Source: Nostoc sp. FACHB-280 (lineage in GTDB: Bacteria; Cyanobacteriota; Cyanobacteriia; Cyanobacteriales; Nostocaceae). Taken from it: 48,770 bases of DNA. Location of the stretch: NCBI RefSeq assembly GCF_014697615.1, contig NZ_JACJSD010000051.1:1-48770 (forward strand), read 5' to 3'. Below, one piece after another: positions 1-48,770 of this stretch. Position 1 is the first letter of the stretch; every line of letters starts with the position of its first letter. Position numbers and translations under genes: made by a program. The notes under the pieces were generated by a model. That model saw only the letters and a list, made by a program, of their open reading frames with translations. It did not search any database and was not told the DNA's origin.

Positions 1-2
1 TG

Positions 3-86
3 TTTATATTGCCAATTGCTTGTATAACTCTTTCCCTACTTGGGCTTTTGCCACCAATTACTGCTAATTCTATTGAATTATACTGA
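3..86 (+). CDS. Possible 3' end of a membrane protein gene (partial)
   Basis: One frame is open from the window edge to a TGA at 84-86 and encodes 27 mostly hydrophobic residues (rich in Leu, Ile and Pro), like the last transmembrane helix of a membrane protein. The other two plus-strand frames close at the TAA at 25-27 and at a TAA near position 65. The piece is too short to identify and may be chance. If real, it would be cargo of the CAST-like element. Confidence 0.25.
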   Translation, partial: FILPIACITLSLLGLLPPITANSIELY

Positions 87-348
87 TTTTATTCATGCTA
101 TTCTAGCATAGCTACTCTGGGAGAGCCATCACTATTTCAAGCAGAACGAGATAACATGGTTTATTGAGAGTCTGTAACAGTTGTATTTTCTTCAGAAAAA
201 GAATCAATATTATTCATAAAAATTAGGAATTACGCACTGTACAAAATAACTATCTTGTGTATCAAGGTAAATATGTTGTTTCAGGCTTTTATCAATCACC
301 TTTAATTGAGTGCGATCGCTAAAATCTTACTGCTAATTGCGAATTGGT
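87..348. other. AT-rich gap, no gene seen
   Basis: This is the region downstream of the TPR-CHAT gene. It holds one GCGATCGC-type site near 311 and a TGTACA at 238-243 that lacks neighbouring TnsB-type sites. I see no gene or clear terminator. Confidence 0.4.
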
Positions 349-3300
349 TTAATTAGCTTCCCCGATAAGGGTGAAAGCAGCCCAGTTAAGAGGATTAGAA
401 TATTGTTTTTTAGTTGTGAGCATAGCTTGACGTAACGCCAGAGCTTTATCAGGATTTTGCTGGAGGTGACGATAAAACTCACTCATTAAAAAAGCGGTAG
501 AATTATCATCTACAGCCCACAGTGAAACTACCACACTAGGCACACCAGCACTAATTAAAGAACGCGATAAACCAATCACACCATCACCTGTAACATTGCC
601 GCCGCCAGTATCGCAAGCACTGAGAACAACAAGTTGGGCGCTGAGTTTCAAGTCAAAGATTTCACCTGCTGTTAAGAAACCGTCATCTTTACCACTAGGA
701 GCAAGAGCGATCGCACCTGGGACACCAAAGCCTTTAAAATCATCAAGTAAGCCGTGAGTAGCAAAATGAATAATCTTGGCTTTCGCCATCTTAGGAAGAA
801 TTGCGGCTTTGGTAGCTTTGTTACCTGTAATTGCTTTGGTTTTCAATAAATCTGCAATTTGAATTGCTTCTTTTTCTGCACCAGGTAAAGATATTAGCTG
901 TTCATTGGTAATAGGAATTTTTGGCATAGTAGGATTCCCAACTATTAAAATGTCTTCTTTCCCGACTTTTGAATCATCAATTCCGACTCTTTGCTTGTGT
1001 GTTAAATCTAAAACTTGAATTGATGGTGCAGTTAGAATAGTGTGTTTTTCAATTAAGTATTTACCTTCCTCATCTTGCAATGCGACGAAGGGAACAGAAA
1101 ATAGGGAACTTTGCGGAATGAAGATGACTTTTTCGCTTTCTTTGGTGGGGAGAAGATCCGCGATGGGTTTGATGAGTAGTTCGTGTAGCCGTTGAAATCT
1201 TTGTTTGGTTGTGGGTACATTAGAATTTCCTGCAACGCTAATACCACCGCGACTTCTCACACCAATGGATTGACGACTGACGCTGATTAGTTGTGCTAAA
1301 GATGTGTTTTCTTTTTGCCACAAAGGTTTTAAATCAGCTTTGCGGAAGGTGACTTCACCTGTGGGCTTAATTACCCAAATATAAATTTCTGATTCTTTGG
1401 GTTCTAGTTTACCTTGTACTTTGAAATCATCATAAACGATTGAATATTGCACCAAGGTAGAATTTTGAATCTTGGCAATTTGTTTGATATCATTTATTGT
1501 TGGTGCTGCCAGTGATTTCATCTCGCTGTTATTCTGATTCAAGCGAGATGAAAGTAACTCCACAAACGCCCTAGCCCGACCGCGTTCTGATATTTCTAAA
1601 GCTGCATCGGTTTTCTTTTGAGCAATCAGAACTTTTTGTAGAGTGCGGTAAGTTGTACTTTGTGTCTCGAAAATTGAGACTTTATTAGTATCAGCTAATT
1701 TTTTATCTCGCAGAGATTCCCAAACTTTAATTCCCTCATACAGTGTTTTTTCTGCTGCGGCGAGATTACCAGATTTGTAGAGAGCAAGTCCTAAATTGTT
1801 TAAAGACAGTCCCTCACCTTGACGGTCTTTGATTTCACGGGCGATGGCTAAATGCTGCTGCTGGTACTCAATGGTTTTGGCGTAGTCTCCCAGTGAATAG
1901 TAAGCATTACCGAGATTTCCCAGTGCATTACCCTCACCTAGACGGTCTTTAATTTCACGGGCGATCACTAAACTCTGCTGCTGGTATTCAATGGCTTTAG
2001 GGTAGTCTCCCAGTGAATAGTAAGCACTACCAAGATTTCCCAGTGCTGCTCCCTCACCGTTACGGTCTTTGATTTCACGGGCGATGGATAATCTCTGCTG
2101 CTCGTACTCAATGACTTTGGCGTAATTTCCCAAAAACCCGTAAGCATTACCGAGATTTCCCAGTGTTGCTCCCTCACCCTGACGGTCTTTGATTTCACGG
2201 GCGATGGCTAAACTTGAGGAGTGGTAATCAATAGCTTTGGCGTAGTCTCCCAAAGACTGGTAAGCATTACCGAGATTTCCTAGTGCTGCTCCCTCACCTA
2301 GACGGTCTTTGATTTCACGGGTGATGGCTAATCTCTGCTGCTGGTACTCAATGGCTTTGGCGTAATCTCCTAGTGAATAGTAAGCAATACCCAGCTTTCC
2401 TAGTGCATTTCCCTCACCCTGACGATCTTTAATTTCACGGGCGATGGCTAAACTTGAGGAGTGGTAATCAATGGCTTTGGCGTAGTCTCCTAAAGACTGG
2501 TAAGCAAAACCGAGATTTCCCAGTGCTGCTCCCTCACCGTTACGGTCTTTGATTTCACGGGCGATGGCTAAACACTGCTGGTGGTACTCAATGGCTTTGG
2601 CGTAGTCTCCTAAAGACTGGTAAGCAATACCGAGATTTCCCAGTGCATATCCCTCACCTAGACGGTCTTTGATTTCACGGGCGATGGCTAATCTCTGCTG
2701 CTGGTACTCAATGGCTTTCGGGTAGTCTCCTAGATTAAGGTAAGCAAGACCCAGATTTCCCAGTGCTGCTCCCTCACCTAGACGGTTTTTGATTTCACGG
2801 GCGATAGCTAAACTCTGCTGGTGGTACTCAATGGCTTTCGGGTAGTCTCCTAGTGAATTGTAAGCAAGACCCAGATTTCCCAGTGATCGTCCCTCACCTT
2901 GACGGTCTTTGATTTCACGCGCGATGGCTAAACTCTGCTGGTGGTACTCAATGGCTTTCGGGTAGTCTCCTAGTGAATTGTAAGCATTACCGAGATTTCC
3001 CAGTGCGGCTCCCTCACCATTACGGTCTTTAATTTCACGGGCGATGGCTAAGAGCTGTTGGTGGTACTCAATGGCTTTGGCGTAGTCTCCTAATGAATAG
3101 TAAGCAATACCGAGATTTCCCAGTGCATATCCCTCGCCTTTACGGTCTTTAATTTCACGGTAAATAATTAGTGCTTGTTGCCAAGATTGTAATGCGGCTT
3201 CAAATTGACTGGTTTGAAACTGCTGAATACCTTGTTGTAATAGTCTATCTGCTTCGGCTTTTTTGTCTGCTGGTGTTTGTGCCAATAGCTGCGACGCTGG

Positions 3301-3387
3301 AAATACTGTTGGTAAATTGGCAATAGGTGGCGCAACAGTCAAGATGAGAGTGATGAATGTGGTTAAACTCAGTTGGCAATAACGCAT
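349..3387 (-). CDS. Exported TPR-CHAT protein (caspase-like protease fold)
   Basis: This 1012-aa protein starts with a hydrophobic signal sequence (about residues 5-37, ending in a Leu-Leu-Ala-Gln stretch), so it probably acts in the periplasm or outside the cell. Residues 48-83 form one degenerate TPR, 84-523 are eleven highly similar 40-residue TPRs, and a further TPR follows before a helical linker. The C-terminal third is a CHAT domain. It has both expected catalytic motifs: HFATHG with His878 and SACDTGGG with Cys925, so it looks like an active cysteine peptidase. CHAT is caspase-related, and TPR-CHAT proteins are common in filamentous cyanobacteria, where most have no assigned substrate. 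It lies inward from tniQ and so is probably transposon cargo. A defence role is possible but not shown. The start is ATG at 3387. Confidence 0.9.
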   Translation of the reverse strand: MRYCQLSLTTFITLILTVAPPIANLPTVFPASQLLAQTPADKKAEADRLLQQGIQQFQTSQFEAALQSWQQALIIYREIKDRKGEGYALGNLGIAYYSLGDYAKAIEYHQQLLAIAREIKDRNGEGAALGNLGNAYNSLGDYPKAIEYHQQSLAIAREIKDRQGEGRSLGNLGLAYNSLGDYPKAIEYHQQSLAIAREIKNRLGEGAALGNLGLAYLNLGDYPKAIEYQQQRLAIAREIKDRLGEGYALGNLGIAYQSLGDYAKAIEYHQQCLAIAREIKDRNGEGAALGNLGFAYQSLGDYAKAIDYHSSSLAIAREIKDRQGEGNALGKLGIAYYSLGDYAKAIEYQQQRLAITREIKDRLGEGAALGNLGNAYQSLGDYAKAIDYHSSSLAIAREIKDRQGEGATLGNLGNAYGFLGNYAKVIEYEQQRLSIAREIKDRNGEGAALGNLGSAYYSLGDYPKAIEYQQQSLVIAREIKDRLGEGNALGNLGNAYYSLGDYAKTIEYQQQHLAIAREIKDRQGEGLSLNNLGLALYKSGNLAAAEKTLYEGIKVWESLRDKKLADTNKVSIFETQSTTYRTLQKVLIAQKKTDAALEISERGRARAFVELLSSRLNQNNSEMKSLAAPTINDIKQIAKIQNSTLVQYSIVYDDFKVQGKLEPKESEIYIWVIKPTGEVTFRKADLKPLWQKENTSLAQLISVSRQSIGVRSRGGISVAGNSNVPTTKQRFQRLHELLIKPIADLLPTKESEKVIFIPQSSLFSVPFVALQDEEGKYLIEKHTILTAPSIQVLDLTHKQRVGIDDSKVGKEDILIVGNPTMPKIPITNEQLISLPGAEKEAIQIADLLKTKAITGNKATKAAILPKMAKAKIIHFATHGLLDDFKGFGVPGAIALAPSGKDDGFLTAGEIFDLKLSAQLVVLSACDTGGGNVTGDGVIGLSRSLISAGVPSVVVSLWAVDDNSTAFLMSEFYRHLQQNPDKALALRQAMLTTKKQYSNPLNWAAFTLIGEAN
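1819..3138 (-). repeat. Eleven 120-bp tandem repeats encoding TPRs
   Basis: Eleven contiguous units of exactly 120 bp encode 40-residue TPRs with the pattern GEG-x-ALGNLG-x-AY-x-SLGDY followed by KAIEY and LAIAREIKDR. The units stay nearly identical at DNA level, including at silent positions, which suggests recent unit duplication or gene conversion. Units 6 and 8 share a distinctive variant (DYHSSS in place of EYHQQ). Confidence 0.92.
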
Positions 3388-3552
3388 ATATTTTACAGTC
3401 AGCAGCAGATGAGCAATTCTACAAAATATATATCTCTCATTCTTTGAAGGATATGCAAATTAGATGCAACGAGTTCCGAATAAGCTGAAACCATGATGCT
3501 TGTCCTCATATCTTGCACCTAGCTGTGTAAACACGTAAAAAGCGAATAAAGG

Positions 3553-3984
3553 ATGCAAAATATTACAGTATTTGAATATTGTGGTGCTGCCTTTCATCAT
3601 CATTCTAGTAACTGTGCAGGCTGTATAGCCCAGCCATTAATATATTCTGGTGATTGTGGAGGCTGTATAGACAATGCACATATACACCTAATCCCATTTG
3701 ATAAAGATATACACAATCTGCTAAAAGAAAATTTTGACTTTGAAAAGATTGAGGATTTGGTAGAACTATTAAAATATCAAGCCGAAAATTTATCTTATCT
3801 ATATTATGAGTCAACTAATAGAGAAAGATTTGTTTTTAAGGTGGATGAAAAGCTTCCTTCTCAATTTTTACGTCAGCTTATATGTGAAGTTCTAGGGCAA
3901 CCCAACGTTTGGAATTGGGCAAAGCATCCTTTTCGTGACAAAATTCAATCTTTTAAAAAAGTTTATTATAATTCAGTATTTTGA
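3553..3984 (+). CDS. HIT-like (histidine triad) protein, N-terminally short
   Basis: The 143-aa product has Cys pairs at 21/24 and 35/38, then DNAHIHLIPF at about 40-49. This resembles the HIT nucleotide-hydrolase motif HxHxH, but with Asn41 in place of the first His; His43 and His45 remain. The N-terminal half of a normal HIT domain is absent. An in-frame TAA lies two codons before the ATG, and AAAGG sits directly upstream as a weak ribosome site. The gene may be a truncated remnant or a short divergent family member. It is divergent from the TPR-CHAT gene, sharing the gap 3388-3552, and lies on the cargo side of tniQ. Function is uncertain. Confidence 0.5.
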   Translation: MQNITVFEYCGAAFHHHSSNCAGCIAQPLIYSGDCGGCIDNAHIHLIPFDKDIHNLLKENFDFEKIEDLVELLKYQAENLSYLYYESTNRERFVFKVDEKLPSQFLRQLICEVLGQPNVWNWAKHPFRDKIQSFKKVYYNSVF

Positions 3985-4320
3985 TGGTTAATCCTTTTAC
4001 TGCCAATCGGCTAGTTGTGCTTTTCACATCTTAAGCAAAAGTTAATATATTAATTTTAATGAGATTAGAAAAAGTCATTCTAAGTAAGTCGACGTGAAAA
4101 AACATAACTAAGTTAAGAAAGGTAAACAAGGCTACTATCCTCTTCCCTTCTGCTTTCTGCCTCCTGCCTCCTGCCTTTCCACAACGATGATTTTTAACAC
4201 TGAGCTACTTACTTAGACAAAATTAAGAGTAAAAATAATTAGAATTATTGCATAAATTCTTTGGACAACCAAAACAATTTATCCAGAGACTTGGTTTATT
4301 TAATGCTTTTTTCTCTTAAT
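3985..4320. repeat. Gene-free gap with short tandem repeat (CTGCCTC type)
   Basis: This AT-rich gap between tniQ and the HIT-like gene contains a pyrimidine-rich tandem tract at about 4150-4178 built on CTGCCTC units. Such heptameric short tandem repeats are frequent between genes in Nostoc-type genomes. I see no ORF, no TnsB-type sites and no TGTACA, so it does not look like a second transposon end. Confidence 0.6.
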
Positions 4321-4827
4321 TTACAAACCCTTCTGTTGCTTTGCCATTTCCGCAAACAGCATCCTACATCTATGACAACACCCATCTTCCCATAGCGCAG
4401 GTATTTTGAAAGGTGCTTGACAATTGGGACACTTTGCTAAAAGCTTGAGTTGATGGCGATCGCACTTCCACACCGATTTATATTGCCACTCAATCCGGTG
4501 ACAAGGTGCTTCGGCATAACAAGCACCACACAGGCGAATTGGCTCATGCTGCATTCCCACTCCCAGAGGTGGCAGCATTTGAGCTAACCTGTCTGCATCT
4601 ACCTCTACTATAGATGCGATCGCTTCTAATTCTTTTTGGCTAGGACGAGGATTAAAGTGAAATCGCTCCCACCTTGCTACTACTGCACCAATTCCTGCCA
4701 AACGACCCAACCCACTGGGTGATAAATGGTTAGCACGTCTAAACCTACCAAGAAAGTGGCTCAGGCTTTCTCCTTCATAGGGTTCAATCAAGAATAGCCA
4801 AGGCTCAACATCTGGTGCCTCTTTCAT
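4321..4827 (-). CDS. tniQ: TniQ target-selection adaptor of a V-K CAST-like transposon
   Basis: The 168-aa protein opens with a TniQ helix-turn-helix domain containing the signature GESLSHFLGRFRRANHL (about 19-35). It continues with zinc-binding pairs: C100/C103, C122/H125, C133/C136 and C151/C154. The short length is typical of V-K systems; TnsD-type proteins are far longer. In V-K transposition TniQ caps the TnsC filament and links it to the Cas12k-guide complex at the target. Its ATG overlaps the tnsC stop by 4 bp (ATGA), indicating translational coupling. It is the last gene of the tnsB-tnsC-tniQ operon. Similarity to ShCAST TniQ is strong from memory. Confidence 0.93.
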   Translation of the reverse strand: MKEAPDVEPWLFLIEPYEGESLSHFLGRFRRANHLSPSGLGRLAGIGAVVARWERFHFNPRPSQKELEAIASIVEVDADRLAQMLPPLGVGMQHEPIRLCGACYAEAPCHRIEWQYKSVWKCDRHQLKLLAKCPNCQAPFKIPALWEDGCCHRCRMLFAEMAKQQKGL

Positions 4828-5654
4828 TTGTACTCCTTAGTAACTTCCTGTAAAACAGCCTTGTTAATCTTCTTTAATCCCCTTGATAAAGAACGAATTG
4901 CTGATTCTCTGAGAATCTCATCTAGCCGACCAATGTAACCCTCTGTTGCCGAAGTCAAAATCCGCAGCATATCCTTACTAATGAGATTAGAAGGCAATGG
5001 CAACTTTAAAACTTTATCTTCCCAAGTTTGTACAATGTCTTGGAAATCTTTTCCCGATAGCTTACCAAAGCGATGGCAAGCCCGAAAGCGGTTATAAACT
5101 TGTTCATCTCGCTTAATTACTGCCTCTAAACGGTCAGTTCCTACTAAAACAACAGCAATGCCCAACTTGTCATAAATATCACGCACCTCTGCAAAAGTCT
5201 CAGGTTTGAGGCGATCAGCTTCATCAATAATCAGCATTTCTACCCCGCAACCCTTGATTACTTCGATTGTTCTACCACGCAAATCTGATACGGTTCCCTT
5301 TGTCGCTCGAAAATTGAGGTGTTCAATTATCTCTTTGAATAATTCTTTAGAGCCGCATTTTTGCGGAGGTTGAATATAAACTACAGGCACAAATGGCGGT
5401 CGCCCTAATTCTTTGGGTTGTTTGTGCCTGTGCCTGTAAGCGTCACAAGCAACGGTCTTACCCGTTCTTGACTCTCCGACAACTCGACAAGATTGCCGTG
5501 CCTTGCGTTTTCCATCTAACCAATCATGAAGAGTTATTACTTGCTGTAATAGAACAATATTTTTATTCTTGAGACGAGCAATTTCTGCTTGTAACCACTC
5601 ATCATCCGGTTTTACCCCACCCAATTGCTGGGCGATCGCTTTTGCATCTGTCAT
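4824..5654 (-). CDS. tnsC: TnsC AAA+ ATPase transposition regulator
   Basis: This 276-aa AAA+ ATPase has Walker A GESRTGKT at 60-67 and Walker B LIIDEAD around 141-147. It matches V-K TnsC in length and in much of its sequence as I recall it. TnsC forms ATP-dependent helical filaments on DNA that connect the target complex (Cas12k and TniQ) to the TnsB transposase. V-K TnsC is shorter than E. coli Tn7 TnsC because it has no TnsA-interaction extension, in line with the missing tnsA. The ATG lies 3 bp after the tnsB stop, and the 3' end overlaps tniQ. Confidence 0.94.
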   Translation of the reverse strand: MTDAKAIAQQLGGVKPDDEWLQAEIARLKNKNIVLLQQVITLHDWLDGKRKARQSCRVVGESRTGKTVACDAYRHRHKQPKELGRPPFVPVVYIQPPQKCGSKELFKEIIEHLNFRATKGTVSDLRGRTIEVIKGCGVEMLIIDEADRLKPETFAEVRDIYDKLGIAVVLVGTDRLEAVIKRDEQVYNRFRACHRFGKLSGKDFQDIVQTWEDKVLKLPLPSNLISKDMLRILTSATEGYIGRLDEILRESAIRSLSRGLKKINKAVLQEVTKEYK

Positions 5655-5657
5655 TGT

Positions 5658-7412
5658 TTAAAATCCGTATTCTTCACGCAGTTGTTCATAATCCCAAACC
5701 TCTACTTCTGGGGATGAAGATTGAAGCCCAGTAGTAGATTCAACTTCTACTGCTTCCGTAACTGGAGATGGTAAAGATTCAGTTTTACTTTCATTCACCG
5801 CAGTAGAATGCAAAATCTCCTGCTCTAATTTTTGACGTTCCTTGCGACTTTTCTTTTTTGCCACTAGAGCATCACGCTCAAGGACTTCTTGCAATAAGGC
5901 TTGATTGCTAACAGTCTTACCCGCATTACGCAATCTACGACTAGCTGCTTCAGCTTCATCTAATGACAGTTGCTCTGTCTCCAAACCTTGAGCATGAGCG
6001 CGAGTCAGAAAAACTTCTTGACTTTTCTCTTGGCGATAAACCAGCACAGTTGTAATATCTCTGGGGTCATATCTTAAATTGACCGTTTCCCCCGCATATC
6101 CTGCTAGATATTCCCCTCGATACATCACATTTTGAAACTGTAAGCATCCACCTCTTTGTACTGTGCGCCGTGACTGTTTCATCAAGCAGATATCTAAATT
6201 ACGTTCTTCGATTGGCACTGGTACTGAAGGTAATCCCGCTTCCCAACGCCCAAAACGAGTTTGATCACCCATTCGCGCATCAATACTTTGGTTGTAGCGG
6301 TCAACGATGTACCGAACAAGTAGCTGTTCTAGTTCACGCAAGGTGAGTTTTGCGTCCTTCTCTGCATCTTCTGGGCGTTCCTGTACATTAGATCCGGTAT
6401 ATCCAGGTAGCGTGGAAAATAGTTGGTCATTCAATGTCTTAAAAGGACGCTCAACTACTCCACCTTCTGAAGGGCGATCGCGTAAATGACATACAAACCC
6501 CAATTGCGCCCCAATCTGGCTTAAGTGGTTTGAACGAAAATCTTTACCACCGTCAGTATAAAAATGTTCTGGCTTACCGTAAGTTCCCCATTCGCAGTGC
6601 AGTTTGTACTCTGCACCGTATTTTTTGGGCAAAATCGCATGGCGTAATGCTAAAGCTACTACCACTGAACTAGGCGCATCAAAACCTAAATTGATACCCA
6701 TAATGCAACGAGAATAGGTATCAATTACAGTTGTTAGCCAAGGACGACTTAGTAGTTCACCATGTTGATCTACTAGCAAAACATCTACACGGGTATGGTC
6801 ACATTGCCAAACATGATTGCTGTAGTCAACCGATAAATCTTGTCCTTCACGAGTTTTAACTGAAAGTGTTGTCCCCCTCCAACCAGGGCTGCGGATACTC
6901 TTAGCTTTTTCTTTTTGTTCCAATATGGGAGCTAATACCCGTAAAACAGTTCTGTAATTAGGAGGCTTGGAGTCGCCTAGTTCTCGCGCTTTAGCTTGAA
7001 CTCTCAGGGCAACTTGCTTGGGAGTCATGCGTTTACTACCCTTGTTACCTTCCTTATAAGTTTTGATGATGAAGTTTTCCCAAAACTCACCAATTCGATG
7101 TTTTCCTTTATCAGCCCTACCTGTCTGAGTGAATCCGACTAAGCCATCCTCTTCCCATTTTTTTACTAAACGCTGCACCGTTCGCACTGTCACACCTAGT
7201 TTTTCCGCAGCCTCCTTCAACTTCTGCCCGTAAGTTGTGCGATCGCATGGTTCCAGCAAACTTTGGATTACCTCTAACTTCAGTTGGGCTTCTTCTGAGA
7301 GTTCTGTAACAATCACATTAGTCTCAGGAGATGTGTTGCTTTCTTCTGATACGGCTTGGGCAGTATTTACCGACGTATGAACAGTGAAATCAGACATAAT
7401 GTTTCTGTTCAT
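5658..7412 (-). CDS. tnsB: TnsB DDE transposase
   Basis: This 584-aa member of the Mu/Tn7 transposase group begins with an N-terminal helix-turn-helix region (about 40-100), followed by the integrase-like core. The catalytic triad is visible: D205 in QCDHTRVDV, D287 in YTDGGKDF and E321 in VVERPF. These are the positions I recall for ShCAST TnsB. A beta-barrel domain and a charged C-terminal tail ending EEYGF follow; in ShCAST the tail contacts TnsC. TnsB binds the terminal repeats and joins the 3' ends to the target. Without TnsA the 5' ends stay uncut, so cointegrates are expected. The gene starts about 50 bp inside the nearest terminal repeat, so TnsB may regulate its own promoter (inference). 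A second in-frame ATG exists at residue 6. Confidence 0.95.
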   Translation of the reverse strand: MNRNIMSDFTVHTSVNTAQAVSEESNTSPETNVIVTELSEEAQLKLEVIQSLLEPCDRTTYGQKLKEAAEKLGVTVRTVQRLVKKWEEDGLVGFTQTGRADKGKHRIGEFWENFIIKTYKEGNKGSKRMTPKQVALRVQAKARELGDSKPPNYRTVLRVLAPILEQKEKAKSIRSPGWRGTTLSVKTREGQDLSVDYSNHVWQCDHTRVDVLLVDQHGELLSRPWLTTVIDTYSRCIMGINLGFDAPSSVVVALALRHAILPKKYGAEYKLHCEWGTYGKPEHFYTDGGKDFRSNHLSQIGAQLGFVCHLRDRPSEGGVVERPFKTLNDQLFSTLPGYTGSNVQERPEDAEKDAKLTLRELEQLLVRYIVDRYNQSIDARMGDQTRFGRWEAGLPSVPVPIEERNLDICLMKQSRRTVQRGGCLQFQNVMYRGEYLAGYAGETVNLRYDPRDITTVLVYRQEKSQEVFLTRAHAQGLETEQLSLDEAEAASRRLRNAGKTVSNQALLQEVLERDALVAKKKSRKERQKLEQEILHSTAVNESKTESLPSPVTEAVEVESTTGLQSSSPEVEVWDYEQLREEYGF

Positions 7413-7463
7413 GAATCAAAAATAAATTATAAATACATAATGTTATCCTAATACTTGGGAAAA

Positions 7464-7674
7464 CGACAGTCAATTTGTCATTATGAAAATATACAAAAAC
7501 TTTTTTCTAATTTCTGAAGCGACATTTAATTTGTCACAATCAGGACAAACGACAGCCAATTTGTCACTGTCGAGAAATAAGATAATACTTTTTGACTAGC
7601 GAAAACTCTTGCTGTACAAGCATTTACCAGATGACAATAATTTGTCACAACGACATTTAATTAGTCACTGTACA
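7464..7674. repeat. Transposon end with five TnsB-type binding sites (right end by ShCAST naming)
   Basis: Sites of the form CGACA-(4 nt)-AATTTGTCA occur at 7464-7480, 7520-7536 and 7550-7566. A one-base-shorter variant lies at 7631-7647 and a slightly altered copy at 7651-7667. The element ends with CACTGTACA, terminal base 7674, matching the TGTACA terminus of V-K elements. A second TGTACA lies inside at 7613-7618. From memory, the arrangement closely follows the tnsB-side end used in ShCAST donors. The same stretch must also contain the tnsB promoter. Confidence 0.88.
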
Positions 7675-7679
7675 GAATC
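7675..7679. other. Likely 5-bp target-site duplication (GAATC)
   Basis: The five bases directly outside the terminal TGTACA are the expected target-site duplication, since Tn7-like insertions duplicate 5 bp. The matching copy would lie at the far end, outside the window, so the duplication is not confirmed. Confidence 0.4.
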
Positions 7680-8262
7680 GTACATTGACACATTTGATGG
7701 TCAACTGTTAAAGGCACGACGAATAAAGGTCTGCTTGAAGCAGCCTAATCGTGACGGGGACAGAGAAATTTTTATTCTGACAAATCTGCCGTTTGAGGTG
7801 GTAAATGCAATTTTGATAGCCCAAATGTACCGCAAACGTTGGAAACTCGAAACCTTATTCCAAGTTCTGACAGAAAATCTCTGCTGCGAGATGAATACAC
7901 TAGGCTATCCAAAAGCAGCTTTGTTTACCTTCTGTATCGCTTTAGTTGCCTATAACGTACTGTCTACCGTTCAGGCAGCCCTCAGAAGTATTCATGGAAC
8001 CGAGAAGATAGAAGCCGAAGTTTCCAGCTACTATTTAGCCGATGAAATCAAGGGTACTTAAAGAGGAATGATGATTGCGATTCCCCCTGATGAGTGGTGT
8101 GTTTTTCAGAACATGACCTTCACAGAATTATCACAAACTCTCAAACATCTGGCAGGTCTTGTCAAACTGAGAACTTTTCGCCTTTATCCGCGAGGTCTAA
8201 AGAAAGCTCAACCAAAACGAACTTACCTCAAGAACAAGCAAGCCCCATATCTCAACTGCTAA
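7675..8262 (+). pseudogene. IS4-family transposase, 3' fragment interrupted by the CAST-like element and with an internal stop
   Basis: From 7675 the plus strand reads as the C-terminal half of an IS4-type DDE transposase, including the characteristic YRKRWKLETLFQVL stretch with the Y-x2-R-x3-E spacing. The open frame extends upstream to 7609 only because the transposon end happens to be open; about 22 codons there are transposon sequence, not transposase. A TAA at 8059-8061 breaks the frame, but the same frame resumes at once as RGMMIAIPP and runs to 8262. The stop therefore looks like a single substitution of a Tyr codon (TAT or TAC). The 5' half is missing from the window and should lie beyond the other end of the element. 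The gene is dead. Confidence 0.85.
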
Positions 8263-8410
8263 AATTATAACCCAGAAAAAGCTGCAAAATAACACACCTT
8301 GAAAGGGCTAGGTTTAACTCTCTGGGGATTCACTGTAGCACCGGAAGGGGGCATAACTCCGTTAGTAATTCCTTAAGACCAGTGTTTTGTTTTGGAAATG
8401 AGGCTAAAAA

Positions 8411-8444
8411 CAAAAAACACCGCGTCAGATGTATTCTGACACGG
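8411..8444 (-). terminator. Rho-independent terminator of the PEP-CTERM gene
   Basis: On the minus strand a 10-bp stem with one mismatch (CCGTGTCAGA pairing with TCTGACGCGG, loop of 5) is followed by TGTTTTTTG. It lies just after the stop of the PEP-CTERM gene at 8472. Confidence 0.75.
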
Positions 8445-8471
8445 GCGCTACAAAGTTGAATGAAAATTTAT

Positions 8472-9143
8472 TTATGCTTTAGCTTTTAGTTTTTGGAGTT
8501 GACGCTTAGATACTGAAACTGTACCTAAAGCCCCCAATGCTAATACACCTAGCCAAGCACTAGGTTCAGGAATTGATGTCGTCGTGCGTGACAGAGTAAT
8601 GTTATCCAGAATTAAACCAACATTATCTCCACCAACACCTTCAAAGGCTAAATTAGCCGTGGTCAGTGCGGCGACATTAATGGTGCGGGTAAAGGTGGTT
8701 AAAGCTTGGTTAGCTGGTAAGGTGAATGTTTCGTTGAACAAACTGCCCAAAGAGACAATTACGGAGTTAGTTTGGCCTCGTCTTCTTGCACCACCAAGAT
8801 CGAAGCTGATGTCAACTACATCTCCTGGATTAAATGTAAATGCTGTTTTTGATGTAATTATCCCAGCATTACGGGTTGAGCCATCTGTATCAATATACAG
8901 TCCGTTACCAGGGAATAAGTCAAAAAAACGATTGCCAATTAAGTCAACGGTGCCACCAGAAACGTTCCAGTTAGTAAAAGCATTGTAGTTTAAACGTCCC
9001 ACACCACCATTTTCACTATCAAAGTTGTCAGATAGTAGGGTGGCGGCACTAGCTGTATGAGATGTTGCCATGCCTATGGCTGTGATGGTGGTTAATGTGA
9101 GTCCTAATTTACTGAATGTGGAAAAAAAATTTGATTTAGCCAT
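8472..9143 (-). CDS. PEP-CTERM sorting-domain protein
   Basis: This is a 223-aa exported protein. It has an N-terminal signal peptide (about 1-33, ending ASA), a beta-rich middle domain with many Gly, Asn and Thr residues, and a C-terminal PEP-CTERM tail. The tail consists of IPEPSAW, a hydrophobic helix and a basic end (KRQLQKLKAKA). Such proteins are processed by exosortase and attached to or released at the cell surface, often as part of the extracellular matrix. The middle domain resembles carbohydrate-binding or jelly-roll folds, but I cannot name it. The gene stands alone with its own terminator. Confidence 0.85.
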   Translation of the reverse strand: MAKSNFFSTFSKLGLTLTTITAIGMATSHTASAATLLSDNFDSENGGVGRLNYNAFTNWNVSGGTVDLIGNRFFDLFPGNGLYIDTDGSTRNAGIITSKTAFTFNPGDVVDISFDLGGARRRGQTNSVIVSLGSLFNETFTLPANQALTTFTRTINVAALTTANLAFEGVGGDNVGLILDNITLSRTTTSIPEPSAWLGVLALGALGTVSVSKRQLQKLKAKA

Positions 9144-9419
9144 ACTTTAAGTAGAATGTTTTTCCAAAGAAAGAGGCCAGTAGTAATACGGGCGGTTTGT
9201 TAAGTAACTTGTCTAGGGGTACTGTGTTTTAGGGGACAATTACTCCTGATTGGCGATCGCATCACAGAACACGCAGCAAATTCTGGTAAACAATGAGTTT
9301 GACAGCAAGTTTTGAGCTTTGCAGTCATGTTACTACGTGTTATTTCTGTGAAGTTACTTTTATAGAGTACTTCTTTCTTTGTAATTTAATAATGAAGTTT
9401 CCGTATTTTTACATAAAAT

Positions 9420-10457
9420 TTAGCGGAGAGTTTTGGTTGTTACTATCCTCCGCTTGCGGAGGGATGTCAGACCCAAGGCTGCACTAGCCAATACACCGAA
9501 AATAGTGGTGGGTTCTGGTACTTGTTGTACGGGGACTGGTGTAGGTACAGGAGTTGTTGGTTGCGGAACTGGTGTAGGTTCTGGTACTGGAGTGGGTTCT
9601 GGTATTTCTGGTTGCGGAACTGGTGTAGGCTCTGCTACTGGAGTGGGTTCTGGTATTTCTGGTTTTGGCGGTTCACCAGAAGAAAAAGTACCTGCTTGAA
9701 TAAACACAGCAGAATCGTAACGATAATCTCCCACATCTGCAATTGCTATTTTCAGCCGATGTACGCCTTCACTTAATCCCAAAAATTGTGCAGAAAATAC
9801 ATTGGTAAAACCATCATATTGCAGATTATAAATTCCCCCATCACTCAAAGCATTATTATTAAATAAGTGCGGATTGGTGGCATTGCTACCAAATGGATTA
9901 CCACCATTAACAGTATTAATAGAAACTGGTGTATTAGTTCCGGGAATTAAGGCAATATTTTTACCATCTAAGAAAAATCCAAACACATCGTTAAATTTGG
10001 AATTTACATATTCGTTATATTCTTCGGAAGCAAAAACATAATTAAAAAATAGATTGCCTGTTGTTGATGTGAATTCAAATTCCAGTACACTAGCATCATA
10101 GGTTTTTACACCAGAAATTAAAGCACTTAAGTCAGCATCGCCAGGTAGTTTATTGCTACTAGATGCACTTTCGGTAGTATTTGGCCCGGATGCCAATTTT
10201 GCATTACCAGTGGTAAGAATAATGCCATTATCTATACCGATACCTGAAGCTAAACCATTTGTGAAAATTCCAGATGCTATTGGTGCGCCTTGATAGGTAG
10301 CATTAGAAATTGTAATGCCTGAACCTAAAATGTTGTTAACTAATAGATTCGGGTCACTGCTAGTAGTAATGTTGACCGCTTGAGCAGGTGCAGTTACTAA
10401 TCCTAAACCTAATAAAGAAAATGCACCTGTTTTGAGAAAATCCTGGAGAGATTTCAT
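9420..10457 (-). CDS. Choice-of-anchor L domain, PEP-CTERM surface protein
   Basis: This 345-aa exported protein has a signal peptide at about 1-27 (ending AQA). A beta-rich domain follows from about 30 to 255, with features of the choice-of-anchor L family, including SEEYNEYVNSKFNDVFGFF. Next comes a proline-rich spacer of repeated PEIPEPTPV/PEPTPVPQP units (about 262-315), and finally a PEP-CTERM tail (VPEPTTIFGVLASAALGL, then LRKRR). The spacer probably holds the domain away from the cell wall or outer membrane. An exosortase should process the tail; no exosortase gene is in this window. The start is ATG at 10457. Confidence 0.87.
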   Translation of the reverse strand: MKSLQDFLKTGAFSLLGLGLVTAPAQAVNITTSSDPNLLVNNILGSGITISNATYQGAPIASGIFTNGLASGIGIDNGIILTTGNAKLASGPNTTESASSSNKLPGDADLSALISGVKTYDASVLEFEFTSTTGNLFFNYVFASEEYNEYVNSKFNDVFGFFLDGKNIALIPGTNTPVSINTVNGGNPFGSNATNPHLFNNNALSDGGIYNLQYDGFTNVFSAQFLGLSEGVHRLKIAIADVGDYRYDSAVFIQAGTFSSGEPPKPEIPEPTPVAEPTPVPQPEIPEPTPVPEPTPVPQPTTPVPTPVPVQQVPEPTTIFGVLASAALGLTSLRKRRIVTTKTLR

Positions 10458-11342
10458 GTTTTTCTACCAACTAAACGTGAAGATTGGCAAGATTTGTTTT
10501 GCGAATTTTGGAGATTTTTAGCAAAAAATATGCCAAAAAGTAGCAAGTGTGATGGTTGCAAACTGAATTCATCTCTAGCCGCGATCGCTGATTATCAACA
10601 TATTGCTGTAACCACAATTTGAAAACACATTTATGTCGGTTTTTAGCGAGTTAATTTTTACTCTCTTCTCGCTTACCTATTTAATTAGATTAGTATTTAA
10701 CTATTTTTTTGGATAGTAGAAATACGGTCGTTTACACAATAATTACATTTTTAATTCTGTATATCTACTCGCAAAAGTTGATTTGATAACTGCTTGAGAC
10801 AATTGCAAGTGTAAACTCACCAATAAAACTTTGTAAATCAATCCAATTCCTTTAAAATATTTTTATATTTCAGTATGAAAATAAGATTAATAAAATATAA
10901 GGTCAATTTTAAATTGATATAAACCAATTTTTATATAGTTTATCCATAAATCAATTTTTGATAAAAATAAACCAAAATCACAATAAATGATATTTTTTAA
11001 TAATTTTTATTATTTTTTCGTCTAGCTATGGTAAAGATTTTGAGTAGAAAAACTTACATTCTTAGTAAGAATTCAGAAGACAGAAGCCAAAATTCAGAAT
11101 GGTGAGCGAGATTGAGAATCAGTACTATTAGGTGATGAAAATTTCTATCTAGCAGACTCCTAACTTAATTTATGATTCTGATTTCTGACGGCTGATTCCT
11201 GAATTCTATTGAGATAAAATTGCGCGATTTGGCATTCGGCGTTTTACTTTCATAGTCTTCACTTAAGATAAAGATAAGTGCAAAAATCGCTCAGTCCTTA
11301 TTTGCCCTAGCTTCATCTCTAGATTTACAGCAGAATTTGCTT
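10458..11342. other. AT-rich gene-free gap
   Basis: This gap of about 880 bp separates two divergent genes and should hold both promoters. Very AT-rich stretches lie at 10850-11030. Apart from the dispersed repeat at 11070-11207 I see no ORF, RNA fold or known operator. Confidence 0.5.
11070..11207. repeat. Dispersed inverted repeat (CAGAAGTCAG/TTCTGAATTC family)
   Basis: A block rich in ATTCAGAA, CAGAAG and GCCAAAATTC at 11070-11100 is mirrored by ATTCTGATTTCTGAC...CCTGAATTCT at 11175-11207. This imperfect inverted pair could fold into a long stem. Similar intergenic blocks are scattered in Nostoc-type genomes. Confidence 0.5.
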
Positions 11343-12161
11343 ATGAATTTCTCGTCAGCAAGACAATATTTTTACCAAGAGATTCAGCAACCTGACGAGT
11401 ATATCAACTTGGCCAAGGCAGCACTATACATTGCCCAAGAAGAATATCCCAACCTTGACCCGGAAGAATATCTCAATGCCCTTGATACAATGGCACAAGA
11501 GGTTCAAGAACGTTTACCAACTCCACGCTATCCATTGCGGTTGATTCAAAGCTTGAATCAGTATCTCTATGATGATTTGGGATTTACAGGCAATAGTAGC
11601 AACTACTATGACCCCCGCAACAGCTTTTTAAATGATGTGATTGACCGCCGTATGGGAATTCCCATCACTCTCGCACTGGTTTATTTAGAGATTGCCCACA
11701 GAATTGAGTTCCCAATGGTAGGTATAGGATTACCAGGACATTTTCTCATCCGTCCTGATATTCCTGATATGGAGATTTTTGTGGATGCTTTTAATCGGGG
11801 TGAGGTAATGTTTACAGAAGATTGTCAGGAACGACTCACCCAAATGTTTCAACAACCTGTCAACCTCAAACCCGAATTTTTAGCCACTGTCAGCAATCGG
11901 CAATTTTTGGCGAGGATACTGACGAATTTAAAATACATATATCTTAAACAGCAAGATTTGGGCAAAACACTCTCTGCTGTAGAACGAATTTTATTGTTAT
12001 TTCCGGCAGCGATGTTAGAAATCCGCGATCGCGGTCTGCTTTACTATCAATTAGGACATTACCCGCAAGCAGTCACAGACTTACAAAACTACTTATCCAA
12101 GGTTCCTGATGCTGAAGATGCAGTGGTAATTCAACGGTTACTTACAGAAATGGGTAAATAA
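11343..12161 (+). CDS. SirB1-like transglutaminase-fold protein with C-terminal TPR
   Basis: The 272-aa product has the SirB1/transglutaminase-like core, including DPRNSFLNDVIDRRMGIPIT and the GIGLPGHFLIR stretch, followed by TPR-like helices near the C-terminus. This family is conserved in cyanobacteria and proteobacteria. Its cellular role is not settled, and no classical transglutaminase Cys is obvious here. An open frame begins at a TTG two codons earlier, but ATG at 11343 is preferred. No partner gene is close; the next gene on the same strand follows after a repeat-filled gap. Confidence 0.85.
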   Translation: MNFSSARQYFYQEIQQPDEYINLAKAALYIAQEEYPNLDPEEYLNALDTMAQEVQERLPTPRYPLRLIQSLNQYLYDDLGFTGNSSNYYDPRNSFLNDVIDRRMGIPITLALVYLEIAHRIEFPMVGIGLPGHFLIRPDIPDMEIFVDAFNRGEVMFTEDCQERLTQMFQQPVNLKPEFLATVSNRQFLARILTNLKYIYLKQQDLGKTLSAVERILLLFPAAMLEIRDRGLLYYQLGHYPQAVTDLQNYLSKVPDAEDAVVIQRLLTEMGK

Positions 12162-12215
12162 ACAAGTTTGGATTCAAGTGGCACATTTCCTAGTTTAGGC
12201 TGTCATTGGTCATTA

Positions 12216-12349
12216 CCCGGATTTCTCACCACACCTCGAATGGAGGAGTAATGAGTAGTGAGTAAGGAGTAATGAGTAAAATTCTTAACTTATTACTTAT
12301 TACTCATTACTTATTACTTGTACGCAAAGCAGCTTGTGAGAAATGCGGG
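12216..12349. repeat. Nested MITE-like inverted repeat
   Basis: Outer arms CCCGGATTTCTCAC (12216-12229) and GTGAGAAATGCGGG (12336-12349) are inverted repeats with one mismatch in 14. Inside them, a tract of GAGTAATGAGTAA units (about 12244-12280) is mirrored by TTACTTATTACTCATTACTT (about 12290-12319). The 134-bp unit encodes nothing and fits a small non-autonomous element or large hairpin. The rest of the gap (12162-12473) holds only pyrimidine-rich sequence near 12420. Confidence 0.7.
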
Positions 12350-12473
12350 ATTAGTCATTAGTCATCCGTCAATACTAACGACAGTCTCAAGATAGTAGGT
12401 TTAAGAGTTGATAACTCCTGCCCCCTGCCTTCTGCTATACAATGGCATTCAGTAACTTTGATGATTGCCACCT

Positions 12474-13391
12474 ATGCTACCAGTCATCTATTCGGATGAG
12501 TTTTTGAATCACAAGACGGGAAATTATCATCCAGAAAACCCAGAACGTCTAACAGCCATTGTCACAGCGTTAAAAGAAGCGGCGTTTGCAGAAAATATTG
12601 CTTGGCGTGAACCTACTCCAGTTGCCGACAAACCATCGCTGATGTCTTTATTATTACAAGCCCATAGTCCCGCTTATGTCAAAAAACTGGGAGAAATTGC
12701 GGCTAGTGGCGGTGGCCATCTTGATGGTGATACACCCGTTTCCGCCAATAGTTATGATGTGGCGTTGTTGGCGGTGAGTGCTTGGTTAGATGGTGTTGAT
12801 GTTGTTTTAGCTACAGAAAATCCGGCTTTTGTGCTGGCGCGGCCACCGGGACATCATGCCGAAAGTGATGCTGGGATGGGTTTTTGTTTATTTTCTAATG
12901 CTGCGATCGCAGCTTTTTATGCACTAGAACAACCAGATGTTAAGCGTGTGGCGATTCTGGATTGGGATGTACATCATGGTAATGGAACTCAGGCGATCGT
13001 GGAAACTCACCCCCAAATTGCCTACTGTTCTCTTCATCAGTATCCTTGCTATCCTGGCACTGGTAGAGCTTCCGAACGTGGCTATCATAATAACGTTTTA
13101 AATGTGCCACTGCCCCCAGGTAGTGATATCAACGCTTATCGCCCACTGTTAGAAAGTAAGATAATTCCATTCTTACAAAACTTTCAACCTGATTTATTAA
13201 TTGTCAGCGCCGGTTATGACGCTAACGCCGCCGATCATTTGGCAAGTATGAATTTACTTCCAGAAGATTATGGTTTATTTACTGATTATTGTTTGGGTAT
13301 AACTCGAAAAATTCTGTTTGGTTTAGAAGGTGGTTATGATTTTTCGGCACTTTCTCAATCTGTGTTAGCAACAATTGAACACTGTTTATGA
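12474..13391 (+). CDS. Histone deacetylase-family amidohydrolase (AcuC/acetylpolyamine amidohydrolase type)
   Basis: This is a 305-aa zinc hydrolase with the histone deacetylase fold. It shows RPPGHHAESDAGMGFC (the catalytic His pair), LDWDVHHGNGT (zinc-binding Asp and His) and SAGYDA (second zinc Asp region). Bacterial members remove acetyl groups from small amines or from lysines. The substrate cannot be read from the sequence. The frame opens at a TTG at 12465, but ATG at 12474 gives the usual N-terminus (MLPVIYSDEFLNH). The length is normal and the motifs look intact, so the enzyme is probably active. Confidence 0.9.
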   Translation: MLPVIYSDEFLNHKTGNYHPENPERLTAIVTALKEAAFAENIAWREPTPVADKPSLMSLLLQAHSPAYVKKLGEIAASGGGHLDGDTPVSANSYDVALLAVSAWLDGVDVVLATENPAFVLARPPGHHAESDAGMGFCLFSNAAIAAFYALEQPDVKRVAILDWDVHHGNGTQAIVETHPQIAYCSLHQYPCYPGTGRASERGYHNNVLNVPLPPGSDINAYRPLLESKIIPFLQNFQPDLLIVSAGYDANAADHLASMNLLPEDYGLFTDYCLGITRKILFGLEGGYDFSALSQSVLATIEHCL

Positions 13392-13563
13392 ATATAGGTG
13401 CTGGAGGCTAGGGTTTAGCAAGCAAAATTTTTTATGTCAGATATTCATAAAAAAATCTTACGGCCAAGTATGCGTAAGTCCTGAAATCTATCTAAGTGAA
13501 TATTGCTTGTTAGATAGTGTTTATGAGATGTTTCCAGGTAACAATCCTCTGGAAAATACTGTC

Positions 13564-14199
13564 ATGAAAAAAAAATCAGTAGTTATTGCTACAGCGATTT
13601 CTGCTGGCGCTTGGTTGACGATAATAACTAAAGCTGAAGCTTTTCAATTAACTCCATTCACTAGTTATACTCCTAACCCTAATGGGCCAACATTTATTGT
13701 TAATTTTGACGGAAGTGGCCCTTATGATGGCTATGCAGTCAAGAGTATTAAGAACTTAAAACTCTTTAATGATCGGAATGAAACTTATAATATAAGTTTT
13801 GCCACAGGTTCTACTGAAGAATTGGGAAGACTAAAAATTCTCAACTATGACAATGATCGCGCACTGGAAGCCCATCGTACCATTGCAGATGCTTTACGCA
13901 GTTTGAGATTACCGGATGGATTGCGCGTTACTGCCTTAGAAGATTTGGCAGGTAATAAACAGTATACGTGGAGTATTATTGGGGATTGGGTTTGGTGGAC
14001 AGGTTTCTGGAATATAGACTATGGTTACAGTGGTGTATTACGAGAAGGCCCCTTCGGAGGTAGCAGTTTACTTTATGCTAGAAAAACTTATACTATTTTT
14101 AGCCCACAAGTACCAGAACCTATCACTTTTATTGGTAGTTTAACAGCACTAGGCTTTGGTATTGCTATCAAAAAGAAATTTGTATCGACACAGAAGTAA
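13564..14199 (+). CDS. PEP-CTERM sorting-domain protein
   Basis: The 211-aa product starts at ATG 13564 with a clear signal peptide: MKKKSVVIAT, a hydrophobic core, then KAEA. The frame is open further upstream to 13375, overlapping the deacetylase gene, but that part has no signal peptide and looks non-coding. The mature part is an unrecognised domain rich in Gly, Tyr and Trp. The tail is PEP-CTERM-like: VPEPITFIGSLTALGFGIA followed by KKKF. It is probably exported and handled by exosortase. It is the third PEP-CTERM gene within 6 kb. Confidence 0.75.
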   Translation: MKKKSVVIATAISAGAWLTIITKAEAFQLTPFTSYTPNPNGPTFIVNFDGSGPYDGYAVKSIKNLKLFNDRNETYNISFATGSTEELGRLKILNYDNDRALEAHRTIADALRSLRLPDGLRVTALEDLAGNKQYTWSIIGDWVWWTGFWNIDYGYSGVLREGPFGGSSLLYARKTYTIFSPQVPEPITFIGSLTALGFGIAIKKKFVSTQK

Positions 14200-14371
14200 G
14201 CATAACTCAGTTAGCAAGACTGTATTAATCTGAACCGATGCAATATGAGTAAACTAAAAACTAGCTAGTACAATAAGGCAAAAGTAAAAACAAAGGATAG
14301 TTATACTACAAGCCTTTTAGCAGTTCCTTATGGTCTGTTTATTTACGCCGCACTGTACTAGCCTCTTTCAT

Positions 14372-15199
14372 CTAACCAAAACGACCACTAATATATTCCT
14401 CTGCTTCTCTAGTATGAGGAGAAGAGAAAAGTTGAACTGTCGGACTAAATTCGACTAATTTACCACGGCGTTTGCCATGTTCATCAATTTCGGTATTAAA
14501 AAATGCTGTCCAATCTGCAACTCTCGAAGCTTGCTGCATGTTGTGAGTCACCATAATAATGGTGTATTGCTGCTTGAGTTCTAAGCAGAGTTCTTCTACT
14601 TGGCGGGTAGAAATTGGGTCAAGGGCAGAACAAGGTTCATCCATTAATAATACATCTGGCTTCATAGCGATCGCCCGTGCAATACACAGCCTTTGTTGTT
14701 GTCCACCCGATAATGCTGTACCTTTAGCTTTGAGTTTGTCTTTGACCTCATCCCAAATGGCTGCGCGTCTGAGGGAATCTTCGACTAATTCATCTAAATC
14801 ACCTTTATAGCCGTTAGAACGGGGGCCAAAAGCAATATTTTCATATATAGATTTTGGGAAAGGATTTGGTCTTTGAAACACCATCCCGACTTGGCGGCGT
14901 AATTTGACTGAGTTAATCTTAGGATCGTAAATGTTGCGATCGCGATAATTTAATCGACCTTCAACTTTCGCACCCGGAATCAAATCATTCATCCGATTAA
15001 AGCACCGCAACAGAGTACTTTTACCACAACCACTAGGGCCAATAAAAGCCACAATTTGCTTTTCGGGAATTTTCAGATAAACATCCAGCAAAGCCAAAAA
15101 ACCACTATAGTAAACTCTCAGACCCTCAATATCAAACACATTTCTTTCTTGAATCAGTGTGTTGTTAATTTGTCTACTTCTATTGTCATTGTGAGTCAT
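14372..15199 (-). CDS. pstB: Phosphate ABC transporter ATPase PstB
   Basis: The ATPase of the high-affinity phosphate importer shows Walker [10 protein letters not shown], the Q-loop in [21 protein letters not shown] (a PstB hallmark), signature LSGGQQQR, Walker B VLLMDEP and the H-loop VTHNMQQ. The frame is open to a TTG at 15241, but ATG at 15199 gives a usual length of 275 aa. It is the last gene of sbpA-like-pstS-pstC-pstA-pstB, 68 bp after pstA. It should act at the inner membrane with PstA and PstC. Confidence 0.96.
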
Positions 15200-15267
15200 G
15201 ATAGTTACACCTAATTGAAGATTCCTATTTGATATCTGCAAAAATTTGCCGTTATCTAAATCAATAC

Positions 15268-16170
15268 TTATCTAGTGATTGAAAAGCGTTGGCGAACATA
15301 AATCGCTATCCCGTTCAATACTAAAATCAGCAACAACATCACAATAATTGTTGCGGCTGATGAATTAGCAAAACCTGGTTCTGGACGACTTAGATAACTA
15401 AAAATTTGAATTGGTAAAGCCATAAATCTCTGGAATAAACCAGGATTAAAAGTCAAAAAACTCACAGCTCCAACTACTATTAAACAAGCTGCATCACCCA
15501 CCGCACGAGATACAGAAATAATTACCCCTGTTAATATCCCAGGAATCGCATAGGGGATAACGTGATGGTAAATAGTTTGCCATTTAGTCACACCCAAACC
15601 ATAGGAAGCGTGTCTTAAAGAATCTGGAACTGCACGAATCGCTTCTCTAGATGTAACGATAATTACTGGTAAGGATAACAAAGATAAAGTTAAAGCTCCA
15701 GAAATTAAAGCCGGGCCAAAACCTAGCAAATAATTAAATACTCCTAAACCCAGCAACCCATACACAATCGAAGGTACACCTGCAAGATTACTAATATTAA
15801 TTTCGATGATGGCAGTCCACCAAGCTTTAGGTGCGTATTCTTCTAAATATAAAGCTGCTCCCACACCAATTGGCACTGCAACTAACATCACAATAATTGC
15901 CAAAAGAATGCTCCCTACAATTGCGGGACGAATACCTCCTTCATCTGGAAACCGGGATGGGGTTTCTGTTAAAAATCCTGGGGTTAAAAATCTGGTTAAT
16001 CCATCTTGGCAAATATCAAAAACCAGTAATGCCAATATAAATAAACCAATCAACAAACCCAATAAAAAAATGATTTCAAATACCTTACCTAGTGACTCTC
16101 TCTTTTCAATATTATCGGTAAATTCTGCACTAGAATCGAAAAAATCATTACCTTGATAACTTGTAGCCAT
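15268..16170 (-). CDS. pstA: Phosphate ABC transporter permease PstA
   Basis: This 300-aa inner-membrane permease has about six hydrophobic segments and the binding-protein-dependent transport signature ([18 protein letters not shown]), where the coupling helix contacts PstB. A conserved [15 protein letters not shown] stretch is typical of PstA/PstC. The start at 16170 lies 5 bp after pstC, so the two are likely translated together. PstA pairs with PstC to form the phosphate channel. Confidence 0.95.
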
Positions 16171-16175
16171 ATTGA

Positions 16176-17117
16176 TTAATCGTATTTTTCTTTAAATCTA
16201 TGGGAAATCCAGTAACTAACAATATTTAATGCTAAAGTTAGCAGAAATAACACAGCCCCGACAGCATATAAAGTTTTAAAATTTAGACTTCCTCTTGGGC
16301 TATCTCCACCGGAAATCTGTGCCATATAAGCTGTCATTGTCTCTACTGACTCCATCAGATTCACAGTCAGTTTTGGCTGTTGTCCAGCAGCAATTACCAC
16401 AGTCATTGTTTCACCAACAGCACGAGAAATACCTAAAATAATTGAAGCTGTAATTCCTGAAAGTGCTGCTGGTAATAACACTTTAAAAATCGACTCTAAT
16501 TTAGTGATTCCCAAAGCATACGCGCCTTCTCTTAAAGAATTCGGCACGGCTTGGATAGCATCTAAACTAATAGAACCAACTGTTGGGGTAATCATCACAC
16601 CCATCATTAAACCTGCACTCATAGCATTAAATATTTCTAGAGGCAGAAAATTTCTCAGGAATGGGGTAACAAATAACAGGGCAAAATATCCATATACAAC
16701 TGTTGGTATCCCTGCTAAAAGTTCCACTGCTGGACGCAAAATGGCGGCGACTTTAGGTTGGGCATATTCACTTAAATAAATTGCAGAAGATAAACCCAAA
16801 GGAATCGCCACTGCCATAGCGGTGAGAGTAGTTAAGAAAGTCCCAGCAATTAAAGGCCAAATACCAAAATGTCTTTCAGCAAATAAAGGTGTCCATTTAG
16901 TATCGAGAAAAAAGTCAGCTAAGGGGACTTCTTGGAAAAACTCAAATGTTACCTGGAAGATAATAACGACAATACCAAATGTTGTTAAAACGGAGACTAA
17001 ACCACAGCAAAATAAAATTGTGGCGATAATCTTTTCGGTAATATCTTCAGATGGATTTTTTTCTAGCGATCGCCGAGAATCTTCCTGAAAACCATTTTGA
17101 TGATTGATGGCACTCAT
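16176..17117 (-). CDS. pstC: Phosphate ABC transporter permease PstC
   Basis: This 313-aa permease has six or so membrane helices, the GIPTVVYGYFALLFVTP segment and the coupling motif DAIQAVPNSLREGAYALG. The order pstS-pstC-pstA-pstB is the standard one. Spacing is 11 bp after pstS and 5 bp before pstA. The N-terminal 30 residues are charged and cytoplasmic. Confidence 0.95.
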   Translation of the reverse strand: MSAINHQNGFQEDSRRSLEKNPSEDITEKIIATILFCCGLVSVLTTFGIVVIIFQVTFEFFQEVPLADFFLDTKWTPLFAERHFGIWPLIAGTFLTTLTAMAVAIPLGLSSAIYLSEYAQPKVAAILRPAVELLAGIPTVVYGYFALLFVTPFLRNFLPLEIFNAMSAGLMMGVMITPTVGSISLDAIQAVPNSLREGAYALGITKLESIFKVLLPAALSGITASIILGISRAVGETMTVVIAAGQQPKLTVNLMESVETMTAYMAQISGGDSPRGSLNFKTLYAVGAVLFLLTLALNIVSYWISHRFKEKYD

Positions 17118-17128
17118 AAGTTAATAAA

Positions 17129-18130
17129 TTAAATAAAGTTAGTAATTGGTTGACCTGGTTTAGCTTTTTTAAATTTTGTGCCGGTTTCTCCCTTGAGAAA
17201 TTTCTGTTTAACTTTCACGTAAGCTTCATCAGGTAAAGCCACATAACCCGCACTATCTACCCATTTCCAGGAATTTTCTAAATAAAAATCGACAAATTCT
17301 CGTACTGCTGGCTTTGTATCTAACGACTTTTTACTCACATATATAAACAAAGGTCGAGACAATGGTGTGTAAATATTTCTCACAACATTATCCACTGGTA
17401 CAGGCTTTTCACACTTGCCATTAGAGTTTTCTACAGCTACTAAATTCAGCTTATCTTGATTTTGAATGTAGTAAGAAATGCCCACATAACCTAAAGAATA
17501 TTTATCTCCTGCTACCCCTTGTACTAAAGTATTTTGGTTGTGGCTGGGAGTATAATCTGTGCGACCATTTTTTGCTTTACCTGTCACCGCCTGGGTAAAA
17601 TAATCAAATGTTCCTGTATCCGATGCAGGCGCATAAAGTTTCATATTTTCATTAGGAAACTTCGGGTTAACTTGATTCCAAGTTAAAATTTTGCTATCTG
17701 CCTTAGCACTCCAAATTGTTTTTAATTCATCAACAGTCAGACATTGCACAAAATCATTTTGCCGATTCACAATCACAGCTATACCATCTAAAGCGATGGG
17801 TATTTCTAAAAATTCAATATTTTTACTTTTACATTTAGCAATTTCTTCATCTCTAATGGTACGTGAAGCACCAACAATATCAATTTCTCCTGCACAAAAT
17901 TTACTGATTCCGCCCCCAGTTCCACTAGATGCAACACTCACGACAGCGTCAGCTTTCACATTATGATATTCTTCCGCTACTGCTAAAGAAATCGGAAATC
18001 CTACAGCTGCACCATCAATACTGACTTGTTGTTGCTTTTCGTTTTGACTACTACAACCCGTGATGCTGTAACTAATTACAAGTGCCAACATCAATAATAG
18101 GTTATTTTTACATTGAGAAATAAAATTCAT
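17129..18130 (-). CDS. pstS: Phosphate-binding lipoprotein PstS
   Basis: This 333-aa phosphate-binding protein has a lipoprotein signal peptide ending YSITGC (lipobox Cys at about 26). Family motifs visible are DGAAVGFPIS, SSGTGGGISKFCAGEIDIVGASR and the SDTGTFDYF stretch that helps hold phosphate. It delivers phosphate to PstCA. It lies 33 bp after the sulfate-type binding protein gene and 11 bp before pstC, so it is clearly within the operon. Confidence 0.94.
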   Translation of the reverse strand: MNFISQCKNNLLLMLALVISYSITGCSSQNEKQQQVSIDGAAVGFPISLAVAEEYHNVKADAVVSVASSGTGGGISKFCAGEIDIVGASRTIRDEEIAKCKSKNIEFLEIPIALDGIAVIVNRQNDFVQCLTVDELKTIWSAKADSKILTWNQVNPKFPNENMKLYAPASDTGTFDYFTQAVTGKAKNGRTDYTPSHNQNTLVQGVAGDKYSLGYVGISYYIQNQDKLNLVAVENSNGKCEKPVPVDNVVRNIYTPLSRPLFIYVSKKSLDTKPAVREFVDFYLENSWKWVDSAGYVALPDEAYVKVKQKFLKGETGTKFKKAKPGQPITNFI

Positions 18131-18163
18131 ACAATTGCTAATTCCCTAAATTTGGATGAGGAT

Positions 18164-19297
18164 TTATGCTTTGCTATTAGCTTTAACTTTGTCAAAAATT
18201 GCCCCATCTTTTAAAAATTTTGTTTGAATTATGTCCCATCCCCCTAAATCTTGGGCTGTAAATAAAGTTTGAATGGGGGGATATTGTGAGATTACCTCTT
18301 GGGTAACTGTAGGATTTACCGGACGGTATTGTAATTTAGCAAATTCCCGTTGGGCTTCTGAGGAATACAAAAAATCAACAAATGCTTCGGCTACTTTTCT
18401 TGTCTTGTGTTTATCAACATTTTTATCTACTACAGCCACAGGATTATCTATAGAAATATTTAATTCTGGGATGACATAAGGTAGTTTTGAGGTAGTTTTC
18501 TCCGCTAAATTAACCTCATTTTCGTAGGTAATTAAAACATCACCTTGGGCTTTTTGAAAAAATACATCACTAGCTTCACGGGCATCTTTTGTTAGAACAG
18601 CCGCATTTTGATAAACTTTGGCAATATAGTTTAAAGCTGTTGCTTCATCTCCACCATTTTGCGTAACTGAACCCCAAAAAGCTAATAATTCCCAAATGCC
18701 AATTCCCGAAGTTTTAGGGTTAGCTGCAATGAGTTGCACATCTTCTTTGGCTAAGTCTGCCCAAGTTTGAATTTTTTTTGGATTACCTTCACGGGTAACA
18801 ATTGCGGCTACTGATCTGCTAACAATACCATTTCTGGGAGTTCTAATCTGCCAACTAGATTTAATTAAACCAGCCTGTTGAATTCTAATGACATCTAATG
18901 GCAGTGCTAAGTGGACTATATCTGCTTCTTGCTTACCTGAAATTACATCAACTGCTTGAGCAACAGAACCGCCATAACTTTGGTCAAAAATCACTTTTTG
19001 GTTGTGTTCTTTGTGCCACTTCTCGACAAATTTGGGAATGATTTGATCATGGGCTGCTTTAGTGACCGAGAAAGAAACTAGTCTTAATTTAATTTCTGGT
19101 TCTGTAGCTGAGTAACTTCCCGCACAAGCAGAGATAGCTACACTTAAAATCGCACCTAAAAAGCATAAATATGCAAATCTTTTAACAGAGCTTTGTTTCA
19201 ACCAAATTCTCACGATTTTTTGATACAAAACTTGCATTAACTGTCCAGTTTTCTCAATGCAAGTATGTATATTAGCCGGATGCTGCGACTTGTTCAT
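18164..19297 (-). CDS. Sulfate-type ABC transporter substrate-binding protein (SbpA-like) at the head of the pst operon
   Basis: This 377-aa protein of the sulfate/thiosulfate-binding family has SFSVTKAAHDQIIPKF, FDQSYGGSVAQAVDV, IVHLALPLDV and DAREASDVFFQKAQGDVLI. A hydrophobic segment ends in ISAC, which suggests a lipoprotein. The usual TSGG-ARWNFLA stretch is changed to TSGIGIWELLAFWG, so ligand specificity may differ. No cysA, cysT or cysW genes are nearby; instead it precedes pstS by 33 bp in the same direction. It may respond to phosphate or carry another oxyanion (inference). ATG 19297 is used; an internal ATG at 19237 gives a more typical signal peptide and may be the true start. Confidence 0.85.
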   Translation of the reverse strand: MNKSQHPANIHTCIEKTGQLMQVLYQKIVRIWLKQSSVKRFAYLCFLGAILSVAISACAGSYSATEPEIKLRLVSFSVTKAAHDQIIPKFVEKWHKEHNQKVIFDQSYGGSVAQAVDVISGKQEADIVHLALPLDVIRIQQAGLIKSSWQIRTPRNGIVSRSVAAIVTREGNPKKIQTWADLAKEDVQLIAANPKTSGIGIWELLAFWGSVTQNGGDEATALNYIAKVYQNAAVLTKDAREASDVFFQKAQGDVLITYENEVNLAEKTTSKLPYVIPELNISIDNPVAVVDKNVDKHKTRKVAEAFVDFLYSSEAQREFAKLQYRPVNPTVTQEVISQYPPIQTLFTAQDLGGWDIIQTKFLKDGAIFDKVKANSKA

Positions 19298-19510
19298 CAA
19301 ACATTTTACCCCATTATCTACAGTATCTCCATCGAGTTACTGTAATTATTAATTATAAAGCATGGAAATCTTATACCTGTCAAGACAGTATGTAATTAAA
19401 CTATAAAAACTGAAGCTAATTCTTACCAAAGGTAGAATGTATGGTCTTATTTAACAGTAAAGTCAGCATTTTTACCAAAAAGACCAAAGTATAATGAACT
19501 ATACAAATCT

Positions 19511-19542
19511 TTTTAAATTTAAAAGCTTAATTAAAAATTAAG
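19511..19542 (-). promoter_or_regulatory. Possible Pho box upstream of the sbpA-like/pst operon
   Basis: On the minus strand CTTAATTT, ATTAAGCT and AAATTTAA follow each other with 3-bp spacers, 11 bp per unit, about 215 bp before the first gene. Cyanobacterial PhoB-type (SphR) sites are direct repeats near CTTAACCT with that spacing. The match is partial and the region is AT-rich, so chance is possible. Nothing else is recognisable in the gap 19301-19709, which must also contain the end of the kaiB-like transcript. Confidence 0.35.
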
Positions 19543-19709
19543 TTTATGGCAGAAGTTATAATTTAGCATCAGACTAAGCTTTCTATCTAACTGTAAGAAC
19601 TAAATTGTGTACTTCATTCACTAGAAATATGATGTAATTTTAAAGAGTTTTTATTAAAACTAATTGCTTCTTTTTTTTGTAAACCAGAATACCAAATCTG
19701 ATAAATTTT

Positions 19710-20471
19710 TTATAACTTTTCTGTCGCCCCTAACATCTGTAAAATTTTCTCGGCGTTATCTAAATCGCCGACTATGCGTCGAATTGGTTGCGGCCAAACT
19801 TTCACCAGCGTAGGAGTTGCAGACACTTGATCAATTTCTGCTTGTTCTGGATGAGTTAAAACATCAATCACTTTTAAAGTGTAGGGATATTTGAGCGATC
19901 GCTCTAACATTTCGTGTAAATTGTGCAGTATCCGTTCCGTATTGGCACTATGACCAGCAATAAATAAACGCAAAACGTAACATTGGGTTTTTTGTTGCAG
20001 GTTTTGTGTGGTTCTGGCTGGTGGATAGTATTTGGGAGCCTTTTCGGATAAATCTAAGTTCACAATTAAGTCGTGGTCTTCCCAAAGTTGGGGAAATGTG
20101 GAACGATAAGTGCCTAACACCATGCGATCGCACAAACCATCTTGCCAAGGTGCCGCTTGCCAGATTAAATCGCCCGTATGGAAAATTGCATTCAGTAAAG
20201 CTTGATGTTGTAATACTGCCGGATAAGCCTCTGCAAAAGTCCGAATTTGTTGCGTATGGGGATCTAACCAGTGGTCAACGGTGGCAGTGTAACAGGGAAC
20301 TAAAAAATGTGGCGGTTCCGATAAATCGAGAATTTCTTGTAAAGCAGCGCACAAATGCAAATGCCATCGACCCTGTTTATTGGGATCGATGCAGTAAATT
20401 AAATCGCCTCCAGGTGTAAATAAGGCAATGCCTTTAAAAACTTTGGGTAAAAATAGTTTAGGTGTAGTCAA
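19710..20471 (-). CDS. KaiB-domain protein with N-terminal extension
   Basis: The 253-aa product ends in a KaiB/thioredoxin-like domain (about 162-248) with clear KaiB features: YVLRLFIAGHSANTERIL, LKVIDVLTHPEQAE, ATPTLVK and RRIVGDLDNAEKIL. The first 150 residues form a separate domain I do not recognise, rich in Trp and His. Clock KaiB is only about 100 aa, so this is a paralogue of the long KaiB-like type. No kaiA or kaiC is nearby. It lies 68 bp after pilT on the same strand and may be co-transcribed, which hints at a link between light or clock signalling and pilus retraction. That link is inference. Confidence 0.82.
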   Translation of the reverse strand: MTTPKLFLPKVFKGIALFTPGGDLIYCIDPNKQGRWHLHLCAALQEILDLSEPPHFLVPCYTATVDHWLDPHTQQIRTFAEAYPAVLQHQALLNAIFHTGDLIWQAAPWQDGLCDRMVLGTYRSTFPQLWEDHDLIVNLDLSEKAPKYYPPARTTQNLQQKTQCYVLRLFIAGHSANTERILHNLHEMLERSLKYPYTLKVIDVLTHPEQAEIDQVSATPTLVKVWPQPIRRIVGDLDNAEKILQMLGATEKL

Positions 20472-20539
20472 GCTAGTTACAGGGGTTGGGGAACTTGGAG
20501 GTAAAAAGTCGAGGCGATAACTTTTTACCTTTACTGTAA

Positions 20540-21811
20540 TTAAACTCGTCCTCGGAGAAACTGAGCCATTTCGTTAGGAGTTGGTGACATTTCTAAAGCT
20601 GTTTCTTCAGTAATGCGACCTTCTTGATAAAGATTGAGCAGCGACTGATTCATTGTAATCATGCCGTCGAAACTGGCTTGTTTCATCAATTCGGTAATTT
20701 CATCATATTTACCGTCTTTGACCCATTCTTTAACCGCCTCAGTGTTAATTAAGATATCGTGGAATGCCGCACGTTTACCATCAGTCGTCCGGCATAATCC
20801 TTGGGCAATGACTGCTACCAAAGATTCCGCTAAGGCTACCCGCATCGCATCTTGTTCTGCACCAGAGTATAAATTCAGAATCCGTTCAATGGTTTTTACC
20901 GCACTGTTGGTGTGTAGAGTTCCCATTACCAAGTGACCTGTTTGGGCAGCTTTTAAGGCGGTGTTGACTGTTTCTTTATCCCGCATTTCCCCCACCAGAA
21001 TCAAATCTGGATCTTCCCGCAAAGCTGCTTTTAAAGCGTTGTCAAATTTGCGGGTGTGCATCCCCACTTCCCGTTGTTTTACCAATGACTTGCGGCTTTG
21101 GTGAACAAATTCTACCGGGTCTTCGATGGTGATGATGTGCTTGGCCATTTCCCGATTAATATAGTCAATCATCGCCGCCATTGTGGTTGATTTACCAGAA
21201 CCAGTCGGCCCAGTGACTAAGATTAAGCCTTTATGAGAGTGGCAGATATCTCGGAAAACTGGCGGTAAGCGCAACTGTTCCATCGATAAAATTTTCAGGG
21301 GAATCAACCGCAGTACCATTGCATGGCCTTTCAGTGAGCCAAACACGTTAAGCCGAACACGAGCAAATTCATATTGAGTTGCACCATCAAACTCTAGGTT
21401 TTCTTCAAATTGTTGAATTTCTCTCTCTGTCATCACTTCCCGTAACCAAGCCATGAAGGTTTCCTGATCAGTTTCGGGATATTCTGTGGGGTTAATTTCG
21501 CCACGGTTGCGGAAGCGGGGAACTTCACCTACGCCCAAGTGAATATCTGAATAACCATTATCAAAAGCTTCTTTAATAATTCCTCCTAACGTTAACCCAG
21601 AAGGATTTTTTGCGGCTGGTGGTGGACTTGTGGGACGATTACCTGCGACTGGTGGCGGTGGTGCAGGTTGAGTTGTATTCCGATGAGCAGACATATCTAA
21701 TGTTTGTGTATGCTGCCGTTGCGTCATTAATGATGGTGGTGGCGGCGGCATAGGTGGCACATTCCGAGGAGCAGCCGGATGGGAATTGGCAGAGTTCTGT
21801 GTTTCTGTCAT
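20540..21811 (-). CDS. pilT: Type IV pilus retraction ATPase PilT
   Basis: This 423-aa secretion ATPase has Walker A GPTGSGKST (201-209), the Asp box ITIEDPVEFVHQ, Walker B DLILVGEMRD and the His box TGHLVMGTLHTN. The AIRNLIRE motif seen in many PilTs is not present as such. An unusual 70-residue N-terminal extension rich in Pro, Gln and Ser (including MPPPPPS and PAPPPP) precedes the conserved PilT start at about residue 72. PilT powers pilus retraction, needed for phototaxis, hormogonium motility and DNA uptake. The KaiB-like gene follows it. The ATG at 21811 is used. Confidence 0.94.
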   Translation of the reverse strand: MTETQNSANSHPAAPRNVPPMPPPPPSLMTQRQHTQTLDMSAHRNTTQPAPPPPVAGNRPTSPPPAAKNPSGLTLGGIIKEAFDNGYSDIHLGVGEVPRFRNRGEINPTEYPETDQETFMAWLREVMTEREIQQFEENLEFDGATQYEFARVRLNVFGSLKGHAMVLRLIPLKILSMEQLRLPPVFRDICHSHKGLILVTGPTGSGKSTTMAAMIDYINREMAKHIITIEDPVEFVHQSRKSLVKQREVGMHTRKFDNALKAALREDPDLILVGEMRDKETVNTALKAAQTGHLVMGTLHTNSAVKTIERILNLYSGAEQDAMRVALAESLVAVIAQGLCRTTDGKRAAFHDILINTEAVKEWVKDGKYDEITELMKQASFDGMITMNQSLLNLYQEGRITEETALEMSPTPNEMAQFLRGRV

Positions 21812-22527
21812 ATATCTTCAAAATTAGGGAGTTATGAACTTCAATCTGCAAAAAATCTGTCTTGGTGGTTCTAAGGACGGCAGAAAGGAGGTTTGTTGCT
21901 GTTCCTTAGCTAAGAACTTTATCGCAACATATCGTTACACCTAGCTTGCCTGTTAGTATATTTTTTTAGATAATCTGTAAATCTCTCCATTAGGTTAAAA
22001 AATCCTGAAGTCCATATAAACTTGTTTAGCACACTGTATCCTGATATATCCTTCAGTGATAATGCTTATAAATTAAAGTAATTGATAATACATTCAAGAA
22101 AATATGAAAACATCCTGCTATTAGATGAGAAATTTCTCCGTGAAATTCCAACAATTGACTAGCAGCTAAAAGCCAAATCAGCAGCAGGTATTTTTTTCAG
22201 ACAAATTAGTGAATTATGAGAGACATCCCCATTTTTTATAAGAAATATTAAGGGGATCAATTTGAGGAGTGGAAAACATTGTGATGAGGCTGTTAAGAAC
22301 CAGCTTCTACTCCTTGAGATAGATGGCAGAAACCAGTTATCTACCAAGAAATCAACGGAACTTTACATTCATAATTAGAAAAACTTAACTGTAAAGTTAA
22401 GTTACTAAATGCTCATTTTTCCTATTCCTTTTTATATACTGGGATTCACTGAAACAATCAGTTGATTCGCCAACAGCGTTATATCACTGATATTAAATTG
22501 ATTGCTGTGTACTTAGGAGGAAAAGTC
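21812..22527. other. Gene-free gap with a perfect 8-bp inverted repeat
   Basis: The gap lies between the divergent pilT and small membrane-protein genes. AACTTAAC and GTTAAGTT at 22382-22389 and 22396-22403 form a perfect inverted repeat with a 6-nt spacer, about 125 bp before the ATG at 22528. It could be an operator or a hairpin. The region is otherwise AT-rich, and I see no convincing ORF or RNA gene. Confidence 0.45.
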
Positions 22528-22902
22528 ATGGTTTCGGCTCAAGGCTCTAATCTCGGAAAGACCTACTCCTTAATGATGATTAAAAGCTTCTTGATATGGA
22601 CTTTCACGTTGGCAGTATGTTTGTTAGTTGTCGGTTTTCCATTAGTTGTTTTGATGGCTACGGTCGGATGTCTGTTGTCGATTGTTTTACAATCTGTCAT
22701 GCCTGTTAGTGCGGTTTTACTAGTAGGCGGTGGGTTAATTTTGTTCAATATTTTGGCAGTGGCGATCGCAGCTGGTGTTCTCACCCTCAAAGGTGTACAT
22801 CCCAGTGACATCAAATGGTTAAGCTGGTTGCATGGAGAGGCTGAAGAATTACAAAAGACCTCTGTATATGCAGCTTGCCCTTTAACTTGTGAAATCAAAT
22901 AA
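22528..22902 (+). CDS. Small conserved membrane protein
   Basis: The 124-aa product starts at ATG 22528, chosen because TTAGGAGGAAAA lies just upstream as a strong ribosome site; the frame is open from 22462 but has no such signal there. It has two long hydrophobic segments (about 16-52 and 55-85) and a polar C-terminal tail (HPSDIKWLSWLHGEAEEL). I do not recognise a named family. It is probably an inner- or thylakoid-membrane protein. A strong terminator follows, so it forms a single-gene unit. Confidence 0.75.
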   Translation: MVSAQGSNLGKTYSLMMIKSFLIWTFTLAVCLLVVGFPLVVLMATVGCLLSIVLQSVMPVSAVLLVGGGLILFNILAVAIAAGVLTLKGVHPSDIKWLSWLHGEAEELQKTSVYAACPLTCEIK

Positions 22903-22937
22903 AACTATTGCGTTAAACACGACAAACAGTACATCTG

Positions 22938-22958
22938 CCCGGTTCAGCCGGGTTTTTT
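22938..22958 (+). terminator. Rho-independent terminator of the small membrane protein gene
   Basis: A perfect 5-bp GC stem (CCCGG, loop TTCAG, CCGGG) is followed by six T residues, 35 bp after the stop at 22902. Confidence 0.85.
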
Positions 22959-22965
22959 CATTTTT

Positions 22966-23082
22966 AGTCTTTAGTCATTTGTCATTTGTCCTTTGTTCTT
23001 GGTCGTTTATCATTTGTCATTTATGGCGATTGAGTATTTACTATTGACAAATGACTAATAACAAATGACAAATGACTAATAA
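22966..23082. repeat. CATTTGT/ACAAATG short tandem repeats reaching into the wecB start
   Basis: Units of TAGTCATTTGTCATTTGTC (about 22966-23032) are mirrored by GACAAATGACTAATAACAAATGACAAATGACTAAT (in pieces over 23045-23082). The two blocks are inverted relative to each other. The last repeat unit contains the ATG of wecB at 23072, so the repeat supplies the start codon and first codons. Confidence 0.8.
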
Positions 23083-24187
23083 AAAACGAGTTGCCATTAT
23101 TTTAGGTACACGTCCAGAGGCGATTAAACTAGCGCCTGTGATTCAAGTTTTCCAACAATCACCGCAGTTTGATTTGCAAGTAATTTTAACTGGACAGCAT
23201 CGTGAAATGGTTGAACAAGTAATGCAACTGTTTAACCTCAAAGCTGATGATGACTTAGAGATTATGCAGCCGAAACAATCTTTAAGCGATATTACTTGTC
23301 GCAGCTTGCGCGGACTAGAAGAGTTATTTCAAAAAAGTAAACCAGATTTAGTTATCGTCCAAGGAGATACGACAACAGCTTTTGCCGCAGCCTTGGCAGC
23401 TTTTTATCAAAAAATTCCGGTGGGTCATGTCGAAGCCGGGTTAAGAACAGATAATATTTACAATCCTTATCCAGAAGAAGCGAATCGCAGATTAATTTCC
23501 CAAATTACGCAACTGCATTTTGCACCAACAACTTTGGCGGTGGAGAATTTACAACGTTCTGGGGTGTTGGGCGAAATTCACTTGACGGGGAATACTGTGA
23601 TTGATGCACTGTTGAATGTGGCGGCGAGTCAGCCAGCTTGTAATGTTCCGGGGTTGAATTGGAATGAATATCGCGTGTTGTTGTCCACAGTTCACCGCCG
23701 GGAAAATTGGGGAGAACCATTACAAGCGATCGCTCAAGGTTTTCTGCAAATATTAGATAAGTTTCCTGATACTGCTTTGGTGTTACCCCTGCACCGCAAC
23801 CCGACAGTTAGGGAACCATTGCAATCATTATTAGGGCAACATCCGCGCGTATTTTTGACCGAACCTTTAGATTATGCCGAATTAGTGGGTGCAATTGGGC
23901 GATCGCATTTTTTATTAACTGACTCTGGTGGTTTGCAAGAAGAAGCACCAAGTTTAGGTAAACCAGTATTAGTTTTGCGAGAAACCACAGAACGTCCTGA
24001 AGCCGTAACGGCGGGTACAGCTAAATTAGTAGGAACTGAAAGCGCGAGTATTTTGGCGGCGGCGGCGGAGTTATTGAGTAATTCTGCGGCTTATGATGCA
24101 ATGGCTAATGCAATTAATCCTTTCGGTGATGGCCATGCAGCCGAGCGAATTTTGCAAATTGTAAAGAATTATTTGGGAGTGGGTTGA
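23072..24187 (+). CDS. wecB: UDP-N-acetylglucosamine 2-epimerase (non-hydrolysing)
   Basis: This 371-aa enzyme converts UDP-GlcNAc to UDP-ManNAc for surface polysaccharides. Family motifs are GTRPEAIKLAPV near the N-terminus, TGQHREM, VQGDTTTAFAAALAAF, HVEAGLRT, LTGNTVIDALL, STVHRRENWG and LTDSGGLQEEAP with the RETTERPEA loop. Length is normal. The ATG is embedded in the intergenic repeat, and no clear Shine-Dalgarno sequence precedes it. The gene stands alone, ahead of a strong terminator, with no other polysaccharide genes around. Confidence 0.95.
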   Translation: MTNKKRVAIILGTRPEAIKLAPVIQVFQQSPQFDLQVILTGQHREMVEQVMQLFNLKADDDLEIMQPKQSLSDITCRSLRGLEELFQKSKPDLVIVQGDTTTAFAAALAAFYQKIPVGHVEAGLRTDNIYNPYPEEANRRLISQITQLHFAPTTLAVENLQRSGVLGEIHLTGNTVIDALLNVAASQPACNVPGLNWNEYRVLLSTVHRRENWGEPLQAIAQGFLQILDKFPDTALVLPLHRNPTVREPLQSLLGQHPRVFLTEPLDYAELVGAIGRSHFLLTDSGGLQEEAPSLGKPVLVLRETTERPEAVTAGTAKLVGTESASILAAAAELLSNSAAYDAMANAINPFGDGHAAERILQIVKNYLGVG

Positions 24188-24202
24188 TCAGAATTAGTGT
24201 TT

Positions 24203-24243
24203 TTGGGCTTTGCATAGTCGAATTATGCACAGCCCAATTTTTT
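24203..24243 (+). terminator. Rho-independent terminator of wecB
   Basis: A 14-bp stem with one mismatch (TTGGGCTTTGCATA against TATGCACAGCCCAA) is followed by a run of T. It begins 15 bp after the wecB stop. A GCGCAAAG-type tandem repeat follows at 24246-24275, a motif dispersed in these genomes. Confidence 0.85.
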
Positions 24244-24286
24244 ATCTCGCGCAAAGGCGCAAAGACGCAAAGAAGACATCTAGTAA

Positions 24287-26611
24287 TTAAACTTCAATAA
24301 GTACAGGATTTGATTGTACTGGTGGCATTCGAGTATGTTGTAATGCTGTTGATAATTGTCGCAAGCGTTCGCTAACTTCTAAGTTTGATTCTTGCGATCG
24401 CAATTCTGGTGGGATTTCTGCTAATAGACGCGGATTTCCTTGCAACCATTCATTTAGGGCAACTCCTGTCCATGTGCCTTGCTTCTCTCTAAAACTATCA
24501 ATTAATCCTTGAAGTTCTTGAATATAAAAAGATTCAAATCCTGCTGCTTCAAAAATTGCCGCACATAAGTATTTTTCAAAGGCATCAATATCATTTTCAA
24601 CTTCAAATATTACATCTTGTTGAGGAGGTTGTAATTCACTATAAACATCTCTAGCAATTTGCAGTGCAACATTAACTATAGGTGCTGTATTCCCCAAAAC
24701 TTTTTTCCGTATTTCGGGATTATAGAGTAAGTGATAACCATATTTAGCGTATTTTTTGAGAACTGCAAAAGCCGCTTCATCCCCTGAATAATAATTGTCA
24801 ACTATTTCTACATCTACACCAAGGCTATGAGTAATTTTATCGCGGGCATCGCTGTTAAGTGGGGCGCGAATTAGTACGTCTGCAACAGGACGAGCAAAAC
24901 GTAAAAATAGCACACTTAAGCTAATCTCTAGCTTAAATAAAAAGTGTTCTTCTGATTTTTCAATCAATCGTTCTTTAACTTGACTGCTGCCCCACAATAA
25001 GCTCGTTATGTATTCAACTAAATTTAACGCTTCATCTTTCAATTCCATAGCAAGCTGTCTCGCTACAGAAGATAACAGCTTGCTCATATCTCCATACAAA
25101 TCTTCACGCCAAGCAAAGTTAGCTTTCATCCGGTCAAATTGAGGGAAGGAGTTAGCAGCAAAGATAATATCTTTTTTTCGCCATGATTCTTCTTTCAGCT
25201 TTTTGATTTCATTGGCAACAATTTGGAGATATCTTTCTTTAAATTGAGTTATGCTGTTTGTCGAATTATCAGTTAAATCTAAAGAGTTATTGGCAATAGA
25301 AGAGCCATAAAAAGTTTGTAGATCAGCCTTTTTCTGTTCCCATCTTTTATTCCACCATTCATTAAATAAAACTCGTCGCCTTTCTTCTTCAAATCTTTTT
25401 GCTTCTTCAGGGTTTTCCGAATATCGTTTTCTGACTAAGTTATAAATTTCTTCCGATGTGCTTAAGATGGTATTTATAGAAGCTTCGCATCTCTTTTTTA
25501 AGATAAATACACGTTCGGTATTAATATAATTAAATATTTTTTCTTTGATTGCTGGAATCCCAGTACCTTGCTTTTTTAAAGTTTCTTCATCGATAATGCC
25601 AGTTAGTCTTTGTAACTGAGCTTGGATATTATCTGCATCACCAAGTTCTAATTTAGTCTGTTCTCCAGCTAATCCATTCAAAAGCAGATATGCTCCCGCA
25701 GAACCATGTACAATTCGTTCTTGTGGAAGTCTGGCACGTTTAAACCAATCCTGAGATGCTTCTTCAATATGTGTTTTTAGGGCTTCGGGAGTTGCTAATG
25801 AGTCAACACGACTTAAAAATACAAAAAGTTTATCAGCAACAGTAATATTTTTGTCACCAAGTTCAGTGAATTTGATAATTTCTAGTTCCTTTTCTCTCAA
25901 GCTAGTAAAACGCTGTACTAATATAACAGCATCGCAATCTGACAGCATTTCTCTAGCTTCATCAACGTGCTTTGCTAAACCTGAATCTAAACCAGGAACG
26001 TCATAAAATACAATTCCTTCAGCTTGAGCAAGTTTGTTAGTATAAAGTCTCGCTTCTAAAACAGAATGTGCATACTTCTCATCGGCGACATATTTCTTAA
26101 GTGATTCTTTAATATCTTCTAAACGAGTAAATGGAAAAGTCCGATTACCTTCTTTTCTTACTTGCTGTAAAGTAATTTCATTTTCTCGGATAGTTTTGAT
26201 ATCTTCTTGGGCTTTAGCTGATTCCAGTTCCTTTAGTAAATTGATAAATTGTTCTTCAGTTTTCGCTTGTACTTCCAGCTTTTGTTCTGTATCGTTTTGA
26301 ACAGAATAAATTTGTGTCGTTGTAAATGTACATCTTCCACCCTTAGCTGGAAGTAAATCGCATTCTAACCAAGCATTAATAAAAGTACTTTTTCCCGCTT
26401 TTTCTAAACCCACAACTGCAATACGAAACTCCCGTTTTCTCAACCTTTCAAGTTGACGACGGGCTATTTCTGATTCTTGCAATAGTATTTCTGTTAGTGT
26501 TGACGGAACCTCAGCTTGAGGTAAATTAGCTAAATTAACCGCGTGTCGCTGTATATTTAAAGCTTCACTCAGACGAGCCTCATAGTAGGAAGATGCTGTT
26601 TTCCAATCCAT
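24287..26611 (-). CDS. Dynamin-like GTPase (third gene of the cassette)
   Basis: The 774-aa protein has a large GTPase domain near the N-terminus. It shows G1 GLEKAGKS (68-75), a Thr-rich switch region CTFTTTQ (about 94-100), G3 DVPG (204-207) and a G4-like SRVD (267-270) where N/TKxD is usual. Long alpha-helical segments follow, as in the stalk of bacterial dynamin-like proteins, which bind and remodel membranes. No transmembrane helix is evident. A hydrophobic patch near LSVLFLRFARPVADVL could be a membrane paddle. It is 11 bp after the middle gene, so the three genes form one operon. The start is ATG at 26611, after an AAGGA ribosome site. Confidence 0.85.
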   Translation of the reverse strand: MDWKTASSYYEARLSEALNIQRHAVNLANLPQAEVPSTLTEILLQESEIARRQLERLRKREFRIAVVGLEKAGKSTFINAWLECDLLPAKGGRCTFTTTQIYSVQNDTEQKLEVQAKTEEQFINLLKELESAKAQEDIKTIRENEITLQQVRKEGNRTFPFTRLEDIKESLKKYVADEKYAHSVLEARLYTNKLAQAEGIVFYDVPGLDSGLAKHVDEAREMLSDCDAVILVQRFTSLREKELEIIKFTELGDKNITVADKLFVFLSRVDSLATPEALKTHIEEASQDWFKRARLPQERIVHGSAGAYLLLNGLAGEQTKLELGDADNIQAQLQRLTGIIDEETLKKQGTGIPAIKEKIFNYINTERVFILKKRCEASINTILSTSEEIYNLVRKRYSENPEEAKRFEEERRRVLFNEWWNKRWEQKKADLQTFYGSSIANNSLDLTDNSTNSITQFKERYLQIVANEIKKLKEESWRKKDIIFAANSFPQFDRMKANFAWREDLYGDMSKLLSSVARQLAMELKDEALNLVEYITSLLWGSSQVKERLIEKSEEHFLFKLEISLSVLFLRFARPVADVLIRAPLNSDARDKITHSLGVDVEIVDNYYSGDEAAFAVLKKYAKYGYHLLYNPEIRKKVLGNTAPIVNVALQIARDVYSELQPPQQDVIFEVENDIDAFEKYLCAAIFEAAGFESFYIQELQGLIDSFREKQGTWTGVALNEWLQGNPRLLAEIPPELRSQESNLEVSERLRQLSTALQHTRMPPVQSNPVLIEV

Positions 26612-26622
26612 TTTTATAATCC

Positions 26623-27549
26623 TTAAACACGGTTAAATGCTTCTAAGCCTGATAAATTTCTTAGATAAACTAGTTGCTCAACAGTGCCTTGACAATTAAG
26701 TGGTAAATTACTTTTTAAACTATATGGAACTTTTTTATCAATCATCTCTTGCCCTCTATCAATATAAATTTTGATATAAGCTGGAGTTCTTTCACCAATA
26801 TGTGCAAGATTTTCATTTATTGGTTGTAAAGGCTGTTGTACTGAATCAGCATCAACAACTGTTTTACATAAAAAATATGATGCGTTATCTATTAATTTTT
26901 CTATTTCAGAACCATTGATTAAATCATTTTCTCTTAATTCAGCTACGATAAATGCTGGGACAACAAGGCATAAAGCTACTTTTTGCTCTAATTTTGATTG
27001 TCTTTCATGAATATTTATCGATTGTTCATCTTGTTTTTGATAAGAAGTTGATGTTCGTCCTGTTTCTTTAGTTTTTTTATTGCGGTTACTTGATGCCCTA
27101 TTCTTTGTAGAATTTGTATATTCTGCCACAAAATAAAATCCAACCAATATACATGCACCTACAACAACTTGATACAATTTCATATCTTTATCTTCGATAC
27201 GGCTAACAACAGATTTACGGACGACATTCACTTGTGTTTTAATAGTATTAATAAAACTATGCCTAGTTTTTCTATCTGGTTTACTTAAGAAAAGTACAAC
27301 TATATCACCTAAAGAATCAATGTCATCTTCTAAGTCTGCATTTTCTCGAATATTGCAGTTATTACAAATAGTTTCCAATATTTCATTATGATTTTCTTTC
27401 GTATTAACTATTTTTTTTATTACTTTGTATAGAATGCCTGAATCTTCATCTTTAATATCATCATAAACTTCTTCATAAATTTGATAACACTGTCTAGTTA
27501 GATAGTTTTCTTGTAATAAATCACTATTTGAATATGTCATATTGTTCAC
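26623..27549 (-). CDS. Unknown protein between two dynamin-like GTPases
   Basis: The 308-aa product is not recognised. The N-terminal 120 residues are acidic and helical. A hydrophobic stretch at about 125-144 (LYQVVVGACILVGFYFVAEY) could span or dip into the membrane. A charged, low-complexity linker rich in Asn, Lys, Ser and Gln follows, with a second short hydrophobic run (VALCLVVPAFIVAEL) near 191-205. The GTG at 27549 and an ATG at 27540 are both possible starts. With 12 bp before it and 11 bp after it, it must be co-transcribed with both dynamins. It may anchor or regulate them at a membrane, which is inference. Confidence 0.7.
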   Translation of the reverse strand: MNNMTYSNSDLLQENYLTRQCYQIYEEVYDDIKDEDSGILYKVIKKIVNTKENHNEILETICNNCNIRENADLEDDIDSLGDIVVLFLSKPDRKTRHSFINTIKTQVNVVRKSVVSRIEDKDMKLYQVVVGACILVGFYFVAEYTNSTKNRASSNRNKKTKETGRTSTSYQKQDEQSINIHERQSKLEQKVALCLVVPAFIVAELRENDLINGSEIEKLIDNASYFLCKTVVDADSVQQPLQPINENLAHIGERTPAYIKIYIDRGQEMIDKKVPYSLKSNLPLNCQGTVEQLVYLRNLSGLEAFNRV

Positions 27550-27561
27550 TTTTATCTTGAT

Positions 27562-29958
27562 TTAATTTTTCATTAGTATATCCAAGTGAGAAAATTCTTT
27601 TACCATATCTTGAGCTTTTTGCTGCATAGGTATCCAAACATTTTTTTTGATTTCATAATCTATGGTAATTTCCTTTTTTGCTGTGTCTAATCTTTCTCGA
27701 TAACGATCAAAAATATTTTTCTGTTGATCATCCACACTTTTTTTTAGATAGTTAATTTGCTCTAATAACCAAGATGCTATTTCTTTCGCAATTTTTGAAC
27801 GTTCTTGTTTAGCTTGCTCCATCCATCCAAAAAGTAAATCCTCTATACTGGGAATTTTGGCGTTTTCACTAGAACGTGTTTCATATCTGATGGTATCGAA
27901 TTTTTTTGGAACTAGAAAAAACCAATGATAAAAAACTCTTTTTTCTACAGTCTCTTTAATTTCTTCCTTCCAATTGCCTGGTGTAATTGCAAAACCAGAT
28001 GCAAAAGAAAATTTAAACTCAAGACTTCTATTAATTAATATTAATTCAGATTCAGGAAATTTAATAGATATATTGGGCGCAATTTTATTAGATTCACTCT
28101 CAATATGTGATAAATGACAATTGAAAAGTTCTACAGAAGCATCATACATTCTATTTATTTGTTGACTAGAAATTTGCTTCATTACATCTTCCATTACAAT
28201 GTTGAGATGTATAGATAGTTCATTTAATTCTTCATTAAGTTGTCTGAGATTTTTCTTGTCATCTTCAGTTCTTGCTTCGATGTTTTTTCCATTTTTTGCT
28301 GTTGAGCTTGTATAACCCAAATTAATCAATCTTTTTAAGCAGTTACTCAGTAAATTTAAATAGACAATATTGGCTTTTTTTAAACTTGGTATATCTAGAG
28401 ATATTTTTCCACTTTCTAAAGATTTCGCTACAGCATCGAGAACATGGATTATTCCTTTACCTAGCTCACTTTCCCAATCTTGAAAAGGAATTAACTTGTT
28501 GCCTAATTCATTGTAAGGTTCTACATCAGTAAGTTTAGAAAGTGTTATTTCTATTACTCGAAGAACTGTATCATCTGACTCGTTTTCTATGGCTTGTTTA
28601 ATTGTTTCAAATGGTTTTCTTAAATTTGCATCGCTAATTTGCAGAAATTTTTCAAGAGTCGATCTAATGTTTGATATATTTTCACATTCCAATTGATAAG
28701 TTTCTACTGAACTGTTTAGTATAGCCGTTGTTGTTTGTAAAGCCCATTCTGTTACAGCATTGCCCGCCGCTACATTAAAACGTTCAATTGCTTGGGGAAT
28801 AACTAACCGAGGAAAATGTTGACTAATATGCTCTCTTAAGTGTTGCTGAAATTCTTGTGCGTATGATTTATGCCATAATTCCTCAGCAACTCTATTTCGG
28901 TCATGTCTAGACCATTTTTCTGTTTTACGTGGTAGGTCTTCTAATATATTGTCATCAATTAACCCATTAAAATGCTTATCTGCTTTGGTACAAGCTTCTA
29001 TGCTGTAAATCTCATCATTCTTTTGAATTTGAAGTGCTAGTAAAGCAGGCCAAGTACTAAGTTTTATTACCTGTAATTTTTCAATGTCTTCTGTATATTC
29101 TTTTAAATGCTCTGTGAGTTCGTGTTTAATGCTACGTATTGCATTTTCAACAAAGCGATTTTCTGTTTCTGGGTAATTTCTATCGGCTCTAAAAACGTCA
29201 ATACGATTGAGAACAAATAGCATACGTGCAGGAGAACCACCTAAATCTTTTACCTGCTCTACAACTTCTTGCAGCAAGCTTCTAACTTTTTCTTTGTCGG
29301 TTTCTGCACTGTTATATGTTACTAAGCATAATGCTTCACGACACTGTTTAATTACACTTGAATTACCTTCATCACCCACATAAGCTAAACCTGGTAAGTC
29401 CATAATTCTTACCTTGACTCCTCTGGGTAATTCCAGTTTCGATTCTTTGATGAGTCTAAAAGGATAAGAAATTGTTGATTGTGGACAAGCTAAATTAGGT
29501 TGTTTTTCTCTGTTATCGATGTAACTGATCATTACATCATACAAGCGTTGATAAATTCGCTCGTCATTAATACCTTTCCATTCTCCACACTCCCACAACG
29601 CGCCGGGAGTTTCATGAATAATCAAAGATTTTTGCTCACTGTATTCTATTGTTACTGCTCCTGCGCTCATTTCACTCACAGCAACAGGAACAATTTCGGC
29701 TCCACATAACAAATTGACTAAAGTACTTTTACCGCTACTGGTAGTTCCGGTTGTTGCAAGGGTAAGAGTAGGATTTTGAAGCTCATCTACTAAATTATCA
29801 ATAGCTATTTCTAATTTGTCAGAAAGTTCTTGCAGTTCTGGATGATATGTATCTGGTAAATGCTCTGATATTTCTGTAGAAAAATTATGCCAATATTTAG
29901 ATAGAAGCTTTGCATTTTGTTCTACATCTGCAAATACTTTATATAACTTATTGCTCAT
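27562..29958 (-). CDS. Dynamin-like GTPase (first gene of the cassette)
   Basis: The 798-aa protein has an N-terminal GTPase domain with G1 GTTSSGKS (71-78), G3 DLPG (187-190) and G4 NRID (251-254). Long helical and coiled-coil segments follow. It differs clearly from the other dynamin of the cassette in sequence and in motif details, so the pair is not a recent duplication. Bacterial dynamin pairs can act as hetero-oligomers in membrane fusion, membrane protection or phage defence. Nothing here shows which. It is the first gene of the operon, and the promoter should lie in 29959-30240. The start is ATG at 29958. Confidence 0.86.
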   Translation of the reverse strand: MSNKLYKVFADVEQNAKLLSKYWHNFSTEISEHLPDTYHPELQELSDKLEIAIDNLVDELQNPTLTLATTGTTSSGKSTLVNLLCGAEIVPVAVSEMSAGAVTIEYSEQKSLIIHETPGALWECGEWKGINDERIYQRLYDVMISYIDNREKQPNLACPQSTISYPFRLIKESKLELPRGVKVRIMDLPGLAYVGDEGNSSVIKQCREALCLVTYNSAETDKEKVRSLLQEVVEQVKDLGGSPARMLFVLNRIDVFRADRNYPETENRFVENAIRSIKHELTEHLKEYTEDIEKLQVIKLSTWPALLALQIQKNDEIYSIEACTKADKHFNGLIDDNILEDLPRKTEKWSRHDRNRVAEELWHKSYAQEFQQHLREHISQHFPRLVIPQAIERFNVAAGNAVTEWALQTTTAILNSSVETYQLECENISNIRSTLEKFLQISDANLRKPFETIKQAIENESDDTVLRVIEITLSKLTDVEPYNELGNKLIPFQDWESELGKGIIHVLDAVAKSLESGKISLDIPSLKKANIVYLNLLSNCLKRLINLGYTSSTAKNGKNIEARTEDDKKNLRQLNEELNELSIHLNIVMEDVMKQISSQQINRMYDASVELFNCHLSHIESESNKIAPNISIKFPESELILINRSLEFKFSFASGFAITPGNWKEEIKETVEKRVFYHWFFLVPKKFDTIRYETRSSENAKIPSIEDLLFGWMEQAKQERSKIAKEIASWLLEQINYLKKSVDDQQKNIFDRYRERLDTAKKEITIDYEIKKNVWIPMQQKAQDMVKEFSHLDILMKN

Positions 29959-30329
29959 TTTTAAACCTATGCCTAAACTTTTCTAACTACACACAAAACT
30001 TATATCTTCTTTATAAGTAGAAGAAATGACGGTTTTATGTAGTTAATTTTTAAATATTTGGCTCTCTTTGCTATTTCTTTATAATATGGAATAAACTAAT
30101 TAGCTTACGTATTTACACTGATTTAAGCGAATTAAAAAACAAGAACTTTTATTACAGAAATATTGCGAGATAATAATATTTAAAACTCTATCTAACTCTT
30201 GAATAGAGAATATTCAAGGCGCAGAATAACGGATAATTTAGTTAAATTGAGTAAGTCAGCGATCGCACTAAAATTTCATAAAGCCTCACTACAAGCGATC
30301 GCCTGTGGTAATTTAATTTTCAAGTTAAA
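29959..30329. other. Promoter gap of the dynamin cassette with a remnant of the neighbouring gene
   Basis: The part 29959-30240 is AT-rich and should carry the promoter of the dynamin operon. At 30247-30290 lies a second copy of the 3' coding end of the Rpn-type gene (see the repeat entry), broken by an in-frame TGA. Confidence 0.6.
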
Positions 30330-30401
30330 CTATGCTGTTTGATTGGTTTGTAACCAGTTGAGTAAGTCAGCGATCGCACTAAAATCTAATAAAGCCTCAC
30401 T
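30247..30401 (-). repeat. Direct duplication of the 3' end of the Rpn-type gene
   Basis: The 44 bp at 30247-30290 and at 30358-30401 agree at 42 positions in the same orientation, offset by 111 bp. The inner copy is coding (SEALLDFSAIADLLNW). The outer copy, read on the same strand, gives SEAL, a stop, then NFSAIADLLN. It is a remnant of a second, lost gene copy or of a tail duplication. Confidence 0.8.
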
Positions 30402-31331
30402 CAGTGCTTCCAATTGTTCTAAAGAAAGACCTTGAACTTGTTGACGAACTTCGTCGGGTAAATTGCCCACCCTTCTTTGCAGTTGTCTTAAAACAAGTAT
30501 TTGTGTTTGTTCCTGTTTACCTTCTTGTTTACCTTCCTGTTTACCTTCCTGCTTCCCTTCTTCCTTGCCTCGCTCGTAGCCAATGCGCTCGCCTGTAGTT
30601 ATGTAAGGCATAGTAAGCTCCTGCTCGAATAACTTAAAGTCTTGCCAAAATTCTGCTTCTAATGCTTTTGGTAAAATCATAACCCAATCGATAAAACGAT
30701 AGAGGTTACGAATGTCTCTTTCTTCTAGCCCTTGTTCATAAAGTCGCCGAATTAAGCTGAATTTCCAATTTTTCCGTTCTCCTAGCTGTTTGCTGGTTTG
30801 CTGCGTTTTTAAATGCGCCATGACAACTGTCGCAAAAGGATTATTGCTGGTTTCTAATTCTGTCCAGCGATTTTGATAATCTAGCAATTTGACAGTGCCG
30901 AATTGAAAAACCAGACTGCAATCAGGATAATTGTAACTGTATTGATTCGGTCTCCAAGTAGAGTCAGCGTCACATAAAATTGCTAGGCTGATGGCTGGTT
31001 TGGCAAATTTATCAAAAATTCGCAGGTTATACAAAAACATCCTTTCGGCGAAGTTATCTTCTGGTTTCGCCTGAATTTCGACATGAATTAACAGCCAAAC
31101 TTCTTCCCCGTCAATTTGCCAAACTTTGACTAACTTATCTGCGTATCTTCTTCCAAGTTCGGCTTCGCGGGCAATTTGTTGAAATTCCTTGTCGAGAAAT
31201 TCGTGGGGACGTTCCCAATTAATTAGTGCGGCTGTTTGGGGAAAGAAAAACTGCATTGCTTGGGGAAAGTATGCTTCTAATATTTCTTTCCACGGCGAAT
31301 CATTGTCGGCTCTTTGGAGTTCCTCAGTCAT
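30330..31331 (-). CDS. Rpn/DUF4351-type PD-(D/E)XK nuclease-like protein
   Basis: The 333-aa product has the cyanobacterial Rpn-type layout. A nuclease-like N-terminal half carries a possible active-site strand, WLLIHVEIQAKPED. Then comes a Lys/Glu/Gly/Gln linker with four GKQE copies in tandem, and a C-terminal DUF4351-like helical tail with the pattern LRQLQRRVGNLP...LSLEQLEALSEALLDF. The family includes recombination-promoting nucleases and many uncharacterised cyanobacterial paralogues. ATG 31331 is chosen over the upstream frame opening at 31379. Function in this organism is unknown, and expansions of this family often vary between strains. Confidence 0.8.
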   Translation of the reverse strand: MTEELQRADNDSPWKEILEAYFPQAMQFFFPQTAALINWERPHEFLDKEFQQIAREAELGRRYADKLVKVWQIDGEEVWLLIHVEIQAKPEDNFAERMFLYNLRIFDKFAKPAISLAILCDADSTWRPNQYSYNYPDCSLVFQFGTVKLLDYQNRWTELETSNNPFATVVMAHLKTQQTSKQLGERKNWKFSLIRRLYEQGLEERDIRNLYRFIDWVMILPKALEAEFWQDFKLFEQELTMPYITTGERIGYERGKEEGKQEGKQEGKQEGKQEQTQILVLRQLQRRVGNLPDEVRQQVQGLSLEQLEALSEALLDFSAIADLLNWLQTNQTA

Positions 31332-31465
31332 TGTATTTAGAGAATAATTAAACGCAGATAAACGCAGATGAAAAACCAAAACTCTCTGTGTTCCTCTGCG
31401 TTAATTCATATCTTGCACCAAGCGACTGAAGTCGCAGCTACACAAACAAAACCCTGCGTTTAAAA

Positions 31466-32887
31466 CTACTGATTTAAAACTAACTCTGGCTGTGGTGCTT
31501 GTTCTTCTGGGTCGGGTAAGCCATACATGGAACGATACAGTTTATCGTACTGCTTGGCTGAACGATACCAGCTAAAGTCTTGATTCATGCCGCGTTTTTG
31601 CAGTTCCCCCCACTGAGGTTTGAAACGAAAACCTTCCCAAGCGCGAATCATGCAGGTAAACAAATCCAATGGTTCGTAGCGGTCGAAGCAATAACCTGTA
31701 CCAGCTTCGTTGATAGGGTCGTGGTGAGATACGGTGTCAACTAATCCCCCAGTGCGGCGGACGATGGGAACGGAACCATAGCGCATTGCCATCATTTGGC
31801 TGATACCGCAGGGTTCAAAGCGGCTGGGCATTAAAAAGGCATCAGTTCCAGCATAAATCCGGCGGGATAGGGCATCGTTATACAAAAGGTAAGTCGCCAT
31901 ACGTCCGGGGTAGCGGGATGCTAATTGCCACATTTGAGTTTCATAATAGCGATCGCCTGTCCCTAACAACACAAATTGAGCATCTGTATAAGCCATGAAG
32001 CGGTCTAAAATTTGAATGACCAAATCCAAGCCTTTCTGCTCGACTAATCGGCTCACCATCCCGATTAAAAAGGCTTGAGAGTTGACCTCTAACCCCATTT
32101 CTTCTTGTAAGGCAACTTTGTTTTTCTTACGCTGATCTAAAGTGTCTGGCGAGAATGTCTGTGCAATATATTTATCATCAACTGGGTTGTAAACCTCAGT
32201 ATCTATACCGTTGACAATCCCTGATAACTTCCCACTGATAAATGACAGCAAACCTTCGATAGTTTCACCATACGCGGGTGTTTTGATTTGTTCGGCATAA
32301 GTTGGGGAAACGGTATTTACCCTGTCAGCAAATTGTACTGCTGCTGCCATTGTGTTGTGTCCTTGCATATACCAGGGACACCAAGTAATTTTATCGAGAT
32401 ACCAACGCCACGGCCCTTGATAAGCCAGGTTATGAATCGTAAACACCGTGGTGATATCTGGGTCTTGGTGCATCCACACGGGTATCATCCCTGTATGCCA
32501 GTCGTGACAGTGGATGATGTCTGGCTTCCAGTAATTCCAGCAGAACTCAGCCGCACCATTGGCAAAAAAGGTGAATCGCCAATCTTCGTCTTCTCCCGAA
32601 TAAATGCGGCGGGGATTAAATACAGGATGTCCAAATAAATACAAAGGCACATCCGTACCGGGCAGCACACTTTCGTAAACTGCAAAGTCTTGAAACATGG
32701 CATACCCCCACCAAATCGGGTCTTTGGGGATTTCCATTTTGTCTGGTAAAAACCCGTAGTAAGGCAAGAAGATGCGGACATCATGCCCCATTTCTCTCAA
32801 GACTTTAGGTAATGCTCCCACAACATCACCCATTCCTCCTACTTTCGCAACGGGAGCTGCTTCTGCTGCAACGAATAGAATCCGCAT
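31466..32887 (-). CDS. glgA: Glycogen synthase (ADP-glucose type)
   Basis: This 473-aa GT5 enzyme extends glycogen from ADP-glucose. It shows the N-terminal [16 protein letters not shown] (KxGG nucleotide-sugar binding loop), [28 protein letters not shown] and the C-terminal [27 protein letters not shown] 32887 gives the standard N-terminus ([18 protein letters not shown]); the frame opens earlier at 32962 without support. It lies downstream of hemC on the same strand, with a 145-bp gap, so it probably has its own promoter. Confidence 0.96.
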
Positions 32888-33032
32888 GGTCTTTGTTGTT
32901 TCCCCGGTTCTGCCTATATTTTCATAAGTCTGAAGTCTGAAGTATAAAGGCAGTTTAATCAAAGAATCTTGATCCTTTACACTTCATCCTTTGAACTCAA
33001 TTCTTATCTAACCACATCTGTTTGCCAGTATC

Positions 33033-34004
33033 CTAAGAACCCCGTTGGATTTCGGTAAAAATTTGCTCAAGAATTTCTTGTGCGCCTTGTTCCCGCAGAC
33101 GGTTAGCTAATTCTGTCCCTAATGCTTCGGCGTTGCTGGCTGCACCGGTGACGGTATCTTTAACAAGTTGTTGACCATCTACACTGGCAACTACACCTGT
33201 TAATGTTAAATTACCATCAACAATTTCTGTATTTACACCGATGGGTACTTGACAACCACCTTCAAGGTCACGTAAGAATGCTCTTTCTGCTAAACAACGA
33301 TCGCGAGTCTGGGGGTGTTCAATCGCTTTGAGTAAAGATATCAAATCTTGGTCATCAGCCCGACATTCTATCCCTAATGCACCTTGTCCGACAGCGTGCA
33401 ATGAAATTTCTTTGGGAATAACTTGATGAACGCGATCGCCCATACCCAAACGTTGTAACCCAGCAGCTGCTAAAATCAGGGCATCGTATTCGCCAGCATC
33501 GAGTTTTGCCAAGCGGGTATTCAAGTTACCGCGCACATCTTTAAAGGTAAAGTGGGGAAAGCGATTGCGTAACTGTGCTAACCGTCGCAGTGAGGATGTG
33601 CCAATTACTGCACCCTCTGGCAAAGTGTCAATTTGCTTGTCTTTATACTTTTCATGCACAACTAAAGCATCGGCGGGGTTTTCCCGTTCGGTAATTGCTG
33701 CTAAGGTTAAGCCTTCGGGTAAATTAGTCGGCAGATCCTTGAGGGAATGAACTGCAAAGTCAATTTCTTTGTTGATCATTCCCAGTTCGAGTTCTTTTGT
33801 AAATAGTCCTTTATCGCCAATCTTCGCCAACGCTACATCCAGGATTTTGTCGCCTTGGGTAGACATGGTGTGGACTTCAAAATTGATATCTGGGAAACTT
33901 TTTTGTAGTTGCTCTCTTACCCAGTATGTTTGAACTAGAGCAAGTTGACTTTTACGAGAACCAATACGAATCGTGCGGGTTGCACTGGAAACAACTGAAG
34001 TCAT
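33033..34004 (-). CDS. hemC: Porphobilinogen deaminase (hydroxymethylbilane synthase)
   Basis: This 323-aa enzyme joins four porphobilinogen units to hydroxymethylbilane for haem, chlorophyll and phycobilin synthesis. Visible features are the start [15 protein letters not shown], the arginine-rich pocket ([14 protein letters not shown] and RGNLNTRL) and Cys251 in [10 protein letters not shown], which carries the dipyrromethane cofactor. Length is normal and all key residues are present. It is a single-copy housekeeping gene in most cyanobacteria. Confidence 0.97.
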
Positions 34005-34230
34005 AATAACGTTATGTCAAACCAGGCGATACATTCACATTCATCTAGACTACCGCAGTGAGTGACTTCCCGCATTGCGATCGCTTAATTAAACGCAATT
34101 TTAGCTTGAATTCCATTTACATTTTTTAACAAAAAATCTGCTCCTCGTTTAAGTGAAGCATCCCAGCAAAAAACTGCTTCATAAACTACTTTTCTCTTCT
34201 AGCTTCTGCTTATATAGCAATTAATCAACT

Positions 34231-34280
34231 ATCTCCCTTGTCTCCCTCCCCTATCTTCCTTGTCTGCCTTGTCTCTTTTG
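34231..34280. repeat. Pyrimidine-rich short tandem repeat (CCTTGTCT type)
   Basis: Degenerate units of CTCCCTTGTCTC/CTTCCTTGTCTG lie just downstream of the LprI-like gene. The same family of units appears at about 39915-39950. The rest of 34005-34303 is AT-rich with one GCGATCGC site and no gene. Confidence 0.65.
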
Positions 34281-34303
34281 TTCCAGCGTCAGCCTGATAG
34301 TTA

Positions 34304-34726
34304 TTAACCATCATGTTGAAGATACTCACGCAATTGTTGAGTCCGTTGTTTTGTAGCTTCTTCTAAACAGCCCGCATAAATCGCAGGTGCAATACTTCCC
34401 CCTTCGTATGCACTTCTTTCAAACTCACAACTAGCGTCACGAAACTTAATCCAAGCTAACTGTGCAGCAATTAATTTCTGTTGTCTAGATTTTGACAACT
34501 TTGCTAATAGTTTTTTATAAGCTTGATTTAATTTTTTATCAGCATCTTGATATGACAACTGTGAGCAGATATTAATTGCTGATTGAGTTTGAGGATCGTT
34601 ACAGTTGAGTTTTTGCGCTAAATATGTTTTTGTCGGTTGGGTTTGTGTATTTGCCAGCACCACAGTATTAGCACTAATACCAATAACCGTTAAGATGCTG
34701 AATAAATAAGGTGATAAATAACGCAT
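34304..34726 (-). CDS. LprI/DUF1311-family secreted protein
   Basis: The 140-aa product has a signal peptide (about 1-25, ending VLA), then the DUF1311/LprI-like domain. Conserved cysteines lie in LNCNDPQTQSAINICS, RDASCEFER and YAGCLEEATKQRTQQL, and the pattern AQLAWIKFRDASC is typical of the family. Related proteins include a mycobacterial lysozyme inhibitor; many others have unknown roles. It is probably periplasmic with two disulfides. It stands alone. Confidence 0.85.
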   Translation of the reverse strand: MRYLSPYLFSILTVIGISANTVVLANTQTQPTKTYLAQKLNCNDPQTQSAINICSQLSYQDADKKLNQAYKKLLAKLSKSRQQKLIAAQLAWIKFRDASCEFERSAYEGGSIAPAIYAGCLEEATKQRTQQLREYLQHDG

Positions 34727-35275
34727 AAAATGTTTTTCCTTTCAGTATTAAAAACAATGGAAAGTTCAATATAGCTCATAATTACTGGTATTTTAGGAAC
34801 TAAACATAAATATTTTTGGTAAAATCAAACACAATTACAATAATGATTGCGCGAAAATTATATTTATATAGGTTCTTATTTTACTGAGATACAAGCAATA
34901 ATAATTGACCGCAGATGTAGGCGCGTAAGCTACTTGCTGTAGGTTACGCAGATAAACCCAGATAAATTTCTACCTCAGCAGACGAGGAAACGCCATATTT
35001 ACTTATCAAATAGAGCGAAGGTAAGAAAATTAATTCCAGAAAAAATCTGTTTATTTACTCAAATGCTTTAATGGTGAAGCTTTCATCTGCCAATACTGCA
35101 TAACTTCCTGATGCTGTTGTACCTAGGGCCAAATGAGCAATCGTACACTTAGTAAGATGGATTCATTGCTTTCGTCACGTTGTCTACTTAAGCGTTTTTT
35201 CTACAGACAGGATACCGTGATGTGAGCTTTCTTACTTTTCAAACATCCTCTAAGTTACAGTTTGGTAAGGTTGAG
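34727..35275. other. Gene-free gap with a small hairpin and dispersed repeat
   Basis: This gap of about 550 bp lies between divergent genes. GCGTAA and TTACGC at 34923-34928 and 34944-34949 bracket CTAC/GTAG and can form a hairpin. A stretch reading CGCAGATAAACCCAGATAAAT follows, a dispersed motif also seen near 31350-31370. No ORF of note was found apart from the GTG-initiated extension of the next gene (35222-35275). Confidence 0.45.
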
Positions 35276-36112
35276 ATGAATCAAGCTGAACAATTGCAAG
35301 ATCAGTATGTCAAAGTTGGCTCTGTAAATACCCGATATTGGCAAGCTGGAGATTCAGGTAGCACGGTCATTTTGCTTCATGGCGGTGGCGGTTACATTGA
35401 GTTGTGGAAGTACAATATCCTTGAATTAGCCAAACATCATCGCGTTTATGCGTTTGATATGGTGGGTGCAGGTCGATCCGATAAACCCGATGCTGCTCAT
35501 TACACCTTTGACTTCATGGCTCAGTTTACGCGAGATTTCATGAAGGTTTTAGAGATATCCAAGGCAAATTTGATTGGAACTTCTGCGGGCGGTGGAGTAG
35601 CACTCACTTTAACGTTAAACTTCCCACAATTAGTTGATCGACTAATTCTGGTTGGCAGTGCAGGTCTAGGGAAAGAACTTAATTTTCTGCTTCGAGTTAC
35701 CACAATTCCTGGTTTAGCTAAGTTGTTTAGTTCACCAAGCAAATCAGGTGTAGCGATGTTGTGTAAACAGGCAGTGTACGACTCAAAACTAATCACTGAT
35801 GAAATTGTCGAAGAGTTTTATCAAATGGCAACGCTTCCTGGAGCAGCAGAAGCAACATTAAATCTAGGTCGTTCAAACTTTAATATCTGGGGGCAATTCT
35901 ATGAGTCAATTGCTGACAAATTGCATACTATCGAGGCTCCGACCCTAATTATTTGGGGCAGACAAGATCCGATGGTTCCTGTAACCCATGCTCAGAATGC
36001 CGTTAAGATTATTTCTAATGCTCAGTTGGAGATTATTGAAGAGTGCGGTCATTGGAGTCCGATCGAGCATCCACAAAAATTCAATCAGCTAGTTCTGGAG
36101 TTTCTATCGTGA
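35276..36112 (+). CDS. Alpha/beta-hydrolase
   Basis: This 278-aa hydrolase has the oxyanion region VILLHGGGGYIELW, nucleophile Ser in LIGTSAGGGVAL, acid in IWGRQDPMVP and base His in ECGHWSPIEHP. The complete Ser-Asp-His triad indicates an active enzyme. The sequence is closest in style to meta-cleavage product hydrolases and related esterases, but the substrate is unknown. The frame opens at a GTG at 35222; ATG 35276 (MNQAEQLQDQYV), preceded by AAGGTTGAG, is preferred. No pathway partner is adjacent. Confidence 0.88.
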   Translation: MNQAEQLQDQYVKVGSVNTRYWQAGDSGSTVILLHGGGGYIELWKYNILELAKHHRVYAFDMVGAGRSDKPDAAHYTFDFMAQFTRDFMKVLEISKANLIGTSAGGGVALTLTLNFPQLVDRLILVGSAGLGKELNFLLRVTTIPGLAKLFSSPSKSGVAMLCKQAVYDSKLITDEIVEEFYQMATLPGAAEATLNLGRSNFNIWGQFYESIADKLHTIEAPTLIIWGRQDPMVPVTHAQNAVKIISNAQLEIIEECGHWSPIEHPQKFNQLVLEFLS

Positions 36113-36264
36113 TTTTTGAATTGGTTGACGGTTGTCAGCCAGCCAGCTAACAAGTCGATGAAGCGGCGATTTGAAGGCTCTGCGCTTCGTTATAGTTGTT
36201 TTTTCGCCGTTTATCTTGGTCGTTGAATGATTCCTAAAGGGTTTCTAGATTCAATGCGGAGTAC

Positions 36265-36410
36265 CTTGATTGCTCTGGATTTGGAGCGATCGCACTCATC
36301 ATTACTTGTTTGCTGACTTTTAGTGCATTGTAATTATCCCTTGACTGGGAGCGATCGCACTCATTCATCTAGGGTATTGTAATTATCGCTGGAGTTGGGG
36401 CGATCGCACC
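36265..36410. repeat. Three degenerate direct repeats around GCGATCGC sites
   Basis: Units at about 36265-36298, 36325-36364 and 36374-36410 each carry GGAGCGATCGCACTCAT or a near variant, two of them preceded by ATTGTAATTATC. They lie in the 386-bp gap between the hydrolase and the peptidoglycan-binding protein genes. I see no gene in the gap (36113-36498). Confidence 0.65.
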
Positions 36411-36498
36411 ACAACCCACCATATTGTGCTGTACTAGCTTTTTTCTGGACTCCAGTGGCTGGTAATATTAGCAACAGAAGATTCTGGGGGTAAATTCC

Positions 36499-37371
36499 AT
36501 GAACGGCAGCCTAACAGCATGTTTCTTGAAGTACTTAGGGTTACGATCAGGCTTGCGCTGCTTGAGTGCTAATCAGTTGTATTGGTTACTGCTGTTATTT
36601 TCTCCGCCTTTACTTGTGGCTTCTTCGTCTATAGTTTCATTGGCTGCACCGTTGCAAATCGCTCAAGCTGTGCCGAATGCTGCAATTTCTCGTCCGACGC
36701 TGAAAATCGGCTCCCAAGGGGAACGTGTTTCAGAATTGCAAGCCGCACTCAAGCTTTTAGGCTTTTACACCGGGAATGTTGATGGAGTTTATAACGAAAA
36801 TACGGCAAATGCAGTTTCTCGCTTCAAGCAAGCCGTTGGTTTAAATCCTGATGGGGTAGTTGATGCGGCTACTTGGCAAAAACTGTTTCCTAAAGAACCT
36901 GCATCTACCAACACAGCTGCATCTTTGTCAGCAACACGACCAAGCACTACCAACGCTACTGTAGGGAAACCAGAACCAAAACCTGCTACTCCCAGAACTA
37001 GAAGCACCCAAGTACCAACACTCGCACCAGAACCAAAACCAGTTAACCGCAGAACTCCCACAACGCAACGCAGAACTCAGACCAAGCCAGCAGCACCAAC
37101 TATTACCTTTCGCCAAGTTCCAGGAATTCAATACACTGCGGAAGGATACCCCATTTTGCGTTTAGGAATGAGTGGTCAAGATGTAGTCACGTTGCAAAAA
37201 CAATTACAAAGGTTTGGTTTTTTGAATAGTGGTAATGTCGATGGTGATTTTGGGCGCACTACCGAAACCGCAGTGAAGGCGTTGCAAAGGCGCTATGGTT
37301 TAGAAGAAGATGGTGTGGCTGGTGGTGCTACCTGGGACATTCTCTTGCGGCGATCGCCTGGGCAAAGATAG
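36499..37371 (+). CDS. Secreted protein with two peptidoglycan-binding domains
   Basis: The 290-aa product has an N-terminal hydrophobic segment (about 29-52) acting as signal or anchor. A PG_binding_1 domain follows at about 72-130 (LQAALKLLGFYTGNVDGVYN...PDGVVDAATWQKL, in pieces). Next is a Thr/Pro/Arg-rich linker (about 134-205), and then a second PG_binding_1 domain at about 220-286 (NVDGDFGRTTETAVKALQRR). There is no catalytic domain. It probably attaches to or senses the cell wall. The linker repeats PEPKPATPRTR-like units. The ATG at 36499 follows a GGGGGT tract. Confidence 0.88.
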   Translation: MNGSLTACFLKYLGLRSGLRCLSANQLYWLLLLFSPPLLVASSSIVSLAAPLQIAQAVPNAAISRPTLKIGSQGERVSELQAALKLLGFYTGNVDGVYNENTANAVSRFKQAVGLNPDGVVDAATWQKLFPKEPASTNTAASLSATRPSTTNATVGKPEPKPATPRTRSTQVPTLAPEPKPVNRRTPTTQRRTQTKPAAPTITFRQVPGIQYTAEGYPILRLGMSGQDVVTLQKQLQRFGFLNSGNVDGDFGRTTETAVKALQRRYGLEEDGVAGGATWDILLRRSPGQR

Positions 37372-37461
37372 GCTAATAATACGTAGTTATGTCAGTTTTC
37401 AGTAGGGATGGTGTATGGCATCTCTACTTAATTTATGTGATGGAAGTAGTACCTGTTTGAT

Positions 37462-37815
37462 ATGAAACACTTTTTGTTAACTTGGCTGGCTACTGCGGTG
37501 GCATTACTGATTACCTCTAGAATTGTCGACGGTTTTATTGTCAATAATTTTGTTGCGGCTTTAGTAGCAGTATTAGTTATTGGGTTGGTCAATGCTTTTA
37601 TTAGACCACTTTTACGCCTGTTAGCCTTTCCCATTACTTTACTAACTTTTGGGTTATTTACATTTGTCATTAATGCTTTATCTCTGTGGTTAGCCAGTGC
37701 TATTACTCCCGGTACTGGTTTTGAGATTAAAGGCTTTTTACCCGCTTTGTTGGGTTCAATTGTATTGTCAATTGTGTCGAGCGTGATTAATTATTTTCTC
37801 AGAGCTGTTGAATAA
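37462..37815 (+). CDS. Phage-holin-like (DUF360-type) small membrane protein
   Basis: The 117-aa product is nearly all hydrophobic, with about four membrane helices and the family pattern NAFIRPLLRLLAFPITLLTFG followed by FTFVINALSLWLAS. Proteins of this type are annotated as phage holin family 4 but are common chromosomal membrane proteins without phage links. No phage genes are nearby. Start ATG 37462. The gap to the next gene (37816-38042) shows no feature. Confidence 0.88.
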   Translation: MKHFLLTWLATAVALLITSRIVDGFIVNNFVAALVAVLVIGLVNAFIRPLLRLLAFPITLLTFGLFTFVINALSLWLASAITPGTGFEIKGFLPALLGSIVLSIVSSVINYFLRAVE

Positions 37816-38042
37816 ATAAGTTGGCGCTGTCATTAGTTGTTGGTAAGAGTCAGGACTAAGGTAAGTGTTGAATCGTCAATTGCTTGTCTGGTCAGACTCT
37901 CGACAATTTGTCGCCGACAATCTTGACATTTTAAGTGTTGTTTTTCTTAGTGAGTATTTCCATTTTTAACTATATTGCTTGAGTTGCATTTAAGACAGTA
38001 CATAGCTCTGATATTGAACCACACTTCCTGATTCTGTCATGA

Positions 38043-38837
38043 CTATGCACTACTACCAAATTCTTTGTGTTGATAAGCCAAATAAACAGCTTCTAAAAAG
38101 ATATCAGGAGCAACTGCTGGCAAGTTATCTAAGTTAACAATAGCTGCTACTTGTTGAGTTAACTTAGACGCAAGTGCGACTCTTGACTTGGTTGCCATTG
38201 CGCCACGTCGCTGCAAGTATTCTCGAATTACGGCAAAATCATCTGGTAATAATTGCGATAAATCAGCAATATCTAGTAACTCTGCATACAGTGACTTTGC
38301 TTGTTCTGAGATGGTGAAAGTTGCCGATGGTGTGGCTATTTCAGATTCAATCACAATTGTACCAGCGACCCAATCACCCAGGCGTTTTTCACGGAGGCTA
38401 AAGACAATAAAGAAAGCACCCAGAAAGAAAAATTCGTCTAAAGGTCGTAGTAAGGCGCGTAAAGTTGTCTGTGCTAAACCAACGGGTCTACCATCATCTC
38501 GCACAACCCGAATTTTCGCCAAGCGTTTTCCTGGAGTTTGCCCTTGCCATAAAGTTTCAAAAAATACAAAATAACCAACGTAAATTCCGAAGAGAAGTAA
38601 AAAGGTAATGGCAATTAGCCAAAGTCCTACTTGCGAACCAATAGCCTCTTGTCCTTCCAAAATATCAGCTAACTGACCAGATACATAAATCCAGACATAG
38701 ATGCACACTAAGATAATTACAGCTAATGCTAGATAGTCAATTAGCAAAGCCCACGCACGGTTTCCTATGCCAGCGAGGGTAAATTCTAGTTCAACGCTTT
38801 CGGGGGTGCGGAATTTAACGCGGTTAAAAAAGTGCAT
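38043..38837 (-). CDS. RDD-family membrane protein
   Basis: The 264-aa product begins with the RDD domain: AGIGNRAWALLIDYLAL (the R and D of the family name), further helices, and GQTPGKRLAKIRVVRDDGRP with TTLRALLRPLD. About three to four membrane helices are seen in residues 20-150. The C-terminal 100 residues are cytoplasmic and helical. It starts 16 bp after the neighbouring membrane-protein gene and is probably co-transcribed with it. RDD genes often sit beside SpoIIM-type genes, as here. The transported or sensed substrate is unknown. Confidence 0.9.
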   Translation of the reverse strand: MHFFNRVKFRTPESVELEFTLAGIGNRAWALLIDYLALAVIILVCIYVWIYVSGQLADILEGQEAIGSQVGLWLIAITFLLLFGIYVGYFVFFETLWQGQTPGKRLAKIRVVRDDGRPVGLAQTTLRALLRPLDEFFFLGAFFIVFSLREKRLGDWVAGTIVIESEIATPSATFTISEQAKSLYAELLDIADLSQLLPDDFAVIREYLQRRGAMATKSRVALASKLTQQVAAIVNLDNLPAVAPDIFLEAVYLAYQHKEFGSSA

Positions 38838-38853
38838 AAATAATATTTTTACT

Positions 38854-39708
38854 TTAGATTTCGCGATCGCGTAATTGTAAGCCTAACCCTTCACGGCGGC
38901 TGCGGAGGTCGTAATAAATCACAGCTTTAATTGTTTGCCACAACGGTACAATTGCCGCACTACTAGTAAAACTTAAAGCCAAAACTACGACAAAATAAAG
39001 CACCGCAAACAATCCAGAATTGTCTCTGGTAATTGCCAAAAAAGCAACCTGAATAATACTAGTAATAATCTGCACGAGAATTTGAATTGGGATGGTAATT
39101 AAAAAAGCAATAAAGGAAATTAATAAAATCCGCCATACATAACCTTCGGTTAACTCCCAGCTACGGCTAATAGATGATGTTGCGTCAATATTTTCCTCAA
39201 TAGCTAAAGGTACATCAACCAAGAAGAATCGAGTTAAAAACCAAAAAACTCCCAGAAAAATTCCAATACCTACGATAAGTGCGATCGCAACCAATAAAAT
39301 CACACTAGCAGGATTTGCCTGTTGACCAGATCCCCCAATTAAGGCTGCTGACAAAAAACTAAACAGGGCAAATACAATAACCACTCCCAATACCACACCT
39401 AAGCTTAAAAAACCCATTAACAGCATCATCAGTAAAAATTGCCACATTCTAGAATTGACAAAGCGTTCGCCTGATGACATGCTTTCGGGTTGATTAACTA
39501 GTTCGCCAAAAGCCAAGCGCGAAATCAGCGCGATAAGAGCGTAACATTTTCCCCAACCATATATAGGTATCAATACCCAGACATAAGCTCTCAAGGCCAA
39601 TAAAAAATAGTCCTTCAAATGAGAGCGATATAGCCTTATACCTGCACTGACAACATTTCCCACGCTGAGTGGTTGCATAGGGCTTGGAGAACCAATGTTT
39701 CCAGACAT
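38854..39708 (-). CDS. Multi-pass membrane protein of the RDD/SpoIIM group
   Basis: This 284-aa protein has about six hydrophobic segments and short polar ends. The N-terminal MQPLSVGNVVSAGIRLYR is the pattern found in uncharacterised glycerophosphodiesterase-type membrane domains and DUF975-like proteins. It is upstream of the RDD gene by 16 bp and divergent from the SpoIIM gene. No enzyme domain is visible. It probably works together with these neighbours in the membrane. Function is unknown. Confidence 0.78.
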   Translation of the reverse strand: MSGNIGSPSPMQPLSVGNVVSAGIRLYRSHLKDYFLLALRAYVWVLIPIYGWGKCYALIALISRLAFGELVNQPESMSSGERFVNSRMWQFLLMMLLMGFLSLGVVLGVVIVFALFSFLSAALIGGSGQQANPASVILLVAIALIVGIGIFLGVFWFLTRFFLVDVPLAIEENIDATSSISRSWELTEGYVWRILLISFIAFLITIPIQILVQIITSIIQVAFLAITRDNSGLFAVLYFVVVLALSFTSSAAIVPLWQTIKAVIYYDLRSRREGLGLQLRDREI

Positions 39709-39770
39709 GATGCCAAATTTCCTTGAAAGTACAGTTGTGAATTTGTGGCTATCTTAAGGTAGGTTAGAGC

Positions 39771-39957
39771 AATTCGTAATTCGTAATTTGTAATTCGTAA
39801 TTAAGAAATATAGACATAATCGAGCTTTTAGGCAGCGTTAGTGACTAAATTTTAGAAAATGAATCCTCATTGCTCATATCATTTCTTGATGAAGATGTAA
39901 TTTATAGTTTTTTCCTGTGTCTCCCTTGTCTCCCTTGTCTCCCTCACCCTCCTTTTA
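39771..39957. repeat. Two short tandem repeat tracts between divergent genes
   Basis: ATTCGTAATTCGTAATTTGT-type units lie at about 39771-39801. Units of GTCTCCCTT lie at about 39915-39947, the same family as the tract at 34231-34280. They fill most of the gap between the membrane-protein and SpoIIM genes. Confidence 0.75.
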
Positions 39958-39984
39958 CCCAGCTACTCCTTACTCCCCAACTCT

Positions 39985-40938
39985 ATGAATATTCAACGAT
40001 GGATTGCCCGCAGAGAACCGAATTGGCAGCGTTTGGATGCTTTATTAAAGCAAGTAGAAAAAAAAGGACTGAAATCTGCACGCGCTGGGGAAATTAGAGA
40101 ATTAGCTAGTTTGTATCGTTCCGTGGCGGCTGATTTAGCCCGCGCCCGTACACAACAAATTGGTCAGACTTTAATCCAAAGTTTGCAAATTTTAACAACT
40201 CGCGGTTACACGCAGATTTATCAAGGTTCGCGGCGACAAGAATGGCGGGCGGCGCTGGAATTTTACCGTTGGGGTTTACCATTAGTTGTGCAGCAGACAT
40301 TTCCCTATATTGCTTTGGCTACAGGTTTATTTTTGCTGGGGGCTGTGGTTGCTTGGTGGTATGCTTGGCAAGACCCAACATTTATGTCTTTGGTAGTGCC
40401 ACAACACTTAATTTCTCAGGTACGAGATGAGCATAAATTATGGATGGGGTCGATTGTGGGGGTTGAACCGTTAGCATCCAGCAGCATCATGATTAATAAT
40501 CTTTCAGTGTCTTTTGGTGCGGTTGCTGGGGGAATTACGGTGGGATTATACACAACTTATTTAATGGTATTTAATGGTTTATTAATTGGTGCTGTTGGTA
40601 CTTTAGTCGGTCAAAATAATTTAGCTTATCCATTTTGGGCGTTTGTTTTTCCTCATGGGGCTTTGGAATTGCCTGCGATATTTTTTGCTGGTGGTGCAGG
40701 TTTATTATTAGCTAGAGCAATTTTATTTCCTGGTAAATATCGCCGTGGTGATGCGTTAAAGTTTTATAGTTTCCAAGCGGCACAATTAGTTTTTGGAATT
40801 GTGCCTATGTTAATTATTGCTGGTACAATAGAAGGCTTTTTTTCGCCTAATCCAAATGTACCAGACCCAATTAAATATCTTGTGGGACTAGGATTATTTG
40901 TATTTTTGGTGTTGTATTGTAATCGCCAACGTCGTTAA
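39985..40938 (+). CDS. SpoIIM-family membrane protein
   Basis: The 317-aa product has a soluble helical N-terminus (about 1-95) and then five or so membrane helices. Typical features are LASLYRSVAADLARARTQ, NNLSVSFGAVAGGITVGLYT and FVFPHGALELPAIFFAGGAGL. The family is named for a sporulation protein, but in cyanobacteria it is a housekeeping membrane protein of unclear role, usually next to RDD genes. It converges on the SDR gene with only 13 bp between the stops. Confidence 0.9.
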   Translation: MNIQRWIARREPNWQRLDALLKQVEKKGLKSARAGEIRELASLYRSVAADLARARTQQIGQTLIQSLQILTTRGYTQIYQGSRRQEWRAALEFYRWGLPLVVQQTFPYIALATGLFLLGAVVAWWYAWQDPTFMSLVVPQHLISQVRDEHKLWMGSIVGVEPLASSSIMINNLSVSFGAVAGGITVGLYTTYLMVFNGLLIGAVGTLVGQNNLAYPFWAFVFPHGALELPAIFFAGGAGLLLARAILFPGKYRRGDALKFYSFQAAQLVFGIVPMLIIAGTIEGFFSPNPNVPDPIKYLVGLGLFVFLVLYCNRQRR

Positions 40939-40951
40939 GTACAAAATGCAA

Positions 40952-41641
40952 TTAAAATGTTTCCACCCAAGGACGTAATTCTACTTCCCATGTCCAAGCA
41001 CTGCGGGGTTGACGGAGAATGTTGAGGTATGTTTGGGCGATCGCATCAGGATCTAGTAAACTATCTGGTTTATCGGGGGTTTCTTGTCGTATGTCTGAAC
41101 GAATCCCACCATCAATAATAAAGTGCGCTATGTGAATATTCTGCGGTGCTAGTTCCCGCGCAATACTCTGCACTAAACCCCGCAAAGCAAATTTACCCAT
41201 TGCAAAGGGCGCAGAACGGGGATAACCTTTGACACTAGCCGACGCACCTGTAAAGAAAATTGCCCCTTCTCCTAATTTCAACATTCGTTTTGCGGCGGCT
41301 TGGGCTACTAAAAAGCCACCATAAGCAGTAATCTCCAGAGATTTTGCCACCTCACTAGGGTCAAGGTCAATCAGCGGCCCTGTAACTCGGAAACTCGGAT
41401 TATAAACTACAACGGTTGGCGCTCCTAACTTTTGTTCTACATTGTTGAACAGTTGGTTGACATCGTTTGGTTGAGAAGCATCACAGGCAAAACTAACCGC
41501 GCCAATCTCTTGAGACAATGTATTCAGCTTATCAATCTGCCGTGCTGCTAAAGCAACGCTCATCCCTTCCGCCGCGAACAACCGCGCTAAGGATGCACTC
41601 AGTCCATTACCAGCACCAACAATTAATGCAGTGGTTGTCAT
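40952..41641 (-). CDS. SDR-family oxidoreductase lacking the catalytic Tyr
   Basis: This 229-aa Rossmann-fold protein has an N-terminal GAGNGLSASLARLF cofactor loop, AARQ at the end of the second strand and FFTGASASVKG carrying the catalytic Ser. The usual YxxxK reads FAMGK: Phe replaces the catalytic Tyr while Lys is kept. A small SDR subgroup shares this change, so it may be a divergent enzyme or a binding protein. The NNAG motif is also changed (VYNPSFRV). Substrate is unknown. Confidence 0.85.
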   Translation of the reverse strand: MTTTALIVGAGNGLSASLARLFAAEGMSVALAARQIDKLNTLSQEIGAVSFACDASQPNDVNQLFNNVEQKLGAPTVVVYNPSFRVTGPLIDLDPSEVAKSLEITAYGGFLVAQAAAKRMLKLGEGAIFFTGASASVKGYPRSAPFAMGKFALRGLVQSIARELAPQNIHIAHFIIDGGIRSDIRQETPDKPDSLLDPDAIAQTYLNILRQPRSAWTWEVELRPWVETF

Positions 41642-41742
41642 TGAGTTTATTTCTCCAATTCACAGTGCAAGTTTAATTTACTAGTGTTTATCTCGCTAAT
41701 TCAGCTAATTTCGATATGATTCACCTCTAACTAACTCTCCGC

Positions 41743-41836
41743 GCGGCAGTCGCTACAACGGGGGGAACCCCCGCAACGCGCTGCCTTGCCTCTGCGTCCA
41801 CCGAAGTTTGCTCAACGGGGGAAACCCCCGCACGCA
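41743..41836. repeat. GC-rich dispersed hairpin repeats (GGGGGAACCCCC)
   Basis: CGGGGGGAACCCCCG at 41759-41773 and CGGGGGAAACCCCCG at about 41816-41830 are strong palindromes. The first is nested between GCGCGGCAG and CGCGCTGCC. They stand out as GC-rich in an AT-rich gap (41642-41971) and belong to a hairpin type dispersed in Nostoc-like genomes. No gene is seen in this gap. Confidence 0.75.
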
Positions 41837-41971
41837 ACTTCTCTCTGCGTGAACCTGAAAATTCTTGTTGTTCAATTTCTCAAATGGGCATTATAGTTTG
41901 ATTCAGAGTTTTGCTGAAAATGCCCACTTGATGTGTTTTTCTAAAATTCAGCTATCAATCCAAAATTGTGA

Positions 41972-42805
41972 TTAAACCCCATTTTGCTTAAACCATGCTT
42001 GGAGTTTTTGCCAGCCTTCTTTGGCTTCTTGCTCGCGGTAAGATGGGCGATAATCTGCAAAAAAGGCGTGGGGTGCATCTGGGTAAACGATAATTTGAGA
42101 TTTGCTGCTACTGGATTTGAGGCGATCGCGCATTTGTTCTACAGTATCTACAGGTATGCCTGTATCTTTCCCGCCGTATAGTCCCAGAACAGGTACTTTT
42201 AATGTGGAAGCAATATCAACGGGATGTTTGGGTGTGAGTTCTGTAGAATTACCCACAAGTCTGCCATACCATGCTACACCTGCTTTGACTTGGGGATTAT
42301 GTGCAGCATATAGCCAAGTAATTCTTCCACCCCAGCAAAAGCCTGTAATTCCAATCCTCTTGGTATTTCCCTTGGCTGATTTTACTGCCCAGTTGACTGT
42401 TGCATCTAGGTCAGATAGTACCTGTGCATCAGGAACTTTGCTGACAATCGGACGGATTTCGTCTATGTTGCTTAATTTTGACACATCACCTTGACGCACA
42501 AATAATTCTGGTGAGATCGCTAAATACCCCAACTTGGCAAAGCGACGACAGACATCTTGAATATGCTCATGAACACCAAAAATTTCTTGAATTACCAAAA
42601 CCACTGGGAAATTCCTGCCAGTTGCAGGTACGGCTCGATAAGCAGGAATCTCGCCATCTTTAACCGGAATTTTCACTGCACCCGCCGTTAAGCCTTTGCT
42701 ATCGGTGGTAATTACTTTAGCAAATACAGGCTGCACGGCTAAAACAAAGCCTGTCGTTAGGGTGGCTGTGGTGATAAATTGGCGACGTGATATTTCTTTC
42801 ATCAT
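41972..42805 (-). CDS. Exported dienelactone-hydrolase-family protein
   Basis: The 277-aa product starts at ATG 42805, giving a twin-arginine-type signal ([14 protein letters not shown], then a hydrophobic core and FA). The mature part is a dienelactone hydrolase fold with Cys nucleophile in GFCWGGR, Asp in YGGKDTGIP, His in YPDAPHAFF and the conserved Glu of IQEIFG. All triad residues are present. It probably hydrolyses a lactone or ester in the periplasm. The frame opens upstream at 42883 without a start signal. The following GST gene is divergent. Confidence 0.88.
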
Positions 42806-43104
42806 CTTGATATCTGGTCTTGGTCTGATGTTTTGTGGTGTAAAGTGACCTAACAGACTGGTGATAGTTAGATTTACTAACAATCATTATTACTAAGTAT
42901 TACATATCTAGCAGTTTTATTGATAAAAGAGGCAAGGGAGACACGGCAGATATGTTGGGAGTAATGTTGTGTTTTCCCAAAGGATATGCAATACTCTTGA
43001 TATTCTACGGCAACCCTATAGATTTATCGTACTTTTAGAGTTCAGTAAACTTCTGTTTGCTTAGACTTTAAGGTGCATTAAAACTACCATACAAGGAAAA
43101 ATTC

Positions 43105-43788
43105 ATGAGTAACCTACAACTTTACTTCGCCAAAGCCTCTACCTTTTCTCAAAGAACCCGCGTGGTTTTGCTAGAAAAGAAAATTGACTTTACCCCGGTT
43201 GAAATTGACTTACAGAACAAACCATCAGATTTCACGCAGGTTTCGCGCTATGGTAAAGTACCAGCAATTAAGCATGGGGATGTAGAACTTTATGAATCTG
43301 CGGTAATTAATGAATATCTAGAAGAAGTCTTTCCAGAGCCAGCTTTGTTACCTGATGATCCTACCAAAAAAGCGATCGCCCGGATTTGGATTGACTATGC
43401 CAATACTCGTTTTGTCCCCGCATTTAATAAATTCTTGCGTGGTAAAGATGCTCAAGAACAAGAACAAGGGCGCAAAGAATTTGTCGAAGCACTTTTGTAT
43501 ATTGAACAAGAAGGATTAGGTAAGCTATCTGGTAACGGCCCTTATTGGTTGGGTGAACAGTTTAGTTTAGTTGATATCAGCTTTTATCCTTGGTTTGAGC
43601 GTTTACCCGTCCTCGAACACTTCCGTAAGTTCACCTTACCAGCAGAAACACCCCGCTTGCTGCAATGGTGGAATGCAGTAGAAAGTCGTGAGTCTGTTCA
43701 AGCAGTGGCAAATCCTGTGAGTTTCTATTTAGAAAGATTCGCTAAAGTTCTTGGTGAACCTAATGGTGTTGCAGTTGCTCAAAAGTAA
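43105..43788 (+). CDS. Glutathione S-transferase-family protein
   Basis: The 227-aa protein has a thioredoxin-fold N-terminal domain with the start [15 protein letters not shown], the cis-Pro region [10 protein letters not shown] and [12 protein letters not shown] (glutathione-binding). An all-helical C-terminal domain follows. A Ser occupies the likely active-site position (SQR), as in many bacterial GSTs. It conjugates or reduces small molecules using glutathione; the substrate is unknown. A strong AAGGA ribosome site precedes the ATG. A terminator follows the stop, so it is a single-gene unit. Confidence 0.9.
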
Positions 43789-43861
43789 TATTTAGCTTTT
43801 TTCACCTACTCTCACTCTTCATAATTCTGAGTAAGTGATTAAATTTGCGGTTCGGTGATTT

Positions 43862-43891
43862 GGGAAGTAGAAATTTCTGCTTCCCATTTTT
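43862..43891 (+). terminator. Rho-independent terminator of the GST gene
   Basis: GGGAAGTAGAAA pairs with TTTCTGCTTCCC (11 of 12), followed by ATTTTTA. It begins 74 bp after the stop. Confidence 0.75.
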
Positions 43892-43970
43892 ATAGCAGAA
43901 GGTAGGAGTAAAAGTCTTACTATTCCTGGCATCCAAGCTTTCAAATTGAGAAGTGAGAAATTTTCTCCAA

Positions 43971-44108
43971 AAATTGTAGGGGCATACAGATGTATACCCC
44001 TACAATTTCAGTATTACAGGACTTACGCAAAATTATGAAAAAACGAACCGCAAAGGGCGCAAAGGACACGAAGTTATAAGAGTTTGAGAGAGTTCTTGCG
44101 TAAGTCCT
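43971..44108. repeat. Hairpin plus MITE-like element with 13-bp inverted ends
   Basis: AAATTGTAGGGG and CCCCTACAATTT at 43971-43982 and 43997-44008 form a perfect hairpin. Directly beside it, AGGACTTACGCAA (44018-44030) and TTGCGTAAGTCCT (44096-44108) are perfect 13-bp inverted repeats around 65 bp that include GCAAAGGGCGCAAAGGAC. The 91-bp unit encodes nothing and looks like a small non-autonomous element between two convergent genes. Confidence 0.8.
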
Positions 44109-44132
44109 ATATTAATGTAATGCTGATTCAGC

Positions 44133-45353
44133 TTAATACAAAGAAGCCAAAACCTTATCAACTGCGGCGCGGAATGCGGTAGCTGCACCAGCACTCATAT
44201 CACGGGGCGCACAGACGCGATTTCTGACGTAGGCAAGAGCGATCGCGCCAACTGCTGATATTGTGGTTTCTATACTATTTTTGCCACCAGTCCGACCTCC
44301 TGGTAAAGGTGCGCTATCACCATGAATCAGATATTCTGCCAGCAGTCTTAAATGCAAGTCTACTGCTTCTTTAACTGTGGTAATATCACCATCTATAGCT
44401 AATGCTTGCACACCAGAATTTTTGATAATATCTGCGATCGCAACTTCATGGTTATCGCTGAGTCTTTCTGCTGCTTCGGCACGATATTGGATAGCATTAC
44501 TATCTGCTGTATTTAAAGGTAAGGCGTTTCCTGTTGGTTCAATACCAAATCTCCGCCGCAGCAGTAAATTATTAGTAGTGTCGTCTGATTTCACCCGATG
44601 ATAAGCAGGACGTTCATTTAATGCTGCAAACCAAGCATTAATCCGAGGGAAGCGGGGATTTCCTTTAATTTGATAGCCTCGATACACAGGTAAATTCGCC
44701 GCCAGTCTATCTAGATGAGGGCTATACATAAGATCAACTAAGCTAAAGGTTGATAAAAAGTAAGGGCCGGGATATTTGCCTAAAGTTTGCTCTAACTCGT
44801 CTAAACTGGCTTCAAAGGTGGCTTGCAAGTTAGCTAACTCATCCGCATCGGTTGGAGTTTCCCGCAAGAATTTATAAGCAAGATTGCGAAAACCATTAGT
44901 CTCTGCATCTTCCACCCACTGTCTAGCTACAGCGTTTTCTTCTGGGTCTTCAGGAAGTAGTGACGGACTAGGAAATCTGGCTTCTAAAGCTAAGAGAATA
45001 TCTTTTGATTCGTAGACTAACTCACCCTCGATTTTGGCGGCTGGGACAAGGGTTGTGGGGACTAAATCGGTATACCATTTGGGTTTATTGCTTAAGTCAA
45101 TAAACTCTGTTTCAAAGGGAATTTGTTTTTCTTCTAAAGCAAACCACACTCTTTCACAAAAAGGACACCAAGAGTTTGTATCGCGGTAAAGCAATACGGG
45201 TGGTGTGGTGTCTGGTGGTAGTTTATGCAGACTGCTAGGAATAGGTGCAGTAGATGGAGACTGGCCTGGTCGTCGTACCCGCCGCGCTGGGGTGTGTTTT
45301 TGAGCAATTTCCGATAACTGTTCCCAGGTAGATGCTGTAGTTGGAGTGGTCAT
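44133..45353 (-). CDS. Glutathione S-transferase-type protein with C-terminal extension
   Basis: This 406-aa protein has a proline-rich start, then a glutaredoxin/GST N-terminal domain with the redox motif CPFC (NSWCPFCERVWFALEE, about 66-81). After it come VPAAKIEGELVYESKDI and a helical GST C-terminal domain. An additional helical domain of about 130 residues at the end (after 275) is not normal for GSTs and I do not recognise it. The CPFC motif suggests thiol-transferase activity of the DHAR/omega type. The SDR gene lies upstream on the same strand with a 144-bp gap. Substrate is unknown. Confidence 0.85.
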   Translation of the reverse strand: MTTPTTASTWEQLSEIAQKHTPARRVRRPGQSPSTAPIPSSLHKLPPDTTPPVLLYRDTNSWCPFCERVWFALEEKQIPFETEFIDLSNKPKWYTDLVPTTLVPAAKIEGELVYESKDILLALEARFPSPSLLPEDPEENAVARQWVEDAETNGFRNLAYKFLRETPTDADELANLQATFEASLDELEQTLGKYPGPYFLSTFSLVDLMYSPHLDRLAANLPVYRGYQIKGNPRFPRINAWFAALNERPAYHRVKSDDTTNNLLLRRRFGIEPTGNALPLNTADSNAIQYRAEAAERLSDNHEVAIADIIKNSGVQALAIDGDITTVKEAVDLHLRLLAEYLIHGDSAPLPGGRTGGKNSIETTISAVGAIALAYVRNRVCAPRDMSAGAATAFRAAVDKVLASLY

Positions 45354-45497
45354 ATTTTTGTAATTTCAAATAATGTTGCGGAATTTGTTACACGAATTCA
45401 AGAAGTTAGTGAGATAAATCACTTCCTCTGCTCCCGGTCACCGAGCGAAGTCGAGGTGCTGCTGACTCATCTGCATCATTCTTCAAGTGAAACAGTA

Positions 45498-46247
45498 TTA
45501 CCATCCCTGTTGTGTGGGACGGATGAGAATTTCGTTCACATTCACCCGTGGCGGTTGAGTGACTGCATAGACAATAGCTGCGGCTATATCTTCGCTTTCT
45601 AGTGGGGTGACTGTTTTACGTCGTTCTTCACTACGTTGCTTGGCGATGGGGTCGTCAATCAAGTCGTTGATTTCTGTATCAACTAAACCGGGTTCGATAA
45701 TCGTGACGCGGATGTTATGTTGATAAACTTCTTGACGTAGTGCTTCCGAAAAACCATTGACACCCCATTTTGTGGCATTGTAGATCCCAATCCCGGCTCT
45801 AGCGGTACGACCCGCTACTGAAGAGATGTTAACGATATGTCCAGAATTTTGTGCTTTCAAAATTGGCAAAACGGAGTGTGTCGCATACAGCACGCCTAAA
45901 ACGTTGATATCAATCATCCGTCGCCAATTTGCTGTGTTACCGCCGTCAATCTCGCCAATAACAGCAATGCCGGCATTGTTGACTAAGATATCAACTTTTC
46001 CCCAGGCGGCGATCGCTTTCTCTACCAAATTTTGGACTTGGGTTTCATCGGTAACATCTGTAACTATCGGTAATGCTTTGCCACCATTCTCCGTAATCTT
46101 TTGCGCTACTGCATCTAGTCGGTCAGAACGCCTGGCTGCAATTACTACTTGCGCTCCCTCTGCGGCTAAGGCGATCGCAGTTGCTTCACCTATCCCCGCA
46201 GAAGCTCCAGTAACAATTGCTACTTTTCCTTCTAATTTACCTGCCAT
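45498..46247 (-). CDS. Classical SDR-family oxidoreductase
   Basis: This 249-aa enzyme carries the full classical SDR set: cofactor loop TGASAGIGEATA, AARRSDRL suggesting NADP use, NNAG, catalytic Ser in NISSVAGRTARAG, and YNATKWG (Tyr and Lys). It is similar in style to clavaldehyde-dehydrogenase-like or serine-dehydrogenase SDRs; substrate is unknown. The ATG at 46247 follows a TATG context without a strong ribosome site. Compare with the SDR at 40952, which has lost its Tyr. Confidence 0.92.
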   Translation of the reverse strand: MAGKLEGKVAIVTGASAGIGEATAIALAAEGAQVVIAARRSDRLDAVAQKITENGGKALPIVTDVTDETQVQNLVEKAIAAWGKVDILVNNAGIAVIGEIDGGNTANWRRMIDINVLGVLYATHSVLPILKAQNSGHIVNISSVAGRTARAGIGIYNATKWGVNGFSEALRQEVYQHNIRVTIIEPGLVDTEINDLIDDPIAKQRSEERRKTVTPLESEDIAAAIVYAVTQPPRVNVNEILIRPTQQGW

Positions 46248-46554
46248 ATATTTATCCCAATTAACAGTTCACGGCTACATTGCTCATCAATAAATTGCTG
46301 CCTTGCCTTGCTAATAGCTTGATTTTTAGAACAGTTTGTGAGAGATTATATAAATAATATACGGTTTGTCTATCGATTTAACGTTTTTTATAAAAAATAA
46401 ATTCTCAAAGTTATTTTTTATAAATAGATAAGCTGTATTTATTAAATGTTTTATCGGCTTTTGATAAAACTCATCTACCAAAAAGCCGGCTTTATAATTT
46501 GTGGACAATTTTGGCGATCATTTTTGACTGAAATTGAATATTAAGGATAAAATA
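46248..46554. other. AT-rich gap, no clear feature
   Basis: The gap is very AT-rich at 46335-46470. A minus-strand frame at 46326-46508 has no ribosome site and biased, AT-driven composition, so I do not call it. The promoters of the SDR and of the small ORF to the right probably lie here. Confidence 0.4.
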
Positions 46555-46713
46555 ATGATTTATATGCCTTTAGAAAGAGAATTATTAGATGAGGAATTAT
46601 GGTCTATAAGACCAGCTTTAAAATTACCGATGAAAATTCAGTTATTAATTGAAAAAGAGCAGACCCGACAAGATATTTGGGATGTGTCAAAAAAGCCATC
46701 AATTAAGAGTTGA
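46555..46713 (+). CDS. Small hypothetical protein (52 aa)
   Basis: ATG 46555 follows AAGGATAAAATA (ribosome site about 8 bp upstream) and opens a 52-codon frame ending in TGA at 46713. The product is amphipathic and rich in Leu, Glu and Lys (starts MIYMPLERELLDEELW). No family is recognised. Size and context would suit a small antitoxin, but no toxin partner is adjacent. It could be a chance ORF. Confidence 0.45.
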   Translation: MIYMPLERELLDEELWSIRPALKLPMKIQLLIEKEQTRQDIWDVSKKPSIKS

Positions 46714-46811
46714 TATGTAGTCTGAGTAACTTGACAAGTCAAGGATTAAGCCCTAATTTTTTAAGTGTTATATAAAGCACTGTAACCGCAAATACACCAG
46801 GGGATAATCCA

Positions 46812-47330
46812 ATGCTGAAGAATTTCAAAACTCAACTAATGCAGTTGCGCTGGCCAATTGTGATGAGCGCAGCATTATTAATGCCTTTAAGTTTTAATAC
46901 ACCAGCAATATCTCAATCAACTGTAGAGATAGCACAAAGACCAGCAAATGAAGATTTAAGACAATTAAGACGTAACCGTAGGTTGTGGAATCAGCAAAAT
47001 ATCCGCAATTATCGCTATACACTATCAAGGAGTTGTTTTTGTGCGCCTGCTGCCAGAGGGCCAGTAATTATTACTGTTAGAAATGGGATTACAGCATCCA
47101 TCACCACCACCACAGGTGAGCCGGTTAGTAACCCAGAATTTTTTGAAAGATATAAAACAATTCCCAAACTGTTTAATGTGATTGCAGATGCGATCGCCCG
47201 TCGAGCAGATAATGTTGAGGTAACATATAACAGTCAGCGTGGTTATCCCACCCAAATTAGCATCGACTACAGCTTTCAACAAGCTGACGAGGAATTGTTC
47301 TTGACAATCGAGAATTTCCAAGAACTCTAA
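46812..47330 (+). CDS. Secreted DUF6174-like protein
   Basis: The 172-aa product has a signal peptide (about 1-34, ending AIS), then the DUF6174-type domain: NRRLWNQQNIRNYRYTLSRSCFC, partly as LWNQQNIRNYRYTL and CFC, followed by beta strands (VIITVRNGITASI) and YPTQISIDYS. The paired Cys residues in CFC are conserved in the family. Function is unknown; it is probably periplasmic. A good ribosome site (AGGGGATAATCC) precedes ATG 46812. It converges on the TPR gene. Confidence 0.85.
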   Translation: MLKNFKTQLMQLRWPIVMSAALLMPLSFNTPAISQSTVEIAQRPANEDLRQLRRNRRLWNQQNIRNYRYTLSRSCFCAPAARGPVIITVRNGITASITTTTGEPVSNPEFFERYKTIPKLFNVIADAIARRADNVEVTYNSQRGYPTQISIDYSFQQADEELFLTIENFQEL

Positions 47331-47381
47331 CCAAGTAGTTTCATGAGAAGATAGGAGCGATCGCTAACTTTCACTGCCAAT

Positions 47382-48620
47382 TTATAAATCCTTTTTTTGC
47401 AGTTCCATCAATAGATAGGTGTTGAACTCGTAATAGCCTCTCACTGATGCAGAATAAGCATCACGTAGTTCTGCATTAGTGATTTTGGCGCGTAAATCTT
47501 CAATTATTTCAATAGCTGCTTGAATGTGTGTTTGGGCTGGTTGTAAATTACCCCTTCTGTATTCTAGGGAAGCCATGTTAGAGAGAGTGAGGATTTCCCC
47601 TTTTCTGTCCCCCACTGCACGACGTATAGATAAAGCTTGGTTGTAATATTTGAGGGCTTCTTCTTGTTCTCCTAATGATTTATGGATACCGCCAATATTG
47701 TGAAGGATAGTGGCTTCCCTTCTTTTCTCGCCCACGGCACGGAGTATGGGTAAAGCTTGGTCAAAATATTTGAGAGCTTCTTGCGGTTCTCCCAATGAGG
47801 CGTAGACAAAGCCAATATCATTGAGGGTACGGGCTTCAATTCTTTTGTCTTCCACTGCAAGACCTATGGATAAAGCTTGGTTGAGGTATTTGATTGCTGC
47901 TTGCTTTTCTCCTAAAGCAGCGTAGACTAAGCTAATATTTTTCAGGGTACTGGCTTCCTGTTCCCTATCCTCAACTGCCCGAAGTATTGGTAAAGCTTGG
48001 TTATAGTATTTGAGAGCTTCTTGCTGTTCTTCTAATGAGTTGTAGACAACACCAAGATAGTTGAGAGTCAAGGCTTCTACTTTTTTGTCCCCCACCGCAC
48101 GGCTGATAAGTAAAGCTTGATTGAAGTGTTTGAGTGCTTCTTCCCTTTCTCCTAATGAGAGGTAAACTTTGCCAATATTGTTGAGGGTGGTGGCTTCCCC
48201 AGTTCTATCCTCCACTGCGAGGAGTATTGGTAGAGCTTGGTTGTAATATTTGAGTACTTCTTGTGTTTCTCCCAAATCGTCGTAGACTAAGCCAATTTGA
48301 TTGAGGGTTTCGGCTTCCTGGCTTTGCTCATCAAGTTTTTGCCAAAGCTTCAAAGCTGCTTGGTATTTACCAATTGCTTGTCGCAGTGATTCTGCTGTTC
48401 CTTGTTGATAAAACTGCATTCCCTCTTGAAAAAGGCGTTCCGCAGCAGCGCGAGTGGTATCTTGTTGAGTGGTTTGCTGTTCTATCTGCAAGCCTTGGTT
48501 TTTCGGTATCGCCGCCACAGCATCAGCAAACATTACCGCACTCAGGAATAAAGTTAAACTGTAGCGGGTAAACTGTGCGAGAAACCACCAGCAAATTCCC
48601 TGATTATTTGCACTCCCCAT
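47382..48620 (-). CDS. Exported TPR protein, resembling a TPR-CHAT without its CHAT domain
   Basis: This 412-aa protein has a hydrophobic signal segment (about 18-38, ending AVA), one degenerate TPR, and then about seven 40-residue TPRs of the pattern LGE-x-QEALKYYNQALPI-LRAVEDR. A helical end follows with IEDLRAKITNAELRDAYSASVRGYYEF. That last motif is the junction normally found just before the CHAT domain in cyanobacterial TPR-CHAT proteins. Here translation stops a few residues later (LQKKDL), and no CHAT-like sequence lies downstream. It is thus a natural or degenerate truncation that may keep protein-binding activity. It is related in design, though not in detail, to the gene at 349-3387. 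Confidence 0.85.
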   Translation of the reverse strand: MGSANNQGICWWFLAQFTRYSLTLFLSAVMFADAVAAIPKNQGLQIEQQTTQQDTTRAAAERLFQEGMQFYQQGTAESLRQAIGKYQAALKLWQKLDEQSQEAETLNQIGLVYDDLGETQEVLKYYNQALPILLAVEDRTGEATTLNNIGKVYLSLGEREEALKHFNQALLISRAVGDKKVEALTLNYLGVVYNSLEEQQEALKYYNQALPILRAVEDREQEASTLKNISLVYAALGEKQAAIKYLNQALSIGLAVEDKRIEARTLNDIGFVYASLGEPQEALKYFDQALPILRAVGEKRREATILHNIGGIHKSLGEQEEALKYYNQALSIRRAVGDRKGEILTLSNMASLEYRRGNLQPAQTHIQAAIEIIEDLRAKITNAELRDAYSASVRGYYEFNTYLLMELQKKDL

Positions 48621-48719
48621 AATTTTTCAGTCTCAATCAGTAATTAGGGCTTGCTGAAAAAGTCGTGAAAAAACAACAGAAGAATTGAGTAGGTAGTCAA
48701 GTAGAAACAAAGATAAGTT

Positions 48720-48770
48720 TTAGTTGTCTAAAATTCTCAAAGCATCACGTTCATTAATCAAAGAAGGGAA
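48720..48770 (-). CDS. Possible C-terminal end of a gene running off the window
   Basis: On the minus strand one frame is open from the window edge for 16 codons and stops at TAA (48720-48722); the other two minus frames close at once. The peptide (FPSLINERDALRILDN) is too short to identify. The stretch GGGCTTGCTGAAAAAGTC near 48648 resembles the ends of some cyanobacterial insertion sequences, so this may be an IS transposase tail. Confidence 0.25.
   Translation of the reverse strand, partial: FPSLINERDALRILDN

What the first reader, a model, noticed from the sequence alone, without database searches (positions are those of the whole stretch)
4321..7674. ShCAST-like V-K transposition module (TnsB-TnsC-TniQ) with its end intact
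The lengths 584/276/168 aa, catalytic residues D205, D287 and E321, the absence of tnsA, the coupled gene order and the repeat-bearing TGTACA end together point to a type V-K CRISPR-associated transposon. cas12k, tracrRNA and CRISPR would be left of this window. The catalytic and ATPase residues seen are intact, so the module looks functional. A new member of this small family is worth having for its guide spacers and cargo.
Basis: partly seen in the sequence, partly recalled or inferred. Interest (0 to 1): 0.85.

Follow-up and report, generated by a model that had tools for sequence, protein, structure and literature searches.

The report
Half of a guide-RNA-directed jumping gene
The window holds one half of a jumping gene of a known kind that uses a CRISPR guide to choose its landing site; its other half lies on another piece of the same genome, and that half has lost most of a helper RNA that such elements need.

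Summary
Window 4321-7412 encodes TniQ, TnsC and TnsB of the ShCAST type (151/166, 225/276, 499/577 residues identical to the solved ShCAST proteins), and a transposon end closes at base 7674. The predicted rest lies in the same genome on contig C25: left end, homing spacer, short CRISPR array, cas12k and cvkR. C25 and the window are tied twice: by an 8-bp duplication around an insertion sequence at the window's left edge and by a 5-bp duplication at the two CAST ends. The element is a V-K CAST of 35.4 kb, 60 bp from a protospacer with GTT PAM in tRNA-Leu. The only full tracrRNA found in this genome lies in a second CAST on C22. So it is a clear family member but probably not autonomous; use of the sister's tracrRNA is inferred, not shown. 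New member of a known kind.

The parts
1..127 (.). one end of an ISL3-like insertion sequence that sits inside the CAST and broke the assembly
   Evidence: the same 127 bases end 6 other contigs, which diverge right after this point; transposase frame read from a related copy on C40. The name ISL3 is recalled (8-bp duplication, ends); no tool gave it
128..135 (.). ATCACTAT, 8-bp target duplication of that IS; its partner is C25:139817-139824
349..3387 (-). cargo gene: TPR-CHAT protein, 1012 aa
3553..3984 (+). cargo ORF, 143 aa, no family found
4321..4827 (-). tniQ, 168 aa
   Evidence: 151/166 identical to ShTniQ
4824..5654 (-). tnsC, 276 aa
   Evidence: 225/276 identical to ShTnsC
5658..7412 (-). 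tnsB, 584 aa, D205/D287/E321 present
   Evidence: 499/577 identical to ShTnsB
7432..7446 (+). AATACATAATGTTAT, exact match to the published CvkR operator motif, upstream of tnsB; the only one in the window
   Evidence: expected 0.12; 10 of 100 shuffles have at least one; motif from PMC9938897 (passage)
7430..7674 (-). right end of the CAST with TnsB-site-like repeats
7675..7679 (+). GAATC, 5-bp target duplication; the same five bases precede the left end at C25:112003
7680..8061 (+). outside the CAST: C-terminal fragment of an IS4-family transposase gene

Best explanation
The window carries the right-end half (right end, tnsB, tnsC, tniQ, two cargo genes) of a 35.4-kb type V-K CRISPR-associated transposon of the ShCAST lineage. 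The left-end half (left end, homing spacer, two-spacer array, remnant tracrRNA, cas12k, cvkR, cargo with a class V lanthipeptide-like cluster) is contig C25:112003-139951; an ISL3-like insertion separates the two in the assembly. By analogy with ShCAST (inferred): Cas12k with a crRNA matching the 3' end of tRNA-Leu binds next to a GTT PAM, TnsC polymerises with TniQ, and TnsB inserts the element about 60 bp from the PAM with a 5-bp duplication; CvkR represses cas12k and tnsB. Shown here: anatomy, PAM-protospacer-end spacing, duplications, CvkR motif matches, and that the tracrRNA is cut to its first 75 nt and runs straight into a CRISPR repeat. Inferred: in its present state it cannot make its own guide complex; guided movement would need the tracrRNA of the second CAST (contig C22) in trans, or it is stranded.
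For: Cas12k family matches in this genome on C22 and C25 only. The IS duplication pairs C25 with the window; 6 exact 8-bp pairs were found among 8 left and 7 right IS ends, with no second partner for either (two left ends and one right end stayed unpaired). GAATC on both CAST sides. No other exact TGTACAGTGAC in C25:100000-139951 or window 1-9000; some matches with 1-2 mismatches exist. Homing spacer and protospacer identical over 17 nt (C25:112165-112181 minus, 111943-111959 plus), PAM GTT, 60 bp to the left end. Best full-length PDB matches are ShTnsB, ShTnsC, ShTniQ, ShCas12k. CvkR motif once in the window, before tnsB, and once in C25:100000-119999, 20 bp from the cas12k start and inside the 5' part of the longest cvkR frame. 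tracrRNA: 88 of 91 loci complete, this one stops at nt 75-77; the full RNA was found once in the genome, on C22. A sister element in a congener has the same repeat and homing spacer with a full tracrRNA and 12 repeat ends.
Against: C25 and the window are separate contigs; the join rests on two duplications, not on reads. The tracrRNA deletion comes from one assembly and was not checked on reads. The flank beyond the right end (IS4 fragment) is not what follows the tRNA in two congener sites without a CAST end (L144, L145, by eye), and no clean empty site was found. The duplex energy offered for trans use is not better than many shuffled repeats (148 of 500). No expression or transposition data.
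Confidence: 0.93

Rival explanations
1. Same element, but a dead relic for guided transposition: the tracrRNA deletion ended its guided mobility and the proteins are only not yet decayed.
For: tracrRNA body and anti-repeat missing; array down to two spacers; an IS has already inserted in the cargo; the congener's sister element is itself broken in tnsB (513-aa frame).
Against: All four core proteins are full length and TnsB keeps its catalytic residues; both CvkR motif matches are exact; a full tracrRNA exists on C22.
Confidence: 0.5
2. The tracrRNA deletion is an assembly artefact caused by the two similar CASTs in one genome.
For: C22 and C25 share 91.7% identity over cas12k and its neighbourhood and 98.7% over the first 75 nt of the tracrRNA.
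Against: The repeat at the junction is of the C25 type, which C22 does not have, so a collapse of the two copies does not explain it; a similar fusion (tracrRNA start joined to a repeat end, seen by eye) is in another genome assembled in 2 contigs.
Confidence: 0.07
3. A Tn5053/Tn7-like element without Cas12k, unrelated to CRISPR.
For: The window itself has no cas12k match and no tracrRNA match; arrays were not searched for across the whole window.
Against: cas12k, array and homing spacer are on the joined contig; the proteins match ShCAST over full length, with the next TnsB family at 110 bits against 1140.
Confidence: 0.01

Closest known systems
ShCAST (Scytonema hofmannii type V-K CAST)
   Same: TnsB, TnsC, TniQ and Cas12k align over full length and are the best solved relatives; gene order, GTN PAM and TGTACA ends as in V-K CASTs (gene order and PAM: passages of PMC9938897; other ShCAST details recalled)
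   Different: tracrRNA cut after nt 75; identities 499/577 (TnsB), 225/276 (TnsC), 151/166 (TniQ)
Element at tRNA-Leu in congener G160 contig 13 (probably Nostoc sp. FACHB-110 contig17, inferred from equal contig length 132134, L037)
   Same: same first CRISPR repeat and homing spacer, left end 95.5% identical over 200 bp, collinear tRNA-side flank
   Different: full tracrRNA, 12 repeat ends, different cargo, tnsB cut short, no blastn match to the window's tnsC and tniQ in the 60 kb read
Second CAST in the same genome, contig C22:109009-132807
   Same: same architecture; TnsB 534/583, TnsC 218/276, TniQ 155/168 identical
   Different: full tracrRNA, eight array spacers, other tRNA target, restriction-modification-like cargo (by eye from translations), no 5-bp duplication
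AnCAST of Anabaena sp. PCC 7120 with CvkR (PMC9938897, passages read)
   Same: cvkR next to cas12k in reverse orientation; CvkR motif before tnsB and cas12k
   Different: AnCAST (24,963 nt) has a tracrRNA probed on Northern blots

Membership tests
Type V-K CAST | cas12k in the same element | tested here: met
   C25:112543-114429, 976 bits to NF038191 (cut-off 150), no internal stop; tied to the window
Type V-K CAST | tnsB-tnsC-tniQ in this order, read away from the right end | tested here: met
Type V-K CAST | no tnsA | tested here: met
   no TnsA-like Pfam domain in the five main window ORFs of the element or in the 15 C25 ORFs scanned; one 109-aa antisense ORF and shorter ORFs were not scanned
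Type V-K CAST | two TGTACA ends with a 5-bp duplication | tested here: met
   GAATC at C25:111998-112002 and window 7675-7679
Type V-K CAST | delocalised homing spacer matching a tRNA gene beside the left end, GTN PAM | tested here: met
   17 of 17 nt, PAM GTT, 60 bp
Type V-K CAST | CRISPR array | tested here: met
   two spacers with one cut, one full and one terminal altered repeat
Type V-K CAST | tracrRNA in cis (part of the working system) | tested here: not met
   only nt 1-75 of the 236-nt region remain; read as a secondary loss, since the sister element has it. Origin and architecture still place the element in the family; its autonomy is what fails
Type V-K CAST | TnsB groups with V-K TnsB | tested here: met
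   tree of 43 rows (40 of 61 loci kept, 21 dropped as short or with stops): window in a 12-row clade, 100/99 support, with ShTnsB and cas12k-bearing loci; only 12 of 61 loci show cas12k within their limited flanks; no Tn7 or Tn5053 outgroup
Type V-K CAST | RNA-guided transposition | not testable with these tools
   needs a bench assay
Class V lanthipeptide cluster (cargo) | LxmK-like kinase, HopA1-type lyase, precursor peptides | tested here: inconclusive
   kinase matches NF038156 at 77.8 bits, below its cut-off of 315; HopA1 203.6 bits, over its cut-off; three tandem Thr-rich precursor-like ORFs chosen by eye, without a family match

The most novel reading that the evidence does not exclude
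The element is a satellite CAST: it keeps its own transposase, Cas12k, ends and homing spacer but has shed its tracrRNA and moves only with the tracrRNA of the co-resident CAST, while the tracrRNA promoter region now drives its short array directly. A similar fusion of tracrRNA start to repeat end in another genome (G048) would make this a recurrent way of decay or of turning non-autonomous; in G048, though, no tracrRNA was found elsewhere, which fits decay better there.
Probability: 0.2. Interest if true: 0.6.

Novelty: new member of a known kind. Interest (0 to 1): 0.38.

Why it matters
It confirms a blind reading of half an element by finding its other half, adds an ShCAST relative with both ends and its target defined, and shows a natural pair of V-K CASTs in one genome of which only one has a full tracrRNA. 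That pair makes it directly testable whether one CAST's tracrRNA can serve another's guides. It also shows a lanthipeptide-like cluster inside a CAST; the library searched held no paper with both 'Cas12k' and 'lanthipeptide'.

Tried and rejected
Tn5053/Tn7-like element without Cas12k: rejected once cas12k was tied to the window. Rfam on the window: no match at gathering scores. Array targets: only 2 of the 10 array spacers (both of CAST-2) were searched. In plasmids no record matched over 80% of a spacer; short weak matches only. The first 20 nt of each in viral contigs gave 2 and 0 contigs; the two share 24 of 35 nt and have no GTN PAM, so they were taken as chance. Phage records were not searched. 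Duplex energy of the C22 tracrRNA end with the C25 repeat equals that of the sister's own pair (-14.0), but 148 of 500 shuffled repeats reach it, so it carries little weight. Empty site: a query of the two flanks joined found no uninterrupted copy among 11 genomes of the genus. Of ten congeners, nine tRNA-Leu sites were read by eye: four (L144, L145, L147, L148) show no CAST end in the ~130 bases printed, five (L142, L146, L149, L150, L151) show CAST-end-like sequence, partly degenerate; the tenth (G165) was not read. A tracrRNA search in G048 and G050 found nothing, without a positive control in those genomes.

Full report
Observation. On the - strand the window encodes TniQ (4321-4827, 168 aa), TnsC (4824-5654, 276 aa) and TnsB (5658-7412, 584 aa) in coupled order. 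Pfam gives TniQ, TniB/AAA_22 and Mu-transpos_C with helix-turn-helix domains. D205, D287 and E321 are present. The solved ShCAST proteins are the best matches over full length: TnsB 1140 bits (next family 110), TnsC 485 bits, TniQ 362 bits; identities 499/577, 225/276 and 151/166. The end closes at 7674 with TGTACA. In the nomenclature of PMC9938897 (passages only) the tnsB side is the right end.

The other half. The window is the whole of contig C61 of a 7.64-Mb, 113-contig genome. Cas12k matches occur twice: C22:110338-112224 and C25:112543-114429. The window's first 127 bases are an IS end that also ends six other contigs; the other IS end closes eight contigs. Six left-right pairs share an exact 8-bp flank; C25-window (ATCACTAT) is one of them, with no competing 8-bp match, while two left ends and one right end stay unpaired. 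Independently, the CAST end on C25 (first base 112003) is preceded by GAATC and the window's end is followed by GAATC. The element is 35,361 bp without the IS copy. No further exact TGTACAGTGAC was found in C25:100000-139951 or window 1-9000, though matches with one or two mismatches were.

Target. tRNA-Leu (TAG anticodon) ends about 40 bp before the left end. Its 3' part carries GTT plus CAAGTCCTTTCATCCGC, identical to the delocalised spacer at C25:112165-112181 (minus strand) next to a truncated repeat; 60 bp separate protospacer start and left end. PMC9938897 gives 46 to 82 nt from PAM to left end (one exception) and a usual 17-nt spacer. Of nine congener sites read by eye, five have CAST-end-like sequence beside the same tRNA and four show none in the bases printed; a tenth was not read.

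Regulation. The MerR-domain gene beside cas12k (L012:14416-14970) has the CvkR position. The published CvkR motif AnnACATnATGTnnT (passage) occurs once in the window, at 7432-7446 before tnsB (expected 0.12; 10 of 100 shuffles have one), once in C25:100000-119999, 20 bp from the cas12k start and inside the 5' part of the longest cvkR frame, whose real start may lie further in (expected 0.07; 14 of 200 shuffles), and once in the C22 stretch before its tnsB (10 of 200 shuffles).

tracrRNA. Compared with the 236-nt C22 tracrRNA region, the C25 copy is 98.7% identical for nt 1-75 and then runs into the last 22 nt of a CRISPR repeat. In the first set of 31 cas12k loci, 30 match through the anti-repeat end, some in two pieces; only C25 stops. 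Of 60 further loci, which I picked nearly by score from the capped list, 58 are complete and two (L189, L232) have none; L232's cas12k is partial with a stop. So 88 of 91 are complete; some of these loci are near-identical to each other, so the 91 are not independent. L189 (G048) shows a similar structure by eye: 13 nt of the tracrRNA start fused to a repeat end, then a short array. In this genome the full tracrRNA was found only on C22. The congener's sister element, with the same repeat and homing spacer, has a tracrRNA 97% identical to C22's; this makes trans service plausible but does not show it. The duplex energies are equal (-14.0) but unremarkable against shuffles (148 of 500).

Second CAST and mosaicism. 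C22:109009-132807 is a CAST with full tracrRNA, eight array spacers, full-length core ORFs and restriction-modification-like cargo judged by eye from translations, but its flanks show no 5-bp duplication. The congener element has a left end 95.5% identical to C25's over 200 bp (C22's is 76%), whereas a 6-kb stretch holding its tracrRNA and cas12k is 96% identical to C22's. Left end plus array and tracrRNA plus cas12k thus have different nearest relatives, which points to exchange near the point where C25 has its deletion (inference).

Cargo. Between cas12k and tniQ lie CHAT and caspase-domain genes, a C39-peptidase ABC exporter, an HlyD protein, a PpiC-type isomerase, a HopA1-domain protein, a kinase weakly like class V LxmK, and three tandem Thr-rich peptides with an IQGG motif, plus the window's TPR-CHAT gene. 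The kinase is common: 215 of 217 family genomes have a match at E 1e-10, so a widespread kind of gene set seems to have been captured. Library searches: Cas12k with 'biosynthetic gene cluster', 'transposon' and 'cyanobacteria' gave four papers, which from titles and abstract starts alone look like reviews or tool papers; 'Cas12k' with 'lanthipeptide' gave none. PMC8649781 (passages) surveys Tn7 cargo and notes a bacterium with two V-K CASTs, so pairs are known. PMC9938897 reports degenerated cas12k genes and 119 tracrRNA loci around 210 regulator genes (passage), so incomplete V-K CASTs are known as well.

Verdict. The reading as a V-K CAST is right. The unusual point is the cut tracrRNA beside a co-resident CAST that has a full one.

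Noticed in passing
G048:C1:4703500-4712000 (L233), about 3890-4120: Another cas12k with an open full-length frame whose tracrRNA start (13 nt, by eye) is fused directly to a repeat end and short array; no tracrRNA found elsewhere in that genome.
   Followed up: partly
C22:109009-132807: The second CAST in this genome has no 5-bp target duplication (CCTAA against TAAGC).
   Followed up: no
L013:14174-19150 (C25): Lanthipeptide-like cluster inside the CAST, with three tandem similar precursor-like ORFs and a separate IQGG peptide.
   Followed up: partly
window 4080-4212: A dispersed ~130-bp intergenic repeat just beyond tniQ; 26 full or partial matches elsewhere in the genome are listed.
   Followed up: no
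window 7680-8061: A C-terminal IS4 transposase fragment abuts the right end where congeners (L144, L145) continue the tRNA-Leu terminator, so the site was altered before or with the insertion.
   Followed up: partly
G160 contig 13, 15690-28338: Sister element mixes a C25-like left end and array with C22-like tracrRNA and cas12k, and its tnsB is cut short.
   Followed up: partly
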